Source: Schaalia sp. HMT-172 (GTDB lineage Bacteria > Actinomycetota > Actinomycetes > Actinomycetales > Actinomycetaceae). Taken from it: a DNA stretch of 64,000 nt. The DNA is taken from contig NZ_CP130058.1 in assembly GCF_030644365.1 (NCBI RefSeq), forward strand, positions 868,001 to 932,000, given 5' to 3'. Both the position numbers and the translations under genes were made by a program. The notes under the pieces are model-generated. The model saw nothing but the letters and a program-made list of their open reading frames with translations, searched no databases and was not told where the DNA came from. Shown here in pieces: positions 1 through 64,000 of this stretch. Positions within the stretch are counted from its first letter, which is position 1; each line of letters opens with the position of its first letter.

Positions 1-260
1 GAAGAGGCCTTCTGGTCGGCCAGGAACGTCGAGATCGCGTCGGCGACCTCGGACTCCTTGGAGACCACGACGACCTTCGCCGAGTAGTCCTCGAGCTTCT
101 CGATCATTTCCTCGATGACGGCCTGCGAACCGGGCGCGTGCTCGGTGGAACGAATGTAGTCGCGGGGGATCGGGCGCACGGGACGGCCCTGCTGGGAACG
201 GGAGATGGCGTCGCGTGCGCGCGCCAGAATCGCGGTCTTCGCGTCCATGGTGGTGGTCAT
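1..260 (-). CDS. lutC: LutC-like lactate utilisation protein (partial, 3' end beyond window)
   Basis: The first 86 residues are visible; the rest lies outside the window. The N-terminus begins MTTTMDAKTAILARARDAIS and continues with an RPIPRDYI segment and a region like the start of the LUD domain. It starts one base after the stop of lutB, which supports translational coupling. LutC belongs with LutA and LutB in the three-part cytosolic L-lactate oxidation complex of lactate-using bacteria. The assignment rests mainly on gene order (A-B-C) plus the N-terminal look of the protein. A second in-frame ATG four codons downstream is also possible. Confidence 0.82.
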   Translation of the reverse strand, partial: MTTTMDAKTAILARARDAISRSQQGRPVRPIPRDYIRSTEHAPGSQAVIEEMIEKLEDYSAKVVVVSKESEVADAISTFLADQKAS

Positions 261-261
261 G

Positions 262-1866
262 TCACGCCTCCTTCGGGGTCGTGCTGGTGGTCATGCCGTG
301 TTCGGAAGCGAGCGGGAGTCCCGTTGCTGGGCGGTCCGTGCGCGGCGCGTTGGCGTCGGAGTCCTTGTGGGTGCGCTTCCACCACTGACGGAAGGTCTCC
401 TTCGGGGCGACCGGCAGGTCGCGTGCGCGCGTCCACAGTGAGGCCGGGAATGGCAGCGCGCCGATCGAGCCCTTCTTGGCGAACAGGCGAGTGGCCTTGG
501 TGCCGGTGCCGGCAGCCTTCCACAGGGTCGAGTTCGACATGACGGGGGTGGTCACGCCCATCGCGAGGTCCCACACGTCGGGTACGAGGTTGCGCTTGAC
601 GTCGACCGTGCGCGCACGCATGTGGATGAGGATCGTCGGAATGTCGATCTTGACGGGGCAGACCTCGCCGCACGCGCCACAGAGGGAGGACGCGAAGGGC
701 AGGGTGTGCACCGGGTCGTGCTCGTCGAGGCCCTGGGTGAGCTGCGGGGTGAGGATCGCGCCGATGGGGCCCGGGTAGACGGAGCCGTAGGCGTGACCGG
801 AGGTGTGCTGGTAGACCGGACAGATGTTCATGCACGAGCCACAGCGGATGCAGGCGAGGGCCTGGCGGCCGATCGGGTCACACAGGACCTTGGTGCGGCC
901 GTTGTCCATGAGGATGAGGTGGAATTCCTGGGGGCCGTCGCCGGGGGTGACGCCCGTCCACATGGAGGTGTAGGGGTTCATGCGCTCACCGGTCGCGGAG
1001 CGGGGGAGCAGCTGGGAGAAGATCTCGACGTCCTGGAAGCGGGGGACGAGCTTCTCGATGCCCATCAGTGTGATGAGCGTGTCGGGCAGGGTCAGGCACA
1101 TGCGGCCGTTGCCCTCGGACTCGAAGATGGAGACGGTGCCGGTTTCTGCGACGCCCATGTTGGTGCCGGACACGGCGACCTTGGCGTGCAGGAACTTCTT
1201 ACGCAGGTGGGCGCGGGCTGCGGCCGTCAGCTCGGTAGGGTCGTCGGAGAGGTCGCGGGGCGCGTCTTCCATGCGATCCAGGAAGATGCCGCGGACCTCG
1301 GAGCGGTTGCGGTGGATCGCGGGGACCACGATGTGGCTGGGCATGTCGTCGGCCAGCTGGACGATCATCTCGGCGAGGTCGGTCTCGCGAGCGCTGATGC
1401 CCTCTTCCTTCAGGAACTCGTTGAGGTTGGTTTCCTGGGTGGCCATGGACTTGACCTTGACGATCTCGTCGACGCCCTTGGACTTGATGATGTCCGCGAC
1501 GATGCGGTTGGCCTCGTGCTTGTCGCGCGCCCAGTGGACGATGCCGCCGCGGGCGGTCACGTTGCGCTCGAATTCCTCAAGCAGCTCGGGCATGCGCGAA
1601 GCGACCTCGAACTTGACGGCCTCGGCGGCGCTGCGCAGGTTCTCCCAGTCCGGCATTTCTGCGACGCGCTGGGCGCGCTTGGAGCGGATGGTGCGGGTGG
1701 CGTGGCCCAGGTTGCGGCGCATCTGGGTGTTGGCCAGCGTCTTGTGGGCGCCCTCGGGGAAGGTGGGGCCCCAGCGGAGGGTGTCCTCGGGGATGGTGAC
1801 GGTGGTGCGCCAGCCGCCGGTGTGGGAGTCGGGGGCGGAGGGCATTCCGATGAAGGTTGCGGTCAT
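262..1866 (-). CDS. lutB: LutB-type iron-sulfur protein of lactate oxidation
   Basis: This 534-residue protein has an N-terminal LUD domain (about residues 60-320, with VAVSGTNMGVAETGT near 230) followed by a ferredoxin-like domain. That domain has two 4Fe-4S cysteine clusters: CIRCGSCMNICP at 339-350 and CGACGEVCP at 396-404. This is the LutB/YkgF architecture. LutB is thought to carry electrons from L-lactate to pyruvate conversion together with LutA and LutC. The ATG lies 1 bp after the lutA stop, with AGGTGA as ribosome site inside the end of lutA. The C-terminal tail of about 100 residues beyond the clusters is typical of the actinobacterial form. Confidence 0.95.
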   Translation of the reverse strand: MTATFIGMPSAPDSHTGGWRTTVTIPEDTLRWGPTFPEGAHKTLANTQMRRNLGHATRTIRSKRAQRVAEMPDWENLRSAAEAVKFEVASRMPELLEEFERNVTARGGIVHWARDKHEANRIVADIIKSKGVDEIVKVKSMATQETNLNEFLKEEGISARETDLAEMIVQLADDMPSHIVVPAIHRNRSEVRGIFLDRMEDAPRDLSDDPTELTAAARAHLRKKFLHAKVAVSGTNMGVAETGTVSIFESEGNGRMCLTLPDTLITLMGIEKLVPRFQDVEIFSQLLPRSATGERMNPYTSMWTGVTPGDGPQEFHLILMDNGRTKVLCDPIGRQALACIRCGSCMNICPVYQHTSGHAYGSVYPGPIGAILTPQLTQGLDEHDPVHTLPFASSLCGACGEVCPVKIDIPTILIHMRARTVDVKRNLVPDVWDLAMGVTTPVMSNSTLWKAAGTGTKATRLFAKKGSIGALPFPASLWTRARDLPVAPKETFRQWWKRTHKDSDANAPRTDRPATGLPLASEHGMTTSTTPKEA

Positions 1867-1867
1867 G

Positions 1868-2665
1868 TCAGATCACCTGTGCGCTTTCGGGTGCGAAAGA
1901 GATGTTGCCCTCGAAGGGCTGGTCCTTGGTGGATGCCAGGATTTCAGCGAGGTGCATGGGGCGGATGCCGGAGTTGAGGCGGGACAGGCCGCCGCCGACG
2001 TGCATGAGGCAGGAGTAGTCGCCCATGACGAGGACTTCGGCGCGCGTGGACATGACGTTGGTGACCTTGTCCGCGAGCATCGAGGTGGAGGTCTCGGAGT
2101 TCTTCATGGCGAAGGTGCCGCCGAAACCGCAGCAGACCTCGGCGTCGGGCAGGTCGACGAGGGTCAGGCCTTCGACGGCCCGCAGGAGGCGGTAGGGGCG
2201 GTCGCCGACCTTGGCGATTCGCAGCGAGTGGCACGTCGGGTGGTAGGTGACGGTGTGGGGGAAGTAGGCGCCCACGTCTTCCAGGCCGAGGACGTCGGTG
2301 ATCAGCTCGGTCAGGTCGTAGGTGTGCTGGGCGATGAGCTGGGACTTCTTGGCCAGCTCGTGGTCGCCCACGTGCTCGGCGACGACCTTCTGTTCGTGGC
2401 GCGCTGCACCGGTGCAGGAGCCGGAGGGGACGACGATGGCGTCCCACTGGCCGTCGAGCACGGGCTCGAAGGCCTTGACGTGGTTGCGGGTGATCTTGGC
2501 TGCGTCTTCGAAGTAGCCAGTGTTGGCGTGCATCTGTCCGCAGCACACCTGGTCTTCAGGGAAGACGACTTCGTGGCCGAGGCGCTCGAGCAGTGTTACT
2601 GTCGCCTGGGCAGCCTGGGGGAACATGACGTCTGCCAGGCAAGTGGAAAAGAGAGCGATACGCAC
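1868..2665 (-). CDS. lutA: LutA-type (Fe-S)-binding lactate oxidation subunit
   Basis: The protein is 265 residues from a GTG at 2665. That start is preceded by AGGAAGG at a good distance and gives the usual N-terminus VRIALFSTCLADVMFP. An upstream ATG at 2698 is open but has no such site and would add 11 residues. Two CCG-type cysteine motifs, QVCCGQMHANTGY and AEVCCGFGGTFAMKN, are the heterodisulfide-reductase-like CX(n)CCG domains that define LutA/YkgE. It is the first gene of a minus-strand lutABC operon. A possible operator (CAATTG with GGTC beside it) lies about 70 bp upstream; the regulator is not in this window. Confidence 0.94.
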   Translation of the reverse strand: MRIALFSTCLADVMFPQAAQATVTLLERLGHEVVFPEDQVCCGQMHANTGYFEDAAKITRNHVKAFEPVLDGQWDAIVVPSGSCTGAARHEQKVVAEHVGDHELAKKSQLIAQHTYDLTELITDVLGLEDVGAYFPHTVTYHPTCHSLRIAKVGDRPYRLLRAVEGLTLVDLPDAEVCCGFGGTFAMKNSETSTSMLADKVTNVMSTRAEVLVMGDYSCLMHVGGGLSRLNSGIRPMHLAEILASTKDQPFEGNISFAPESAQVI

Positions 2666-3030
2666 TGGGGATCCTTCCTCGTGGGTGCTGTCGTCCATCA
2701 GTATGGCTGGGTCCGAGGTCCCGGGAGACCAATTGTGCGGGGCCTTCGGTGGGTGCCTTTCGGGAGTGGCGTTATCTCGCGGAAAAGTCAGGACATAGGG
2801 ATCGTGAAAAGTTGGCTCGGGGAGGGGAGTTTGGGACCTCTGGGACCCGACTTAGAACAAGGAGATCTTGCGTTTATCGTTTCTTTATCGTCGCGTGCCC
2901 TCACAGGGAAACCCCGGCCTCGTTCATGGATGTTTCATGGACGAGGCCCGGCTGGGTTCTTGGGGGCGTGGCGCGGACTTTCGGGATGCGGCGGGGTAAC
3001 GCCAGCGAAGCAATGGGGCGTGTGCGGGCG
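2666..3030. other. Intergenic region upstream of lutA
   Basis: These 365 bases separate the divergently oriented end of the lipoprotein cluster from lutA. They hold the presumed lutA promoter region (AT-poor, no clear -35/-10 seen by eye), a GACCAATTGTGC segment at 2727-2738 that could be part of a GntR/FadR-type operator, and the shared-stem terminator at 2912-2953. Short open frames here lack ribosome sites and family resemblance. Confidence 0.5.
2912..2953 (-). terminator. Shared-stem terminator after lipoprotein cluster
   Basis: An imperfect hairpin with arms CCCCGGCCTCGTTCATG and CATGGACGAGGCCCGG lies about 80 bp after the stop of the last lipoprotein gene. It belongs to the recurring CCCCGGCCTCGT stem family of this window. 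Confidence 0.6.
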
Positions 3031-3582
3031 CTAGCCGTTGATGCCCTCGCCGGTGACGATGATGAGGTTGCAGTCGGTGGAGGCTGCGAAGTCGGTGATG
3101 TCGAATGAGCCCCATTCCGAGTAGATGGCGTCCTTGTTGGTCTGGAGGACGGTGTTTGCGTGGTCGGCGGGGATTGTGACGAAGTGGCAGTCCTGGGGGA
3201 CGTACTGGTAGAGGCCGGGGTAGATGCCGGGCAGCAGGGTGTTGTTACCGGTGGCGCCCTCGCTGAGCTTCTGGATTGACTCGGGAGCAACGGTGGCGAC
3301 GCCGGTCACCCAGAAGTGGTGGTCGGGGGAGGGCAGTCCGCGTCCCTCAGGGAAGTTGGCCGCCGCGACGTGTCCTTCGGATGCCCCCAGACCGGGCATG
3401 CGCTCGTTGAAGGAGTCGGTGCGCTCCTGAACCTTGATTTCTCCGTCGGTCTTGTAGGTGAATTCGGCGAAGCGCGGGTCTTCTGGAAGTCGTTCGCGAG
3501 ACGAGGCCCCGAAGGGGTTGCACCCAGCGGTGAGAACGGCGATGGCTGCGAGTGCCGTGAGGGTGTGCAAGCGGCGTGTCAT
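3031..3582 (-). CDS. Secreted lipoprotein, tandem paralogue 1
   Basis: This 183-residue protein has a signal peptide with a lipobox (LTAGC, Cys21), so it should be anchored on the outer face of the membrane. The mature part starts CNPFGASSRERLPEDPRFAE, identical in all three tandem paralogues. A second shared block is LLPGIYPGLYQYVPQDCHF. Two later cysteines (QDCHF and STDCNL) could form a disulfide. It is last of three genes in one orientation, 45 bp after paralogue 2, with GGAGAA before the ATG. I do not recognise the family. Its 3' half is nearly identical at DNA level to paralogue 3 and not to the middle copy, which suggests gene conversion. Confidence 0.85.
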   Translation of the reverse strand: MTRRLHTLTALAAIAVLTAGCNPFGASSRERLPEDPRFAEFTYKTDGEIKVQERTDSFNERMPGLGASEGHVAAANFPEGRGLPSPDHHFWVTGVATVAPESIQKLSEGATGNNTLLPGIYPGLYQYVPQDCHFVTIPADHANTVLQTNKDAIYSEWGSFDITDFAASTDCNLIIVTGEGING

Positions 3583-3627
3583 GAGATTCTCCGGTGTGAG
3601 GGGGCGTTCACTGGTTGTGTGCGGCTG

Positions 3628-4173
3628 CTAGTCGCTGAATCCGATGGCGGTGATCACGACGAGGTGACAGTCGCTTGACGCTGCAAGTGCTTTGACGGGT
3701 AGAGCTCCGAAGTCCTTGTTGACCTGCGTGTTGTCGCCCTTGAGGGTCTTGTCGGCGTGTTTTGGGTCGATGGTGGAGAAGTGACAGTCCTGTGGCACGT
3801 ACTGATAGAGGCCTGGGTAGATGCCGGGCAGGAGCGCGGAGCTGGTTGTGCCCTCCATGAGTGCAGTGATCGTCTCGTCGGGGACGGTGGCGACCCCGGT
3901 GAGCCAAAACTCAGGATCGGGGTTGGGGAGCAGGCCGGACGGCGAGTACTCGATGGTTACGTGACCCTCAGTGGCCTGCAAGCCCGGCCAGCGCTCGTTG
4001 AAGGAGTCGGTGCGCTCCTGGACCGTCGGCTTGTTGTCGCTGTCGAAGGTGAACTCGGCGAAGCGCGGGTCCTCTGGAAGTCGTTCGCGAGATGAGGCCC
4101 CGAAGGGGTTGCATGCGGCGGTGAGTGCCACGACGGCGAGTAGTGGCACGATGGCCTTGAGTGGGAGCTTCAT
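3628..4173 (-). CDS. Secreted lipoprotein, tandem paralogue 2
   Basis: This 181-residue lipoprotein has signal peptide MKLPLKAIVPLLAVVALTAA and lipobox Cys21. It shares the CNPFGASSRERLPEDPRFAEFT start, the QERTDSFNERWPGL segment and the LLPGIYPGLYQYVPQDCHF block with its neighbours. The last 60 residues differ clearly (KTLKGDNTQVNKDFGALPVKALAASSDCHLVVITA), so this copy has diverged where copies 1 and 3 agree. The two cysteines in QDCHF and SSDCHL are kept. It lies 22 bp after paralogue 3. The ribosome site is weak. Function unknown. Confidence 0.84.
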   Translation of the reverse strand: MKLPLKAIVPLLAVVALTAACNPFGASSRERLPEDPRFAEFTFDSDNKPTVQERTDSFNERWPGLQATEGHVTIEYSPSGLLPNPDPEFWLTGVATVPDETITALMEGTTSSALLPGIYPGLYQYVPQDCHFSTIDPKHADKTLKGDNTQVNKDFGALPVKALAASSDCHLVVITAIGFSD

Positions 4174-4195
4174 GTGTGGTCCAAAGGTCGGTTTT

Positions 4196-4747
4196 CTAGC
4201 CCCTCATGGCTTCGCCTGTGACGATGATGAGGTTGCAGTCGGTGGAGGCTGCGAAGTCGGTGATGTCGAATGAGCCCCATTCCGAGTAGATGGCGTCCTG
4301 GTTGGTCTGGAGGACGGAGTTCGCGTGGTCGGCGGGGATTGTGACGAAGTGGCAGTCCTGGGGCACGTACTGATAGAGGCCTGGGTAGATGCCTGGTAGC
4401 AACGTGTTACTTCCGTCTGCCCCTTCCGTGAGCTTCGTGACCGTGTCTGTGGGGACGGTTGCGACTCCGGTTAGCCAGGCATGGGAATCGGGGGTTGGTA
4501 AGCCGCGTCCTTCGTGGAAATTCGCGACAACAACGTGTCCATCGGATGCTCCCAGGCCGGGCATGCGCGCGTTGAAGGAATCGGTGCGTTCTTGAACCTT
4601 GATTTCTCCGTCGGTCTTGTAGGTGAATTCGGCGAAGCGCGGGTCCTCTGGAAGTCGTTCGCGAGACGAGGCCCCGAAGGGGTTGCACGCGGCGGTGAGT
4701 GCCACGACGGCGCCCAGTGTAACGATCAAGCGGAGGGGGGTCTTCAC
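4196..4747 (-). CDS. Secreted lipoprotein, tandem paralogue 3 (first in operon)
   Basis: The best start is GTG at 4747, with AGGAAGG nine bases upstream. It gives 183 residues, the same length as paralogue 1, and a proper signal peptide VKTPLRLIVTLGAVVALTAA before lipobox Cys21. A longer frame to 4801 would put an arginine/proline-rich stretch ahead of the signal and is unlikely. A promoter-like TTGCTT, 18 bp, TAGTCT lies upstream on the minus strand (about 4809-4838). It matches paralogue 1 at most positions, including the C-terminal WGSFDITDFAASTDCNLIIV. Role unknown; a surface or cell-wall function is only inferred from the lipobox. Confidence 0.85.
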   Translation of the reverse strand: MKTPLRLIVTLGAVVALTAACNPFGASSRERLPEDPRFAEFTYKTDGEIKVQERTDSFNARMPGLGASDGHVVVANFHEGRGLPTPDSHAWLTGVATVPTDTVTKLTEGADGSNTLLPGIYPGLYQYVPQDCHFVTIPADHANSVLQTNQDAIYSEWGSFDITDFAASTDCNLIIVTGEAMRG

Positions 4748-4844
4748 AGAAGCTGGCCTTCCTGGGCGGCGGGGAAACAGCGGGCGTCGCTGCGGGCTCA
4801 TTGCTTCGAGACTACAAGGATGGGGGAGACGAAAGCAAATAGGA

Positions 4845-4879
4845 CGGGGCCCCGAGAACGCAAGTCTCTCGGGGCCCCG
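4845..4879 (-). terminator. Strong intrinsic terminator between lctP and the lipoproteins
   Basis: A perfect 13-bp inverted repeat, CGGGGCCCCGAGA / TCTCGGGGCCCCG, with a 9-nt loop lies 19 bp after the permease stop. It ends lctP transcription. Confidence 0.75.
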
Positions 4880-4897
4880 CCTGTGCGATGAAGCTGC

Positions 4898-6559
4898 TCA
4901 GTGCGGCATGTAGGAGCCCAGCCAGCCCTGGGAGGCGACGAACACCAGGATGCACAGGACCAGGAGCAGGCCGATCGAGTAGGGGGCGGCCTTCTTAAGG
5001 ATCTCCGCGTCCGATCCCTCCGAATCCACGGAGGTCGCGGCGATCGCCAGGTTCTGGGGGGACACGATCTTGCCGATGCCGCCGCCGATAGTGTTGGCGG
5101 CCAGCAGGATGTTCGGATCGAGGCCGGCGCCCGCGGCGGCGGTGGACTGCAGGTTCGCGAAGAGAGCGCCCGCCGAGGTCGCGGAGCCGGCGACGGCCGT
5201 TCCGATCCAGCCCAGGATGGGGGAGAGGAACGCGAAGGCCGCGCCCGTCGTCGCCAGGGCGGCACCGATCGAAGTGGTCTGCCCGGAGAAGTTCATGACG
5301 AAGGCGAGCGCCATCACGGAGGCGATCGTCAGGATCGCCATGCGCAGCGAGTAGATCGTCTGGGGCAGCACCGCGAACATCTTGCCCACGGAGGTCTGGA
5401 AGCGCCCGCCCGAGGAGTTCGTTCCGTAGACGATGGCGACGACAATGCCGGTGACGAAAATCCACGTGCCGGGGTTGGACAGGATCTGCAGCGAGTAGAT
5501 CGCAGCGGTCGAGGGCGATCCGTCGCCGGTCAGCAGGTTGCCGTAGATGCCGGGCCACGGGATCTTCACGTCCGTGGACGAGAAGAAAGCTGCGACGGGC
5601 TTGGCCAGCTTCGTGATCGCGATGATGACGACGACGAGGACGTAGGGCAGCAGGGCCAGGCCGATACGCGAGCCGGTGGGCTTGTCGGCCTCGTCGGCCT
5701 CGGTTGCGCACTCCGCGGGGGTCGTGGGGCCCCACACCAGCAGGAATGCGTAGCAGGCGGCGAAGCCGAGCAGGGAGGCGACGACGGCGGTCAGCTCGTA
5801 GGAGATGGAGGGGGTGAAGAAGTGGCCTGCACCGGCAGCGAGACCCGCGACGAGGGCGAGGGGCCAGAGCTGGCGCACGCCGCGGGAGCCGTCCAGGATG
5901 AACAGCATGAGGAAGGGGATGAACAGGCAGAAGATCCAGGTCAGGTGGCCCATGTCGCCGGCGACGACGACGGGGTCGGCGCCGCCGAGCTTGCCAGCGG
6001 TGGTCGTGGGGATGGCCATGGCGCCGAAGCCGACGTTGATGGCGTTGCCGACGACGGCCACGACGGCGGCCTTGATCTTGGGGACGCCGAGGGTCACGAG
6101 CATGGCGCAGGTGATGGCCACGGGAGCGCCGAAGCCAGCCAGGCCCTCGAGCAGGCCGCAGAAGCACCAAGCGACGATGAGGGCCTGGGCGCGCTGGTCG
6201 CCGCGGCCGATCGTGTTAAAGACGGCCTTCAGGTCGGAGCTGCGCCCCGACTCCTCGGTGAGGTTGTACAGCCACACGGCCGCGATGATGATGTAAATGA
6301 TCGGCATGAAGCCCATCGCCGCGCCCTGCGTGCCGGCCAGGAGCGCCATGCCAACGGGCATCTTGAAGGCAAGGACCGCGATGACGAGCGAGGTGACGAG
6401 CGAGATGATCGCGCACCAGTGGGTGGCGACCTTGAAGACGCCCATGAGGACGAAGAAGAGGATGAGGGGGAGGAGACCGACGATGGCCGTGAGGAAGACG
6501 TTGCCCGCGACGGACGTCGTCGACGGGGTAAAGGATTGAGCAAACAACAAGGGGGTCAT
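4898..6559 (-). CDS. lctP: L-lactate permease (LctP family)
   Basis: An integral membrane protein of 553 residues with about 12-14 hydrophobic segments. It carries the LctP signatures GFMPIIYIIIAAVWLYNLTE, GLLEGLAGFGAPVAI and GNAINVGFGAMAIPTTT, and near the C-terminus LGWIGTAVAGSATSAGALFANLQ. LctP proteins import lactate or glycolate with protons, which fits the adjacent lut genes. I place the start at ATG 6559 because GGAG stands 5 nt before it. Earlier in-frame ATG (6589) and TTG (6598) codons lie inside the probable promoter/operator. It is separated from lut by the lipoprotein genes but has the same direction. Confidence 0.93.
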   Translation of the reverse strand: MTPLLFAQSFTPSTTSVAGNVFLTAIVGLLPLILFFVLMGVFKVATHWCAIISLVTSLVIAVLAFKMPVGMALLAGTQGAAMGFMPIIYIIIAAVWLYNLTEESGRSSDLKAVFNTIGRGDQRAQALIVAWCFCGLLEGLAGFGAPVAITCAMLVTLGVPKIKAAVVAVVGNAINVGFGAMAIPTTTAGKLGGADPVVVAGDMGHLTWIFCLFIPFLMLFILDGSRGVRQLWPLALVAGLAAGAGHFFTPSISYELTAVVASLLGFAACYAFLLVWGPTTPAECATEADEADKPTGSRIGLALLPYVLVVVIIAITKLAKPVAAFFSSTDVKIPWPGIYGNLLTGDGSPSTAAIYSLQILSNPGTWIFVTGIVVAIVYGTNSSGGRFQTSVGKMFAVLPQTIYSLRMAILTIASVMALAFVMNFSGQTTSIGAALATTGAAFAFLSPILGWIGTAVAGSATSAGALFANLQSTAAAGAGLDPNILLAANTIGGGIGKIVSPQNLAIAATSVDSEGSDAEILKKAAPYSIGLLLVLCILVFVASQGWLGSYMPH

Positions 6560-6587
6560 GACTGCTCCGCGCGTCGTTGTGTGGGAC

Positions 6588-6604
6588 ATTGGACCCAATT
6601 ATCA
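6588..6604 (-). promoter_or_regulatory. Candidate lctP -10 and operator
   Basis: On the minus strand GATAAT (6599-6604) resembles a -10 box, followed at once by ATTGGGTCCAAT (6588-6599), a palindrome with 5-bp arms and a 2-nt centre. Lactate-responsive FadR-type repressors (LldR) bind TTGG/CCAA half-sites, so this could be the lactate operator; that link is inference. Confidence 0.4.
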
Positions 6605-6607
6605 TGA

Positions 6608-8518
<1,911 letters not shown>

Positions 8519-8536
8519 GCGCGCCTCGGCGACAAA

Positions 8537-8580
8537 AGGACCCCGACCTCGTCCATGCGTTGGAACGAGGCCGGGGTCCT
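8537..8580. terminator. Bidirectional shared-stem terminator leuA / TetR
   Basis: The hairpin AGGACCCCGACCTCGT / ACGAGGCCGGGGTCCT, with one mismatch, sits between two convergent genes and could serve both. Confidence 0.7.
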
Positions 8581-8588
8581 TCGCGTTC

Positions 8589-9173
8589 TCAGGCGCGTCC
8601 CGGGGCCGCGGTGGGTTTCTCGGAGAAGAGCGTGAGCGCCCGCAACACCTGCCCGTCGAGGATGCGGGCGATCCGTTCGGTGAGGATGTAGGGGTCGGCG
8701 CTCATGCCGGTCGCGATCCACTGGGAAATGTGGCCGAGGATGGCAAGCGTGAAGTGGTCGGTGATGAATATGCGGTCGCCCTCGGTGACGGTGAGGTTGG
8801 CGCCGAGCTGGTCGACGATGGGCTCCATGACGGCACGCAGCTGCTTGTGGAGAAAGATCTGGAGTTCCTCCATGCCGAGCGAGGAGATGACCGAGCGTGT
8901 CTCCTCCGGGTGGGACTGCATCCATACGAGCATTGCGAGCAGCCCGTCCGACCAGTCGTCGTAGGTCGCGTGGGAGAGGATTTGGTCCGCGACCTCGCGC
9001 TTGAAGACCCACACGGTCAGGTCACGAATGTCGGCAAAATGATAGTAGAACGCCTGACGGGTCACGCCGGCAGCGCGCGTGAGCCCGGAGACCGTCACCT
9101 TAGACAGTGGTGTGGTCGTGAGTGCGTCGCGCAGCGCGAGCGCGAGCGCCGTTTTCGCATCGGGGTGGGGCAT
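8589..9173 (-). CDS. TetR family transcriptional regulator 1
   Basis: This 194-residue regulator has a helix-turn-helix at about residues 25-50 (LSKVTVSGLTRAAGVTRQAF, then YYHF), the classic TetR DNA-binding end. The C-terminal half is of the AefR/DhaS-like type (HFTLAILGHISQWIATGMSADP) and presumably binds a ligand. It is a clear paralogue of the next regulator, with near-identical HTH residues. No target gene lies immediately beside it, and its effector is unknown. A site shared with the other TetR promoter (9202-9220) probably mediates auto- or cross-regulation. Confidence 0.92.
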   Translation of the reverse strand: MPHPDAKTALALALRDALTTTPLSKVTVSGLTRAAGVTRQAFYYHFADIRDLTVWVFKREVADQILSHATYDDWSDGLLAMLVWMQSHPEETRSVISSLGMEELQIFLHKQLRAVMEPIVDQLGANLTVTEGDRIFITDHFTLAILGHISQWIATGMSADPYILTERIARILDGQVLRALTLFSEKPTAAPGRA

Positions 9174-9201
9174 CGGAGGTCCTCGTCGACGGTCAGAGAG
9201 A

Positions 9202-9220
9202 GGTTACGTGCGAACTATAC
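9202..9220. promoter_or_regulatory. Candidate TetR operator 1
   Basis: GGTTACGTGCGAACTATAC lies 29 bp upstream of TetR 1. It matches the two motif copies before TetR 2 at GTTACGNGNRAACYAT. Read on the minus strand it includes TATAGT, a possible -10 box. Confidence 0.5.
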
Positions 9221-9494
9221 ATGTCAGAATGCGGAACCGCTTAATCCCGCGCCTAGACACAACTGACCAATTGTACAGCGCGTCCCTGGCCACACGTGAA
9301 TACTCTGACCATATTGCGTCTTGACACCTCGGGCTGACCGCAATCAAAAAGTTATAAACAGGCGCGCTGTGGGCATTTGGGGATGTGCTGCGTGAGCTGC
9401 GCGTGCGTCGTGGGGCGGTCGAGAGTGAGTCAATGGTCAGGTTATCGTTCGTGGTTCGTCGTCACAGGGGATTGGTGTTGCGCGGCATGAAGAA

Positions 9495-9526
9495 CCCCGG
9501 CCTCGTCGAGTGGGACGAGGCCGGGG
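9495..9526 (-). terminator. Shared-stem terminator after TetR 2
   Basis: A perfect 12-bp inverted repeat, CCCCGGCCTCGT / ACGAGGCCGGGG, with an 8-nt loop. Confidence 0.7.
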
Positions 9527-9570
9527 TGGGCTGCGTTGTGCACCCTCACGCGGCTGGTGGGAAGGCCGCG

Positions 9571-10110
9571 TTACTGTGCCAGGCGGGCCAGGGCCGGGGT
9601 GGTCTGGTCGGTCATGAGGATGCGCATGCGTGCGATGGCCAGTGAGGGGTTCACCTCTAGGCCGGAGAGCATCCACTGGGCCATGTGGGCGCCGGTGGCC
9701 AGGGCGAAGTGCTGGGCGACGACGTCGCGCGCGGTGGCCGAGGCGGAGCCGGGCAGGCGGGACTCGATGAGTTCCTGTGCGTTCGAGATCAGGAAGGCCC
9801 ATAGGTCGTTGGCCTCGATCGTCTTCATGGCGGCGGCGGTCTCGTCGCGGTGCTCATGCATCCACATCATGGTCGCTTCGACCGCGTCGAGCCATTCTCC
9901 CGAACTGGCGGTCAGGCGAGATGTGACTTCCTCGCGGAAAACCCACGCATTGAGGTCCTTGAGGGAGTTGAAGTGGTAGTAGAACGCTTGTCGGGTGACT
10001 CCTGCGGCGCGTGTCAGTGCGCTGACAGAGATCTTTGACAGCGGGGTCTGCGTCAGGGCCTGGCGCAGGGCTGTGCCAAGCTTTTCGCGAGCATCAATCG
10101 GGGGAGCCAT
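9571..10110 (-). CDS. TetR family transcriptional regulator 2
   Basis: A 179-residue TetR protein with HTH at about residues 24-50 (LSKISVSALTRAAGVTRQAF, then YYHF), differing from TetR 1 by only a few residues there. The two C-terminal domains are related but more diverged (HFALATGAHMAQWMLSGLEVNP here). The pair looks like a local duplication whose DNA specificity is conserved. GGAAGG 8-13 nt before the ATG serves as ribosome site. Two direct copies of the shared operator lie just upstream. Ligand and regulon are not evident from context. Confidence 0.91.
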   Translation of the reverse strand: MAPPIDAREKLGTALRQALTQTPLSKISVSALTRAAGVTRQAFYYHFNSLKDLNAWVFREEVTSRLTASSGEWLDAVEATMMWMHEHRDETAAAMKTIEANDLWAFLISNAQELIESRLPGSASATARDVVAQHFALATGAHMAQWMLSGLEVNPSLAIARMRILMTDQTTPALARLAQ

Positions 10111-10129
10111 TTGTTTCCTTCCTTCGACG

Positions 10130-10170
10130 GTTACGAGTAAACCATAACCAGTTACGAGAAAACTATCTAC
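10130..10170. promoter_or_regulatory. Tandem candidate TetR operators 2a and 2b
   Basis: GGTTACGAGTAAACCATAAC begins at 10129 and AGTTACGAGAAAACTATCTAC-like sequence at 10150. The copies are 21 bp apart, so both face the same side of the helix. On the minus strand they overlap -10-like TATGGT and GATAGT sequences. Confidence 0.5.
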
Positions 10171-10337
10171 TCGAAAACTCTTTGCCGGCTGTTAGACCGA
10201 CCACGCTGTCAGTTTCCCACACTTTGTTGACAACGCCCACAGCTGGACTTGTCGGTGGATGTGACACCGCACTTCACACGAAATTTCGCCACGCGCGACG
10301 CCGCGCACCCCACGCCACCTGGGCCTCGACCCCGTGA

Positions 10338-10343
10338 CACAAT
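10338..10343 (+). promoter_or_regulatory. Leaderless -10 box for recO
   Basis: CACAAT ends exactly 6 nt before GTG 10350. That spacing matches the other leaderless genes here and favours GTG over the ATG three bases later. Confidence 0.4.
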
Positions 10344-10349
10344 GGCCTC

Positions 10350-11090
10350 GTGATGAAGTCCTACCGAGACGAGGCGATCGTCCTACGCACCCACAAGCTG
10401 GGCGAAGCCGACCGCATCATCACCCTGCTCACCGCCGAACATGGCCAGGTTCGAGCCGTCGCCAAAGGCGTGCGCAAGACGACCTCCAAGTTCGGTGCCC
10501 GCGTCGAACCCTTCTCCGTCATCGACGCCCAGCTGCACCGCGGACGCACCCTCGACACCCTCACGCAGGTCGCCTCCATCGCCCAATACGGCGACGCCAT
10601 CGCCGCCGACTACGACCTCTACCTCGCGGCCACCGTCGTCGTCGAAACTGCGCAGCGACTCACCGCCGACGCTCACGACGGCACCCACTCCCAATACCTG
10701 CTCCTCCTCGGGGCCCTCAACGCGCTCGCGCGGGGGCGCCACCATCCCACCCTCACCCGCACCTCCTACACGCTGCGCGCCCTCGCCCTGGCCGGATGGG
10801 CCCCCTCCTGCTTCGACTGCGCCGTGTGCGGCGCCCAAGGACCCCACTCCTCGTTCTCCATCCCCGACGGCGGCGCCGTGTGCGACACCTGCCGGCCGCC
10901 CGGGGCCTCCTCGCCCGCCCCCGACACCCTCGCCCTCCTCGGCCAGCTCCTCAGCGGCGACTGGGCGCGCGCTGACCACTGCGAGGCCTACGCGCGCACC
11001 GAGGCCTCGGGACTCATCTCCTCCTATACCCAATGGCACCTCGAGAGGCGCCTGCGCTCACTGACCGTCATCGACAGGAGTCACCCATGA
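10350..11090 (+). CDS. recO: DNA repair protein RecO
   Basis: A 246-residue protein with an N-terminal OB fold (residues 1-80, YRDEAIVLRTHKLGEADRII) and a helical domain with a four-cysteine zinc site (CFDCAVCG and later CDTC). It lacks an enzymatic motif, as expected. RecO anneals single strands and helps load RecA with RecF and RecR during gap repair. Its stop overlaps the uppS start (ATGA), so the two are co-translated, an arrangement common in actinobacteria. Confidence 0.94.
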   Translation: MMKSYRDEAIVLRTHKLGEADRIITLLTAEHGQVRAVAKGVRKTTSKFGARVEPFSVIDAQLHRGRTLDTLTQVASIAQYGDAIAADYDLYLAATVVVETAQRLTADAHDGTHSQYLLLLGALNALARGRHHPTLTRTSYTLRALALAGWAPSCFDCAVCGAQGPHSSFSIPDGGAVCDTCRPPGASSPAPDTLALLGQLLSGDWARADHCEAYARTEASGLISSYTQWHLERRLRSLTVIDRSHP

Positions 11091-11911
11091 CCACCCACCG
11101 ACCCACCCCCATGGACCGAGCCCCCTCCGACCCGAGCGCCCCGCTCCTCGGCCCCGGCCAGTGGCACATCCCCGCCCCCGCGTTTCGCAAGGGTGAAGCC
11201 CCCGCGCACGTCGCCCTCATCATGGACGGCAACGGACGATGGGCCAACGCCCGCGGGCTCGCCCGAACCGAGGGACACCGCGCGGGGGAGTACGCCCTCA
11301 TGGACACCATCGCCGGAGCCATCGACGCGGGCGTGCGCTACCTGAGCGTCTACACCTTCTCCACCGAAAACTGGAAGCGCTCGCCCGCCGAGGTCTCCTT
11401 CATCATGAACTACGCCTCCGACGTCCTCGCGCGGCGCACCGACCAGTTGGCCGAGTGGGGAGTACACGTGCGCTGGAGCGGGCGGCGCCCCCGCCTGTGG
11501 ACCAGCGTCATCAAGGCCCTCGAAAAGGCCGACCGCGCGACCTCCCACTGCAACACCCTCGACCTGGTCATGTGCGTCAACTACGGGGGGCGTGCCGAAC
11601 TGGCCGACGCCGCGCGATCGATCGCCGAGGGAGTCGCGTCCGGGAGGCTGAGCCCGCGCGGCGTCACCGAAAAAACCCTGGCACGCCACCTCTACCTGCC
11701 CGACGTGCCCGACGTCGACCTCATGATCCGCACGTCGGGAGAGCAACGCCTGTCCAACTACCTGCTCTGGCAGATGGCCTACGCCGAAATGATGTTCGTC
11801 GACACCCCCTGGCCCGCGTTCGACCGCGAGGAGCTGTGGGGGTGCCTGGAGGAATACGCGGGACGGGACCGCCGCTTCGGCGGTGCCATCGACCGCGTCT
11901 CGCAGGCCTAG
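11087..11911 (+). CDS. uppS: Isoprenyl (undecaprenyl/decaprenyl) diphosphate synthase
   Basis: This 274-residue cis-prenyltransferase makes the long isoprenoid carrier for cell-wall synthesis. Signatures are HVALIMDGNGRWANARGLAR (catalytic Asp, diphosphate binding), YLSVYTFSTENWKRS, and near the end DLMIRTSGEQRLSNYLLWQ with the RxSGExRLSNF-type motif. The ATG overlaps the recO stop and has AGGAG 6 nt before it. An upstream in-frame start at 11033 lies inside recO and is not needed. The exact product chain length cannot be read from the sequence. Confidence 0.95.
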   Translation: MTTHRPTPMDRAPSDPSAPLLGPGQWHIPAPAFRKGEAPAHVALIMDGNGRWANARGLARTEGHRAGEYALMDTIAGAIDAGVRYLSVYTFSTENWKRSPAEVSFIMNYASDVLARRTDQLAEWGVHVRWSGRRPRLWTSVIKALEKADRATSHCNTLDLVMCVNYGGRAELADAARSIAEGVASGRLSPRGVTEKTLARHLYLPDVPDVDLMIRTSGEQRLSNYLLWQMAYAEMMFVDTPWPAFDREELWGCLEEYAGRDRRFGGAIDRVSQA

Positions 11912-12450
11912 GCCGCCTCCTCCTCGACAGCGGCGTCGACGGTGGCGCGCTTGCGGCGGCCCCACCACACCTTGGCGGCGATCAAGCAGACGATCGCGCC
12001 CAGGCCCGCCCAACCCCACGGGGAACCGGCAATCGCACGGATGGTCGCGGCGAAGACCGCCAGCATACCGAGGCCGTACAGGAGCGCCCACAGGATGCAG
12101 CCCGGGATCATCGCGATGGTGTAGGTGCTCCAACGCATGCGCACCAGGCCGGCTCCCGCGTTGACCGCCGTCTGGATGCCCACCGTCAGGAAGCACAGGG
12201 GGATGACGATGATTCCCCACTTGTCCAGCATCGCCGCGCCCCTGCGCGGGATGGGGCCATCGAACCAGCGTGCGACGGAGCCTGGGAATCCCTTGCGGCC
12301 GCTGGCCAAGAGCGCGCCAGAGGCGGCCCCGCGCGCGAGCCAGTAGGTCAGTTGTGCGCGCAAGAGGACGACCATGAAGAGGAACACGAAGAGCCAGATG
12401 CCCTCGCGCGCAAAGGCGGAGACCATGTTGTTGATTCCTGCGCTGAACAC
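11908..12450 (-). CDS. DedA/VTT-like integral membrane protein
   Basis: A 180-residue protein with about four to five membrane helices and a short Glu-rich tail (VDAAVEEEAA). The segment LARGAASGALLASGRKGFPG and the following GAAMLDKWGIIVIPLCFLTVGIQTAVNAGAGLVRM resemble the DedA/VTT fold, with small-residue-rich re-entrant loops and a conserved Arg. DedA proteins act as lipid-carrier flippases or in membrane homeostasis. Its nearness to uppS is suggestive, but the genes are convergent and overlap by 4 bp at their stops. GTG 12450 has GGAGGG 6 nt upstream. Confidence 0.75.
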   Translation of the reverse strand: MFSAGINNMVSAFAREGIWLFVFLFMVVLLRAQLTYWLARGAASGALLASGRKGFPGSVARWFDGPIPRRGAAMLDKWGIIVIPLCFLTVGIQTAVNAGAGLVRMRWSTYTIAMIPGCILWALLYGLGMLAVFAATIRAIAGSPWGWAGLGAIVCLIAAKVWWGRRKRATVDAAVEEEAA

Positions 12451-12542
12451 AAAACCCTCCGCAGATGGGTAACCAAACGAAGCCTATCCTAACCTACCGT
12501 TGGGGAGGTAGGTACGCCGACCGTGCGATGCTCGGGCTATCC

Positions 12543-12941
12543 TTAGCGCGCGGTCCCCTTATCCCGGCACGACGCACACAGCCCGAAGAGCTCGAGGGAA
12601 TGCTCAACATCGGAAAACCCGTGGTCGGCCGCGACGGCAGACACCCACGACTCGATCTGGGACTGCTCAATCTCCTCGGTGAAGCCGCACGTTCGGCACA
12701 CCAGGTGATGGTGATGGTGCTCGCTCGTGCAACTGCGATACAGGACCTCGCCCTCGGAGGAACGCAGCGTGTCCACGCGCCCGTCCTCGGCAAGCCCCTG
12801 CAACGAGCGGTACACGGTCGCCAGGCCCACGCGCTGCCCCTGGGAATGCAGGTCCTCAAAAATTTGCTGAGCGCTGCGGAAGTCGCTGACGCGCGTCAGC
12901 TCGTCCAAGACGGCCTGGCGCTGCTTGGTCATGCGCTGCAT
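12543..12941 (-). CDS. zur: Zinc uptake regulator (Fur family, Zur type)
   Basis: This 132-residue Fur-family repressor has a winged helix (KQRQAVLDELTRVSDFRSAQ, then GLATVYRSLQ) and a metal-binding domain with EHHHHHLVCRTCG and a second pair at GLCASCRDK that builds the structural CxxC...CxxC zinc site. Membership in the znu operon and two Zur-type boxes at its head identify it as Zur rather than Fur. It starts 13 bp before the znuB stop, with AAGGA upstream, so it is the last gene of the operon it controls, giving negative autoregulation. Confidence 0.93.
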   Translation of the reverse strand: MQRMTKQRQAVLDELTRVSDFRSAQQIFEDLHSQGQRVGLATVYRSLQGLAEDGRVDTLRSSEGEVLYRSCTSEHHHHHLVCRTCGFTEEIEQSQIESWVSAVAADHGFSDVEHSLELFGLCASCRDKGTAR

Positions 12942-13879
12942 GTCTGGTCCTTCCGTGGGGCGTGTGAGCGGGCGGTGGAGCGCTCGGGATGCTGGTTGTG
13001 CGTGCGTGCCACGCGCAGCCTGCGCACCCGGCGGATGCGGTCCCGGGCTGCCCTGATCATAAACCCGATCGCGTAGAGGCCGATAGCGCCCACAACGATC
13101 GTCGCGCCCGGCGACAGGTCGACGAAATAGGTCAGGGACAGGCCGCACGTGCAGATCAGGACTCCCAGGCCCATGGCGATGCCCATCGTGGATCGGAAGG
13201 AGCGGGCGCCCAGCTGTGCGATGGCGACGGGGATCACCATGAGGGCGCTGACCAGCAGTGAGCCGACGACGCGCATTGCAACAGCGACCGTGAGGGCCGA
13301 CAGGATGGCGACGAGGAGGGAGAGCGTGCGCACGGGCAGCCCCGTGGAGCGCGCGAAGTCCTCATCGTTGGTAACCGAGAAGAGCGCGGGAGCCAGGCCG
13401 ACGCCGAGCGCCACGATGGCCACGCCCAGGATCGTGATGAGCGCGATGTCGCTCCAACGAACGGTCGAGATGGAGCCGAAGAGGTAGGAGTTGAGCTGCG
13501 CGGATGTGCCGCCCGCCAGGCCGATGAGCAAGACGCCGCCCGCGATGCCTCCGTAAAAGAGCATGGCCAGCGCGGTGTCGCCCGACGTGCGTCCGCTCTG
13601 ACGGACCAGCTCGATGGTGACCGCGCCGAGCAGGGAGACGACGACGGCTCCGGGGATCGCCCACGAATCGGCGGGGGTCACGTTCGCGAAGGTGCCGACT
13701 AGCCAGCCCAGGGCCACGCCGGTGAGCGAAATGTGCCCGATTCCGTCTCCGAGCATCGCGAGCCTGCGGTGGACCAGGTAGGTCCCGATGATCGGAGCAG
13801 TCAGCCCGACGATGAGTGCGGCCAGGAGTGAGCGCTGCATCATCTGGGAGGACAGGAGGGTGGTCAGGGCGTCAATCAT
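12929..13879 (-). CDS. znuB: Zinc ABC transporter permease ZnuB
   Basis: A 316-residue membrane protein with about eight helices of the ABC-3 family (TYLVHRRLAMLGDGIGHISLTGVALGWLVG, the typical first helices; IPVAIAQLGARSFRSTMG coupling region). It forms the membrane channel with ZnuC. ATG 13879 overlaps the znuC end by 8 bp; a longer open frame to 14245 is only a shadow of znuC. The last 40 residues are basic and low in complexity (RRVRRLRVARTHNQHPERS). Confidence 0.94.
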   Translation of the reverse strand: MIDALTTLLSSQMMQRSLLAALIVGLTAPIIGTYLVHRRLAMLGDGIGHISLTGVALGWLVGTFANVTPADSWAIPGAVVVSLLGAVTIELVRQSGRTSGDTALAMLFYGGIAGGVLLIGLAGGTSAQLNSYLFGSISTVRWSDIALITILGVAIVALGVGLAPALFSVTNDEDFARSTGLPVRTLSLLVAILSALTVAVAMRVVGSLLVSALMVIPVAIAQLGARSFRSTMGIAMGLGVLICTCGLSLTYFVDLSPGATIVVGAIGLYAIGFMIRAARDRIRRVRRLRVARTHNQHPERSTARSHAPRKDQTCSA

Positions 13880-14714
13880 TGTCTGTTCCCGTCCAGATTC
13901 CGCTGACGAGGCCGTGGTCGCCCTGGGAGGGTGCGGTGGCCTCTGAGGAGTGGCAGTGGTCGCCGCCACCGTGGTGCTGCTCGTGGTCGTCGTCGATGTG
14001 AGGGGCGCCGTCGTAGGAGACGTGGCCGGCGCTGATGTGGAGCTCGCGGTCCAGGAGGGGGCCGAGTTCGCCGAGCTCGTGCAAGACGATGAGAATGGTC
14101 GTGCCTTCGGCCTTTGCGTCGGCGACGATGTCCGCCAGGCGCGCCCGGGAGGTGGCGTCGATTCCGGCCATCGGCTCGTCCATGATGAGCAGCTCGGGGC
14201 GGCGTACGAGGGCGCGCGCGATGAGGACGCGCTGGGCCTGGCCACCCGAGAGGATGTTCATGGGGGAGTGGGCGCGGTGGGCCATGCCGACGCGCTCGAG
14301 GGCGTCCATCGCGCGGGCCGTGTCCCCGGGCATCGCCCACAGGCGACGAGGCCCGAGCAGGCCGGAGCGCACGACCTCGATGGCGCTTGAGCTGACGGCT
14401 CCTCCCGACGAGATGCGCTGGGGCACGTATCCGATTTTCTGCCAGGGTACGCGGCGTCGAGCGGTGATCGAGCGGCCGAAGAGCAGAGCGTCGCCGCTGG
14501 TGATGGGGGCTGTGCCGAGCAGTGCCTTGAGGGTCGTGGACTTGCCCGATCCATTCGATCCGGTGATGGCCACGGTCTGGCCGGCGGGGATGGACAGGGT
14601 GATCCCGTGGAGGATCAGGTCCGTGTCCCAGGCGACGTGCAGGTTATCGAGCCGCACGACGGCGGGAGCCTCCGCGTGGGAGGCTCCCGCCGTCGTGGTG
14701 GTGTCAGTCGTCAT
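13872..14714 (-). CDS. znuC: Zinc ABC transporter ATPase ZnuC with His-rich tail
   Basis: A 280-residue ATPase with Walker A GSNGSGKST, signature LSGGQAQR, Walker B LLIMDEP and H-loop LHELGEL. The ATG overlaps the znuA stop. After residue about 235 the protein has a tail rich in His and Asp (DDDHEQHHGGGDHCHSS) not needed for ATP hydrolysis. It may bind zinc and link transport to cytosolic zinc, a trait reported for some ZnuC proteins; here that is inference from composition. Confidence 0.93.
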   Translation of the reverse strand: MTTDTTTTAGASHAEAPAVVRLDNLHVAWDTDLILHGITLSIPAGQTVAITGSNGSGKSTTLKALLGTAPITSGDALLFGRSITARRRVPWQKIGYVPQRISSGGAVSSSAIEVVRSGLLGPRRLWAMPGDTARAMDALERVGMAHRAHSPMNILSGGQAQRVLIARALVRRPELLIMDEPMAGIDATSRARLADIVADAKAEGTTILIVLHELGELGPLLDRELHISAGHVSYDGAPHIDDDHEQHHGGGDHCHSSEATAPSQGDHGLVSGIWTGTDND

Positions 14715-15727
14715 CACTGGCAGTTGTTTGCTGTCGCCAGGGCGTTGATGTTGTCCTTCATGACGGCCGCGTAGTCCTTGGAGGAGTCGGTCTGGGACTC
14801 GATCGGGTCCAGGACGGCCGTGGAGATGCCGAGGTCGTCGGCCAGGGTCTGCGCGACCTTGGGGTCGATGAGCGCCTCCGTGAAGATGGTGGTCACGCCC
14901 TGTTCCTTGGCGATCTGGCCAATCTCGGCGAGTCGCGCGGGTGAGGGGGAAGAGTCGGGGTCGAGGCCCGAGATGCCCACCTGGGTCAGGCCGGTGCGGT
15001 CTGCGAGGTAGCCGAACGCGGTGTGCGCGGTGACGAAGGTCTTGATCTGGCAGGTCGCGGTCTTCGCGACGAGGTCGTCACCCAGGGCGCTGAGTTCTTC
15101 GTTCAGGGCCTTAGCGTTGGCCTTGTAGGTGTCGGCGTTGGCTGGGTCGGCCTCGGCGAGCTTGTCGCCCACCAGGGTCGCGGCGCTCGCCATGCGCACC
15201 GGGTCCAGCCAGAAGTGAGGGTCGGCGCTCATATCGTGGTGGTGGCCCTCGTGATCGTGGCCCTCGTGATCGTGGTCGGCGTGCTCCTCGGTGGCGCTCT
15301 CGCCGGACTGGGCCTCGTCGGCGTCCTCGTCCTCGCTCGGATGGTTGGCGGACGAGTTGGCCTCGACCAGTTCGACGGCGGGGGAGACGTCAATGACGGT
15401 TGTGGGGGCCTGCTGCTCGATGGCCTCGTCCACCGCGGCCTGGAAGCCCGCGAGGTAGACGACGGCGTCCGCGGAGGCCAAGGCGTCGACTGTCTTGGGG
15501 GAGAGTTCGAGGTCGTGGGGCTCGGCGCCCGCGGGGGTCAGTGAGGTGACGGTGACGTGCTCGCCGCCGATCTTCTCAGCCAGGTACTGCAGGGGGTAGA
15601 AGGACGCCATGACGGTCAGAGTCCCGTCCTTGCTGGCGTTTCCTTCCGAGGAGGGGGCGGAGGAGCAGGCGGACAGTGCGAGCGCTGTGGCGGCCGCGCA
15701 TGCGGCGGCGAGGAATCTCTTCGACAT
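14714..15727 (-). CDS. znuA: Zinc-binding lipoprotein ZnuA
   Basis: This 337-residue substrate-binding lipoprotein has signal MSKRFLAAACAAATALALSA and lipobox LSAC. It belongs to the cluster A-I (ZnuA/TroA) family: metal ligands are expected at the His of GAEPHDLELSP, in ADPHFWLDP and in VTAHTAFGYL. Between them is a His/Asp/Glu-rich loop (EEHADHDHEGHDHEGHHHD), the mark of zinc-specific members. ATG 15727 is preferred over 15736 because the -10 box lies 7 nt before it, and the start itself is part of a Zur box. First gene of znuACB-zur. Confidence 0.95.
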   Translation of the reverse strand: MSKRFLAAACAAATALALSACSSAPSSEGNASKDGTLTVMASFYPLQYLAEKIGGEHVTVTSLTPAGAEPHDLELSPKTVDALASADAVVYLAGFQAAVDEAIEQQAPTTVIDVSPAVELVEANSSANHPSEDEDADEAQSGESATEEHADHDHEGHDHEGHHHDMSADPHFWLDPVRMASAATLVGDKLAEADPANADTYKANAKALNEELSALGDDLVAKTATCQIKTFVTAHTAFGYLADRTGLTQVGISGLDPDSSPSPARLAEIGQIAKEQGVTTIFTEALIDPKVAQTLADDLGISTAVLDPIESQTDSSKDYAAVMKDNINALATANNCQ

Positions 15728-15741
15728 GAGAATCATTCTCT
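15727..15741. promoter_or_regulatory. Zur box 1, over znuA -10 and start codon
   Basis: TGAGAATCATTCTCT is a near match to the Zur/Fur palindrome TGANAATNATTNTCA. It covers the minus-strand -10 GAGAAT (15735-15740) and the first base of the start codon. Confidence 0.75.
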
Positions 15742-15764
15742 GGGGCTCTGAGAATCATTGTCAA
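15735..15764 (-). promoter_or_regulatory. znuA promoter (leaderless)
   Basis: TTGACA, an 18-bp spacer, GAGAAT, then 7 nt to the ATG: a clear -35/-10 pair with no room for a ribosome site, buried in two Zur boxes. Confidence 0.65.
15749..15763. promoter_or_regulatory. Zur box 2, over znuA -35
   Basis: TGAGAATCATTGTCA matches the palindrome on both arms and overlaps the minus-strand -35 TTGACA (15759-15764). Its centre is 22 bp from that of box 1, two helical turns. Confidence 0.8.
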
Positions 15765-15801
15765 ATCATTCCCAGGGTGCGGACCCCGTCAGGCAGGGGC
15801 G

Positions 15802-16818
15802 TTACTTCGCGCGCGCAGTCGTCGCCCGCACGACCAAATCGGGCGAAAAGACGTAATCGGCGTGCTCAGGAGTGTAGTCGGGTGTGGCCAAGGCCTCGAA
15901 TAGACTGCGCACCGCCGCCGCGACGATCGCGGGCACAGGCTGGTGGACCGTCGTCAGCCCCGGGCTCAGGTGTGACATGAGGAAAGAATCATCGAATCCG
16001 ATGACCGAGATGTCCTCCGGGACGGCCAGGCCCAGTGAGGTGATCGTGTGGATCGCGCCGAGCGCCTGCAAGTCGGAGCCCGTCACGATCGCCGTCACGC
16101 CGCGCTCGATCAGGCCGTTCGTGTGAGCCGCCGCGGCCTCGTACGTATAGAAGGTCTCCTCGATGATGGGGGAGCGGTCGCCGACCAGTTCCTCCATGAC
16201 CTGGGTGAAGGCCTCTGCCTTGCGCAGCGCCGGGACAACGTGTGTGCGCCCCGTCAACAGCGCGATGCGCGAATGACCGAGCTCATGCAGATGCGTAACG
16301 GCCGCGCGAATGCCCAGAGCGTCACCCGTCGAAAAATCGGGGGCCGGAATCTCCGCTCGCGCCCCGTTGATGGTCACGAGCGGGATCGAATCAGCCACGA
16401 CCTCGTGATAGGGGCCGAGGTCCGCCAGTAGGTCCGCGTGCCTGCCCGAGACGAAGATCAAGCCTTTGACGCGATGCTCCAAGAGCGAGGAGAGGTGATC
16501 GAACTCGGAGGTGGCGCCCGGCGTTTGAGAACGGATCATCGCGATACCCCCAGCCCGCGCGACCTCCTCCTGGAGGTGATGGGCGAAGGTCGCGAAGATC
16601 GGATTGGTGAGCTCGGGGACGATGACGCCGATCGCCGGGGTGTCGGGGGTGCGCTCGGGGGTCGGGCGGTCGTAACCCAGCTCGTCAATAGCCGTCAGGA
16701 CCTTGCGGCGCGTCTCGTCGGAGACCTGTCCGACGCCGTTGAAGACGCGAGAGACGGTGGCTGTCGAGACGCCGGCGTGCGCAGCAATATCAGCCATGCT
16801 AATGCGGTTTTTCGTCAT
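15802..16818 (-). CDS. LacI family sugar-responsive repressor
   Basis: A 338-residue LacI/GalR protein. The N-terminal HTH is RISMADIAAHAGVSTATVSR with hinge GYDRPTPERT, followed by a periplasmic-binding-protein-like sensor domain (AIGVIVPELTNPIFATFAHH, then VIGFDDS near residue 265). It is divergent from the malE-type gene, 162 bp away, so it almost surely represses that sugar importer and possibly itself. GGAGAG before the ATG is the ribosome site. The inducer is probably a maltooligosaccharide by context only. Confidence 0.93.
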   Translation of the reverse strand: MTKNRISMADIAAHAGVSTATVSRVFNGVGQVSDETRRKVLTAIDELGYDRPTPERTPDTPAIGVIVPELTNPIFATFAHHLQEEVARAGGIAMIRSQTPGATSEFDHLSSLLEHRVKGLIFVSGRHADLLADLGPYHEVVADSIPLVTINGARAEIPAPDFSTGDALGIRAAVTHLHELGHSRIALLTGRTHVVPALRKAEAFTQVMEELVGDRSPIIEETFYTYEAAAAHTNGLIERGVTAIVTGSDLQALGAIHTITSLGLAVPEDISVIGFDDSFLMSHLSPGLTTVHQPVPAIVAAAVRSLFEALATPDYTPEHADYVFSPDLVVRATTARAK

Positions 16819-16896
16819 CGACTCAACTCTCCTTTGGGTGTGTCCGCTCGACGCTTCGGTACAAATGTAACAGGAAGCTCACAATTCGGAAAATTA

Positions 16897-16926
16897 TTGC
16901 AGAAACAAAAACGGAGGTACTACAGT
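16897..16926 (+). promoter_or_regulatory. Promoter of the malE-type operon
   Basis: TTGCAG, an 18-bp spacer and TACAGT make a good sigma-70-type promoter. It lies in an AT-rich patch between divergent genes where the LacI operator should be. A small stem GGTCGC/GCGACC at 16937-16956 falls in the leader. Confidence 0.6.
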
Positions 16927-16980
16927 GGCACTAGCAGGTCGCTGACGGAGGCGACCAGCCCGACCAACACAGGAGAAATA

Positions 16981-18204
16981 ATGCGACGTGGCATCGCAGC
17001 ACTCGGCGTTTTCGCGGCGGCTACCGCCCTGGCCGCCTGCAATAGCAACACCACCCCCACGACGAACTCGTCCGAGAATTCCAACGAGACCCTCGCGACC
17101 CTCACCATCTGGGCTGACGACACCCGCTTCTCGCAGGTGCAGTCCTTCGCCGAGGACTTCACGGCGTCGACCGGCGTCGCCGTCAACGTCGTCCAGAAGT
17201 CCGAGAGCGACATGGACACCGAGTTCACCACCCAGGTCCCCACCGGCAACGGCCCCGACCTGATCGTCATGGCCCACGACAAGCTCGGCGCCCTCGTCTC
17301 TAACGGCGTCGTCGCCCCCGTCGACCTGGGTCAGGCCAAGGATCAGTTCTCCGACGTGGCCGTCAAGGCCGTCACCTACAACGGCCAGACCTACGGCGTC
17401 CCCTACGCCGTCGAGTCCGTCGCCCTGGTGCGTAACAATGCGCTCACCCAGGACACCCCGACCACCTTCGACGACATGATCGCCTCCGGCAAGAAGGCGG
17501 GCGTTGAGTACCCCTTCATCATCCAGATGGGCGACAAGGGTGACCCGTACCACTTCTACGGCTTCCAGACTTCCTTCGGTGCCCCCGTGTTCAATACCAA
17601 CGCCGACGGTGAGTACACCTCCGAGCTGGCCATGGGCGGCTCCGGCGGCACCGACTTCGCCAACTGGCTCAAGGCACAGGGTGACGCGGGCATCATCTCC
17701 CCCTCGATCACCGGCGACATCGCCAAGCAGGCCTTCCTCGACGGCAAGGCCGCCTACACGGTGACCGGCCCCTGGAACGTCGCCGCGTTCCGTGACGCCA
17801 AGATGGACGTCTCCGTCCTGTCCGTCCCCGCCGCCGGGTCGCAGGCCGCTCAGCCCTTCGTTGGCGTCCAGATGTTCTACCAGAGCGCCAAGTCCGCCAA
17901 CCCGGTCGCCGCCAAGCAGTTCTTCAACTACCTGGCCACCCCCGAGGCCCAGGAACAGATGCAGAAGCTCGGTGGTCGCGCCTCCGCGATGCCGTCGGTC
18001 GCCGCCAAGTCGGATGACCAGGACATCAAGGACTTCTCGAAGGTCGCCGAGGCCGGCGCGCTCGCTCCCGCGATCCCCGCCATGGGCTCCGTCTGGAACT
18101 ACTGGGGCCAGACCGAGGCCAACATCGTGACCGGCACCGAGACGCCCGCCGAGGGTTGGGCTACGATGATCAACAACATCAACAACGCCATCGCCTCCAA
18201 GTGA
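16981..18204 (+). CDS. malE: Maltose/maltodextrin-type sugar-binding lipoprotein
   Basis: A 407-residue extracellular solute-binding protein (family 1). Signal peptide MRRGIAALGVFAAATALAAC ends in lipobox ALAAC. MalE-like features include LTIWADDTRFSQVQSFAEDF, GNGPDLIVMAHDKLG, YGVPYAVESVALVRN and PWNVAAFRDA; the order and length match maltose-binding proteins of Gram-positive bacteria. ATG 16981 has AGGAG 5 nt upstream, and the longer open frame starting inside the LacI gene is spurious. It captures the sugar for the MalF/MalG-type permeases. No ATPase (MsmK/MalK) is encoded here, so one must be supplied from elsewhere. Confidence 0.93.
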   Translation: MRRGIAALGVFAAATALAACNSNTTPTTNSSENSNETLATLTIWADDTRFSQVQSFAEDFTASTGVAVNVVQKSESDMDTEFTTQVPTGNGPDLIVMAHDKLGALVSNGVVAPVDLGQAKDQFSDVAVKAVTYNGQTYGVPYAVESVALVRNNALTQDTPTTFDDMIASGKKAGVEYPFIIQMGDKGDPYHFYGFQTSFGAPVFNTNADGEYTSELAMGGSGGTDFANWLKAQGDAGIISPSITGDIAKQAFLDGKAAYTVTGPWNVAAFRDAKMDVSVLSVPAAGSQAAQPFVGVQMFYQSAKSANPVAAKQFFNYLATPEAQEQMQKLGGRASAMPSVAAKSDDQDIKDFSKVAEAGALAPAIPAMGSVWNYWGQTEANIVTGTETPAEGWATMINNINNAIASK

Positions 18205-18210
18205 GCGATC

Positions 18211-18234
18211 GTGGTGGCCGCTAGCGGCCACCAC
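18211..18234 (+). terminator. First hairpin between malE and malF
   Basis: A perfect inverted repeat, GTGGTGGCCGC / GCGGCCACCAC, with a 2-nt loop starts 6 nt after the malE stop. There is no U tract, so it may protect the malE 3' end or terminate only part of transcription. Confidence 0.55.
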
Positions 18235-18260
18235 GAAGGCTTGCCATCAGGCGTGACAAC

Positions 18261-18303
18261 GCCCCACCCCCGCCCGCACCCACTCGGCGGGCGGGGGTGG
18301 GGC
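18261..18303 (+). terminator. Second hairpin between malE and malF
   Basis: GCCCCACCCCCGCCCGC pairs perfectly with GCGGGCGGGGGTGGGGC, a very stable 17-bp stem without a U tract. Together with the first hairpin it should lower permease expression relative to the binding protein. Confidence 0.55.
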
Positions 18304-18421
18304 GACGTTGAACACCGCGGCCGCCCAGCGGCCAACAGGCACCCTCGGTGCCCACTTCTTTCCCCGCCGTCCGGCGGGGTACGTCGCAAAGACGCGCGAA
18401 CGCGCACGTGTGGAGGACACG

Positions 18422-20008
18422 ATGTCTGAGCCAGCGAAGGCTACAGAAAAGAAGAAGACGGGGCCCAAGGCCTCGCACGCGAGCGAAGTGACCAGGCCTG
18501 GTTTCTTCGTCAAGCTGATCCTGATGATGCTGATCGACGCCCTGGGGCTGTACGGCATGTTCACCGCGTACCTGGTGAAGTCGTGGACGGTGCTCGCCGT
18601 CCTGGCCGTCCTGCTTGCTGTCGTGAACTGGGTGTACTTCTCCAAGCGGATGATCCCCGCGAAGTACCTGGTCCCCGGCATGGTCTTCCTGCTGATCTAC
18701 CAGGTGTTCGTCATGGGGTACACGGGTTACGTGTCCTTCACGAACTACGGTCAGGGCCACAACTCGACCAAGGAAGACGCCGTCGCCTCGATCTTGAAGG
18801 CCGCCGAACAGCGCGCCCCCGGCGCCGAAAACCTTCCCGCCGCCATCGTTGAGGACAGCTCGGGTCTGGGCCTGGCAATCGCTGACAGCTCGACCGGCGC
18901 CGTCAAGGTTGGTAACTCCGAGACGCCCCTTCACGAGGTCAACGGCACCGTCTCCGCCGGCATGATCACCGCCGTCGACGGCTACACCGTCCTCAAGCTC
19001 AACGAAGTCCTGCAGCGCCAGACCGAGGTCTTCGCACTTAGTGTCCCGGCCTCGGCAGACCCCAACGATGGTCACTACAAGAGCGAGGACGGCTCGACCG
19101 CCTACCTGGCCAAGTCCCGCTACAGCTACGATCAGGCGGCCGACACGCTGACCGACACGACGACCGGCGTCGTCTACACGGCCGACGGCAAGGTCGGCGC
19201 GTTCGTCGCCCCCGACGGCACCCAGCTCGATCCAGGCTGGCGCGTCTTCGTCGGCTTCGACAACTACATGAACATGTTCGCCCGCGGCGACCTGGCCGGC
19301 CCCTTCCTGAAGGCCCTGCTGTGGTCCTTCATCTTCGCCGCGGCCTCGGTCCTGTCGACCTTCGCGCTCGGCCTGATCCTCGGCCTCGTCTTCGCGGACA
19401 AGCGCATCAAGGGGCGCAAGATCTACCAGTCCCTCATGATCCTGCCCTACGCCTTCCCGGCGTTCCTGGCCACCCTGGTGTGGAAGGGCATGCTCAACAA
19501 GGACTTCGGCTTCATCAACGACGTGGTCCTCGGCGGCGCGCACATTCCGTGGCTGACGGACGGAACGCTGGCGAAGTTCTCGATCCTGGGCGTGAACCTG
19601 TGGCTGGGCTTCCCCTACATGTTCCTCGTCTGCCTGGGCGCCCTGCAGTCCCTGCCGGGCGACGTCGAAGAAGCCGCGAAGATCGACGGCGCCTCCGGCC
19701 TGCGCACCGTGTGGTCCATCAAGCTGCCCCTCGTGCTGCAGTCCACCGTGCCGCTGCTGATCGCCTCCTTCGCGTTCAACTTCAACAACTTCTCGCTCAT
19801 CTACATGTTGACCGGCGGTGGCCCGAACTACCCGGGCATGGATGTCGGCCAGACTGACATCCTGATCTCGATGGTCTACAAGATCGCGATCGAGTCGGGT
19901 TCCCCGAACTACGGCCTGGCCTCGGCCATGTCCATCGTTATCTTCATCGTCGTGGGCGTGATCGCGTGGCTCGGTTTCCGCCAGACGAAGACCCTTGAGG
20001 AGCTGTGA
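18422..20008 (+). CDS. malF: Sugar ABC transporter permease, MalF type
   Basis: A 528-residue permease. After a Lys-rich N-terminus come three to four hydrophobic segments, then a large extracytoplasmic insertion (about residues 110-280), which is the P2-type loop of MalF, and a C-terminal core with the EAA motif EEAAKIDGASGLRTVWSIKL that contacts the ATPase. ATG 18422 is preceded by GGAGGA; the 218-bp gap to malE contains two strong hairpins. The insertion marks it as maltose/maltodextrin type rather than a general CUT1 permease. Confidence 0.92.
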   Translation: MSEPAKATEKKKTGPKASHASEVTRPGFFVKLILMMLIDALGLYGMFTAYLVKSWTVLAVLAVLLAVVNWVYFSKRMIPAKYLVPGMVFLLIYQVFVMGYTGYVSFTNYGQGHNSTKEDAVASILKAAEQRAPGAENLPAAIVEDSSGLGLAIADSSTGAVKVGNSETPLHEVNGTVSAGMITAVDGYTVLKLNEVLQRQTEVFALSVPASADPNDGHYKSEDGSTAYLAKSRYSYDQAADTLTDTTTGVVYTADGKVGAFVAPDGTQLDPGWRVFVGFDNYMNMFARGDLAGPFLKALLWSFIFAAASVLSTFALGLILGLVFADKRIKGRKIYQSLMILPYAFPAFLATLVWKGMLNKDFGFINDVVLGGAHIPWLTDGTLAKFSILGVNLWLGFPYMFLVCLGALQSLPGDVEEAAKIDGASGLRTVWSIKLPLVLQSTVPLLIASFAFNFNNFSLIYMLTGGGPNYPGMDVGQTDILISMVYKIAIESGSPNYGLASAMSIVIFIVVGVIAWLGFRQTKTLEEL

Positions 20009-20904
20009 TGAGTGCTGCAACAGTGAAGAAGAATCGCCAATCCACCCTCAAGGGTGGCCGCTGGTGGAAAGAGGTCGGCTGGCGCCACATCGTCGCCATC
20101 CTGATGATCATCTACTGCCTGGTCCCGCTGCTCTACGTCCTGTCGGTGTCCCTGAACCCCGGCGCGACGCTGACCGGCTCGAACAGCCTCTTCTCGAACG
20201 TGTCCCTCGAGAACTTCATGGCGCTGGGCTCGGGCAAGTATGCCGCCTACTGGTCGTGGGTCGTCAACTCGCTCATCGTGTCCACCGTGACCGCGGTTGG
20301 TACCGTCCTCATGGGCGCAGCAGCGGCCTACGCGTTTAGCCGCTTCCGGTTCAAGGGGCGCCGCGGCACCCTGACCGGCCTGCTGCTCGTTCAGATGTTC
20401 CCGCAGATGCTGGCCTTCGTGGCCCTGTACCTCCTCCTCCTGGGCATCCAGGACATCTTCCCGGTCATGGGCCTGAACTCCAAGCTCGGCCTGATCTGCG
20501 TCTACCTCGGTGGCGCGCTCGGCTCGAACACCTTCCTGCTCTACGGCTTCTTCAACTCGATTCCGCGTTCGCTGGACGAGGCAGCCATGATCGACGGTGC
20601 GACGCACGCCCAGACCTTCTGGACGATCATCATGCCGCTGGTTCGCCCGGTTCTGGCGGTCGTTGGCCTGCTGAGCTTCATCTCCTCGCTCGGTGACTTC
20701 GTGATCGCGAAGGTCGTCCTGCAGGATCAGAGTCAGTTCACGCTGGCGGTCGGCATGTACATGTGGGCTGCCGACGAACGTACCGCCCCGTGGGGCATCT
20801 TCGCGGCGGGCGCCGTCCTCGCGGCCATCCCTGTCATCCTGCTCTTCCAGTACCTGCAGAAGTACATCGTCTCCGGCCTGACCGCCGGCGGCGTCAAGGA
20901 GTAA
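20008..20904 (+). CDS. malG: Sugar ABC transporter permease, MalG type
   Basis: A 298-residue permease with six expected helices and the EAA loop DEAAMIDGATHAQTFWTIIMPL. The ATG shares one base with the malF stop (GTGATG junction) and GAGGAG lies just upstream. It ends with the MalG-type tail (FLQKYIVSGLTAGGVKE-like: QYLQKYIVSGLTAGGVKE). It pairs with MalF to form the membrane channel. Terminated 25 bp later by a shared-stem hairpin. Confidence 0.94.
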   Translation: MSAATVKKNRQSTLKGGRWWKEVGWRHIVAILMIIYCLVPLLYVLSVSLNPGATLTGSNSLFSNVSLENFMALGSGKYAAYWSWVVNSLIVSTVTAVGTVLMGAAAAYAFSRFRFKGRRGTLTGLLLVQMFPQMLAFVALYLLLLGIQDIFPVMGLNSKLGLICVYLGGALGSNTFLLYGFFNSIPRSLDEAAMIDGATHAQTFWTIIMPLVRPVLAVVGLLSFISSLGDFVIAKVVLQDQSQFTLAVGMYMWAADERTAPWGIFAAGAVLAAIPVILLFQYLQKYIVSGLTAGGVKE

Positions 20905-20926
20905 GCCCGCGCCCTCCTGCTGAGTT

Positions 20927-20969
20927 GGCCCCGGCCTCGTCCCCTATCCCCGTGGGACGAGGCCGGGGC
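20927..20969 (+). terminator. Shared-stem terminator after malG
   Basis: GGCCCCGGCCTCGTCCC-type left arm pairs with GGGACGAGGCCGGGGC, followed by CTCTTTCT. One of the best members of the recurring stem family. Confidence 0.75.
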
Positions 20970-21040
20970 TCTTTCTGTGTGGAGCGGGTAGTGTGCGTGG
21001 GGCGGCCAGTTGACGTGCGGGTGTGGATCCGGCATCGAGA

Positions 21041-21141
21041 GCGCGGGCCTTGCGGGCATCTCGGGCGCGGGCGCGGGCGGGGGCCTTGCGGGCATCTCGG
21101 GCGTCGGCATCGCGGGCGCGGGCGTTGCGGGCCTTGCAGGC
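21041..21141. repeat. GGGC-rich imperfect minisatellite
   Basis: GGGCCTTGCGGGCATCTCGG occurs exactly at 21045 and 21081, a 36-bp period. It is followed by a degenerate partial third copy (GCGGGCCTTGCAGG) and runs of GGGCGC. No coding potential is credible in either strand. Confidence 0.6.
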
Positions 21142-21145
21142 TTGG

Positions 21146-21277
21146 TTCCCCAACAATGTCGCACGTAATTCCCATGTAAACCTTTCAAACATTAAAATGT
21201 GGTCGTTGGAATTGCAACGTTTGTGGGCGGTGTTAAAACCTGACCGGGGGGAATTACGTGCGAGATTTGGGTAGGGG
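21146..21277. repeat. AT-rich inverted-repeat element, copy 1 (variant arms)
   Basis: The left arm TCGCACGTAATTCCC (21159-21173) pairs perfectly with GGGAATTACGTGCGA (21249-21263). Between them is the near-palindrome CGTTGGAATTGCAACG. It aligns along about 130 bp with the reverse complement of copy 3, but both arms carry CACGTAATT in place of CATGCAATT, so pairing is kept. Function unknown. Confidence 0.8.
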
Positions 21278-21350
21278 GAGTGGATTTGTTGTTGTAGATA
21301 TGATCTGGGACTCATTCATTGTGGGAGCTTGACGGGTTACCTGGTTCTAT

Positions 21351-21374
21351 GGTTCATTAGTCATGTAATGAACC
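21351..21374. promoter_or_regulatory. Operator of the GntR regulator
   Basis: GGTTCATTA, 6 nt, TAATGAACC is a perfect 9-bp inverted repeat 26 bp before the GntR start. A -35-like TTGACG lies at 21329-21334, so a bound repressor would cover the -10 region. YtrA-type GntR proteins use such palindromes for autorepression. Confidence 0.7.
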
Positions 21375-21399
21375 GCAGAACTTGAAGGGAGGGTTACGA

Positions 21400-21789
21400 A
21401 TGGCACCCACGTTCGTCTCGGGGATCCCGATCTACGTGCAGATCGCCGACGACATCCGCGCGCAGATCCTGCGCGGCGCGCTGCGCGCCGGGGACCAGCT
21501 CACCTCCACCACGGAGTACTCCGCGACCTATCGCATCAACCCGGCCACCGTCGGCAAGGCCTTCGCCATCCTCGTCGATGAGGGCCTGGTTGAGAAGAGG
21601 CGCGGCATCGGCATGTTCGTCGCCGAAGGCGCACAGCACACGCTCGTGGCCGACGGACTCGCATCCTACGTGGAGGAGACCCTGAACCCCGCCGTCGAAG
21701 CGGGCCTGGCCCTGGGCCTCGACATCGACGCCATCATCGACCACGTCCGCGCCTACGGCGCCGACACAACCGCCAAGGACAACTCATGA
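21400..21789 (+). CDS. GntR family regulator, YtrA type
   Basis: A 129-residue regulator. The winged helix covers residues 8-75 (PIYVQIADDIRAQILRGALR, then YRINPATVGKAFAILVDEGLVEKRRGIGMFV). It has only a short C-terminal helix region, as in the YtrA subfamily, which lacks a ligand-binding domain and controls adjacent ABC transporters. ATG 21400 has GGGAGGG 6 nt upstream and a perfect palindromic operator before that. It overlaps the ATPase gene by 4 bp, so regulator, ATPase and permease form one operon. Confidence 0.93.
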   Translation: MAPTFVSGIPIYVQIADDIRAQILRGALRAGDQLTSTTEYSATYRINPATVGKAFAILVDEGLVEKRRGIGMFVAEGAQHTLVADGLASYVEETLNPAVEAGLALGLDIDAIIDHVRAYGADTTAKDNS

Positions 21790-22679
21790 TCACCCTCAAC
21801 TCCATCAGTCACACGTATCCGGGAGAGAGTGAGGCGGCGCTGCGCGATGTGTCCCTCACTCTCGAGGATGCCACCGTCACAGCCCTCGTCGGCCCCAACG
21901 GTTCGGGCAAGACGACCCTCATGCAGATCCTTGGTGGCCTGATGGTCCCCACCTCGGGGAGCATTGCCATCGACGGTAGCCAGGCCAGCGGTGACGACCT
22001 GCTCACCGGCTCGATCATCGCTTCCTCCGCCCGCGACTTCGATAACCTGTCCAGCCAGTCCCTCGTCACCTATGCGCGTCTGCGACCCACCTGGGACGAG
22101 CAGCTTTTCGCCCACTACACCCAGCGCTTCGACCTGACAGTCAACCGCAAGTTTGTGCGCAAGCTCTCCGGCGGGCAGGCAGCCATTTTCTCCGGCTCGA
22201 TCGCCCTGGCGTCGGGCGCGCCCCTCACCCTCCTCGATGAGATCCAGGCGCCCCTGGACGTGCCCACGCGCTATGCGCTCTACGAGGAGATCCTCGCCCT
22301 GGCGGGAGAGGTCATGGAAGGACAGCGAGCACCGCGCCGATTCATCATCTCCTCGCACATGGTGTCCGAACTCGAAAAGGTCGCCGAAGACGTCGTCGTC
22401 TTGAAAAAGAGTGAGCTTCTCGCTCACGAGAGCGTCGACGACTTCACCTGCAGAGTCTGTGCACTGACCGGCCACGCCTCCGATGTTGAGCGCTTCCTCG
22501 CCGCCCACCCGGACCTCGCCCTCATCGCGAGCCGCGAACTCGGCCCCACGCGAGAAATCGTCGTGGACCTGCGCGCTAGCGCCGTCGGAGAAACTGAGCT
22601 AGCAACCCACTCCCTGACCTCTTCGCCCTGTTCCTTCCAGGACGCCTTCGCCTACCTCATCCAGGAGAACGACCAATGA
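21786..22679 (+). CDS. ABC transporter ATPase of GntR-controlled exporter
   Basis: This 297-residue ATPase has Walker A GPNGSGKTT, signature LSGGQAA and Walker B LTLLDEIQAPLD. The residue after DE is Ile where Pro is usual, and the segment after the signature is shortened. The H-loop is IISSHMV. An additional C-terminal region of about 80 residues follows. Such YtrB-like ATPases power exporters or stress-responsive transporters of cell-wall-active compounds. ATGA overlaps on both sides couple it to its neighbours. The substrate is unknown. Confidence 0.9.
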   Translation: MITLNSISHTYPGESEAALRDVSLTLEDATVTALVGPNGSGKTTLMQILGGLMVPTSGSIAIDGSQASGDDLLTGSIIASSARDFDNLSSQSLVTYARLRPTWDEQLFAHYTQRFDLTVNRKFVRKLSGGQAAIFSGSIALASGAPLTLLDEIQAPLDVPTRYALYEEILALAGEVMEGQRAPRRFIISSHMVSELEKVAEDVVVLKKSELLAHESVDDFTCRVCALTGHASDVERFLAAHPDLALIASRELGPTREIVVDLRASAVGETELATHSLTSSPCSFQDAFAYLIQENDQ

Positions 22680-23380
22680 GCACCGCAACCACCGTCTCCC
22701 GCACCCCCAGCGCCTGGCGCCTCGGCATGGTCAGTATCTGGCCTGCAGTCCTTTCCTGCCTCGGCGGCATCGCCGCGCAGTATGCACTCAACGCACTCTT
22801 CGCCATCGTCTTCGGTGCAAGCAGCGATAGGGGCCCGGAGTCCGTCAGTCTGGCAGCCTTTAACGCAGCTTTAGTTGTGGGGATCGTCCTCGTCGTTGCA
22901 GGGGTCAACCAGACGATCTCGTACATGCGCGCAGGGTCGCTGAGCGGAGCACCGCGCCGCACCCTGGCGCTCGCGAGCTACGTCACCTCCGTCGTGTGCA
23001 TTGCCATGGGCAGCATCATCTGGTGGGTGCTCATCCTGGTCCGGCCGTACCTGTTTTTCATGCCGAAAACGGTCTACACCCCCGGCGTCGACACCTGGTT
23101 GCTCGTCGTGGTCTTTTGGATCACCTGTGACGCCGCAGGTCGCCTCGGCGCGAACGTGTTCCGGCGTCGTGGTGGGGGATGGAGAGTCGCCATCGCGTCG
23201 TTCGTGGGCGCCCTTACCGTCGCCGTCCCGGCTGCCTGGCTGCCGCTGACCCTCATTCACAAGGCCGGAGTCACCGGTCCCATGCCCCCGTCCCTCTGGC
23301 TGTTGGGAATCATTCCCCTCGTCGTCGTGATCGCGAACTGGCGCCTGACCCTCACGGGCAGGATCCGCGGCCTCAACTGA
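22676..23380 (+). CDS. ABC transporter membrane subunit of GntR operon
   Basis: A 234-residue protein with about six hydrophobic segments (for example AVLSCLGGIAAQYALNALFA and AALVVGIVLVVAGVNQTISYM) and basic cytosolic loops. No family signature is recognised, but its 4-bp overlap with the ATPase gene and its size make it the membrane half of the exporter. It ends 37 bp before a shared-stem terminator. Confidence 0.8.
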   Translation: MSTATTVSRTPSAWRLGMVSIWPAVLSCLGGIAAQYALNALFAIVFGASSDRGPESVSLAAFNAALVVGIVLVVAGVNQTISYMRAGSLSGAPRRTLALASYVTSVVCIAMGSIIWWVLILVRPYLFFMPKTVYTPGVDTWLLVVVFWITCDAAGRLGANVFRRRGGGWRVAIASFVGALTVAVPAAWLPLTLIHKAGVTGPMPPSLWLLGIIPLVVVIANWRLTLTGRIRGLN

Positions 23381-23417
23381 ACGTCAGTTGGGCTTTGGGC
23401 GCGTGACCCCAGACCCG

Positions 23418-23460
23418 GCCCCGGCCTCGTTCCCTCCCGTTGGAGCGACGAGGCCGGGGC
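23418..23460 (+). terminator. Shared-stem terminator after the GntR-ABC operon
   Basis: GCCCCGGCCTCGT / ACGAGGCCGGGGC is a perfect 13-bp stem followed by TGTTTTA. Confidence 0.75.
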
Positions 23461-23580
23461 TGTTTTATGCATTCGGGCGTGTTGTGGTGGCGCCATGTGA
23501 GTGTCCAGGCGCTGCGAGTTGCTGTGGGGGGATGCTCAGGCGCTACTTGTTGCTGAGTGCGGCACCGTAGTTCTGTGCGC

Positions 23581-23705
23581 GCCCTGCAATTTCGCATGCA
23601 ATTCGATGATGGAATGTTCAATCGTATGCTGAAAATGGCGGAATTTCAACGATATTATTTCATCGCATGAAATAGGTAAAGGGGAATTGCCTGCGACTTT
23701 TGGGG
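23581..23705. repeat. AT-rich inverted-repeat element, copy 2
   Basis: The left arm TTTCGCATGCAATTC (23590-23604) faces GAATTGCCTGCGACTTTTGG (from 23684), with one mismatch in the GCATGC core. The inner part GGAATTTCAACG and the AAAGGGGAATTGC end align with copy 3. The interior is more diverged than in copies 1 and 3. Confidence 0.75.
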
Positions 23706-23837
23706 TGCTGTGCTTGGTGAGCGTGGGTGGTGGCTGTCGGCGCTGTCAGCTCTGTTGGTGCTGGCATGCGCGCATGTGGATAGGTTCGAAGTTGGCGTGC
23801 TCGCACTCGCCGTAGCGGAGCCTGCCCCTCCTGATCC

Positions 23838-23934
23838 GGATAGGTTACGACGATGTGGATAGGTTATTGACATCTGGATAGGTTAATAACCTATCCGGAT
23901 CTGCATAACCTATCCGGATGCTCACAACCTATCC
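23838..23934. repeat. 19-bp-phased GGATAGGTT array, three direct and three inverted
   Basis: GGATAGGTT starts at 23838, 23857 and 23876; its complement AACCTATCC starts at 23888, 23907 and 23926. Spacing is exactly 19 bp within each half, and the two inner copies form a 21-bp perfect palindrome. All six 9-mers are identical while the 10-nt linkers vary. An extra isolated copy lies at 23778. This looks like an iteron or operator array. The glyS promoter begins about 115 bp later. Confidence 0.85.
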
Positions 23935-24050
23935 GCGAGCGCGCCGGGCGAAGAGCGCCGCAGGGCCCCGCCAGAACTCCCGGCGCGCACCTGTGGTGGG
24001 ATCCATGAGCGCGGAGGGGCCCGGAGGCGCCCGAAACAGTAGTTATCGGC

Positions 24051-24056
24051 TAGTAT
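24051..24056 (+). promoter_or_regulatory. Probable glyS -10 box
   Basis: TAGTAT lies 51 bp before the start codon; no good -35 is visible. The transcript would have a short leader with AAGGAG at 24095-24100. Confidence 0.45.
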
Positions 24057-24106
24057 CGATGGCGACACGACAGCCAGTCGTGCCCCAAATACTCAAGGAG
24101 TGACAA

Positions 24107-25495
24107 GTGGCTAAGGGACCCTCCCGCCTCGACAACGTGATCAGCCTGGCCAAGCGCCGCGGCTTCGTCTTCCCCTGCGGTGACATCTACGGTGGCACCC
24201 GCTCTGCGTGGGACTACGGCCCGCTCGGCGTGGAACTGAAGGAAAACATCAAGCGCGCCTGGTGGAACGCCATGGTCCGCCGCCGCGCCGACGTCGTCGG
24301 CTTGGACTCCTCCGTCATCCTCCCGCGCGAAGTGTGGGTCGCCTCCGGCCACCTCAAGGCCTTCACCGACCCGCTCATCGAGTGCCTCAACTGCCACAAG
24401 CGCGCCCGCCAGGATCAGCTCATCGAAGAGCTCGCCGAAAAGAAGGGCGTCGAAGAGTCCTCCCTGAGCAACGCCGACATCGCCTGCCCCAACTGTGGTG
24501 TGCGCGGCCAGTGGACCGAGCCCCGCGCCTTCTCCGGCCTGCTCAAGACCTACCTTGGCCCCGTCGACGACGAGGCCGGCCTGCACTACCTGCGCCCCGA
24601 GACCGCCCAGGGCATCTTCGTCAACTACGCGAACGTCATGAACGCCGCGCGCAAGAAGCCGCCGTTCGGCATCGGCCAGATCGGCAAGTCCTTCCGCAAC
24701 GAGATCACGCCCGGCAACTTCATCTTCCGTACCCGCGAGTTCGAGCAGATGGAACTCGAGTTCTTCTGCAAGCCCGGCACCGATGAGGAATGGCACCAGT
24801 ACTGGATCGACTACCGCAAGGCCTGGTACGTGGACCTCGGCATCGACCCGGAGAACCTGCGCGAGTACGAGCACCCCAAGGAGAAGCTCTCGCACTACTC
24901 CAAGCGCACCGTCGACCTGGAATACCGCTTCGGCTTCCAGGGCAGCGAGTGGGGTGAGCTCGAAGGCATCGCCAACCGCACCGACTACGACCTGACCGTC
25001 CACTCGCAGGCCTCCGGCGCGAAGCTCGACTACTTCGACCCGAACACCAAGGAACGCTGGACCCCCTACGTCATCGAGCCCTCTGCAGGCCTGACCCGTT
25101 CCCTCATGGCCTTCCTCATTGAGGCCTACCACGAGGACGAGGCCCCCAACGCCAAGGGCGGCGTCGACAAGCGCGTCGTGCTCAAGCTGGACCCGCGCCT
25201 GGCCCCCGTCAAGGCCGCCGTCCTGCCCCTGTCCCGCAAGCCCGAACTGACCGGCCCCGCCCAGGAGCTGGCCGACGAGCTGCGCGGTATCTGGAACGTC
25301 GACTACGACGACGCCGGCGCCGTGGGACGGCGCTACCGTCGCCAGGACGAGATCGGCACGCCCTTCTGCATCACCTACGACTTCGACTCGATCGAGGACC
25401 ACGCCGTCACCATCCGCGAGCGTGACACGATGGAGCAGGTGCGCATCCCGCTCGATAAGGTCAAGTCGTACCTGATCGAACGCCTGGGCTGCTGA
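24107..25495 (+). CDS. glyS: Glycyl-tRNA synthetase (homodimeric type)
   Basis: This 462-residue class II synthetase charges tRNA-Gly. Motif 1 region [17 protein letters not shown], zinc pair [13 protein letters not shown] with CPNCG, the [12 protein letters not shown] block, motif 2 [20 protein letters not shown] and motif 3 [14 protein letters not shown] are present, with the anticodon-binding domain from about residue 355. It is the alpha2 enzyme, not the alpha/beta form. GTG 24107 has AAGGAG 6 nt upstream and gives the usual N-terminus. It probably leads an operon with the tRNA-modifying enzyme downstream, which starts after one base. Confidence 0.96.
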
Positions 25496-25496
25496 C

Positions 25497-26813
25497 TTGC
25501 AGACAGCCTCCTCGTCCGCAGCGGCCCCTCTTCGCGTGGGGCCGCTGCGCCTGTGGACACCCGTCGTCCTGGCCCCCATGGCCGGGGTGACGGACGTGCC
25601 CTTCCGACGCCTGTGCCGCATCATGGGCGAGTCGGGCCTGCCCGACCACCTGCGACCCACCGGCATCCCCTCCTGGGTGGCCGAGTCGGGGGAGGGGGCC
25701 ACGGCCTCGTCCCCGGACAACGCCGGCGAGAGGGCCAACGAGCCGCGCCACGTCGCCATCCCGCGCGTGGACGCGCCCGCCGGCCTGTACGTCACCGAGA
25801 TGGTGACCAGCCGCGCCCTCGTTGAAAACAACGAACGCACCTGGGACATGGTGCGCCCCGACCCCGCCGAGCGCGTGCGCTCCCTGCAGCTCTACGGCGT
25901 TGACCCCGCCGTCATGGCGAAGGCCGCAACGATGCTCTTCGAGCGCGACCTCACCGACCACATCGACTTGAACTTCGGCTGCCCCGTCCCCAAAGTGACG
26001 AAGAAGGGCGGGGGAGCGGCCCTGCCCTGGAAGCGCGACCTGTTCACCGACCTCGTGGGTGCCGTCGTGCGCGCCTCACATGAGGCCGGGGAGCGTGCGG
26101 GGCGCGAGATCCCAGTGACCGTCAAGATCCGCATCGGCATCGACTCCGAGCACGAGACCGCGACCGACGCCGCACTGAGCGCGCAGAAGCTTGGCGCCGC
26201 CGCCCTCACCCTGCACGCGCGCACCCAGAACCAGCACTATGCGGGACGCGCCCACTGGGACGAAATCGCACGCCTCAAGGACCTGCTCGACATCCCCGTC
26301 TTCGGCAACGGCGACGTCTTCGAGGCCGCCGACGCCCTGGCCATGCTCGAGCGCACCGGATGCGACGGCATCAGCGTCGGGCGCGGAGCCCAGGGGCGCC
26401 CCTGGATCTTCCGCGACATCGTCGCCGCCTATCACGGTGGGACGATCCCGCCGGGCCCCAGCCTGGCCGAGGTCGTCTCCGTCATCGAACGCCACGCCGC
26501 CTGGTGCGTCGTCGACCAGGGCGACGAGGGGCGCGCGCTGCGCGAGATGCGCAAACACATCGGATGGTACCTGCGCGGATTCGCCGTAGGCGGCCCCCAG
26601 CGCCACGCCCTGTCCATGGTCTCCACCCTCCAGGAGCTCCACGAGCGCCTCGCCGACCTCGACCTCGACCAAGCGTTCCCATCCGCCGCGCGCGGGCCAC
26701 GCGGGCGCGCCGGTGGTGAAAAGACCCCCCACCTGCCCGACGGCTGGCTGGACCACCCCTACCTGACAGATGCGGAGCGTTCGCGCCTGCACCTGGCTGA
26801 AATCGGCTACTAA
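25497..26813 (+). CDS. dus: tRNA-dihydrouridine synthase (Dus) with extra N-terminal insertion
   Basis: This 438-residue FMN enzyme reduces uridines in the tRNA D-loop. Signatures: VLAPMAGVTDVPFRRLCR, LYVTEMVTSRALVE, DLNFGCPVPKVTKKGGGAAL (catalytic Cys), VKIRIGID, and GNGDVFEA, then GCDGISVGRGAQGRPWIF. Relative to the family, about 45 residues (GLPDHLRPTGIPSWVAESGE onward) are inserted between RRLCR and LYVTEM, just where the flavin-site loop lies. The DNA there contains the CCACGGCCTCGTCCCC motif also seen outside genes. TTG 25497 is the only start near the family N-terminus; its ribosome site is weak. Confidence 0.9.
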   Translation: MQTASSSAAAPLRVGPLRLWTPVVLAPMAGVTDVPFRRLCRIMGESGLPDHLRPTGIPSWVAESGEGATASSPDNAGERANEPRHVAIPRVDAPAGLYVTEMVTSRALVENNERTWDMVRPDPAERVRSLQLYGVDPAVMAKAATMLFERDLTDHIDLNFGCPVPKVTKKGGGAALPWKRDLFTDLVGAVVRASHEAGERAGREIPVTVKIRIGIDSEHETATDAALSAQKLGAAALTLHARTQNQHYAGRAHWDEIARLKDLLDIPVFGNGDVFEAADALAMLERTGCDGISVGRGAQGRPWIFRDIVAAYHGGTIPPGPSLAEVVSVIERHAAWCVVDQGDEGRALREMRKHIGWYLRGFAVGGPQRHALSMVSTLQELHERLADLDLDQAFPSAARGPRGRAGGEKTPHLPDGWLDHPYLTDAERSRLHLAEIGY

Positions 26814-26825
26814 AGCGAAGGAATC

Positions 26826-27650
26826 ATGTCGCACCCATCGACGCCCGACCCCGACCCTGCCCCTAGCCTCGTCACCATCGGGCGAGCCGCCAAGAAAGCG
26901 ACGCTCGGCGCGCGAACCCAGGTGATCGTCCCCGTCTGCGGGGATGCGCACTCCCTGAGCGAGCAGGTCGGCGCCCTGGCCTCCTGCTGCGCCGACATCG
27001 TCGAATGGCGAGCCGACACCTACCTGGCCTCCCTGGTGGGATCGCACTTCGTCGCCGCCAGCGAGGTCGCCGACGACCTGGTGCGCATGGCCCGCTACGT
27101 CGCGGATGCCTCGCCGCTGCCCGTCCTGGCCACCATCCGCACCTCCGTCGAGGGCGGGGAGGCCTTCCTGGACGACGAGGAGTACTGCGCCCTCGTGGCC
27201 GACCTCGCGCCCCTGGTCGGCGGCGTCGACGTCGAGATCTCGCGCGACGGAGCCCACGCTCTGATCGAGCGGGCGCACGCGGCCGGCGCCATCGTCGTCG
27301 CCTCCTTCCACGACTTCGAGGCCACCCCCGGTGACGATCAGCTCGCCGAGGTACTGGCCGGCATGAACTATGCGGGCGCCGACGTCCTCAAGTTCGCCTG
27401 CATGGCCCACAGCGCCACGGACGCGGCCCGCGTGCTCGGCGCGCAGGCATGGGCGCACGAGGCCTACGACCGTCCCGTCATCGGCATCTCGATGGGGCCC
27501 AACGGCGCGCCTACGCGCCTGGTCGGCTCTGCGCTTGGTTCCGCAGCGACCTTCGCAACTCTGCCCGGCGCCGAGGGGAGCGCCCCCGGTCAGTTCACCG
27601 TCGAGCAGGTGCGCGCGGTCCTCGACATCGTTGAGGGCTCCGAGGTCTAG
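26826..27650 (+). CDS. aroD: Type I 3-dehydroquinate dehydratase
   Basis: A 274-residue enzyme for the third step of the shikimate pathway. Class I features are IVEWRADTY, LATIRTSVEGGEAF, IVVASFHDFEATP (catalytic His), ADVLKFACMA (Schiff-base Lys) and PVIGISMGPNGAPTRLVGSALGSAATF. The N-terminal 15 residues are Pro/Asp-rich and may be dispensable. GAAGGA stands 4-9 nt before the ATG. It lies 12 bp after dus in the same direction. Confidence 0.95.
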   Translation: MSHPSTPDPDPAPSLVTIGRAAKKATLGARTQVIVPVCGDAHSLSEQVGALASCCADIVEWRADTYLASLVGSHFVAASEVADDLVRMARYVADASPLPVLATIRTSVEGGEAFLDDEEYCALVADLAPLVGGVDVEISRDGAHALIERAHAAGAIVVASFHDFEATPGDDQLAEVLAGMNYAGADVLKFACMAHSATDAARVLGAQAWAHEAYDRPVIGISMGPNGAPTRLVGSALGSAATFATLPGAEGSAPGQFTVEQVRAVLDIVEGSEV

Positions 27651-27733
27651 AGTTTCTCGTCCTGTGCCGGGGCGTCGCTCGAGGCCGGGGTGCGGAGCCG
27701 GGATGCGGACCTCTGGCACGCACCTCGGGAGGC

Positions 27734-27864
27734 TTCCCCCAAAAGTCGCATGCAATTCGGTTGCCCGAATTTTTTGGGGAGTCTACAAACGTTGGAATTG
27801 CAACGACCGTATTTCAATATGTGAAAGGTTGACAGGGAAATTGCATGCGACATTGTTGGGGAAC
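27734..27864. repeat. AT-rich inverted-repeat element, copy 3
   Basis: The left arm AGTCGCATGCAATTC (from 27744) pairs with AATTGCATGCGAC (27839-27851). The outer flanks CCCCCAAAA and TTGTTGGGG extend the symmetry. Inside are GTTGGAATTGCAACG and a nested hairpin AATTCGG/CCGAATT. Its reverse complement matches copy 1 almost end to end. Confidence 0.8.
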
Positions 27865-27959
27865 CATGTGGGGCCGCGCCCCGGGCTCTCCAGCGAGACG
27901 GCATGTTCTATACACGCGCGCTGAGCGTCCGCGTCGGTTGAACACCCGGCAGATACACG

Positions 27960-27991
27960 TGTGGGGGCGGGCCTTGCAGCCCACCCCCACA
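27960..27991 (-). terminator. Terminator of the PTS gene
   Basis: TGTGGGGG and CCCCCACA arms, with an inner GGC/GCC step, enclose a short loop 24 bp after the PTS stop. Confidence 0.6.
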
Positions 27992-28014
27992 GCGTCAGCG
28001 AAACGCCGGGACGC

Positions 28015-30141
28015 TCACGCCTCCTTGGGAGCCACCGTCACAACGGTCTGGCCGATGGTGACCGGGCCTGGGGCGGCGGGGGTAATCGCGCCGAACTTCT
28101 TCTTGTTCGTCACGACCATCGGGGTGATGGTGTCGTAGCCGGCCTCGCGGATGACGTCCCAATCGACCTCGGCCAGGACATCGCCGCGGTGCACGACGTC
28201 ACCCTTGGCGACGTGGGGGGTGAAGCCCTTACCCTCCAGCTTCACGGTGTCCATGCCGATGTGGATGAGCACCTGCACGCCGGAGGCGGACTTGATGCCG
28301 TAGGCGTGGCCGGTGGGGAAGGCCACGGAGACCTTGCCGTCGCACGGGGCGACGACGACCGCGCCAGGGGCGGGGGACACGGCGATGCCGGGGCCGAGGG
28401 CACCGGCGGAGAAGGCCTCGTCCGCCACGTCCGAGAGCGCGATCAGCTCGCCCTCCATGGGGGCCGACAGCGTCAGGTCGGCCTTCGCCTCGTCGCTGAA
28501 CGCGGGAGCCGGGGCGGCCTCAGCTGCGGGAGCGGCGGCGGGAGCCGAGGCATCGGGAGCGGGGGTGGCGGAGACGCCGACCTTCGCGGCCTCCTTCTTC
28601 GCGCGCGCCTGCGCCTTCTGCTCCTTCGTGCGGTAGTCGAACAGCACGACCATCAGGAATGCGGTGATGAACGCGGCGGCAATACCCAGGCCGTAGACGG
28701 CCGTGGGGGTGAAGACGGGGATCGTCAGCAGTGAGGTGAACACGAAGGTGTTCGTCGTGACGCCGTTACCGATACCGATGACCAGGCCGCCGACGACACA
28801 GCCGGTGAGCATCAGCGGGTAGATGCGCTTGAAACGCAGGTGGATGCCGTACAGGGACGGCTCCGAAATACCACCGAAGAGGCCGGCCGCCAGAGCGCCG
28901 GACGCGGTCTGACGCATATCGGTGTCGCGGTCGCGGATCGACAGGAAGAGCACGCCGGCCGTTGCGCCGAAGCAGGCGAAGTTCCACGCGCCCATGGGAC
29001 CTTGAATGAAGTCCGAACCCGTCGAAGCGATGTTGGCCAGCTGCAGGGCGTTGAGGGGCCAGTGCAGGCCGAGGGGCACCAGGAAGGGGTAGATGATCGG
29101 GATGATGATCGCGAAGAGGATGGGGGCGTGGCCGTTGAGCCATGCCAGGCCGCCACCCAGGCCGTTGCCGATCCAGATCGACAGGGGGCCGATCAGGAAG
29201 GCCGTCAGTGGCATGATGATGATGAAGGAGATGAAGGGGACGAACACCATCTGGACGTTCGCGGGAATAATCCGCTTCAGGCCCTTGTAGACCAGAGCCA
29301 AGAGCGGCACCATCAGCAGGGGCACGAAGACCTGGCCGCCGTAGTCGGCCAGCTGGAGCGAGATGCTGTGGGGGAAGGTAACCCGTCCAATGAGGGGGAG
29401 CCAGAAGTCGATTTTGTTCAGTATGGGGAAGGCGGACAGCAGGGGTTCAAGTGAGGCGATCTGGGTAACGCACTGCTCGGTGCCCAGGGCAGTCTGCTCA
29501 CAGGTCGTCTCAGCGAACGAGGAAGCGTTGCTCAGGCCTATGAAGTTGGGGGTGAGCAGCGACAGGATGACGGCGGTGCCGACCCACGGGTCGATGTCCA
29601 GCTTCTTGGACGCGTTGTAGGCGACCATGGCGGGCAGGAAGTAGAAGACAGCGCGCCACATGGAGTTCACGTAGCCCAGCCACGCGGGGATCGTCTCCGC
29701 GTGCGTATCGACAACGCCACGAGCCTCGAGGACCGCGAGGAACGCCAGGATCAGGGAGGCGCCGAGGAGGACGGGCAGGAGGGGGCGGAACGAGTCAGAC
29801 AGGTACTCAAAGAACGCGTCGACGAGAGCGTTCTTGCCGCGCGCCTTCGCGCGGGCGGCGGCCTTGACGTCGTCGTTCGAGGCCGTGGCGCCCGACTTCA
29901 TGGACGGCAGGTTATTGATCTCGTTGAAGACGGACTGAACGGCGCCGCCGATGACGATCTGGTAGCGGTCGCCGGACTGGGGGACTGCTCCGAGAACGCC
30001 GTCGATGGCCTCGACCGTGTCCTTGTCGATGACGGAGGCATCGCGCAGTTCGAAGCGCAGGCGCGTTGCGCAGTGGGTGAAGTGTGTGATGTTGTCGGGA
30101 CCACCGACCGCATCGAGGATTTCCTGTGCCGTGTTGGACAC
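28015..30141 (-). CDS. PTS IIBCA transporter, beta-glucoside/sucrose/trehalose type
   Basis: This 708-residue three-domain permease takes up and phosphorylates a sugar. IIB (residues 1-85) has the phospho-Cys motif CATRLRF. IIC (about 100-450) has multiple helices with GTAVILSLLTPNFIG and PVFTPTAVYGLGIAAAFIT. After a Pro/Ala-rich linker comes a IIA domain of Glc type, with TGHAYGIKSASGVQVLIHIG (both His residues) and DVVHRGDVLAEVDWD. The B-C-A order is that of BglF/ScrA/TreP-like proteins; the sugar cannot be told. GTG 30141 has AAGGAG 6 nt upstream, better than the ATG at 30192. No antiterminator or phospho-glycosidase gene is adjacent. Confidence 0.92.
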   Translation of the reverse strand: MSNTAQEILDAVGGPDNITHFTHCATRLRFELRDASVIDKDTVEAIDGVLGAVPQSGDRYQIVIGGAVQSVFNEINNLPSMKSGATASNDDVKAAARAKARGKNALVDAFFEYLSDSFRPLLPVLLGASLILAFLAVLEARGVVDTHAETIPAWLGYVNSMWRAVFYFLPAMVAYNASKKLDIDPWVGTAVILSLLTPNFIGLSNASSFAETTCEQTALGTEQCVTQIASLEPLLSAFPILNKIDFWLPLIGRVTFPHSISLQLADYGGQVFVPLLMVPLLALVYKGLKRIIPANVQMVFVPFISFIIIMPLTAFLIGPLSIWIGNGLGGGLAWLNGHAPILFAIIIPIIYPFLVPLGLHWPLNALQLANIASTGSDFIQGPMGAWNFACFGATAGVLFLSIRDRDTDMRQTASGALAAGLFGGISEPSLYGIHLRFKRIYPLMLTGCVVGGLVIGIGNGVTTNTFVFTSLLTIPVFTPTAVYGLGIAAAFITAFLMVVLFDYRTKEQKAQARAKKEAAKVGVSATPAPDASAPAAAPAAEAAPAPAFSDEAKADLTLSAPMEGELIALSDVADEAFSAGALGPGIAVSPAPGAVVVAPCDGKVSVAFPTGHAYGIKSASGVQVLIHIGMDTVKLEGKGFTPHVAKGDVVHRGDVLAEVDWDVIREAGYDTITPMVVTNKKKFGAITPAAPGPVTIGQTVVTVAPKEA

Positions 30142-30326
30142 GGGGGACTCCTTCCGTGGATGTGATTCGACGCTGAATGCGACACCTGACATTTATCATG
30201 TTTGTACATTTGGTGAAAGACCCGACGGGGTATCTCACAGTAATAAATCGGTCATTTTCAACATCTTTCGGCAACGACGCTGTGACACCCGGTCCGCGCG
30301 CCGGCTCGGTGGCGGGCCCGGCCGCG

Positions 30327-30332
30327 TACCAT
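30327..30332 (+). promoter_or_regulatory. Leaderless -10 box for dgt
   Basis: TACCAT ends 6 nt before GTG 30339. It shows that the open frame extending upstream to 30177 is not translated. Confidence 0.5.
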
Positions 30333-30338
30333 GTGTTT

Positions 30339-31643
30339 GTGAATGAGTTTTCTGTGGCTATTCCCGGTGTTGACGGCGTCGGCTCGGCATCCCCTTACAG
30401 CTCGTCCGATTCTGAGCGCTGGGTGCCCGAGGAGCACAAGTCTTCGGCCCGCACGGAGTTCGAGCGCGATCGGGCGCGCATCCTGCATTCGTCCGCGCTG
30501 CGCCGCCTGGGTGAAAAGACGCAGGTCCTGGGCCCGATTTCGGACGATTTCGTGCGCACGCGGCTGACTCACTCCCTGGAGGTCGCCCAGGTGGGGCGCG
30601 AGCTGGGCAAGGAACTGGGGGCCGACCCGGATGTCGTGGATGCCGCCTGCCTGTCCCATGACCTCGGGCATCCCCCCTTCGGGCATAACGGCGAGCGAGC
30701 CCTGGACGCGGCGGCAGCCTCAATCGGCGGGTTCGAGGGCAACGCTCAGACCCTGCGCGTCGTGACCCGCCTGGAGCCCAAGGTGGTCGGGGCGGGCGGC
30801 GTGCCCGCGGGCCTGAACCTGTCGCGCGCGACGCTGGATGCGATCTGTAAGTACCCGTGGGTCAAGTCCGGCGGCCCCGACCTGGCCAAGTCGACGCGCA
30901 AGTTTTCCGTCTATCCGGACGACGCGCCCGTGTTCGCGTGGATGCGCCAGGGCGCGCCTGCGGGGCGGCGCTGCCTGGAGGCCCAGATCATGGATCTGTC
31001 GGACGACATCGCCTACTCGGTGCACGACATGGAGGACGCGGTCGCGACCCGCAAGCTTGACCCCGCCGATCTTTTCGACGACGAGCACTGCGCGGCGGTC
31101 GTCGCCTCGACGCTGGACTGGTACGGCCCCTCGGTGGCGCGTTCGGACCTGGAGGATGCCCTCGAGCGCATCGTCTCCATGCCCGTGTGGTTGCGTTCCT
31201 TCGACGGCTCCTACGCCTCGCTCGCCCGCCTGAAGGACGCGACGAGTGAGCTGATCGGGCGCTTCTGCTCGGCGACGGTGGCGGCGACGCGCGAGACCTT
31301 TGGGGACGAGCCGCTGGGCCGCTACCGCGCGGACCTGGTGGTGCCTCGCGAGGTGCGCGCCGAGATCCAGATCCTCAAGGGTATGGCCGTCCACTACGTC
31401 ATGAGCCCGCGCGAGAGCGAGCCGGTGTACTACCAGCAGCGCACGCTCTTGGCCGACCTCGTTGACGCCCTGTACGAGGCCGGGGCGGGCGCTCTGGAGC
31501 CGGTGTTCGCCGCGCAGTGGCGGGCAGCATCGGACGACGGGGTGCGCCTGCGCGCCGTCATCGATCAGGTCGCGGCGCTCACGGACGTGTCGGCGTCGGC
31601 GTGGCACGCCCGCTGGTGTGGCATGCTGTCGTCGCAGCTCTGA
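30339..31643 (+). CDS. dgt: Deoxyguanosinetriphosphate triphosphohydrolase-like protein
   Basis: A 434-residue HD-domain phosphohydrolase. The metal-binding residues are in RTRLTHSLEVAQVGRELG and CLSHDLGHPPFGHNGERAL, and a later DLSDDIAYSVHDMEDAV holds the final Asp. SSALRRLGEKTQVLGP is typical of the Dgt family. It hydrolyses dGTP or other dNTPs to nucleoside and triphosphate. It lies directly before dnaG, a gene order common in actinobacteria, which ties nucleotide pools to replication. Confidence 0.93.
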   Translation: MNEFSVAIPGVDGVGSASPYSSSDSERWVPEEHKSSARTEFERDRARILHSSALRRLGEKTQVLGPISDDFVRTRLTHSLEVAQVGRELGKELGADPDVVDAACLSHDLGHPPFGHNGERALDAAAASIGGFEGNAQTLRVVTRLEPKVVGAGGVPAGLNLSRATLDAICKYPWVKSGGPDLAKSTRKFSVYPDDAPVFAWMRQGAPAGRRCLEAQIMDLSDDIAYSVHDMEDAVATRKLDPADLFDDEHCAAVVASTLDWYGPSVARSDLEDALERIVSMPVWLRSFDGSYASLARLKDATSELIGRFCSATVAATRETFGDEPLGRYRADLVVPREVRAEIQILKGMAVHYVMSPRESEPVYYQQRTLLADLVDALYEAGAGALEPVFAAQWRAASDDGVRLRAVIDQVAALTDVSASAWHARWCGMLSSQL

Positions 31644-31676
31644 GCGTGATCGGACGCAGACGTGGGTGGGCATCGG

Positions 31677-31682
31677 TAGACT
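31677..31682 (+). promoter_or_regulatory. Leaderless -10 box for dnaG
   Basis: TAGACT ends 6 nt before the dnaG ATG. The dgt stop is 34 bp upstream, so dnaG has its own promoter. Confidence 0.55.
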
Positions 31683-31688
31683 GAGATT

Positions 31689-33659
31689 ATGGCGGGTTTG
31701 ATTCGCAAGGACGACATCGAAGCGGTACGTAGCGCGATCAAGATCGATGAGATCATCGGCGAGCACGTAGCGCTGCGGCCCGCTGGCATCGGTTCCCTGA
31801 AAGGTCTGTGTCCCTTCCATGACGAGCGCACGCCCTCCTTCAACGTGCGCCCCCACCTGGGCATGTTCCACTGTTTCGGGTGCGGTGAGAGCGGTGACGT
31901 CATCTCCTTTGTGCAAAAGATCGATCACCTGCCTTTCACCGAGGCGGTGGAGATGCTCGCGCAGAAGGCGGGGATCACCCTCCACTACGAGGAGGGCGGG
32001 ACGCGGGTGCGTACCGAGGAGCCGGGCAAGCGCCAGCGGCTCCTGGACGCTCATCGCGTGGCCGAAGAGTTCTACTGCAAGCAGCTGGGCAGCAAGGAGG
32101 CTCACAGGGGGCGCACGTTCCTGGCTGAGCGCGGTTTCAACCAGGCGATGTGTGAGCATTTCGGGGTCGGCTATGCCCCGGCCTCGTGGGATTCGCTGAC
32201 GCGCCACCTGCGCTCCAAGGGCTTCACGGATCAGGAGATCCAGATCGCGGGCCTGGGTTCGCAGGGCAGCCGCGGCATCTACGATCGTTTCCGCGGCCGA
32301 CTGGTGTGGCCGATCCGCGATATTACGGGTGCGACGGTGGGGTTTGGCGCGCGCCGACTGGACGACGCCGACAAGGAGTCGCCCAAGTACCTGAATACTC
32401 CCGAGACGCCCATCTACAAGAAGTCGCAGCTGCTGTACGGGTTGGATCTGGCGAAAAAGTCGATCGTGACGGACCATCGGGTCGTCATCGTCGAGGGGTA
32501 CACGGATGTCATGGCAGCACACGTCGCGGGGGTGACGAACGCGGTGGCGACGTGTGGCACGGCGTTCGGTTCCGAGCATGTGCGTATCATCCGGCGCCTG
32601 CTGGGCGACCACGCGGACCCGGCGGCCGGCGTCGTTTTGTCGAGCGGGCGCGCGCACGGCTCCGAGGTGATTTTCACCTTCGATGGGGACAGCGCCGGGC
32701 AGAAGGCAGCGCTGCGCGCCTACGGGGAAGACCAGAATTTCGCGGCACAGACATTCGTGGCGGTTGCCCCGGGCGGGCAGGATCCCTGCGACCTGCGCCT
32801 GGCCGAGGGTAACCAGGCGATCGTCGATCTGGTGAACTCGCGCATCCCCCTGTTCGAGTTCGCGATCCGCTCCGTCCTGTCTCAGATGGATCTGCGCAGC
32901 GCCGAGGGGCGCGTCCAGGGTTTGCGTGCCTCCGCCGGCATCGTCGCGCACATCAAGGACCGTGCGCTGCGCGCCGAGTACACGCGTTCACTTGCTGGGT
33001 GGCTCGGCATGGACATGGGGACGGTCGAGCAGGCGATTCGGGCGGCGGGCCGCGTCGAGGTCATCGCGCCGGGGCCTCGCCCGGGTGAGATCGAGATGGC
33101 GGGTGCGGGTCGCCCCGTGGCCGCGCCCGCGCGCAGGGGCCCCGAGGATCCGGTGACCCGCGTCGAGCGTCAGGCCCTCGAGGCCGTCCTCCAGCACCCG
33201 CTCTACGTCGTCGGCTCCGGCTTTGAGGAGCTGGACGGCCAGTCCTTCACGGTGCCCACGCACCGCGCCGTCCATGACGCGATCCGCGCGGCCGGCGGGC
33301 TCGACGCGTTCACGCAGATGATGCGTCAGGCCGAGGCCCACTTCGGACCGGGAGAGAACGCGACCTTGGCGGCGTCGCGCCACTTCGTGCAGGTTGTCTT
33401 GGAGGCGGCGGGGGAGTTTATTGCTCCGTCGGTGACGGAGCTGGCGGTCAATCCGTTGCCCGTCGCGGGCGAGGGGGATGTGCGTTCCTATTGCCGTGGC
33501 GTCGTCGCCGCGATGGTGCGCATGGACCTGACCAGGCAGTTAGGTGAAGCACGTGCGGCCCTGTCTCGCATGAATGAGGAGGACCCGCAGTATTCTGAGG
33601 TCTTCCGGTCGCTCATGCGTCTGGAGCAACGCAGGCAAAACTACACCGAAAGGGATTAA
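31689..33659 (+). CDS. dnaG: DNA primase
   Basis: This 656-residue enzyme makes RNA primers at the replication fork. The N-terminal zinc ribbon is LCPFHDERTPSFNV with FHCFGCGESGDVI. The core follows (FGVGYAPASWDSL, then GRLVWPIRDITG), then the TOPRIM domain with VVIVEGYTDVMA and FTFDGDSAGQKAA, and a C-terminal helicase-interaction region. Within TOPRIM a Ser/Gly/His-rich loop (about residues 305-325) separates GTAFGSEHV from VIFTFDGD. Length is normal for actinobacteria. Confidence 0.96.
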   Translation: MAGLIRKDDIEAVRSAIKIDEIIGEHVALRPAGIGSLKGLCPFHDERTPSFNVRPHLGMFHCFGCGESGDVISFVQKIDHLPFTEAVEMLAQKAGITLHYEEGGTRVRTEEPGKRQRLLDAHRVAEEFYCKQLGSKEAHRGRTFLAERGFNQAMCEHFGVGYAPASWDSLTRHLRSKGFTDQEIQIAGLGSQGSRGIYDRFRGRLVWPIRDITGATVGFGARRLDDADKESPKYLNTPETPIYKKSQLLYGLDLAKKSIVTDHRVVIVEGYTDVMAAHVAGVTNAVATCGTAFGSEHVRIIRRLLGDHADPAAGVVLSSGRAHGSEVIFTFDGDSAGQKAALRAYGEDQNFAAQTFVAVAPGGQDPCDLRLAEGNQAIVDLVNSRIPLFEFAIRSVLSQMDLRSAEGRVQGLRASAGIVAHIKDRALRAEYTRSLAGWLGMDMGTVEQAIRAAGRVEVIAPGPRPGEIEMAGAGRPVAAPARRGPEDPVTRVERQALEAVLQHPLYVVGSGFEELDGQSFTVPTHRAVHDAIRAAGGLDAFTQMMRQAEAHFGPGENATLAASRHFVQVVLEAAGEFIAPSVTELAVNPLPVAGEGDVRSYCRGVVAAMVRMDLTRQLGEARAALSRMNEEDPQYSEVFRSLMRLEQRRQNYTERD

Positions 33660-33665
33660 GACAAG

Positions 33666-34145
33666 ATGGCAGAAGTGGAGAGCTTTACCCTGGACCATAC
33701 CGCCGTGAAGGCGCCCTACGTGCGCCTCATCAACGTGGAGTCCGGCCCGAAGGGCGACCAGATTTCGAATTTCGACGTGCGCTTCGTCCAGCCCAACAGT
33801 GGCGAGATCCCGACCTCTGGTCTGCACACCATCGAGCACCTCCTCGCATCCCTGCTGCGCGACCGCATCGACGGCGTCATCGACTGCTCGCCCTTCGGCT
33901 GCCGCACGGGCTTCCACCTCATCATGTGGGGCACCCCCTCTGTCCGTGAGGTGACGGCCGCCATCGCTTCGTCGCTGCATGCGATCGCCGAGGAGGTGAC
34001 CTGGGAGGACGTTCCGGGCACGGACGTGTACTCCTGCGGCAACTACCGCGATCACTCCCTGTTCAGTGCGCGCGAGTGGAGCCGGACGATCCTCGAGCAG
34101 GGCCTGTCCATCGACCCCTTCGAGCGAGTGTTCATCGTTCACTGA
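33666..34145 (+). CDS. luxS: S-ribosylhomocysteine lyase (LuxS)
   Basis: This 159-residue metalloenzyme cleaves S-ribosylhomocysteine to homocysteine and DPD, the precursor of autoinducer-2. Metal ligands are in [15 protein letters not shown] (His, His) and [10 protein letters not shown] (Cys). The catalytic Cys is in [12 protein letters not shown]. It lies 6 bp after dnaG and is followed by a strong terminator, so it may be read through from the dnaG promoter. LuxS is patchy in actinobacteria but usual in Actinomyces and bifidobacteria. Confidence 0.96.
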
Positions 34146-34170
34146 TTCTGGGCGAGCGCCCGGGAACACA

Positions 34171-34203
34171 GACGGGACCCATCCGGCGTGGATGGGTCCC
34201 GTC
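34171..34203 (+). terminator. Strong terminator after luxS
   Basis: GACGGGACCCATCC / GGATGGGTCCCGTC is a perfect 14-bp stem with a 5-nt loop. Confidence 0.75.
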
Positions 34204-34262
34204 GTTATCTGTGACGGAGCGCCCGAGGGTGTGCCCCCGGGCGGGTGCCACGGCCTCGTCGA

Positions 34263-34760
34263 CTAATCCAGACCGACCGCGTCGCGCACGCGAGCCTCCA
34301 GGGCGACCGCCTCGCGCTGACCGGCCTCGTCCAGCGCGCCGTCGGCCGTCAGGACGGAGAAGAGCCCGTCCGGTCCGCGGCGCACCCATGCCGTCACCGT
34401 CGTCCCGTTGCCCACCTCCACCTGGGAGTGCAGCACGATCGACCGGTTGACGTATTCGCTCGCGTGTCGCATGAAGTCCGACGGGTCGCCCTCGGTGCGT
34501 CCAGCCAGGGGAGTGTGGGCCGGATCCACCCACTCCAGGGCGAAGAGAGAACCCTCGGCCTCCCAGCGCGCACGCGCCACGTCGTACCAGGGGAAGTGCT
34601 CCGGGGAGGGGACCCCGTCACCGGACGAGGCCTCGGCGCCGAACACGTACAGGCCCGACTTCGCGGCCACCATCCAGCGCCCGTCCTGAAGCTCCAGGCC
34701 GGGGGAGCGGCGCTCGCGGGAGGGCAGGGTACAGGCGAGGGAGTCAGGCAGAGTCGTCAT
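34263..34760 (-). CDS. Hypothetical protein, 165 residues
   Basis: A soluble, acidic protein without signal peptide or membrane segment. ATG 34760 gives MTTLPDSLACTLPSRERRSP. The body has alternating strand-like segments (GRWMVAAKSGLYVFGAE, RSIVLHSQVEVGNGTTVTAW) and ends in a helix (ALDEAGQREAVALEARVRDAVGLD). The spacing and codon bias support a real gene. A -10 box 6 nt before the ATG suggests a leaderless mRNA. No family recognised. A CCACGGCCTCGTCGAC motif overlaps its end. Confidence 0.72.
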   Translation of the reverse strand: MTTLPDSLACTLPSRERRSPGLELQDGRWMVAAKSGLYVFGAEASSGDGVPSPEHFPWYDVARARWEAEGSLFALEWVDPAHTPLAGRTEGDPSDFMRHASEYVNRSIVLHSQVEVGNGTTVTAWVRRGPDGLFSVLTADGALDEAGQREAVALEARVRDAVGLD

Positions 34761-34766
34761 GCGTTG

Positions 34767-34772
34767 ATCGTA
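34767..34772 (-). promoter_or_regulatory. Leaderless -10 box for the 34.7 kb gene
   Basis: TACGAT on the minus strand ends 6 nt before ATG 34760; it rules out the longer frame to 34991. Confidence 0.5.
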
Positions 34773-34825
34773 TCGTTTCGGCAGAGATCGTGCGTATGGG
34801 CCTATGCGTGCGTGAAAGCGTACGT

Positions 34826-34831
34826 TATGAT
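34826..34831 (+). promoter_or_regulatory. -10 box of the toxin-antitoxin pair
   Basis: TATGAT lies 20 bp before the antitoxin ATG, with GAAAGGAA as ribosome site between them: a leadered promoter, unlike its neighbours. Confidence 0.5.
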
Positions 34832-34851
34832 GGGGGTGGAAAGGAACAATC

Positions 34852-35094
34852 ATGACTGCTGTGAGTGCTACCGCCGCCCGCTCGGACCTGTACCGGCTCA
34901 TCGACACCGTGAACGAGGAGTCGACACCCATCACGATCACCGGCCGTCGTGGAAACGCTGTCCTCATTGGCGAGGCCGACTGGTCCGCCATTCAGGAAAC
35001 CCTCTACCTGCAGGGAATTCCCGGAATGGCGGACAGCCTGAAGGAGGCCGCTCGCGAAGACCTTGACGACGCGCTCGACGACGTGGAGTGGTAG
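34852..35094 (+). CDS. YefM-type antitoxin
   Basis: An 80-residue Phd/YefM antitoxin. The N-terminal DNA-binding fold reads ATAARSDLYRLIDTVNEEST and PITITGRRGNAVLIGEADW; the acidic C-terminus (KEAAREDLDDALDDVEW) is the part that wraps and blocks the toxin. AAAGGAA precedes the ATG. It lies 2 bp before the toxin gene and presumably autorepresses the pair. Confidence 0.93.
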   Translation: MTAVSATAARSDLYRLIDTVNEESTPITITGRRGNAVLIGEADWSAIQETLYLQGIPGMADSLKEAAREDLDDALDDVEW

Positions 35095-35096
35095 CG

Positions 35097-35357
35097 ATGT
35101 GGCGGGTCGTCTTCTCCAAGCAGGCCGCGAAGGATGCGAAGAAGCTCTCCGCCAGCGGTCTCAAGGCGAAAGCTCGAAGCCTCATCGAGGTCCTGACAGA
35201 GGATCCGTTCGCGACGCCTCCACGCTATGAGCGCCTCGCGGGCGACCTCGCGGGGATGTATTCGCGCAGAATTAATATTCAGCACAGGCTCGTCTATGAG
35301 GTGTTCGAGGAAGAGCGCACCGTCCGCGTCCTGCGCATGTGGACCCACTACGAGTGA
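35097..35357 (+). CDS. YoeB/Txe-type toxin mRNA interferase
   Basis: This 86-residue RelE-superfamily toxin cleaves mRNA on the ribosome. YoeB catalytic features are visible: Glu in PRYERLAGDLAG, Arg in YSRRINIQHRLVYEV and the terminal His-Tyr of RMWTHYE. ATG 35097 with GGAG 8 nt before it gives the usual length; a GTG three codons earlier overlaps the antitoxin stop. The full set of residues suggests an active toxin. Confidence 0.94.
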   Translation: MWRVVFSKQAAKDAKKLSASGLKAKARSLIEVLTEDPFATPPRYERLAGDLAGMYSRRINIQHRLVYEVFEEERTVRVLRMWTHYE

Positions 35358-35487
35358 GTCGTCCTGTGGGGTGAGAACGTCCACAGCGGGCAGGGGAGTG
35401 GGTCACATTCCGAAATCGTTAGGCCGCGATGCAGACTGCGGGCATATTCTGGCTTCATCTTTGTGAAAAACCACGACAGGAGGCCTC

Positions 35488-36636
35488 ATGGCATCGACGC
35501 AGCACACCCCGACGGAACTTGAGGCTGCCGGCGACCTGGTCCTTCCCGCCGCCGACGAGCTGGCGGGGCGTTTCCCCCTGACCCATAACCTGCACCCGGC
35601 GACGCCGGAAGAATACAACGAGATCATGTCGACCCTGGCCTTCGGTAAGAAGTTCACGGACCACATGGCCCACATGCGCTGGACGCGCGAGGGTGGCTGG
35701 AATGAGCGCGGCGTCATCCCCTACGGCCCGCTCGAACTGACCCCCGGCGCCTCCGTCTTCCACTACTGCCAGTCCGTCTTCGAGGGCATCAAGGCCTACA
35801 AGCGTGAGGACGGGTCCGTGTGGACCTTCCGCCCCGGCTACAACGCTGCGCGCCTGAATCACTCGGCCCGCCGTCTGGCGCTGCCCGAGCTGAGCCGCGA
35901 GGACTTCGTGGCTTCCCTCGTGGATTACGTGCGCGCGGACGTCAAGTGGGTGCCCGACGTCGATGGCTCCTCCCTCTACCTGCGTCCCTTCATGTTTGCG
36001 TCCGAGGAGTTCGTGGGCGTGCATCCCGCGGGCGTCGTCGACTACTACGTTATCGGCTCGCCGTCGGGCCCCTACTTCAAGGGCGGCCTGTCGGGCGTGG
36101 CCATCTGGGTGGAGCGCGAGTATCACCGCGCAGGCCCTGGCGGCACCGGAAGCGCCAAGGCTGGCGGCAACTACGCGGCCTCCCTGCTGCCCCAGATTCA
36201 GGCCGAGGCCAAGGGCTTCTCTCAGGTCTGCTTCCTGGACACCTACGAGGGCAAGTATCTCGAGGAGCTGGGCGGCATGAACATGTTCGTCGTCATGGCT
36301 GACGGCAGGATCCGAACCCCCGAGCTCACCGGCGTCATCCTCGAGGGAGGCACCCGCAGCGCGATCCTGCGCATGCTGCGCGACCAGGGCGTGGACGTGC
36401 GCGAGGAGAAGATCGCCCTGCCCGAGGTCGTGGAGGGCATCCGCTCGGGCGCGGTCGCCGAGGTCTTCGCCTGCGGCACGGCCGCCGTGGTCACCCCGAT
36501 CACGCGCCTGGCTGGCGACGACTTCGACGTGGAGATCGCGGTGGGGGACAAGACCCGCGAGATCCACAAGCGCCTGACCGACATCCAGTGGGGTCGCGCG
36601 GAGGATCCCTACGGCTGGACGTACCGCCTGGCCTGA
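35488..36636 (+). CDS. ilvE: Branched-chain amino acid aminotransferase
   Basis: A 382-residue class IV PLP enzyme that makes or degrades Leu, Ile and Val by transamination. SVFEGIKAYKREDGSVWTFR, RPFMFASEEFVGVHP and the PLP-lysine block AKAGGNYAASLLPQIQA are the family signatures, with GGMNMFVVM and the GGTRSAILRM phosphate-binding segment after. AGGAGG stands 3 nt before CTC-ATG. The long N-terminus (about 35 residues) is typical of type II BCATs. Confidence 0.96.
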   Translation: MASTQHTPTELEAAGDLVLPAADELAGRFPLTHNLHPATPEEYNEIMSTLAFGKKFTDHMAHMRWTREGGWNERGVIPYGPLELTPGASVFHYCQSVFEGIKAYKREDGSVWTFRPGYNAARLNHSARRLALPELSREDFVASLVDYVRADVKWVPDVDGSSLYLRPFMFASEEFVGVHPAGVVDYYVIGSPSGPYFKGGLSGVAIWVEREYHRAGPGGTGSAKAGGNYAASLLPQIQAEAKGFSQVCFLDTYEGKYLEELGGMNMFVVMADGRIRTPELTGVILEGGTRSAILRMLRDQGVDVREEKIALPEVVEGIRSGAVAEVFACGTAAVVTPITRLAGDDFDVEIAVGDKTREIHKRLTDIQWGRAEDPYGWTYRLA

Positions 36637-36653
36637 GCCTGATCGCGTTCCCT

Positions 36654-36688
36654 AGCCATGGCCTCGTCGATTGCACGAGGCCGTGGCT
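36654..36688 (+). terminator. Shared-stem terminator after ilvE
   Basis: AGCCATGGCCTCGT / ACGAGGCCGTGGCT, one A-C mismatch: a CCACGG variant of the recurring stem. Confidence 0.65.
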
Positions 36689-36800
36689 GTGTCAAGCCGT
36701 CTCATTGTCGTCAGGCGTCGCGTTCGTGACAGTAGTGTCAGAACCAAAGTAAGGGTATCCTTCTCTACATACTCGTGTGTGTCGCGTTGATAGGAGAACC

Positions 36801-38402
36801 ATGAAACGCGCGATCGTGGTCGTCTGCTCGTGGGCGGCGGCCCTGTGTCTGGCGCTCGCCTACCTGGCGATCGGCTGGGGAATCGACGATGTCGTCGGAG
36901 GGGCGGCCTGGTCCACCTGGTGGATCGCGCTCGCCGCCGCCCTCGCCTCCGGCTTCTTCGCGTGGGCCGTCAGCGCCCTCGGTGCGACTACTATGAAGCA
37001 GCTGGAGCCGAGCCTGCGCCACTCGATGATCCGCCAGGTCTTTGCCCTGGGGCCCTCGCAGCGCACCAATGAGCGCGCGGGCCGCGTCGTCAACTCGGCC
37101 ACCGACGGCGTCGAGCGCGTGGCCGCCTACAAGGGCATCTTCCTGGCCCCCATGATTGCGTCGCTGACGACCCCGATCCTCGTCGTCATCGTCGTCGCCC
37201 TCACCCTCGACCCGGCCTCGGGCGGCTTCCTGGCTATTGCCATCCCGTTGGTCCCAATCTGCGTCATGGGCTTCCGCAAGGCCTTCAAGCCGGTCTCCTC
37301 GCGCTACCGTCACGCCTCGCGCCAGCTCTCCGCCAAGGAACTCGACGCCATCCAGGGCTTGGGAGACCTGGCCCTCATGAACGCGGGCAAGGATATGGGC
37401 AAGCGCCTGGCCGAGGCCGCCGAAGAGGTGCGTTCGAAGGTCATGAGCTACCTGGCGGGCAACCAGCTGATCCTCCTCGTCATCGACTCTGTCTTCTCCC
37501 TGGGCATGATCACCGGCGCGATCACGCTGGCCCTCATCCGCTACGAGCAGGGGGCCCTGAGCGCTGGCGGCGCCATCTCCCTCGTGCTGCTCTCCTCGAT
37601 CATGCTGGACCCCCTGGACCGGATCGGACAGTTCTTCTACATCGGCATGGGCGGCATCGCCGCCAACAAGGAAATCAAGAAGTTTAACGAGCAGACCCCG
37701 CCCGTCGTGGACGCCAAGGGCGTCAGCGTCCCCGCGATCCCGGCCGCCCCCGGCGAGATCGCCCTGTCTGGCGTGTCCTTCTCCTACACCAAGGACACCC
37801 CTGTCCTGCGCGGCGCAAACCTGATGGTGAGCCCGGGCGAACACGTCGCCCTGGCTGGACCCTCCGGCGCCGGTAAGTCCACGATCTCCGCGCTCCTGCA
37901 AGGATTTCTGCGACCCACGCGCGGACAGGTAAGCCTCAACGGCGTGGACCTGGCCACAGCGCCCCTGTCGTGGGTGCGCGCCCAGAGCGCTGTCGTCGAA
38001 CAGACCACCTACCTCTTCTCCGGCACGCTGCGTGACAACCTCCTCCTGGCCGCCCCCACGGCCACCGACGACCAGCTCATTGAGGCCCTGCGCGCCGCCC
38101 ACCTCGGCGAGTTTTACGACGCGCTGCCCGGGGGCCTCGATGCGCGCGTGGGCGCTCGCGGCCTGGCCGTGTCCGGCGGCGAGGCGCAGCGCATCGCGAT
38201 CGCCCGCGCCTTCTTGAAGAACGCGTCGATCATGATCCTGGACGAGCCCACTGCCCACGTGGACCTGGCCTCCGAACGCGAGATCCTGGCTTCTCTCGAC
38301 ACTGTGTGCGCCGGGCGCACGACCCTGACGATCTCTCACCGCGACGCCACCATCAAGGACGCCGACCGCGTCGCGACGCTCCAGGAAGGAACGATCCGAT
38401 GA
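36801..38402 (+). CDS. ABC exporter half-transporter, subunit A
   Basis: A 533-residue fusion of a six-helix exporter domain (residues 1-300) and an ATPase. Walker A is GPSGAGKST, signature VSGGEAQR, Walker B IMILDEPTAHVD with its catalytic Glu, and H-loop TISHRD. ATG 36801 has TAGGAGA upstream. It overlaps subunit B by ATGA, so the two form a heterodimer. Resemblance in layout to CydD/CydC and to multidrug or peptide exporters is noted, but no cydAB is present, so the substrate is open. Confidence 0.9.
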   Translation: MKRAIVVVCSWAAALCLALAYLAIGWGIDDVVGGAAWSTWWIALAAALASGFFAWAVSALGATTMKQLEPSLRHSMIRQVFALGPSQRTNERAGRVVNSATDGVERVAAYKGIFLAPMIASLTTPILVVIVVALTLDPASGGFLAIAIPLVPICVMGFRKAFKPVSSRYRHASRQLSAKELDAIQGLGDLALMNAGKDMGKRLAEAAEEVRSKVMSYLAGNQLILLVIDSVFSLGMITGAITLALIRYEQGALSAGGAISLVLLSSIMLDPLDRIGQFFYIGMGGIAANKEIKKFNEQTPPVVDAKGVSVPAIPAAPGEIALSGVSFSYTKDTPVLRGANLMVSPGEHVALAGPSGAGKSTISALLQGFLRPTRGQVSLNGVDLATAPLSWVRAQSAVVEQTTYLFSGTLRDNLLLAAPTATDDQLIEALRAAHLGEFYDALPGGLDARVGARGLAVSGGEAQRIAIARAFLKNASIMILDEPTAHVDLASEREILASLDTVCAGRTTLTISHRDATIKDADRVATLQEGTIR

Positions 38403-40162
38403 CCCGCAGGCACCTGTCCGTTCGGCTCCTGTCCATCACGCGTCGCGTCCTGCCCCCTCTGGCCGCATCGATCGCCGCGCGCGTCGTCTTCCTGATGGCC
38501 GGGATTGCTCTGTTCGCCCTGGGCGGTTGGGCCGTGGGGAGCCTGGCCGTCGGCACCAGCGCCTGGTCCATCCCCTTCATCATCGCGTTTGCTGTGGGAT
38601 TGAGCCTGCTCAAGGGCGCAGCTCGCTACCTCGAGCAGTTCGCCGGGCACTTCGTGGCCTTCCACTCCCTGGCGATGCTGCGCAACTACTTCTACGACCA
38701 GCTTGAACCCCAGGCGCCGGCGGGCACGGATCGCCTGGATTCGGGCGACATCATGAACCGCGTGACGAAGGATATCGACCGTGTCGAGGTCTTTTTCGCG
38801 CACACGCTGGCGCCTGTGACGACGGCTATCATCGTCCCGATCGTGACGATCGTGTGGATGGGGTCCGCCGTCTCCTGGACGCTCGCGACCGTGCTGGCTC
38901 CGTTCCTGCTGGTCGTCGGCGCCATCATCCCCTTCCTGGGCTCGGGCTCGACCGCGCGTGCGGCGCGTGAGCTGCGCGAGGCCCGCGGCGCGATCGCCGC
39001 CCACGTGACCGACTCGGTTCAGGGCGTGCGCGAGGTCTTGGCCTTTGGCGCGCAGGATCGTCGCGAGGCCGAGATGAGCGCCATCGAGGAGCGTATCGAC
39101 TCCGCTCTGGGCGTGCAGGGTCGCTGGATCGCGCTGCGCCGAGGCCTCAATCAGGCTGCCGTCGCCGTCGGCATTGTCACGGTCGCTATGGTCGCGGGAT
39201 CCGGAGTGCTTGACGGTTCCCTGACCCTGCCGCGGGCGGGCCTGGCCATCGGCATCGCGATGGGCTCCTTCGGGCCGGTCCTCGCGGTCGAGGAATTCGC
39301 CGCGGACCTGGATCAGGCCTTCGCGTCTGCCGCCCGCGTCTTCGCGATCACCGACCGCTCGCCCGTCGTCGCCGACCCGGCCAACCCCAAGCCCCTGACG
39401 CCCGGCGACATCGAGATCACCGACGTGACATTCTCCTACCCGACGGACGAGGACGCGCCCGCGCCCGCGCCCACGGTCCTGGACGGCGTCAGCATCCACA
39501 TCCCCGCCGGGAAGCGCACCGCCATCGTGGGAGCCTCCGGCTCTGGCAAGTCGACGCTGGCCTCGCTGCTGACCCGCACGTGGGACCCGGCCTCGGGCAC
39601 CGTCACCATCGGCGCAACGAACGTGGCCGAGGTATCCCTGCACGACCTGCGCGCCACGGTCGCCTCCGCGCCCCAGCGTCCCTACCTGTTCAACGACACG
39701 CTGCGCGCCAACCTGCTGCTCGCCGCCCCCGACGCCACCGAGAAGGACCTCGAATCCGCGCTCGCGGCCGTGGACCTCACCGACTGGCTGGCCACGGAAA
39801 AGGACGGCCTGGACACGGTCGTTGGCGACATGGGCGAACGCCTCTCGGGTGGCCAACGCCAGCGCCTGGCCCTGGCCCGCGCGCTCCTGCGCGACGCCCC
39901 CATCTACGTCTTCGACGAGGCCACGAGCCAGGTCGACCCGGCCACCGAGGCGCGCGTGCGCGAGGGCATCGCGCGCGTCGCGAAAGGGCGTACCATCGTC
40001 GAGATCGCGCACCGCATCAGCGCCGTGCGCGACGCCGACCAGATCATCGTCATGGACGCGGGCCGCGTCGTGGAGAGCGGCACCTACGCCGAGCTGCACG
40101 CGCGCGGCGGTGCCCTCGCCGCCCTCGAGGCGCGCGAAACCGCTGATCAGCCCGGCGCCTGA
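38399..40162 (+). CDS. ABC exporter half-transporter, subunit B
   Basis: A 587-residue partner with a membrane domain (residues 15-300) and ATPase (Walker A GASGSGKST, signature LSGGQRQR, Walker B IYVFDEATSQVD, H-loop EIAHRI). Both subunits keep the catalytic glutamate, so both sites may be active, unlike many heterodimeric exporters. AGGAAGGA lies before the ATG. The upstream extension of the open frame is inside subunit A. Confidence 0.9.
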   Translation: MTRRHLSVRLLSITRRVLPPLAASIAARVVFLMAGIALFALGGWAVGSLAVGTSAWSIPFIIAFAVGLSLLKGAARYLEQFAGHFVAFHSLAMLRNYFYDQLEPQAPAGTDRLDSGDIMNRVTKDIDRVEVFFAHTLAPVTTAIIVPIVTIVWMGSAVSWTLATVLAPFLLVVGAIIPFLGSGSTARAARELREARGAIAAHVTDSVQGVREVLAFGAQDRREAEMSAIEERIDSALGVQGRWIALRRGLNQAAVAVGIVTVAMVAGSGVLDGSLTLPRAGLAIGIAMGSFGPVLAVEEFAADLDQAFASAARVFAITDRSPVVADPANPKPLTPGDIEITDVTFSYPTDEDAPAPAPTVLDGVSIHIPAGKRTAIVGASGSGKSTLASLLTRTWDPASGTVTIGATNVAEVSLHDLRATVASAPQRPYLFNDTLRANLLLAAPDATEKDLESALAAVDLTDWLATEKDGLDTVVGDMGERLSGGQRQRLALARALLRDAPIYVFDEATSQVDPATEARVREGIARVAKGRTIVEIAHRISAVRDADQIIVMDAGRVVESGTYAELHARGGALAALEARETADQPGA

Positions 40163-40229
40163 CAGACGCGAGCGCGCTGGGGATGGGGCCACGGCCTCGT
40201 CCCCCGCGTCTTTGCGTGCCCGATACCGA

Positions 40230-40235
40230 TAGGAT
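40230..40235 (+). promoter_or_regulatory. Leaderless -10 box for manA
   Basis: TAGGAT ends 7 nt before ATG 40243. Confidence 0.55.
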
Positions 40236-40242
40236 GCCACCT

Positions 40243-41460
40243 ATGGAAAGACTGATCGGCTGGACGAAAGCTGACGCGTGGGGCTCCACGAACGCGATCC
40301 CCGAGTTCCTGGGGGCCGCCGCCGGGGACGACCCGGTGTCCGAGGTGTGGTTCGGTGCCCACCCGGACGGGCCGACGCTACTGACGGACGGACACACCCT
40401 CGCCGAGCACATCGGCGAGGACCCTAAGCGCGCGCTCGGCGGAGGCCTGCTCTACGCGTTTGGGCCGACCCTGCCGTACCTGGCGAAGATCATCGCCCCT
40501 GCGCAGACCCTGAGCCTTCAGGTGCATCCGACGAAGGAGATTGCGCGCGAAGGTTACCTGCGCGAGGAGGTCCTGGGGATTGAGCGCACGGACACGCGCC
40601 GCGTCTACCGGGACATGAACCACAAGCCTGAGATGATCTATGCGCTCACCGAGTTCAGCGCCCTTGTCGGCTTCCGCGTGCCGCGTAAGGCCCGCCAGCT
40701 CCTCGTCGGGCTGGAGGGCGAGCTCGCGGACCGCCTGCGCCACCGCCTCAAGATCGCGACCGTGCGCGGGGGACTGCGTTCCCTGGCCACGTGGCTCTTC
40801 GACGAGGACTCACCTGCGACCCCCGAGCGCGTCGCCGAGTTCGTGGCCGCGTGCCGCTCCCGCCTCGCGTCGGGCACGTCCCCCTCGCCGCGCACCGACG
40901 AGCTCGTGAGCGTCCTGGGGGAGAAGCACCCGGGCGACCCGGGCATCATCGTCGCCTTCCTTATGAACCCGGTGTCCCTGCGCCCGGGCGAGGCCGTCTA
41001 CATTCCGCCGCGCCAGATCCACGCCTACCAGTCGGGCCTGGGCATCGAGGTCATGGCCTCCTCCGATAACGTCGTGCGCGCGGGCCTCACCGGCAAGTAC
41101 GTGGATTCCGCTCAGCTCGTGGAGATCACCGAGTTTTCGGCGCTGCCGCCCGTGCGCGTGGCCCCCGAGCATCCCTCGGCGACAACGGACCGTTTCCTGG
41201 CGCCCGCGCAGGAGTTCGAGCTGTCGGTGACGATGCTGGCTCCCGGCAAGCACGCCTCCCGCGTGGACGAGGTCGCCGTGCCCGGGGAGGGCCCGCGCAT
41301 CATCATCGCGACCTCCGGGTCGGTCACCCTGCATGTGCGCGAGGAGCAGGGCGGGGACAGCGTGGAGCTGGCGCGCGGCCAGGCCGTGTTCGTCTCGGCC
41401 GCCGAGCGGCGCGTGTGGGCGTTCGGCACCGGATCGTTCGTGCAGGTCGCGGCCCCCTGA
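40243..41460 (+). CDS. manA: Mannose-6-phosphate isomerase, class I
   Basis: This 405-residue zinc enzyme interconverts mannose-6-P and fructose-6-P. Zinc-site segments are SLQVHPTKEIA (Gln, His), NHKPEMIYALTEFSALVGFR (Glu) and YIPPRQIHAYQSGLGIEVMA (His), followed by the SSDNVVRAGLTGKYVD catalytic loop. The start is fixed by the -10 box and gives MERLIGWTKADAWGSTNAIPE. It links sugar uptake to cell-envelope mannose precursors. Confidence 0.95.
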   Translation: MERLIGWTKADAWGSTNAIPEFLGAAAGDDPVSEVWFGAHPDGPTLLTDGHTLAEHIGEDPKRALGGGLLYAFGPTLPYLAKIIAPAQTLSLQVHPTKEIAREGYLREEVLGIERTDTRRVYRDMNHKPEMIYALTEFSALVGFRVPRKARQLLVGLEGELADRLRHRLKIATVRGGLRSLATWLFDEDSPATPERVAEFVAACRSRLASGTSPSPRTDELVSVLGEKHPGDPGIIVAFLMNPVSLRPGEAVYIPPRQIHAYQSGLGIEVMASSDNVVRAGLTGKYVDSAQLVEITEFSALPPVRVAPEHPSATTDRFLAPAQEFELSVTMLAPGKHASRVDEVAVPGEGPRIIIATSGSVTLHVREEQGGDSVELARGQAVFVSAAERRVWAFGTGSFVQVAAP

Positions 41461-41538
41461 TGGGGGTGCGTCGTACGCGGGGACGAGGCCGTGGCAGGCC
41501 GCGTTGTCAAGTCGTTCCACGTGGTGGTCTTGGTTCCT

Positions 41539-41566
41539 GAAAAAGCCTTGTAGCTGGGGCTTTTTC
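41539..41566 (+). terminator. Intrinsic terminator after manA
   Basis: GAAAAAGCC / GGCTTTTTC, a 9-bp stem whose right arm carries the T-run. It is the only low-GC-type terminator in the window. Confidence 0.7.
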
Positions 41567-41621
41567 CTCTAAAATAAAAGCCGGACCTCATCTCCGCTCG
41601 CTGCGACGAGGCCCGATTGTC

Positions 41622-41664
41622 AATCGCAGTGTGGGTACCGCGTGGGGGTGCCCGCACTGCGATT
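41622..41664 (-). terminator. Terminator of the amidotransferase gene
   Basis: AATCGCAGTGTGGG / CCCGCACTGCGATT, 14 bp with one G-T pair, 11 bp after the stop of the minus-strand gene. Confidence 0.7.
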
Positions 41665-41675
41665 CTTTGTGCGCC

Positions 41676-42368
41676 TTAGAAGACGCCGCTGACCCAGTCG
41701 GCCAGGGTCTTGCAGGTGGAGGCTAGCTCGTCCTCGTGCGCGTCGTAGCCGGCGACGATGTCCTCGGTGTCGACGTCTTCGTTATTCACGCCCCACACGG
41801 TCGCGGTCTCGCGCGTGACCTCCGGGTGGAATTGGACGCCCAGGGCGGTGCCGTAGGAGAAGATCTGCGTGTACTTGTCCGAGCGCGCCCACTCGCGCGC
41901 GCCTCGGGGGAGTTCCACGATGGCGTCACCATGGTCGGCGAACACCGTGTGGGTCGAGGCCAGGGCCATGCGCAGGGGGACGGCTCCGCCGCCGCCCGCC
42001 TGGTCGTTCGTGCCCCACGCCAGGGGAATAACACCGTATTCGGGGCCCGCCGGGTCGGAGACGCTCACGCGCCCGCCGAAGGTCGCTGCGATCAGCTGGG
42101 CGCCCAGGCAAATGCCGAGCACCCGAATCTGTGCGGCTACGCAGCGGCGCAGGAGTTCGCGTTCTGCTTCCAGCCATGGGCAGGCCTCGTCGTCGTAGGC
42201 GTTGGCGCGGCCACCCAGGAGGATGAGGGCATCCGGCAGGGGAGCGGCCGCCAGGTCCTGGAGGCGCTGCGGGTCCTCCCAGGCGCGCACCACCTCGTGA
42301 CCGCCGAGGAAGGCGGACAACTGACCCACCGGAACGATCGGGTCGTTTTGAATTACGAGGACGCTCAT
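41676..42368 (-). CDS. Class I glutamine amidotransferase (GMP synthase-like domain protein)
   Basis: A 230-residue stand-alone GATase1 protein. The nucleophile is in RVLGICLGAQLIAATFGG, the His/Glu pair in LGVQFHPEVTRE, and a strand start SVLVIQNDPIVPVGQLSAFL at the N-terminus. Such proteins are related to the amidotransferase part of GMP synthase but lack the synthetase; some act on gamma-glutamyl compounds. ATG 42368 sits 6 nt after a -10 box. Confidence 0.9.
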   Translation of the reverse strand: MSVLVIQNDPIVPVGQLSAFLGGHEVVRAWEDPQRLQDLAAAPLPDALILLGGRANAYDDEACPWLEAERELLRRCVAAQIRVLGICLGAQLIAATFGGRVSVSDPAGPEYGVIPLAWGTNDQAGGGGAVPLRMALASTHTVFADHGDAIVELPRGAREWARSDKYTQIFSYGTALGVQFHPEVTRETATVWGVNNEDVDTEDIVAGYDAHEDELASTCKTLADWVSGVF

Positions 42369-42374
42369 ACACCA

Positions 42375-42380
42375 ATTGTA
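42375..42380 (-). promoter_or_regulatory. Leaderless -10 box for the amidotransferase
   Basis: Minus-strand TACAAT ends 6 nt before ATG 42368; a near-consensus box. Confidence 0.6.
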
Positions 42381-42401
42381 GTCGCGATCACGCGCAGGCA
42401 C

Positions 42402-43475
42402 CTATCGGCCCTTGAAGAAAGCGAACAACTGGCGCTCGCGGATCATCAGGGAGGTGATGACGACACCGATGAGCGTCCACGACGCGGCACAGACTCCCTC
42501 GGTTGCGACCAAACGCATGAGATCGGAGCGATCCCCGGGCGCCGCTCCGCTGAGGATCGTGAGACATATGCCGGAGGTGAGGACGAATGCGCCGCCCACC
42601 CATGCCACAGCCTCGAACAGCTGGAGGACCGTCGTATCCGACGTGCGGAGCCCAGCGTGCAGCGCCGAGGCGATCTCGAGGCGACGCCACCACGTGGCAG
42701 CGGCCCCTAGCACGATACCGATTGCGCTCGCGGCGATCCACGCCCACCAGGTCGGCCTATATTGCAGTCGCCCCGCCGCGTCGAAGGTCGTCCCGCGCGA
42801 AGGGTTCATGGCCAGGACCTGGGTGTTCTGGTCGTCGCTTCCAACGAGGGTTGAGCGCACCAGGGCATCGACGTCGTCGCTGTGCGGCCAGGATTCGTAC
42901 CAGCACTCATCGAAGGTCCCCGTCGCGGGTACGGGGGCGAGAGCCGCGTAGGCGTAGCCGGGACGACGCCCGTCGTTCTCGTCCCACGGGTAGGTGCCCG
43001 CGACCTCGGCCTGCCCGTGTGCGAGGGGGAGAAGGGCTCCTTGAGTGGTGCCGAGGTCCTCGGCTACCTGCTCAGGGAGCAGAATTCCCGTCGGATCGGC
43101 CGTTGTTGTCCCCAGGAGAGAGACGGTTCCAGGCGTGACCTCGTACAGGGGCAGCGACGAGGCCGGAAGGGCGAGCGGGGACAAGCCGGATTCGACCGAG
43201 CGAACGGCTCCTGCACGCACCCCGGGGATTCGCGACAGTGCATCGCAAGTGGCTCCGTCGATGCCGCCTTGCGATTGGAGGACGCGTACCGATCCCAGGT
43301 GGGCGCGAAACGAGGCCGCCTCAGCGCTGAGGGAACGAAGCGAGAACGCATCGGCGCAGATCGCGCCTCCGACCAGGGCGGTGGCCAGGATGGTCAGAAT
43401 CCCGACGCGAGCTGTCCCGCTCAGGCAGTCCCTCCAGGCCTCGGACAGGAGTGCGCGCCACGAGAGTGTGCTCAT
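42402..43475 (-). CDS. FtsX/MacB-like permease of export operon
   Basis: A 357-residue protein: one N-terminal helix (ARVGILTILATALVGGAICA), an extracellular domain of about 190 residues, then three C-terminal helices (WWAWIAASAIGIVLGAAATW, AVAWVGGAFVLTSGICLTIL, ASWTLIGVVITSLMI). This 1+3 layout is that of MacB/FtsX-type ABC permeases. ATGA overlap with the ATPase gene upstream makes it the last gene of the four-gene operon. No substrate gene is seen. Confidence 0.8.
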   Translation of the reverse strand: MSTLSWRALLSEAWRDCLSGTARVGILTILATALVGGAICADAFSLRSLSAEAASFRAHLGSVRVLQSQGGIDGATCDALSRIPGVRAGAVRSVESGLSPLALPASSLPLYEVTPGTVSLLGTTTADPTGILLPEQVAEDLGTTQGALLPLAHGQAEVAGTYPWDENDGRRPGYAYAALAPVPATGTFDECWYESWPHSDDVDALVRSTLVGSDDQNTQVLAMNPSRGTTFDAAGRLQYRPTWWAWIAASAIGIVLGAAATWWRRLEIASALHAGLRTSDTTVLQLFEAVAWVGGAFVLTSGICLTILSGAAPGDRSDLMRLVATEGVCAASWTLIGVVITSLMIRERQLFAFFKGR

Positions 43476-44107
43476 TGCGCTCCCTCCTCATCCTGGAAAC
43501 GGGCGAGGTCAATGACGGCGTCGCACTGCGCGCGAATCGACGGATCGTGCGTCGCGATCACGACGCTCACCCCGTCCTCGCGCAGTGAGCCGAGCGTGGA
43601 GGCAATGTCACGAGCCGTGGACTGATCAAGCTGCGCGGTCGGTTCATCGACGAGGAGCAGGGTGGGGGAGCATGCGAGCCCGCGCGCGAGGAGCACACGC
43701 TGAGCCTCGCCGCCCGACAGATCCCGAAAAGAGCGCTCCGCGAGATGCGCCAGGTTGAAAGCATCAAGGAGCCGGTTCGCCTCGACATCGGCCTGCGCTC
43801 GGCTCATGCCACGGGCCAGCAGGGGCAGCGCGACGTGGTCAATCGCGCTGCGCGCGCGAACGCCGAACGGGTTCTGGAAGACCCACGCAATACGGGGGCT
43901 CTGTGAACCAGCCGGATGGGGGACGCTGATCGTTCCCTCAGCTGGAGCGTCCCATCCCGCGATCAGCGACAGCAGGGTTGATTTGCCAGAACCGGATGGG
44001 CCGATGATGGCGGTGAGGGCACCGTCCTCGCAGCGGGCGCTCAGATGGCGAAAGAGCCACGGGCTTGCGGTGAACTTGTGACCGACGTTGTCTAGCTCGA
44101 CGGACAT
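43472..44107 (-). CDS. ABC transporter ATPase of export operon (LolD/MacB type)
   Basis: A 211-residue ATPase with Walker A GPSGSGKST, signature LSGGEAQR, Walker B LLLVDEPTAQLD and H-loop VIATHDP. This matches the LolD/MacB/FtsE clade that works with 1+3 permeases. ATG 44107 lies within the end of the adaptor gene (16-bp overlap). It probably powers extrusion through the permease and adaptor rather than classical transmembrane transport. Confidence 0.92.
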   Translation of the reverse strand: MSVELDNVGHKFTASPWLFRHLSARCEDGALTAIIGPSGSGKSTLLSLIAGWDAPAEGTISVPHPAGSQSPRIAWVFQNPFGVRARSAIDHVALPLLARGMSRAQADVEANRLLDAFNLAHLAERSFRDLSGGEAQRVLLARGLACSPTLLLVDEPTAQLDQSTARDIASTLGSLREDGVSVVIATHDPSIRAQCDAVIDLARFQDEEGAQ

Positions 44108-45135
44108 GAGCGTCCCTCGACGGCGGAGTCGACGGCGGAGATCGGGGTCGTTGGCAGGACGTAGGTTCGGCCAAGCTGGGAAGAAACGATAGAGACGGGG
44201 ATCGGCGTGCCGCTTGCAAAGACGCACGCGTTCGTCGCGTCTCCGATCACTGAGGCCGGCGGGACGACCGTGACGGTGATGGGGGAGGCAAGCTTCCAGG
44301 AGACGGGCAGCTGAACGGGTCCATCGCCGCTCGGGGCGGAGCGGACGAAGTCCGTGTATTCGCGCGAGGACAGGATCGTCGCTGTCAGGGTGGGGTCGGT
44401 GATGACGCCGTCAGCGGGAACCGGGTAGTCCGTGTCCCCCAGGGTGATGACGTGGTCCTCGGGATACGCGTCCGGTGGGACGGAGAGGCGCAAGGCGTCG
44501 CGGGAGTCCTCAAGGGCGAGGAGAACAGTGCTCGTATCGACGCTGTCACCCAGGCGAACGGGAACCGACGAGGGGGTGACGGTCGGCGCGGGAATCCACA
44601 GGATGTGAGAGGCCTCGATACGGGAGGGGACACCTCCAGCTCCGTCGCTCACGCCCATCGCCGAGGCCAGGGCCGCTCGCGTGGAGGGCGTGACCCGCTG
44701 AGATTCTGCGGGAGCCGCATATCCGAGCCGTGCAAGTTCAGCGTTCAGGGCACCGATATCGGGTCCCGCGGCTCCGTCCACCACGTCCTGATAGAGCGGG
44801 GTGGCGAGTGCTAGGGCAAGAAGGGGAAGGCCATCAATCTCGCAGGGAATGGAACCTGACGTGATGGGAGTTCCCGGTGCTGCCTGGAGGGCCGTGATGC
44901 GCCCGGCGATGGGGGAGGTAAGTTCGTGAGGCGAGGCCGGGGGAATCGTGAGGGTGAGGGAGCGTGTATCGGTGAATTCGCGGGTGGTGACGGGGACCGT
45001 CGATGGAGCAGATGACGATGCCAACGAGGCCGGGGTGGGCGGCGAGGCAATGAGGATACCCGCGCTGACCCCACCCGCACCGGCGATGAGAGCGACAAAC
45101 GCGGTGAGGGCGAGCCAGCGGCGAGAAGATGCCAT
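44092..45135 (-). CDS. Membrane-anchored periplasmic-adaptor-like protein
   Basis: A 347-residue protein with an N-terminal membrane anchor (LALTAFVALIAGAGGVSAGIL) and a long extracellular part. PIAGRITALQAAPGTPITSG looks like a lipoyl/barrel-sandwich segment. GPDIGALNAELARLGY with TPSTRAALASAMGV resembles a peptidoglycan-binding domain. SVPVRLGDSVDTSTVLLALED repeats the barrel pattern. These are the parts of actinobacterial HlyD-like adaptors joined to MacB-like transporters. It starts 24 bp after the lipoprotein gene. Confidence 0.8.
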   Translation of the reverse strand: MASSRRWLALTAFVALIAGAGGVSAGILIASPPTPASLASSSAPSTVPVTTREFTDTRSLTLTIPPASPHELTSPIAGRITALQAAPGTPITSGSIPCEIDGLPLLALALATPLYQDVVDGAAGPDIGALNAELARLGYAAPAESQRVTPSTRAALASAMGVSDGAGGVPSRIEASHILWIPAPTVTPSSVPVRLGDSVDTSTVLLALEDSRDALRLSVPPDAYPEDHVITLGDTDYPVPADGVITDPTLTATILSSREYTDFVRSAPSGDGPVQLPVSWKLASPITVTVVPPASVIGDATNACVFASGTPIPVSIVSSQLGRTYVLPTTPISAVDSAVEGRSCPSS

Positions 45136-45159
45136 CTCAACTCCTGAGGGTGGTTGTGG

Positions 45160-45783
45160 TCATTTGCTGGGGTCCTCGAGGCATCGGTGCAAAATGTCGG
45201 GACCCTGGGATGGGTCGATGAAAGGCAGTGCGCTGTCGAGAGGCGTTCCGCTCTCGCGAGCGCGCGCGAGCTCTTGGGCCGTGAAGGACGGCTCAACCGC
45301 CTTATTACGGATCAAACACTGCGTAAACAGCTCGTTGATATCCCGGTGATCCGGGTTGACTCGCATGTCGAACTCGAGCGCCTCGATGATCGGCTGACCG
45401 GCTTCGATGGAACAGGCTTGGACGAATTCTTGTTGCTGTTCCTCAGATATGGAGGAGCCGACCGGCTGATCGGGGACGCTCAGGTCGCCGCTCGGGCCAA
45501 ACGATGCGCCGGTGACGCCCTTGTCTGTCAGGCAGCTCAGCACGCGCTGACGCATGTCCTGGAGTTCTGCCTCGCTGATGGAAGAGTCAGCGAGGACAGA
45601 TTGGACGAATTCGTTGGACGCCCACTCACTGCGCGCCTGCTCGATGTCGGCCGCCCACGGCCCCTCCGCCGCGGGCGTGGTCTGTTGGCAGCCACAGGCC
45701 GTGGCGACGATGACAAGAGCGGCAGCGACCAAACCAACGCGCGAACGGATGGAGTACGTGCCCTCCCTGGTGTTTGCTCCCAT
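45160..45783 (-). CDS. Lipoprotein heading the export operon
   Basis: A 207-residue secreted lipoprotein with signal RVGLVAAALVIVATACGC and a lipobox ending at the Cys of TAC or the next Cys. The mature domain is acidic and helical, with three further cysteines (VLSCL, VQACSI, TQCLI, and HRCLE near the end) that may be bridged. GAGGGAG precedes the ATG. No family recognised. By position it is either a sensor or partner of the exporter, or its client. Confidence 0.78.
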   Translation of the reverse strand: MGANTREGTYSIRSRVGLVAAALVIVATACGCQQTTPAAEGPWAADIEQARSEWASNEFVQSVLADSSISEAELQDMRQRVLSCLTDKGVTGASFGPSGDLSVPDQPVGSSISEEQQQEFVQACSIEAGQPIIEALEFDMRVNPDHRDINELFTQCLIRNKAVEPSFTAQELARARESGTPLDSALPFIDPSQGPDILHRCLEDPSK

Positions 45784-46108
45784 GATGTTCTCCCTCGAAC
45801 AGCCTCGACAATGGGTGCTTACTTCCAGAATAACAAAGGCATTTGCTCCGTAACTCGCATTACGGAGAAGCGAGTTAAAACGTGGGTGTCAAGATACTCC
45901 AGACGCGCCGCAGCCCCCAATCCCGGAACCCGACGCGGCGTGCGATCCCCACCGCGGCGAGCCGACCCGGAAACGGGGGCTGCAACACACCATTCATTGT
46001 GTGACGCCAAGCTCAAAAAACAGGGAGCTTTGGCTGAGAAAACACTGGGAAAAGCGCGCGGGGTGGATACTCATCCACCCCGCGCGCCCCAGGCCAGCAA
46101 TCAGGCGA
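45784..46108. other. Intergenic region upstream of the export operon
   Basis: These 325 bases contain a small perfect hairpin CTCCGTAA/TTACGGAG at 45848-45869, in the presumed promoter zone of the lipoprotein operon, and the terminator of the MetE-like gene at 46054-46087. No short precursor-peptide gene is evident. Confidence 0.5.
46054..46087 (-). terminator. Terminator of the MetE-like gene
   Basis: GCGCGCGGGGTGGAT / ATCCACCCCGCGCGC, a perfect 15-bp stem with a 4-nt loop. Confidence 0.75.
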
Positions 46109-47302
46109 TCACTTCGATGCGAGACGAGCGCCCTCGGCAAGAGCCTCCAGCTTCGCCCACGCAATCGACGGGTAGATGCGGCCGCCCAGGCCACAGTCCG
46201 TCGACGCCACGACACGCTCGTCGCCCACAATGTCCGCGAACTGGCGGATACGCTGAGCCACAAGCTCCGGGTGCTCCACAACGTTCGTCGAATGCGACAC
46301 CACGCCCGGGATCAGGTACTTGCCCTCAGGTAGTTCGATATCGCGCCAGATCGTCCACTCGTGCGCGTGGCGAGCGTTCGCCGCCTCGAACGTCAGGCCG
46401 TTCGCATTCACGAGTAGGGCCAGATCCACGATGTCCTTGAACGGGATATCCGTCGTGTGCGGGCCGTGCCACGAACCCCAGCACACGTGGAAACGCACCA
46501 GAGACGGGTCGATGCCCTCCAGCGCGTGGTTCAGCGCGTCAATACGCACGCGCGAGAACGCGCGGTAATCCTCAACGGAGGGCTCCGGGTTCATCTGATC
46601 CCAGCCCTCCGCGATATCCGGCGCGTCAATCTGCACCGTCAGGCCCGCGTCCGTAATGCGCTTGTACTCCTCGCGCAGCACATCCGCGCACGCCCACACC
46701 ACGGCCTCGTCGTCCTCGTAGAACGCGTTAGCCACGCGAGCCGCCGAACCCGGCGAAATCGCCGCCACGAAACCATCCGACACGGGCTTGCCGACAGCCT
46801 CCAGCGCGTGCTTCGTGCCCGCGATATCGCGCTCCACGGCCTCGGCGCCGATGTAGGTGAGCTCATCCACGATCGCCGGGAACACGACCTTGTTGTCGCT
46901 CACGATCTGAATACCCGACTCCGGGTCACCGTACGCGTCCGCGAAACGCTGCCAGTCGCGGCGCTCAGCGAACGACGAGAAAGCCAGGCGACCATCGCGG
47001 CCGGCCGGGGGACGCAGCTCAAAGCCACCCGAGTTCTCGAACGACAGACCGCCGAAACGCGAGAAGGAGTACGTCCACCATGCGCCGTAATCAACCGTGT
47101 CGAGCATCGCGTGGCCGTACTCGCCATCGTTGACGATATCCAGGCCAATTTCAGCCTGACGCTTCACAACTCCATCAACCTCGGTCTGCAGCACGCTGGT
47201 GAAATCAGCGTCGCTCAGCTCGCCCGCGCGGTGCGCGGCGTTCGCCTTGAGCAGCTCGGGGGTACGGGGCAGGGAACCAACATGAGTGGTGCGAATGGTC
47301 AT
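46109..47302 (-). CDS. Cobalamin-independent methionine synthase-like protein (MetE C-terminal domain)
   Basis: A 397-residue protein with only the catalytic MetE barrel. It has TTHVGSLPRTPEL at the start, zinc ligands in VRFHVCWGSWHGPH, and the last Cys in VASTDCGLGGRIYPSIAW. The N-terminal half of full MetE is absent. Short MetE-like proteins can be core methionine synthases or act on other methyl donors, so the substrate is uncertain. ATG 47302 has AAAGGA upstream. No S-adenosylmethionine or cobalamin riboswitch was recognised. Confidence 0.87.
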   Translation of the reverse strand: MTIRTTHVGSLPRTPELLKANAAHRAGELSDADFTSVLQTEVDGVVKRQAEIGLDIVNDGEYGHAMLDTVDYGAWWTYSFSRFGGLSFENSGGFELRPPAGRDGRLAFSSFAERRDWQRFADAYGDPESGIQIVSDNKVVFPAIVDELTYIGAEAVERDIAGTKHALEAVGKPVSDGFVAAISPGSAARVANAFYEDDEAVVWACADVLREEYKRITDAGLTVQIDAPDIAEGWDQMNPEPSVEDYRAFSRVRIDALNHALEGIDPSLVRFHVCWGSWHGPHTTDIPFKDIVDLALLVNANGLTFEAANARHAHEWTIWRDIELPEGKYLIPGVVSHSTNVVEHPELVAQRIRQFADIVGDERVVASTDCGLGGRIYPSIAWAKLEALAEGARLASK

Positions 47303-47624
47303 CGCAGTCCTTTCTCTAATCTGTGCACCCAGCCTACGTTTCGCGCGTCGAGAACGAGGCCGAATGTCCGAAGCGTGGCCAATGCGATCAACCACTCTCT
47401 CGATACGGCACTAATTCACGCACGCGCCCCTTGCGTTTTCCTTGCAAACGCGCCCACAAGCGTCCACCCACTGACACGGCGCCACGCCCACCACAGCCCC
47501 CGACATACCGCGCGAAAACCAGCCGACCTGAGCCCCGGCCTCGTCCATGAGACGAAACCCGCACGGAAACGCAGCGCTCACGCTCCTAGGGTGGAGTCAT
47601 TACAAGGCAAAAGAAAGGCACATC
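47303..47624. other. Divergent intergenic region MetE-like / ilvD
   Basis: These 322 bases contain both promoters and one arm of the recurring motif (CCCCGGCCTCGTCCATGAGACG at 47534-47555, only partly paired). TAGGGT at 47587-47592 could be the ilvD -10 box. No open frame is credible. Confidence 0.45.
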
Positions 47625-49472
47625 ATGAGTCGCCCGCTGCGCTCGGCAACATCCACCCAGGGCCGCAACATGGCCGGAGCACGCGCCCTGTGGCGCGCCA
47701 CCGGCATGACGGACGGCGACTTCGGCAAGCCGATCATCGCCATCGCCAACTCCTACACCCAGTTCGTCCCCGGCCACGTGCACCTGAAGAACATGGGCGA
47801 CCTCGTCGCCGGAGCCATCGAAGCGGCCGGCGGCGTCGCCAAGGAATTCAACACCATCGCCGTCGACGACGGCATCGCCATGGGCCACGACGGCATGCTC
47901 TACTCCCTGCCCAGCCGCGACCTCATCGCCGACTGCGTCGAAACCATGGTGAACGCGCACCGCGCCGACGCCCTCGTGTGCATCTCCAACTGCGACAAGA
48001 TCACCCCCGGCATGCTCCTGGCCGCCATGCGCCTGAACATCCCCACCATCTTCGTCTCCGGCGGCCCCATGGAATCCGGCGCCGCCGTCGACGGCGTCGT
48101 CGAGCACCGCCTCGACCTCATCGACGCCATGGTCATGGCCGTCGACGACTCCGTCAGTGACAACCAGCTGGCCAGCATCGAAGCCAACGCGTGCCCCACC
48201 TGCGGCTCCTGCGCCGGCATGTTCACCGCGAACTCCATGAACTGCCTCAACGAGGCCATCGGCCTGGCCCTGCCCGGCAACGGCACCACCCTGGCCACCC
48301 AGATCGAACGCAAGAAGCTCTTCACCGAGGCCGGCACGCGCATCGTCGACATGTGCCGCGCCTACTACGACAACGAAGACGACTCCGTCCTGCCGCGCTC
48401 CATCGCCACCAAGGCCGCCTTCGAGAACGCCATGAGCCTGGACGTAGCCATGGGAGGCTCCACCAACACCGTCCTGCACATCCTTGCCATCGCCAACGAG
48501 GCCGGCGTCGACTTCACGCTCGACGACATCGACGCGATCTCGCGCCGCGTGCCCTGCCTGTGCAAGGTCGCCCCCAACTCCACGACCTACCACATCGAGC
48601 ACGTCCACCGCGCCGGCGGCATCCCCGCCCTCCTCGGCGAGCTCGACCGCGCCGGCCTGCTCCACCGCGACGTCCACTCCGTCCACTCCGACAACCTGGA
48701 GAACTGGCTGGGCGCGTGGGACGTGCGCAGCGGGAGTGCCACCGACGAGGCCAAGCATCGCTTCCTCGCCGCCCCCGGCGGCGTGCGCACCACCCAGGCC
48801 TTCTCGACCGCCAACCTCTTCGAGTCCCTCGACACCGACTCTGTCTCCGGCTGCATCCGCTCCGTCGACCACGCCTACACGAAGGACGGCGGCCTGGCCG
48901 TCCTCTACGGCAACATCGCCGCCAACGGCGCGATCATCAAGTCCGCCGGCATCGACGAGTCCCTCTTCCACTTCGTCGGCAAGGCCTTCGTCGTCGAATC
49001 CCAGGAAGAAGCCGTCGAGGCCATCCTCAGCAAGCAAGTCACCGAAGGCGACGTCGTCGTCATCTTGTACGAGGGCCCCAAGGGCGGCCCCGGCATGCAG
49101 GAAATGCTCTACCCGACCTCCTACCTCAAGGGCCTGGGCCTGGGCAAGAAGTGCGCGCTCATCACTGACGGCCGCTTCTCCGGCGGCACGTCCGGCATTT
49201 CCATCGGTCACATCTCGCCCGAGGCCGCGGCCGGCGGCGCGATCGGCCTCGTGCGCACCGGCGACGAGATCGAAATCGACGTCAACAACCGCGTCCTGCG
49301 CGCGAACGTGAGCGACGAGGAGCTCGAGCGCCGCCGCGCCGAGAAGGGCGCAGCGCCCTGGAAGCCTTCCAAGCCTCGCCCCCGCCAGGTCTCCGACGCC
49401 CTGCGCGTCTACGGTATGCTCGCCGCCTCCGCCGACAAGGGCGGCGTGCGCGTCCTGCCCGACTGGGCGTGA
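47625..49472 (+). CDS. ilvD: Dihydroxyacid dehydratase
   Basis: This 615-residue Fe-S enzyme makes the 2-oxo acids for valine and isoleucine. Cluster and active-site blocks are [41 protein letters not shown] and [10 protein letters not shown], plus [21 protein letters not shown] near the end. ATG 47625 ([20 protein letters not shown]) has GAAAGG upstream. With leuA and ilvE also in the window, branched-chain synthesis genes are scattered, not clustered. Confidence 0.97.
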
Positions 49473-49482
49473 GTGGGGCGCC

Positions 49483-49488
49483 TACAAT
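49483..49488 (+). promoter_or_regulatory. Leaderless -10 box for the lipoate ligase
   Basis: TACAAT ends 7 nt before ATG 49496 and only 10 bp after the ilvD stop, so the -35 must lie inside ilvD. Confidence 0.6.
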
Positions 49489-49495
49489 CGTGGGC

Positions 49496-50545
49496 ATGCA
49501 TGGAGAGTACAAAGTCCCCGGAGGAAAGCTCGTCGTCGTCGACACCGACGTGGAGGAGGATCGCCTCGCGCGCGTGAGCGTGTCGGGAGACTTCTTCCTC
49601 GACCCCGACGACGCGCTCACCCGGATCACCGCGTCCCTCGAAGGGGCCCCGGCCTCGTCGAGCGCGAAGGACCTGGCCGCGCGCGTCGAGGTCGCCCTCC
49701 ACGAGGGCGACACCCTCATGGGGGTGACCCCCGAGGCCATTGGCATCGCCGTGCGCCGCGCGCTGGGCGCCGCCCTGTCGTGGGACGACATCGACTTCGA
49801 CGTCATCCACGGCCCCGTCGTCGACCCGATGATCAACGTCGCCATGGACGAAACCCTGGTCGAAGACGTGGCCGCGGGGCGCCGCAAGCCCTTCATGCGC
49901 CTGTGGGAGTGGAACGGCCCCCAGGTCGTCATCGGCTCCTTCCAGTCCTACCAGAACGAAATCCAACAGGACGGCGTGGATCGATACGGCATCACCGTGT
50001 CGCGGCGCGTCACCGGCGGCGGCGCCATGTTCATGGAGCCCGGCAACTGCATCACCTACTCGCTCGTCATCCCCACCGCCCTCGTGGAGGGAATGAGCTT
50101 CGAGCAGGCATACCCGTACCTGGATCAGTGGGTCATGGAGGTCCTGGACAAGCTGGGCATCAAAGCCAAGTACGTGCCGCTCAACGACATCGCCTCCGAG
50201 TACGGCAAGATCGGCGGCGCCGCGCAGAAGCGCTGGGCGAATGGCTACATGGTTCACCACGTGACCATGGCCTACGACATCGACGCCATCAAGATGAACG
50301 AGGTCCTGCGCATCGGCATGGAGAAGATCCGCGACAAGGGCACCCGCAGCGCCGTCAAGCGCGTGGACCCCATGCGCTCCCAGACCGGCCTTCCCCGCGA
50401 GGAGATCCTGCAGGTGTTCTTCGACCACTTCAAGGAGAAGTACAACGCGAGCGTCGGCACCATCACCGAGGCGGACCTCGAGGTCGCGCGCGAGCGCTGC
50501 GAGACGAAGTTCGCGCGCGAGGAGTGGGTGCACCGCATCCCCTGA
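49496..50545 (+). CDS. lplA: Lipoate-protein ligase with N-terminal accessory domain
   Basis: A 349-residue protein. Residues about 85-300 are the biotin/lipoate ligase fold (MRLWEWNGPQVVIGSFQSYQ, the SRRVTGGGAMFMEPGNCITY lipoate loop, GKIGGAAQKRWANGYMVHH with the catalytic Lys). Residues 1-80 (GEYKVPGGKLVVVDTDVEED, then FLDPDDALTRITASLEG) look like the accessory domain that in E. coli LplA is C-terminal; here it comes first. Its start is fixed by the -10 box. It probably attaches lipoate or octanoate to E2/GcvH proteins. Confidence 0.88.
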   Translation: MHGEYKVPGGKLVVVDTDVEEDRLARVSVSGDFFLDPDDALTRITASLEGAPASSSAKDLAARVEVALHEGDTLMGVTPEAIGIAVRRALGAALSWDDIDFDVIHGPVVDPMINVAMDETLVEDVAAGRRKPFMRLWEWNGPQVVIGSFQSYQNEIQQDGVDRYGITVSRRVTGGGAMFMEPGNCITYSLVIPTALVEGMSFEQAYPYLDQWVMEVLDKLGIKAKYVPLNDIASEYGKIGGAAQKRWANGYMVHHVTMAYDIDAIKMNEVLRIGMEKIRDKGTRSAVKRVDPMRSQTGLPREEILQVFFDHFKEKYNASVGTITEADLEVARERCETKFAREEWVHRIP

Positions 50546-50584
50546 GTACGGATGTCTGGCTCGGCGCGAGCCGGGCGTTCCCGG

Positions 50585-50625
50585 GCCCGCTTCGGCCCTC
50601 GTTCATTGACGAGGCCGGGGCGGGC
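50585..50625 (+). terminator. Shared-stem terminator after lplA
   Basis: GCCCGC and CCTCGT on the left pair with ACGAGG and GCGGGC on the right, with a bulged middle: an extended member of the recurring stem family. Confidence 0.65.
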
Positions 50626-50672
50626 TTTCACTTATCCGCGCGCGTGACAGCGTCCGAGCATCGGTGTCGGAG

Positions 50673-50678
50673 TAACAT
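50673..50678 (+). promoter_or_regulatory. Leaderless -10 box for the DUF262 gene
   Basis: TAACAT ends 6 nt before ATG 50685, right after the lplA terminator. Confidence 0.5.
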
Positions 50679-50684
50679 GGACGC

Positions 50685-52313
50685 ATGTCGAGCGAAGCGA
50701 TGCAGCCGAAACACGAAACCTTCAGGCTCTCTGAGTTGCGTGACCTGGTGGCGACGGGGCGCGTACGAATCCCCGACTTTCAACGCTCCTTCCGATGGAC
50801 GAACCAAGACGTCGTGGCCCTCTTTGATTCCTTGCACCAGGGGTATCCGATCGGGAACCTGCTCATGTGGAAACGTGAGGCCCCGGCGCAGCGGGTCACT
50901 GTGGGTTCCATCGATATCGACGCCCCTGGGCGCCCGGACGCACTATGGCTCGTCGACGGTCAGCAACGCGTGACGAGTATTGTCAACGCGATGGACGCAC
51001 GCAGCGTAGGAGATCGTCGCTTTGCGGTGGGGTACGATCTGGAGAATTCCTGCGTTGTTTCAACCCTGGGGCGTCATTCCCGTGCCGTCATGCCGCTCTT
51101 TCGTCTCTTCGACTTTGAGAGCGCCTGGCAGTGGTTCGAGGAGAACACCGAATTCCAAGCGCTGCGCGGTCGTTACCAGGAGGCATTCAATACCTTTAAC
51201 GCCGTGAGCGTTCCGGCCACCGTGCTGGAGGGAGCAGACGAGGATAAGCTCCGCGTCATCTTTGATCGCATTAATCAGAGCGGTAAGAAGCTCAAGTCTT
51301 CCGAGGTGTTTGAAGCGCTCAACAGCTCCGTATCCGATGGGCGTACTCTGCGCTCGATTTCGGATGCTGTGGCTCGCTCAACGAACTTTGGTTTACTGTC
51401 GGAAGATCAAGTGCTCAATGTGTTGAAGGCGCGTCGGTACCCAGACTATATGCGCGATGGACGCGATGAATTTGGGGATGAACGACGTAGATACTCCGAT
51501 TTCCCGGATGAGGACCGCGACGAAGCGTACGCCCAGACGGAGCTCGTCTTGAAGCGAGCGACGCGATTCCTCCAAGACAATTGTTGTATTCCACATGTTA
51601 CGTTACTGCCGTACAGCGCGATTCTGGTGGTGGTGTCGCGGTTCTTCGCGTTGTTCCCCGAGCCGAAGAGGCGTAACAAAGAGCTGTTGAAGCGGTGGGT
51701 GTGGCGGACCATTGTCAAGACCATTGAGGGCACTATCAGTAGCGGGAACGTCCAGACGCGGACTTTCCTGAAGAGCGTGCGGCGTGGCGACGAATCGGAT
51801 TCTGTTCAGGAGCTACTGGAAAGCGTCGGTGAGAGAGTGACGGCAGATCGCATCGCGATCCCGACTGCGAGAATGAACCGTTCGGACGCGAAGGCATGTG
51901 TGTGTGCCATGTGGTCTCATTACATGCGTTCGGAGGACTGCACCGGGCAAGCTCTGACAGCCTTGTTCGATTCGCTCGTTGGAGACTACGGCAGCGCGGC
52001 TGATCTCCTCGTAGATTACGTCGGATATGACCGCATGGGTGTGGACAGTGGCGGCCGCTATTCATCGCTCGCCAATAGAATTTTGCTGGTTAATGAGGAA
52101 GCGAGGGAGGATGAGGATGCGTTGCGGGTATTTATGACTGCGCATGCGGACATGCTCATGCTTCCCGAGGGGACAGAAGAGAGCGAACCTCAGATGGATC
52201 CGGAGATGTTGATCAGTCGGCGTGAGGAAGTGGTCTCCGCGCGGGTGAATGAGTTCTTCGATTCGATGATGGCATGGGATTACGTGTCGTTCGCGCCCGT
52301 AGAGTTGTCGTGA
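50685..52313 (+). CDS. DUF262 (GmrSD-N/ParB-like nuclease fold) protein
   Basis: A 542-residue protein. The DUF262 domain fills the first half: RIPDFQRSFRWTNQDVVALF, GYPIGNLLMWKRE, the hallmark LVDGQQRVTSI, and RVIFDRINQSGKKLKSSEVF. In GmrSD-type restriction enzymes and related defence proteins this fold binds or hydrolyses nucleotides/DNA. The usual partner HNH domain (DUF1524) is not seen; the C-terminal half (residues 270-542) is helical and unrecognised. It is followed after 11 bp by a HipA-like kinase. Base and codon use are clearly less GC-biased than the neighbours, indicating transfer. Role in defence is inferred. Confidence 0.85.
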   Translation: MSSEAMQPKHETFRLSELRDLVATGRVRIPDFQRSFRWTNQDVVALFDSLHQGYPIGNLLMWKREAPAQRVTVGSIDIDAPGRPDALWLVDGQQRVTSIVNAMDARSVGDRRFAVGYDLENSCVVSTLGRHSRAVMPLFRLFDFESAWQWFEENTEFQALRGRYQEAFNTFNAVSVPATVLEGADEDKLRVIFDRINQSGKKLKSSEVFEALNSSVSDGRTLRSISDAVARSTNFGLLSEDQVLNVLKARRYPDYMRDGRDEFGDERRRYSDFPDEDRDEAYAQTELVLKRATRFLQDNCCIPHVTLLPYSAILVVVSRFFALFPEPKRRNKELLKRWVWRTIVKTIEGTISSGNVQTRTFLKSVRRGDESDSVQELLESVGERVTADRIAIPTARMNRSDAKACVCAMWSHYMRSEDCTGQALTALFDSLVGDYGSAADLLVDYVGYDRMGVDSGGRYSSLANRILLVNEEAREDEDALRVFMTAHADMLMLPEGTEESEPQMDPEMLISRREEVVSARVNEFFDSMMAWDYVSFAPVELS

Positions 52314-52324
52314 AAGGAACGCAG

Positions 52325-53593
52325 ATGTCGCGCTATTTTCCCGAAGCTGAGTTTCGTGTCAGCTTGCATGGCATCGAAGTTGGCACAATTTCATGCTATG
52401 CGTCCAAGAGCTCTTTTCGTTTCATCGACGAGTACTACTGGCGCGTGGATCGGCCTGTTCTTGGCTTCTGGTTTGAGAATGGGATGCGCCGTGAAACAAG
52501 CGTGAAAGGCCAGTTGGTTCTTCCGCTGTGGTTTTCTAACCTCCTGCCTGAAGGGTTGCTTCGAACGATTGTGTGTGCTCAGCATGGACTGAGAGAGGAA
52601 AACGAGCCGGGCATCCTTGGCGCGCTCGGCGATGATTTGCCGGGAGCTGTCACGGTGTCCCGTATCGGGGATCCCACCCCGGGTTCGTCGGATGATGCCG
52701 TTCGATCCGGTGATTTCGCGTCGTCCTCAGCGGATTCGCTGATTCGTGCATCCATTGCTGGTAATGTCCTGAAGTTTTCGATGAAGTCCTGTGATCAGCG
52801 CCTGACGCTGCCAGGCAGCGGCGAGTATGGAGACCGTATCGTCAAGCTGCCTCCGCCGGGTGAGTACGACGCGCTTGTCCACAATGAGTTCTACGTGATG
52901 TCGCTCGCCAAGGCGTGTGACATTGAGGTTCCTGACTTCGATGTTGTGCATCGGGAGAACGTTGAGATTGCGCCCTCCGATTGGGTCACACAAGAGGAAC
53001 ACGCATTCAGCATTGCACGCTTCGACAGGAGCGATCAAGGCCGCGTTCATATGGAGGATTTCTGTCAGGCGGGTAATCTGCCGGGATTTCAGCGGTCGAA
53101 ATATCAGAGTTCGGTCGAGTACGTGATGAAGGTCGCGTACCGGAATTACGACCTGCTGTCGCTTGTTGAGTGTGTCCGTCGGACGGTATTCAATATGTTG
53201 TGTGGCAACGATGATGCCCATCTGAAGAATTGGAGCCTGGTGTATCCGGATCGTCGCAACGGCGTTCTCTCGCCTGCCTATGATCTGGTGTGTACGGCCG
53301 TTTATTTTGATCGGCCCCAGGATATGGCGCTCAAGCTATGCGGCAAGGAGATCTCGGCGGATATCTGTCTGGATGATTTCCGCAGTATCGCCGATATGTG
53401 TCGCGTTGAGCGAGAAGTCATCGAAGAAGCTGTCCGCTCCATGATCGCCGAGTACGGCGAGGCTCTGGACATGGTCGAGGTACCGACTCGCCTCACGAGC
53501 ATCAACGTCAGGGGAAGGAGCCTCGACCTGCGTCCGTGGCTCCGTGAGCGCTATCGGCGCCTGTCGGTGTCATTGCTGTCCGAGCGCGGTTAG
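52325..53593 (+). CDS. HipA-like serine/threonine kinase without HipB
   Basis: A 422-residue HipA-family protein. An N-terminal couple-HipA-like domain (residues 1-110, FRVSLHGIEVGTISCYASKS, then LPLWFSNLLPEGLLR) precedes the kinase domain. That has nucleotide-binding Lys in DRIVKLPPPGEYDALVHNE, the catalytic loop NMLCGNDDAHLKNWSLVY and the metal Asp in LSPAYDLVCTAVY. All look intact. HipA kinases phosphorylate targets such as aminoacyl-tRNA synthetases and are usually paired with the HTH antitoxin HipB. Here no HTH gene is adjacent; the only partner is the DUF262 gene. AAAGGA before the ATG. GC bias is low as in its partner. Confidence 0.87.
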   Translation: MSRYFPEAEFRVSLHGIEVGTISCYASKSSFRFIDEYYWRVDRPVLGFWFENGMRRETSVKGQLVLPLWFSNLLPEGLLRTIVCAQHGLREENEPGILGALGDDLPGAVTVSRIGDPTPGSSDDAVRSGDFASSSADSLIRASIAGNVLKFSMKSCDQRLTLPGSGEYGDRIVKLPPPGEYDALVHNEFYVMSLAKACDIEVPDFDVVHRENVEIAPSDWVTQEEHAFSIARFDRSDQGRVHMEDFCQAGNLPGFQRSKYQSSVEYVMKVAYRNYDLLSLVECVRRTVFNMLCGNDDAHLKNWSLVYPDRRNGVLSPAYDLVCTAVYFDRPQDMALKLCGKEISADICLDDFRSIADMCRVEREVIEEAVRSMIAEYGEALDMVEVPTRLTSINVRGRSLDLRPWLRERYRRLSVSLLSERG

Positions 53594-53659
53594 CGTGTCG
53601 CGTCCTCGAGAAATCGTGCGCGGCTTGTCCCGGGAGACGAGGCCGGGGCGGGCGAGAGC

Positions 53660-54280
53660 TTAGAAGAGCTGGAGTGCGCGCACCCCGTGGATGATGAGCT
53701 CGACGCCGATGACGAGGATCAGGAAGCCCATGATGCGCACGATCGCGCCGACGCCGGTGGCGCCCAGCTTGTCGATCCAGGGAGTGCCGTAGCGCAGCAG
53801 CAGCGCGATGATGGCGGCCGTCACTGCGATTCCGAGGACGATGCCGACGTGGAATCCGATGGCCGTGTTGCGGGCAGCCAACGCGATAACGACGCCGATT
53901 GAGCCCGGGCCCGCGATGAGAGGCAACGCCATGGGGGAGAAGGACACGTCCGGCTTGGTCGTCGCGTGCTGAGCCTCCTCGTGGGTGGCGCGGCGCTTGT
54001 TTTCCAGCATCGAGAAGCCCGAGTGTGCGACGACGAGGCCGCCCGCGATCTGCAGAGAGGGTAGGTCGAAGCCGAAAAAACGCATGATGAGCGAGCCGCT
54101 GACAGCGAACACGGTGAGGATGGCGAACACATAGATGCCGGTCTTCCACGCCTGCGAGCGCACAGCGGCCGGGGTGTTGCCGGCGGTGAGTCCTGCGAAC
54201 GCCGCGAGACCACCGATCGGGTTGGTGATCGGGGCGAGTGCCAGGATCGACGCTGATAGTCCAGCAAGAACGCTCATCAT
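53660..54280 (-). CDS. MarC family integral membrane protein
   Basis: A 206-residue protein with six helices: SASILALAPITNPIGGLAAF at the start, FGFDLPSLQIAGGLVVAHSG in the middle and AIVRIMGFLILVIGVELIIH at the end. These are the two repeated halves of the MarC (UPF0056) family. The biochemical role is unsettled. ATG 54280 lies 7 nt after TAGGAT on the minus strand. Confidence 0.92.
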   Translation of the reverse strand: MMSVLAGLSASILALAPITNPIGGLAAFAGLTAGNTPAAVRSQAWKTGIYVFAILTVFAVSGSLIMRFFGFDLPSLQIAGGLVVAHSGFSMLENKRRATHEEAQHATTKPDVSFSPMALPLIAGPGSIGVVIALAARNTAIGFHVGIVLGIAVTAAIIALLLRYGTPWIDKLGATGVGAIVRIMGFLILVIGVELIIHGVRALQLF

Positions 54281-54287
54281 GCTGTCG

Positions 54288-54293
54288 ATCCTA
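54288..54293 (-). promoter_or_regulatory. Leaderless -10 box for the MarC gene
   Basis: Minus-strand TAGGAT ends 7 nt before ATG 54280 and excludes the much longer open frame that runs into yggS. Confidence 0.55.
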
Positions 54294-54327
54294 ACAGGTG
54301 TGATGCGGGCGTGGATGGGCGGTCTTG

Positions 54328-55026
54328 TCAGAGGCGGCGGGCGCCGAAAACAGCCGTTCCCAGGCGCACGATCGTCGCCCCCTCGGCGATCGCCCACTCC
54401 AGGTCGCGGCTCATGCCCATCGACAGCGCCAGGTCCGCCTCTTCGGCGCCCAGGCGCGCGGCGGCCTCGTCCCTGATGGCGCGCAGCTGCGCGTAGGCAG
54501 CGCGCACGTCGGCCTCGACGGGGGAGTTCAGGCCAACCGTCATGAAGCCCGCGAGCTGCAGGTGGACCGATGCCTCGACCGCGTCGATCAGTGCGGCGAC
54601 GTCGGAGGGGGCGCAGCCGTGCTTCGTGGCCTCGCCCGAGACGTTCACCTCGACGAACACGGGGAGCGTGCCGGTTGCGCGCGCGTCGATTTTCGAGGCC
54701 AGGGCGGGGGAGTCCAGCGACTCGATCGTGTCCACGCAGGCCAGCGCCTGGTTGATCTTGTTGGACTGCAGGGGGCCGATCAGGTGGATGCGCGCGCCGG
54801 GCACCTCGCGGATCGCGTCCACCGTTGCGCGCGCCTCCTGGACGCGGTTGTGGCCCAGCAGGATCGGCAGGCCCGCCTCGCGCAGGGCAGCGGCGGCGGT
54901 GCGGCACTCCTCGGGCGTGCGTGTCTTGACCGCCAGCTCCAGGTGCACTGAATCCGTGCGGCCGCACGCGGACATCGCGCGGTCGATGCGGTCGCGGGCA
55001 GCGGCGATGGCCTCGGGAATGCTCAT
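54328..55026 (-). CDS. yggS: YggS family pyridoxal phosphate homeostasis protein
   Basis: A 232-residue PLP-binding barrel. The PLP Lys is in VHLELAVKTRTPEE; ILLGHNRVQEA, IHLIGPLQSNKIN, VEVNVSGEATKHGCAP and LSMGMSRDLEWAIAEGATIVR with GTAVFGAR at the end complete the family pattern. It buffers free PLP and affects amino-acid metabolism. In many actinobacteria it sits near ftsZ, but not here. The ATG is 6 nt after TACCAT. Confidence 0.95.
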   Translation of the reverse strand: MSIPEAIAAARDRIDRAMSACGRTDSVHLELAVKTRTPEECRTAAAALREAGLPILLGHNRVQEARATVDAIREVPGARIHLIGPLQSNKINQALACVDTIESLDSPALASKIDARATGTLPVFVEVNVSGEATKHGCAPSDVAALIDAVEASVHLQLAGFMTVGLNSPVEADVRAAYAQLRAIRDEAAARLGAEEADLALSMGMSRDLEWAIAEGATIVRLGTAVFGARRL

Positions 55027-55032
55027 GGGTTC

Positions 55033-55038
55033 ATGGTA
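55033..55038 (-). promoter_or_regulatory. Leaderless -10 box for yggS
   Basis: Minus-strand TACCAT ends 6 nt before ATG 55026. Confidence 0.5.
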
Positions 55039-55141
55039 CGCGCGGAGATACTTTCAGGGGCCAATCAGGGGCCACTCAGGGGGATTCGAGACGCGCGGTG
55101 TGGCAGACTAGAATGTTCACAGATCAACGAAAGGACACGCA

Positions 55142-55531
55142 ATGCGTACCCTGCTCAACATCATCTGGTTCTTCTTCGGAGGGCTCCCGCTCTTCCTGGG
55201 ATACCTCCTCGCGGGACTCTTCTCCTGCATCTTCATCGTCACGATCCCCGCGGGCGTGGCCTGCTTCCGCATCGCCGGATACGTGCTGTGGCCCTTCGGT
55301 AAGCGCGTCGTCGACCAGCCCAGTGCGGGTGCCGGATCGGCCCTCATGAATATCGTGTGGTTCCTGGTTGCGGGCCTGTGGCTGGCCATCGGTCACGTGA
55401 CCACCGCCGCCGCGCAGGCCGTCACGATCGTCGGCATCCCGCTGGCCATCGCGAACCTCAAGATGATCCCGATCACCTGCTTCCCCTTCGGCAAGGTTGT
55501 CGTCAACGACCCCGCGGCCTCGATCATCTGA
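55142..55531 (+). CDS. YccF domain membrane protein
   Basis: A 129-residue protein with two YccF repeats: RTLLNIIWFFFGGLPLFLGY with IPAGVACFRIAGYVLWPFGK, then NIVWFLVAGLWLAIGHV with GIPLAIANLKMIPITCFPFGK. It has about three to four helices. GAAAGGA stands before the ATG, and TAGAAT at 55109-55114 is a likely -10 box. Function unknown; YccF proteins have been linked to ion-channel-like roles only loosely. Confidence 0.93.
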   Translation: MRTLLNIIWFFFGGLPLFLGYLLAGLFSCIFIVTIPAGVACFRIAGYVLWPFGKRVVDQPSAGAGSALMNIVWFLVAGLWLAIGHVTTAAAQAVTIVGIPLAIANLKMIPITCFPFGKVVVNDPAASII

Positions 55532-55538
55532 CGCGTCC

Positions 55539-55544
55539 TACACT
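55539..55544 (+). promoter_or_regulatory. Leaderless -10 box for the YbaK gene
   Basis: TACACT ends 6 nt before ATG 55551, starting 8 bp after the yccF stop. Confidence 0.55.
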
Positions 55545-55550
55545 GGGGTC

Positions 55551-56060
55551 ATGGCTCGTAAACACAGCAAGGATCACGGCGGTGGTCCCACCCGCGCCAT
55601 CGAGGCGCTCACAGCGGCCGGCGTTGCTTATACCGTCCACGAGTACGAGCACGACCCGGCCGCCCGGGCGTTCGGCGAGGAAACCGTCGAAAAGTTAGGC
55701 ATCGACCCGACCCAAGCGTTTAAGACGCTCATGGTGCGCCTGGAGCCCACCGGCGAGTTCGTCGTCGGCTGCGTGCCCGCCCTGGCTCACCTGTCGATGA
55801 AGCTCATCGCCAAGGCCGCCGGGGCCAAGAGCGCCGCCATGGCCGACCCGGCCGTCGCACAGCGCCGCACCGGCTACGTCGTGGGCGGAATCAGTCCGCT
55901 CGGGCAGACGACCTCGCACCGGTTGTTCATCGACTCGGCGTGCCTGGACCACGAGACCATGATCGTCTCGGGCGGGCGCCGAGGCCTCAGCGTCGAGCTG
56001 AGCCCCCTCGACCTCGTCGAGCTGACGAACGCGGAGGTCACGGACCTCGCCCAGGTCTGA
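55551..56060 (+). CDS. ybaK: Cys-tRNA(Pro)/Cys-tRNA deacylase, YbaK/EbsC type
   Basis: A 169-residue editing protein that hydrolyses Cys wrongly attached to tRNA-Pro. ALTAAGVAYTVHEYEHDPAA, GIDPTQAFKTLMVRLEPTGE (catalytic Lys), VPALAHLSMKLIAKAAGAKS and GYVVGGISPLGQTTSHRLFI match YbaK. The start is set by the -10 box; the frame open to 55497 is not needed. Confidence 0.95.
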   Translation: MARKHSKDHGGGPTRAIEALTAAGVAYTVHEYEHDPAARAFGEETVEKLGIDPTQAFKTLMVRLEPTGEFVVGCVPALAHLSMKLIAKAAGAKSAAMADPAVAQRRTGYVVGGISPLGQTTSHRLFIDSACLDHETMIVSGGRRGLSVELSPLDLVELTNAEVTDLAQV

Positions 56061-56464
56061 CTGGCCTCGTTCCGTACACGTGCCGGTGCTCGAGTGGACG
56101 CCGGCCTACGCGGTGTGCATGTGCCCGCGCGGGCAGCCCCGGCCTCGCCCTGTTTCAGTCGTTGTCCCAGGCTCCTGCCTGGTCTTCGTTCCAGCCACCG
56201 ATACTCCCGCGCCCCCAAAATTTCGCATGCAATTCCCCTGTCTCTCCTTCAGATTTTGAATGAGATCCCTTGAAATCATGCGGTTTCTGAGCTCTCAAGG
56301 CAGATCCGAATAATGAATTGCATGCGGAAATGAGGGGGCGTGTGTGCGGAGCCACCGGGTGGGGGAGGAATGCGGGGAGGCCCGTTGGGGCCGCATGACC
56401 GGGTCGTGGGATGCTTGCACCCTTACCGTGACTGAGTTTTCCCGCTGTGTCATCATCAAACACG
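56061..56464. other. Intergenic region with element copy 4
   Basis: These 404 bases contain single arms of the CCTCGT motif near 56065 and 56140, and inverted-repeat element copy 4 (56210-56340). The presumed promoter of the following gene lies in the last 100 bp; no clear boxes are seen. Confidence 0.5.
56210..56340. repeat. AT-rich inverted-repeat element, copy 4
   Basis: The left arm begins CGCCCCC, then has TTTCGCATGCAATTC (56220-56234). The right arm is GAATTGCATGCGGAAAT (from 56315) and ends GGGGGCG. The ends pair over about 25 bp with few mismatches. The interior has little similarity to the other copies apart from CCTTGAAAT and the CCCTGTC near the left arm. Confidence 0.75.
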
Positions 56465-57154
56465 ATGACTATGACTGAACTAAGCCGCCGCGGGCGCGCC
56501 GCCTACTGGGGGGTTGCCGCCCTCGCCTGGGTGGGCGTCGCCGCCACCCTTATCATTACGGCCTTTGATGGCTACGCTGCGCCGACCTACGTCGAGGAGG
56601 GCCTCTTTGCGGGTGCCGCCCACGGTTGGGCGGGCGCGCCCGAGCGCCTCATCAATTGCCTGTCCTACTTCACCGAGCTGTCCAACATCATGGTTGCGAT
56701 CATCTCGACCCTCGTCGCGCGCCGGGGCCGTGTGGGTGCGTGGGGGAGGGCTACGCACCTGTGCGCGCTCATGATGATCACGGTGACCGCGATCGTCTAC
56801 GCGACGCTCATCGGCCCCTACGAGGTCCTCTCCGGCTACGCGCTCGTCACCAACCCGCTCCAGCACATTGTTGTCCCCGCCGCCTTCGTGGGCACGGCAG
56901 CGCTCGCGGGACCGCGCGGCGGCATCACGTGGGCGACGCTGGGGCGCGCCCTGCTGATCCCGGTCGCGTGGGTGGCGTACACGCTCGTGCGAGGCTCCTT
57001 CACGCACCAGTACCCCTACGGCTTCGTGAACGTGTGGCGCATCGGCTATACGCAGGTTGCGATCAACATCGTGGCGATCCTGATCGGCGCCCTGCTTTTC
57101 ATGGCGCTCTTCGCGGGCGCCGATTGGCTGATCCGCAAGGCGTCCCGGCGCTGA
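56465..57154 (+). CDS. Pr6Pr-like family membrane protein
   Basis: A 229-residue protein with about six helices. The FTELSNIMVAIISTLVARRG block in helix 2 and RGSFTHQYPYGFVNVWRIGY before the last helix match the actinobacterial Pr6Pr membrane protein family, whose role is unknown. Several starts are possible (GTG 56447, ATG 56465, ATG 56471); the first membrane helix is after all of them. No strong ribosome site is seen for any. Confidence 0.82.
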   Translation: MTMTELSRRGRAAYWGVAALAWVGVAATLIITAFDGYAAPTYVEEGLFAGAAHGWAGAPERLINCLSYFTELSNIMVAIISTLVARRGRVGAWGRATHLCALMMITVTAIVYATLIGPYEVLSGYALVTNPLQHIVVPAAFVGTAALAGPRGGITWATLGRALLIPVAWVAYTLVRGSFTHQYPYGFVNVWRIGYTQVAINIVAILIGALLFMALFAGADWLIRKASRR

Positions 57155-57169
57155 CGCATTGGGACGCAC

Positions 57170-57175
57170 TAGAGT
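57170..57175 (+). promoter_or_regulatory. Leaderless -10 box for the VOC gene
   Basis: TAGAGT ends 6 nt before ATG 57182. Confidence 0.5.
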
Positions 57176-57181
57176 AATTCC

Positions 57182-57646
57182 ATGACTACCAATCCCGATC
57201 TCGTTCCAGAACTTGCCGTCACCGATTACGAGGCATCGCGCCGTTTTTGGTGCGACCTCGTTGGCTTCTCTCTGAGATACGAGCGTCCCGAAGAAGGATT
57301 CGGATACCTCGTTATGGGCAGGGCGCACCTGATGCTCGACCAGATCGACCAGGGTAGGACGTGGGCGACAGGTCCCCTTGAGTTCCCCCTTGGTCGCGGT
57401 ATCAACTTCGAGGTTCAGGTCGACAATCTGGACGGCACGTTGCAGCGCATCACAGAGGCAGGATGGCCGATCTTCGTCGAACCCGAAGAGAAGTGGTACC
57501 GGGCGGGCGATGTAGAGATCGGTGTCCGGCAGTTCCTCATCCAGGACCCCGACGGATACCTTGTGCGGCTCCAGCAGGGAATCGGCGAGAAGCCCACGTC
57601 GAAGACGCATGCGGATTGCACGCAGGATGTGCGCAGCAGCGACTGA
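57182..57646 (+). CDS. Glyoxalase/bleomycin-resistance (VOC) protein
   Basis: A 154-residue VOC-fold protein. Two beta-alpha-beta modules are seen: VPELAVTDYEASRRFWCDLVG with GYLVMGRAHLMLDQ, and FEVQVDNLDGTLQRITEAGW with QFLIQDPDGYLVRLQQ. The last motif has the usual DPDGY...R. VOC proteins of this size are often called bleomycin-resistance-like, but binding of a drug cannot be inferred. The C-terminal 18 residues are unusual in composition. Confidence 0.9.
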   Translation: MTTNPDLVPELAVTDYEASRRFWCDLVGFSLRYERPEEGFGYLVMGRAHLMLDQIDQGRTWATGPLEFPLGRGINFEVQVDNLDGTLQRITEAGWPIFVEPEEKWYRAGDVEIGVRQFLIQDPDGYLVRLQQGIGEKPTSKTHADCTQDVRSSD

Positions 57647-57676
57647 GAGCGCTGTTTCGCCCTCCCGACGCTGAGA

Positions 57677-57724
57677 AACCCGCCCGCTCGTCGCAGCTGT
57701 GAGCTGTCGCGAAGCGGGCGGGTT
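57677..57724. terminator. Bidirectional terminator VOC / PH-domain gene
   Basis: AACCCGCCCGCT / AGCGGGCGGGTT outer arms and an inner CAGCT/AGCTG stem form a long hairpin between convergent genes. Confidence 0.7.
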
Positions 57725-57745
57725 CAATATTGAGGGTGACGACTC

Positions 57746-58117
57746 TCAGTGAGAGTTCAGGACGCAGTTTGCGATGAGCGTGTCGATGCGGCGCACGTCG
57801 ATGTGTCGGCCCAGGCTGATCTTGATATGGCCTGCGCGGGTCCAGAGCTCGACCTCGGCAGTCATATCGATTGTGCCGGCGTTCTCGGTCGACCACATGT
57901 TGATGTTCTTGTAGGGCAGTGAGTAGATTTCGACCTTGCGGCCGGTGATTCCCTGCGCGTCGCGCACGATGAGGCGCTGCGACGTAAAGATTGCAGAGTC
58001 TCGCGTTGTTGCGAAAGCCGCGTAGGGCTGCTCGCCGGGAATCAGGATGTTGGAGACGTCCTGGGGAATCGGGACCTCGTTGAAAAATGCCCACTGGGCG
58101 ACTGTTGCGGCTTCCAT
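57746..58117 (-). CDS. Bacterial PH-domain protein
   Basis: A 123-residue soluble protein of the bacterial PH-like (bPH/DUF1696-type) fold: ILIPGEQPYAAFATTRDSAI, FTSQRLIVRDAQGITGRKVE, IYSLPYKNINMWSTENAG, then strands and a final helix IDVRRIDTLIANCVLNSH. Such proteins form rings but have no agreed function. GAAAGGA precedes the ATG. Confidence 0.9.
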   Translation of the reverse strand: MEAATVAQWAFFNEVPIPQDVSNILIPGEQPYAAFATTRDSAIFTSQRLIVRDAQGITGRKVEIYSLPYKNINMWSTENAGTIDMTAEVELWTRAGHIKISLGRHIDVRRIDTLIANCVLNSH

Positions 58118-58224
58118 GCCATGTCCTTTCTCGATGGTGACATGGTAACCGTGGGTTAGTTGTCATGCAACTGTCCCCGCCCGTCGTGTAGGTGAGCCAC
58201 TCTGTGACTAGCTGCGCGAGGGAC

Positions 58225-60975
58225 TTACCTCGCCCCGACGGTGATCGTCGCCAGGGCAACCCTTCCAGCCTCGTCCGAGGCCGGCACGTCCACGAGGGCG
58301 ACGATGCGCCAGTCCATGTCCTCCTCCGGGTCGAACAGGGTCTGCGTGGCCAGCCAGAAGGTGCCGGCCGCAGCCTCATCCACCGCGTCCGCGATCGCCT
58401 CGATGCGCGCCACCTGGCCGCGCTCGAAATCGGAAGAAGCCGTAGCGGGAGCCAGCTCCAGTACGTCCTCGCGGGTCGGGGTCTCGTTCAAGGAGCACAG
58501 TGACAGGGCGCGCGCCCGCTGGTCGATGCCGATCCACTCGTGCTCCGCCCAGTAGCGCTCGAGCACCGCGTCCCACTCGTCCTCGCCCCACGGTGCAACC
58601 AGCGGGGTGCGCGAGGCCTCGTCCAGGCGCGCCAAGGCCTCGACGTTGTCGCGGCTCATCGCCTCCACGCGCTCGAACAGGGCCGAGCGGATCGCCGTGC
58701 GGAACGCGTGACGGTTCGCGCTGAACGGAACGGTCCCGTCCTCCCGCGCGCCAAACGCCAGCTCCGTGCCCTCCGTGCCGTCGCCATCGGACGCGGGGAG
58801 GGCCTGACCCGTGGACATGGCCTCCCACTCGTCCAGCAGCGAGGAGTCGACCGCGCGGATCAGCGCCGACAGCCAGGCGATAATCGACCGCAGCTCGTCC
58901 GTCATCAGCTCGTCCGGCACGATCTGGCGCAGCGCTCGGTACGCGTCCGTCAGGTAGCGCAGCACGATGCCCTCGGAACGACCCACGTCGTAGCGGCCCA
59001 CGATCCCCGTGAACGTCAGCGCGTTCTCGATCATCTCGCGCACGACCGACTTCGGGGAAATTTCCTGATCCTCGATCCACGGGTTCGCGTGCAGGTACAC
59101 CGCGAACGCGTCCCCCAGCAGATCAGCCAGCGGGCGCGGCCACGTCACCTCCTCCAGGGCGGCCATGCGCTCGTCGTACTCCATGCCCTGCGCCTTCATC
59201 GCAGCCACGGCCTCGGCGCGCGCCGCCTTCTCCTGCGCGAACAGGAGCGGGCGCGGGTCCTCCAGGACCGACTCAATGACCGAGACGACGTCCAGGGCGA
59301 ACGTCGGGGACTCGGGGTCCAGCAGCTCGAGCGCCGCCAGCGCGAAGGGAGAGAGCGGCTGGTTGAGTGCGAAGTCGTCCGGCAGGTCGGTGGCCGCACG
59401 CAGGCGAGGCTCACCCGAGGCCGAGGCCTGCGCTGAAGACACGTGCTCGACGACGCCCGCCTGCTTCATCGACGTGTAGATCTCACCCAGGCGGCGCAGG
59501 TGCGGGTTGCGATCCGTGGGCGGATCATCGTTGTTGCGCGCCAGCCACACGAGGTGCTCGCCCGGGTCGCGCCCGGCCGCAGGAGCCCCGGCCAGCACGT
59601 TGAGGACCATCGCGTGCGTCATCTCGAAGCGGCTGGTGAGCTGCTCGGGGGCTGCGTCGACGAGGCGCTCGAACGTCGAGCGCGTCCACGAGATCTCGCC
59701 CTCGCCCGGGCCCTTGCGCTTCTTCGCCGACTTCTTCGCGGCGCGCTTGGCCTCGCGCGCGTCGCGGGCCGCCTCCTGTGCGGCGCTCAGGCGTGCGCGC
59801 TCACGGGCGGCGTCCACCTCGTGCTCGGGGGCCAGGACGCGCACGAAACCGACCGTGTCGAAGCCGGCGCGGCCCGCGCGCCCCGCGATCTGGTGGAACT
59901 CGCGCGCGCTCACGTGGCGCATGCGCCGCCCGTCGTACTTCACGAGCGACGTCATCAGCACCGTGCGGATCGGCACGTTGATGCCCACGCCGAGAGTGTC
60001 CGTGCCGCACACGATCGGCAGCAGGCCCGCCTGCGTGAGGCGCTCGACGAGGCGCCGGTAGCGCGGCAGCATGCCCGCGTGGTGCACGCCGATGCCCTGC
60101 GTGAGCAGAGACTTCAGGGTCTGCCCGAATCCCTTCGTAAAAGACACGCCCGCCAGCTGCGCGGCGATCAACTTCTTCTGCTCGGGGGAAATCAGCGACG
60201 AACGGTCAAACGACTGCGCGGTCGCCACCGCGTCGCGCTGGGAGAAATGCACGATGTAGACGGGCCAACGGCCCTCGCCCAGCAGCCGCTCGACCGTATC
60301 GGGCAGGCGATCCACGACGTACTCGAACTCGAGGGGCACGGGACGCTCCGCATCGTCGATGAGGGAGACGTCGCGCCCGGTGCGCTCCTTCCACGCGCGC
60401 TCGAAACGCGTCGTGTCGCCCAGCGTCGCGCTCATTGCCACCACCTGCGGGGTCCTCAGCTCCAGGAGCGGCACCTGCCACGCCCAGCCGCGCTGACGGT
60501 CCCCGTAGAAGTGGAACTCGTCCATGACGATCATGTCCGTGTCCAGCGTCGGCCCCTCACGCAGCGACTGATTCGCCAGAATCTCGGCCGTGCAGCAGAT
60601 GATGGGCGCGTCGGCGTTGAGAGACACGTCGCCGGTCACCATGCCGACGTTATCCGCGCCGAACAGGGACACCAGGTCAAAGAACTTCTCCGACACCAGG
60701 GCCTTGAGCGGCGCCGTGTAGTAGGAGCGGCCTCCGTGTGCCATCGACGTGAAGTGCGCGGCCAGCGCGATCATCGACTTGCCCGACCCCGTGGGGGTCG
60801 CCGCGATCACGTGGTTGCCCGCCAGGATCTCCACCAGGGCCTCCTCCTGGTGGGGGTAGAGCGGACGCCCAGTGCCCTGCGCCCAGGAGGTGAAGGCCTC
60901 GTACAGGGCGTCGTCATCCCTCAGCTGCCCCGCGTCCTCTAGGTCGTCCAGGATCTGGTTCAAAGTCGCGCTCAT
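58225..60975 (-). CDS. DEAD/DEAH-box helicase with DUF3516-type C-terminal region
   Basis: A 916-residue superfamily 2 helicase. Motif I is AATPTGSGKSMIALA, motif II MIVMDEFHFYGD (DEFH instead of DEAD/DEVH), motif III MSATLGD, and motif VI QIAGRAGRAGFD. A Lys-rich linker (AKRAAKKSAKKRKG, about residue 425) leads to a large C-terminal part of Ski2-like/DUF3516 type. It probably remodels RNA or RNA-DNA. ATG 60975 lies 6 nt after GACAAT and there is no ribosome site, so it is counted among the leaderless genes. Confidence 0.9.
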   Translation of the reverse strand: MSATLNQILDDLEDAGQLRDDDALYEAFTSWAQGTGRPLYPHQEEALVEILAGNHVIAATPTGSGKSMIALAAHFTSMAHGGRSYYTAPLKALVSEKFFDLVSLFGADNVGMVTGDVSLNADAPIICCTAEILANQSLREGPTLDTDMIVMDEFHFYGDRQRGWAWQVPLLELRTPQVVAMSATLGDTTRFERAWKERTGRDVSLIDDAERPVPLEFEYVVDRLPDTVERLLGEGRWPVYIVHFSQRDAVATAQSFDRSSLISPEQKKLIAAQLAGVSFTKGFGQTLKSLLTQGIGVHHAGMLPRYRRLVERLTQAGLLPIVCGTDTLGVGINVPIRTVLMTSLVKYDGRRMRHVSAREFHQIAGRAGRAGFDTVGFVRVLAPEHEVDAARERARLSAAQEAARDAREAKRAAKKSAKKRKGPGEGEISWTRSTFERLVDAAPEQLTSRFEMTHAMVLNVLAGAPAAGRDPGEHLVWLARNNDDPPTDRNPHLRRLGEIYTSMKQAGVVEHVSSAQASASGEPRLRAATDLPDDFALNQPLSPFALAALELLDPESPTFALDVVSVIESVLEDPRPLLFAQEKAARAEAVAAMKAQGMEYDERMAALEEVTWPRPLADLLGDAFAVYLHANPWIEDQEISPKSVVREMIENALTFTGIVGRYDVGRSEGIVLRYLTDAYRALRQIVPDELMTDELRSIIAWLSALIRAVDSSLLDEWEAMSTGQALPASDGDGTEGTELAFGAREDGTVPFSANRHAFRTAIRSALFERVEAMSRDNVEALARLDEASRTPLVAPWGEDEWDAVLERYWAEHEWIGIDQRARALSLCSLNETPTREDVLELAPATASSDFERGQVARIEAIADAVDEAAAGTFWLATQTLFDPEEDMDWRIVALVDVPASDEAGRVALATITVGAR

Positions 60976-60981
60976 GCCCCC

Positions 60982-60987
60982 ATTGTC
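60982..60987 (-). promoter_or_regulatory. Leaderless -10 box for the helicase gene
   Basis: Minus-strand GACAAT ends 6 nt before ATG 60975. Confidence 0.5.
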
Positions 60988-61225
60988 CCAGAGTGCGCCC
61001 ACGTCTGCGTCCCCGCACCGCCGCGGCCTTCCCGCCGCTCATGGACGAGGCCGGGGCCGGTCAGGCGCAGACGCGGCCGTGCGCGTGGCGAGACGTCGCC
61101 TGCCGGGCGCGCGGCCCTGTGGCAAGATGAACTGGTCCCATACAACGAGCGGGTGCGGCCCGCGACGCGCGCGAGACCCCGCGACCTATCCACGGCCTCG
61201 CCCATTGACACCCCGGGAGGTTCCT

Positions 61226-62710
61226 GTGGAACAGATAGCTGCGATCGAAAAGGACATCGCCGACTGGATCACGATGCACCTGACGATCGTTATCCTGATC
61301 GGCGTGGGCCTCTTCCTCACGGGGCGTTCCGTGTTCGTCCAGGTGCGCCTCTTCCCGGAGATGATCCGCACGGTCCTCGGCTCGCGCAAGGGCGCCGACG
61401 GCGGCATTTCCTCCTTCCAGGCCTTCGCGATCTCGCTGGCCGCCCGCGTCGGCATCGGCAACGTCTTCGGCGTGGCCGCGGCCCTCCTCATGGGCGGTCC
61501 CGGCGCGATCTTCTGGATGTGGGTCGTGGCCCTGGTCGGCATGGCGACCGCGTTCTTCGAGGCGACCCTCGCCCAAATCTTCAAAGTGCGTCACTCCGAC
61601 GGCTCCTTCCGCGGCGGCCCCGCCTACTACATGAAGCGCGGCATGAAGAACCGCGTCCTGGCCAACGTGTTCGCCGTCATCACCGTCATCACCTGCGGCG
61701 TCGTCATCACCTCCGTGCAGTCCAACGCCATTGCGGGCACGCTCACCAGCGCCTTCGGTGAGGCCGCCAAGCAGCCTCTGCCCGGTGCGGGCGGTTTCTC
61801 GGCCGCGCAGCTCACCGTCGCAGGCCTGATCTTCGTTTTCTCCGCGATGGTCATCTTCGGCGGCATTCGTACCGTCGCACGCGTCACCGAGTGGATGGCC
61901 CCGATCATGGCGACCGTCTACGTCATCATGGTCGCCGTCGTGTGCCTCATGAACATCACGCAGTTCGGCACCGTGCTGGGCCAGATCTTCACCTCCGCCT
62001 TCTCTGCGAACGCCACCGTCGGCGGCCTGGGCGGCGGCATCATCGCAGCGATGATCAACGGCACCAAGCGCGGCCTCTTCTCCAACGAGGCCGGCCAGGG
62101 TACCGCTCCCAACGCCGCCGCGACCGCGACCGTGTCCCACCCCGTGCGCCAGGGCCTCATCCAGTCCCTCGGCGTCTTCATCGACACCATCGTCGTGTGC
62201 ACGGCGACCGCCTTCGTCATCCTCATTGCGGGCGAGAAGGTGTGGGGCGGCGCGGACGTGAACCCCTCGAACCTGACGACCCTCGCCGTCGCCAACGAGC
62301 TGGGTGCCTGGACTATCGTGCCCATGGCCATCCTGATCTTCGTCCTGGCCTACTCCTCGATCATCGCGGCCTACGTTTACTCCGATACGAACATGTCCTT
62401 CGTGTTCGGGGATGCCCGCTGGGCGAGCTGGACCGTGCGCGTCGTCTGCGTGCTCTCTGCGACGATCGGTGCGCTGCTGACCCTGGACGTCGTGTGGAAC
62501 GCCGTCGATATTGCGATGGCCGTCATGACGATCACGAACCTGGTGGCCCTCGTGTTCCTGTGGCGCTGGGTCATCGGCGCCCTGTTGGACTATCAGCTCC
62601 AGCGCAAGGCCGGGGTGGAGGATCCCGTCTTCGTTGGCCGCAACAACCCCCTCCTGCCGCGCGACGTCCCGGGCAACGTCTGGAAGCGCCCCAAGCAGAA
62701 GAAGAAGTAA
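61226..62710 (+). CDS. Alanine/glycine:cation symporter (AGCS family)
   Basis: A 494-residue transporter with about 11 helices. Family motifs: RVGIGNVFGVAAALLMGGPGA, DGSFRGGPAYYMKRGM, FSNEAGQGTAPNAAATA and the last helices VVWNAVDIAMAVMTITNLVA. It imports small amino acids with sodium or protons. GTG 61226 has GGGAGG 5 nt upstream; the frame open to 60872 is antisense to the helicase gene and not used. Confidence 0.94.
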   Translation: MEQIAAIEKDIADWITMHLTIVILIGVGLFLTGRSVFVQVRLFPEMIRTVLGSRKGADGGISSFQAFAISLAARVGIGNVFGVAAALLMGGPGAIFWMWVVALVGMATAFFEATLAQIFKVRHSDGSFRGGPAYYMKRGMKNRVLANVFAVITVITCGVVITSVQSNAIAGTLTSAFGEAAKQPLPGAGGFSAAQLTVAGLIFVFSAMVIFGGIRTVARVTEWMAPIMATVYVIMVAVVCLMNITQFGTVLGQIFTSAFSANATVGGLGGGIIAAMINGTKRGLFSNEAGQGTAPNAAATATVSHPVRQGLIQSLGVFIDTIVVCTATAFVILIAGEKVWGGADVNPSNLTTLAVANELGAWTIVPMAILIFVLAYSSIIAAYVYSDTNMSFVFGDARWASWTVRVVCVLSATIGALLTLDVVWNAVDIAMAVMTITNLVALVFLWRWVIGALLDYQLQRKAGVEDPVFVGRNNPLLPRDVPGNVWKRPKQKKK

Positions 62711-62726
62711 TACCTGCCGACCACCT

Positions 62727-62769
62727 CGCCGGGTGCGCCGGGCACATCTCGTGTCTCGTGCACCCGGCG
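62727..62769 (+). terminator. Terminator after the AGCS gene
   Basis: CGCCGGGTGC / GCACCCGGCG perfect 10-bp stem with a 23-nt loop that includes a second GCCGGGCAC arm. Confidence 0.6.
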
Positions 62770-62814
62770 TCGTGTGTGTCGGCGCTGCTCGGCGCGGCGC
62801 ACGCGCAGCTGCGT

Positions 62815-62820
62815 TAGGCT
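62815..62820 (+). promoter_or_regulatory. Leaderless -10 box for the FAH gene
   Basis: TAGGCT ends 6 nt before ATG 62827. Confidence 0.5.
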
Positions 62821-62826
62821 ACCGGC

Positions 62827-63594
62827 ATGAGAATCGCACGTTTTTCCGATGGTACGAACCCGGTGTACGGCGCCCTGGAGGAGGGCTCGACGAGGATCGT
62901 GGGGCTCAAGGGTGATCCGCTGTTCTCGCCCGTGGAACCCTCCGGCCAAATCTACGAGCTGGACGAGGTGCGCCTGCTCTCCCCGGTGATCCCGCGGTCC
63001 AAGGTCGTGGGCATCGGTGACAACTACTCGGACACCCCGATCCCGGCGGATGAGCGCCCTGAGCCGCCGATCTTCCTCAAGGCCAATACCTCGGTCGTGG
63101 GTCCCGACGATCCGATCGCGATCCCCGCATGGTCGAACAAGGTTGCCTTCGAGGGCGAGCTCGCGGTCGTCATCAAGTCCCTGGCGAAGGACGTGAGCGT
63201 GGAGGACGCGCCGCAGGTGATCCTCGGCTACACGATCGCCAACGACGCGACCGCGCGCGACGCGATGACGGGCGGCCCCTGGTCGCGCGGCAAGTCTTTC
63301 GACTCGGCGTGCCCGCTGGGTCCGTGGATCACGGTTGATCCGACGCTTGACGTCACGAACCTGGCGATTCGCTCCTACCTGAACGGGGAGAAGGCTCAGG
63401 ACAGCTCGACCGCGAACATGATCTGGAACCCGTTCGAGCTGGTCTCCTACGTGTCTCGCCAGATGACGCTGCTGCCCGGCGACGTGATCGCCACGGGTGC
63501 GCCCGCGGGCGCCGGCCTCGTCGATGTGGGGGATCGCGTGGAGATCGAGATTGAGGGGATCGGGCGCCTGACGAATCCCGTCGTGCGAGCCTAA
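62827..63594 (+). CDS. Fumarylacetoacetate hydrolase family protein
   Basis: A 255-residue FAH-fold enzyme. VVGIGDNYSDTPIPADERPE, IFLKANTSVVGPDDPIAIP, KVAFEGELAVVI (metal Glu residues), GYTIANDATARD and PGDVIATGAPAGAGLVDVGD are standard. Members act as 2-hydroxyhepta-2,4-diene-1,7-dioate isomerases, acylpyruvases or oxaloacetate tautomerases/decarboxylases; the lack of a catabolic cluster here favours a housekeeping role. Confidence 0.94.
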   Translation: MRIARFSDGTNPVYGALEEGSTRIVGLKGDPLFSPVEPSGQIYELDEVRLLSPVIPRSKVVGIGDNYSDTPIPADERPEPPIFLKANTSVVGPDDPIAIPAWSNKVAFEGELAVVIKSLAKDVSVEDAPQVILGYTIANDATARDAMTGGPWSRGKSFDSACPLGPWITVDPTLDVTNLAIRSYLNGEKAQDSSTANMIWNPFELVSYVSRQMTLLPGDVIATGAPAGAGLVDVGDRVEIEIEGIGRLTNPVVRA

Positions 63595-63658
63595 TCGTGT
63601 GACCTGTGTGATAGGATTACGTCGTTCTGACAATATCTCCGTCGCATAGGAGCACACC

Positions 63659-64000
63659 GTGAGCGAACCCCAGTCATCGGGCGCTCTGGCCGTCGAAATG
63701 GCCGGCCTGGACGTCATCCCCGAATCCGATCGCAAGGGGAAACCCTCTGACCTGTTCATGCCGTGGTTCGCGGCGAATATTTCAGTCCTGGGTATCTCGT
63801 GGGGCTCGTGGATCCTCGGATTCGGCCTCTCCCTCGCCCAGGCGATCGTCGTGTCCGTCGTGGGCGTGACCCTGTCCTTCCTGGTCTGCGGCCTCATCGC
63901 GATCGCCGGCAAGCGCGGCTCCGCCCCGACGCTGGTCCTGTCGCGCGCGGCCTTCGGCTTCAACGGCAACCGCGTGTCGGCGGCGATCTCGTGGATCCTG
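63659..64000 (+). CDS. NCS1 purine/cytosine permease (partial, 3' end beyond window)
   Basis: The first 114 residues are visible: a soluble N-terminus (EMAGLDVIPESDRKGKPSD), helix FMPWFAANISVLGISWGSWI, a second helix and the consensus GSAPTLVLSRAAFGFNGN. This is the start of the CodB-like nucleobase:cation symporter-1 family. GTG 63659 has TAGGAG upstream, and TAGGAT (63612-63617) is a likely -10 box, so this gene has a leader unlike its neighbour. Which base is carried cannot be told from this part. Confidence 0.88.
   Translation, partial: MSEPQSSGALAVEMAGLDVIPESDRKGKPSDLFMPWFAANISVLGISWGSWILGFGLSLAQAIVVSVVGVTLSFLVCGLIAIAGKRGSAPTLVLSRAAFGFNGNRVSAAISWIL

Follow-up and report, generated by a model that had tools for sequence, protein, structure and literature searches.

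A clade-specific family of phased, inverted word arrays at gene ends in the Schaalia odontolytica group, a putative lattice of protein sites

CRISPR loci consist of longer repeats that are all oriented alike and separated by unique spacers. The iteron arrays of plasmid and phage origins are short direct repeats placed about two helical turns apart with variable linkers, and Tn7-like ends carry several transposase sites per end, the two ends being inverted and unequal. REP elements and BIMEs are described as interspersed intergenic units, often in alternating orientation, that favour convergent and tandem gene ends, and the same reports present the proposal that REP elements have a structural role where genes converge (PMC1525189, PMC3733652). 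The binding sites of Noc (NBS) and of SlmA are described as tens of sequence-specific sites around the chromosome (PMC4331003, PMC7468209), and Noc is described as nucleating on 16-bp sites (PMC8429893).

Here we compare with these systems an array that lies upstream of glyS in Schaalia sp. HMT-172, in a window of 64,000 nucleotides (positions 868001-932000 of the single 2,533,704-bp contig of this genome, called G000 below). It belongs to a family of some fifty nearly identical intergenic arrays. We have filed the family as an interspersed intergenic element, and it is probably a chromosome-wide element and not a switch for glyS.

The array at glyS and its family

The array spans 97 bp (23838..23934) and consists of three forward and three inverted copies of the word GGATAGGTT. 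The left arm holds the outer, middle and inner words on the plus strand (23838..23846, 23857..23865 and 23876..23884), and the right arm holds the inner, middle and outer words on the minus strand (23888..23896, 23907..23915 and 23926..23934). All six are exact copies at the positions given in an earlier note on this DNA, and the 19-bp period reported there is exact in both halves. The central palindrome of that note was recovered as well, with perfect arms (10+1+10) around a central A; an odd-length palindrome necessarily has an unpaired central letter. A seventh copy, likewise seen before, lies on the plus strand 60 bp from the array and out of its 19-bp phase (23778..23786). These seven exact copies in the window compare with a mean of 0.12 and a maximum of 1 in dinucleotide shuffles of the window. 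Upstream, 457 bp separate the array from a plus-strand ORF of 234 aa that looks like a membrane protein by eye (22676..23380), and downstream the array ends 172 bp before the start of the plus-strand ORF 24107..25495, which we take to be glyS, as the earlier note did. A GC-rich inverted repeat just 3' of the upstream gene (23418..23460, plus strand) is perhaps that gene's own terminator, and the same gap holds a copy of a second, unrelated dispersed repeat (23588..23705).

Across the 2.53 Mb chromosome GGATAGGTT occurs in 178 exact copies (79 + 99), against 1 for a reversed-pattern control, and pairs of the word at 19-bp spacing number 84 against 0. The earlier note had proposed such a count, with many unphased single copies as the sign of a 9-mer that is simply common. 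In the window and 27 further stretches, which together hold 177 of the 178 copies, 171 copies are in phase with another word and only 6 are unphased. A six-position model places at least 48 arrays in these stretches, a lower bound as arrays elsewhere without any exact 9-mer would be missed. The arrays fall into 34 intergenic gaps as delimited by a home-made gene caller, and 10 of these gaps hold two to four arrays.

To describe the design of the family we used G000 and six relatives, in which 168 arrays were detected; 161 with a usable centre were kept and 7 were dropped. Exactly 3+3 words is the modal design (77 of 161 arrays), and at least three words are present on the left arm in 142 arrays and on the right arm in 148. 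The outer word GGATAGG is 97-100% conserved at each position (708 words), a figure inflated by exact-word fetching of the relatives' arrays and by counting words only if they have at most two mismatches from GGATAGG, and the two letters that follow are TT in 431 words, AA in 111, TA in 101 and rarely AT (12). The earlier description of conserved words with free linkers holds for the words only: the 708 linkers of the 161 arrays have a consensus near A-Y-G-n-n-C-A-T-[CG]-Y, and the complete 19-bp unit reads about A-Y-G-n-n-C-A-T-n-Y-GGATAGG-W-W. Arrays of 5+2 and 2+5 words at glyS in other genomes suggested that the total number of units is constant and only the centre slides; this was rejected, as arm lengths are uncorrelated (r = 0.10).

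Most arrays are polarised. The inverted inner words lie 12 bp apart, start to start, around a central triplet that is AAT or ATT in 148 of the 161 arrays. Position 7 of the two inner words reads C/G in 59 arrays, G/C in 58, G/G in 43 and C/C in 1. Exactly one inner word thus carries C at this position (G7C) in 117 arrays, neither in 43 and both in a single array, against about 22 C/C arrays expected under independence by arithmetic from these counts. The glyS array is of the G/G kind, its left inner word having G where many other arrays have C. Within the 117 polarised arrays, words ending in TA or AA are more frequent on the C arm and the opposite arm is mostly TT. Between orthologous arrays the C side is the same in 56 pairs and flipped in 3.

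The outlying word at 23778 has counterparts elsewhere in G000, where lone words at 1830293 and 1830514 (L150) also stand 60-62 bp outside an array; this spacing occurs at three places, and the sequence between word and array is largely different. Additional GGATAGG words in the same orientation and no more than 200 bp from an array number 19; five of these, in three different places, are at a distance of 60-62 bp. Words at this distance may be an auxiliary site or chance.

Distribution, conservation and placement

A survey of 200 genomes of the bacterial family found the central palindrome GGATAG-N9-CTATCC in 14 to 46 copies in 10 of them, all in the genus of the window, with 0 or 1 copy in the other 25 genus genomes and 0 to 2 in the remaining 165. 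A glyS gene was found in 32 of the 35 genus genomes, the three without a match being array-free, and the ten array genomes are those with the ten highest glyS identities (97-100%; next 92%). The array family is confined to these 10 of 35 genus genomes, which are the Schaalia odontolytica group, a group of oral bacteria. An exact word-pair scan of database contigs returned 109 stretches, of which 103 lie in Schaalia odontolytica FDAARGOS_732, Schaalia sp. ORNL0103, Actinomyces sp. HPA0247, A. bouchesdurhonensis and the records NZ_JVOJ and JVKM, and six are stray (Aquimarina 2, Methanothrix 2, Anaerolineae 1, Bacillota 1). NZ_JVOJ and JVKM are titled Sanguibacter keddieii 250_SKED and Xylanimonas cellulosilytica 352_XCEL; both labels look wrong, and the records appear to belong to the S. 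odontolytica group. Neither an exact-pattern scan of viral contigs nor blastn against plasmids and phages gave a match to the array words. In the nearest relative without arrays (G006), a scan of 300 kb showed no phased 3+3 array of any word, where only 2-3 would be expected at the density of G119.

Within the clade, the array lies upstream of glyS in seven of ten genomes (G000, G019, G011, G023, G010, G147 and G182), with 3+3, 5+2 or 2+5 words. It is missing there in G119 and G185, in which the gap is short and which both carry arrays elsewhere, and the contig of the tenth genome, G022, gives no view of the gap. A search of relatives for an array that stays with glyS had been suggested in the earlier note, with absence from all close relatives as the outcome that would count against it; such absence did not occur. 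Flanking sequence pairs 100 of the 120 arrays detected in six relatives with an array of G000, and at 28 of the 34 places of G000 one or more of the six relatives also has an array. Over the 100 orthologous pairs, identity is 95% in the word core, 85% in the last two word letters, 76% in the linkers and 61% in the 90-bp flanks, against 50% for random pairs; retrieval of the relatives' arrays by exact word pairs biases core identity upwards, a bias to which the linker-to-flank difference is less exposed, and orthologous arrays are not independent of each other. By position, 21 of the 34 places could be resolved in G119, of which 7 have at least two words per strand, 1 is partial and 13 have at most one word. 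One of these 13 apparent absences (1829887-1830713) is a projection error with the array present and others may be as well, which makes the absences an upper bound (up to 12 of 21). When G119 was compared for empty sites and target duplications, the seven aligned gaps shared only short anchors. Arrays have been both kept and lost or gained between species.

The 34 array gaps lie between convergent genes in 18 cases and between tandem genes in 16, glyS included, and none is divergent. In the same sequences, 41 gaps of 200 bp or more lack an array, and of these 6 are convergent, 23 tandem and 12 divergent. The convergent preference (18 of 34 versus 6 of 41) gives a Fisher p of 0.0005, with orientation counts that are approximate because the gene caller missed some genes. 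Fifty neighbour proteins (of 61 listed and one ORF) were searched in Pfam and are of mixed function, including ribosomal L9 and L7/L12, a penicillin-binding protein, a PASTA kinase, RNase H, MurB, a PTS permease and MscL, with no replication-initiator family among the 50. Two array places adjoin an IS256/Mutator-type transposase gene; this transposase was rejected as owner of the arrays, as the ends of the element do not carry the words. The small genes between arrays look like ordinary neighbours. One ORF pair between two arrays (L141 3034-4046) appears by eye to be HEPN-type and HTH-nucleotidyltransferase, a possible toxin-antitoxin.

Sites of the Noc/SlmA type are excluded from the terminus region, and a sparse region of G000 (about 1.09-1.77 Mb) led us to consider such exclusion for the arrays. 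The pattern is not firm, being significant for the raw places but not for merged clusters or for G119. Kolmogorov-Smirnov tests on distance from dnaA gave p values of 0.009 for the 34 places, 0.088 for 24 merged clusters and 0.15 in G119. One of the 24 clusters of G000 lies in the fifth of the chromosome farthest from ori, and the largest array-free stretch has a p of 0.33 in G000 and, at 681 kb, 0.0495 in G119. Our own arithmetic puts the centre of the largest gap, in both G119 and G185, away from the point opposite dnaA. No link between array polarity and replichore was seen by hand among the G000 arrays.

Other repeats occupy the same gaps. A second dispersed intergenic element of 105-106 bp, with inverted ends TCGC[ATGC or ACGT]AATT, is found in the window at 21159-21263 and 27746-27850, with the diverged copy at 23588-23705 already mentioned. 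Its 13-mer TCGCRYGYAATTC occurs 139 times in G000, 131 in G010 and 140 in G023, and only 5 times in G147 and once in G182; these last two genomes do carry GGATAGG arrays. A further dispersed family, several hundred bp long with internal direct repeats (L141 14320-14960, L147 4748-5076, L020 2170-2610 and L145 5405-5760), lies in gaps near 505.8, 1518.3, 2178.8 and 1080.7 kb of G000. Two gaps of G119 (L196 and L192) hold a different inverted repeat, seen by eye, with ends like GCGCGAAAAAGTTCGCC. The gap-filling repeats seem to differ between species.

Arm pairing, rival readings and a proposed lattice

The earlier note had pointed out that each word can pair with its mirror copy as RNA or cruciform. 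The words do allow a strong hairpin; at glyS the predicted fold of the array, for which the words alone suffice, reaches -56.5 kcal/mol (z -9.8) if transcribed. Mirror positions should co-vary if pairing between the arms mattered, and we looked for co-variation in the linkers, at position 7 and in folding energy and found none. The similarity of mirror linkers, out of 10, is 5.66 versus 5.80 for shuffled pairs (117 arrays) and 4.25 versus 4.72 (96 arrays). Furthermore, 131 real arrays fold with a mean of -49.0 kcal/mol versus -52.3 to -53.6 kcal/mol in five sets of swapped halves; that is, halves exchanged between arrays fold better than the real arrays do. In contrast, the end pairs of the second repeat family agree in all 17 copies of 105-106 bp that match its end pattern in the fetched stretches (ATGC/ATGC 11, ACGT/ACGT 6), a set from which diverged copies that miss the pattern, such as 23588-23705, are left out. 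The lack of co-variation argues for duplex DNA rather than a hairpin as the form in which the arrays would act, and the idea that pairing is the purpose of the array is not supported. Arm pairing in a transcript is possible, but not visibly selected.

In our view it is improbable that the array is transcribed into an RNA hairpin which terminates both of two converging transcripts, even though this would account for the convergent preference and the predicted fold is very stable. In addition to arms without co-variation and swapped halves that pair better, G7C is uncompensated in 117 of 161 arrays, and a separate GC-rich inverted repeat (23418-23460) belongs to the upstream gene. An intrinsic terminator was rejected, as a search of 23300-24150 found no complementary stem followed by a T-run and the arms do not co-vary. 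No Rfam family reached the gathering score in the 13 loci scanned, and none relevant appeared at E up to 1 at glyS, where the only matches are two microRNA families far below the gathering score (E 0.032, over the array, and 0.96). We give still less credence, very little indeed, to a cooperative operator or attenuator of glyS. The position of the array 172 bp upstream of the start codon, in seven of ten clade genomes, would suit such a role, but the same array occurs in 33 other gaps beside genes of mixed function, two genomes with arrays at other places, G119 and G185, lack it upstream of glyS, and the gap has no T-box match at E up to 1. Among the protein-bound options listed in the earlier note, conserved words in fixed phase agree with what we find and a chromosome-organising site was included; a glyS control element is not supported, given these 33 other gaps, their mixed neighbours and the two array genomes that lack it at glyS.

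The main rival to a protein lattice is an interspersed repeat without host function (REP/MITE-like) that is spreading now or did so once, with gene-end placement as tolerated insertion and unit slippage keeping the words alike. Confinement to one clade fits this reading, as do local multiplication (two to four arrays in 10 of 34 gaps), units homogenised within arms, the other dispersed families in the same gaps, and loss or gain between species at up to 12 of the 21 gaps resolved in G119. It is harder to reconcile with the 28 of 34 places common to at least one relative, with words better kept than linkers at orthologous sites (a difference biased by exact-word fetching), and with C/C inner words in 1 of 161 arrays. 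Nor was there a Y1/RAYT transposase match in the 35 genus genomes or a match in viral contigs (exact pattern), plasmids or phages (blastn). On balance we consider this repeat rather unlikely, though a good deal less so than the hairpin.

The reading we prefer, with moderate confidence, is that the array is a clade-specific interspersed element that acts as double-stranded DNA and forms a lattice of about six predicted protein sites. Each 19-bp unit would be a putative site for a sequence-specific protein that recognises GGATAGG and the partly fixed linker, with protein molecules side by side on each arm and head to head at the centre. Neighbouring molecules could touch, since the 19-bp unit falls slightly short of two helical turns. 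The two inner sites, 12 bp apart start to start, are probably too close to be occupied together, so that one inner word would be left bare; this would explain why G7C may stand in one inner word but not in both. The bound array may then be a structural mark rather than a glyS operator, either insulating transcription units from each other, topologically or transcriptionally, or organising the nucleoid, as has been proposed for BIMEs; this is the step of the lattice model that we word most cautiously. That the arrays sit at gene ends, are absent between divergent genes and have neighbours of mixed function renders an operator improbable and points to a structural role. More tentatively, we propose a chromosome mark in one actinobacterial clade: a polarised nucleoprotein lattice in which a dedicated putative protein forms two runs, each of about three subunits, that meet head to head; the lattice would stand at about 34 gene ends and might insulate or relieve converging transcription or fold the nucleoid. 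As 16 of the 34 places lie between tandem genes, glyS included, a promoter further downstream may be the target of some arrays.

In a small actinobacterial chromosome, some fifty arrays with phase and polarity imply a DNA-binding factor particular to the clade. No extra copy of a ParB-type protein marks the array genomes: 8 of 10 have one ParB_N match, and G147 and G019 have two, the second of G019 below the cut-off. A Noc-like system gains no support from these matches. Lsr2 shows no array-specific pattern across the array genomes. In the open-licence literature we found no description of the GGATAGG array family, the search by word letters being judged on the best ten of 2,431 matches. The arrays should be good bait for their predicted binding factor. 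S. odontolytica XH001 is described as the host of the epibiont TM7x, with a saturated transposon library (PMC12369343), and the question could be tested in this strain if it carries the arrays.

Comparison with known systems

The arrays do not belong with CRISPR loci, as the earlier note had judged; their words are 9 nt long, their halves are inverted and their linkers follow a consensus, as opposed to longer repeats in one orientation. They share with iterons short direct repeats at about two helical turns, but occupy 34 chromosomal places with no replication-initiator neighbour and no plasmid or phage match. Like Tn7-like ends, the arms are multi-site, inverted and unequal; unlike them, the array has no interior, and no transposase was found with the array words. 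The family resembles Noc and SlmA sites in comprising tens of putative sequence-specific sites around the chromosome, and differs from them in its phasing, in having no firm ori-ter pattern and in the single ParB match of 8 of the 10 array genomes.

REP elements and BIMEs are alike in placement, the array family being interspersed, intergenic, clade-specific, locally multiplied and enriched between convergent genes. Units of REP/BIME are palindromes with arms kept complementary, in lineages that have a RAYT transposase, and bind gyrase, IHF or Pol I. The arrays differ in their lattice, with 3+3 copies of a 7-9 bp word in a 19-bp phase, and in lacking hairpin co-variation, the 19-bp unit having only GGAT/ATCC ends. 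Furthermore, a RAYT search (Y1, PF01797) gave no match in any of the 35 genus genomes at E <= 0.001. Membership in REP/BIME fails on hairpin co-variation and on the RAYT gene. If the arrays insulate convergent genes, they would have reached a BIME-like role without REP hairpins or RAYT transposases.
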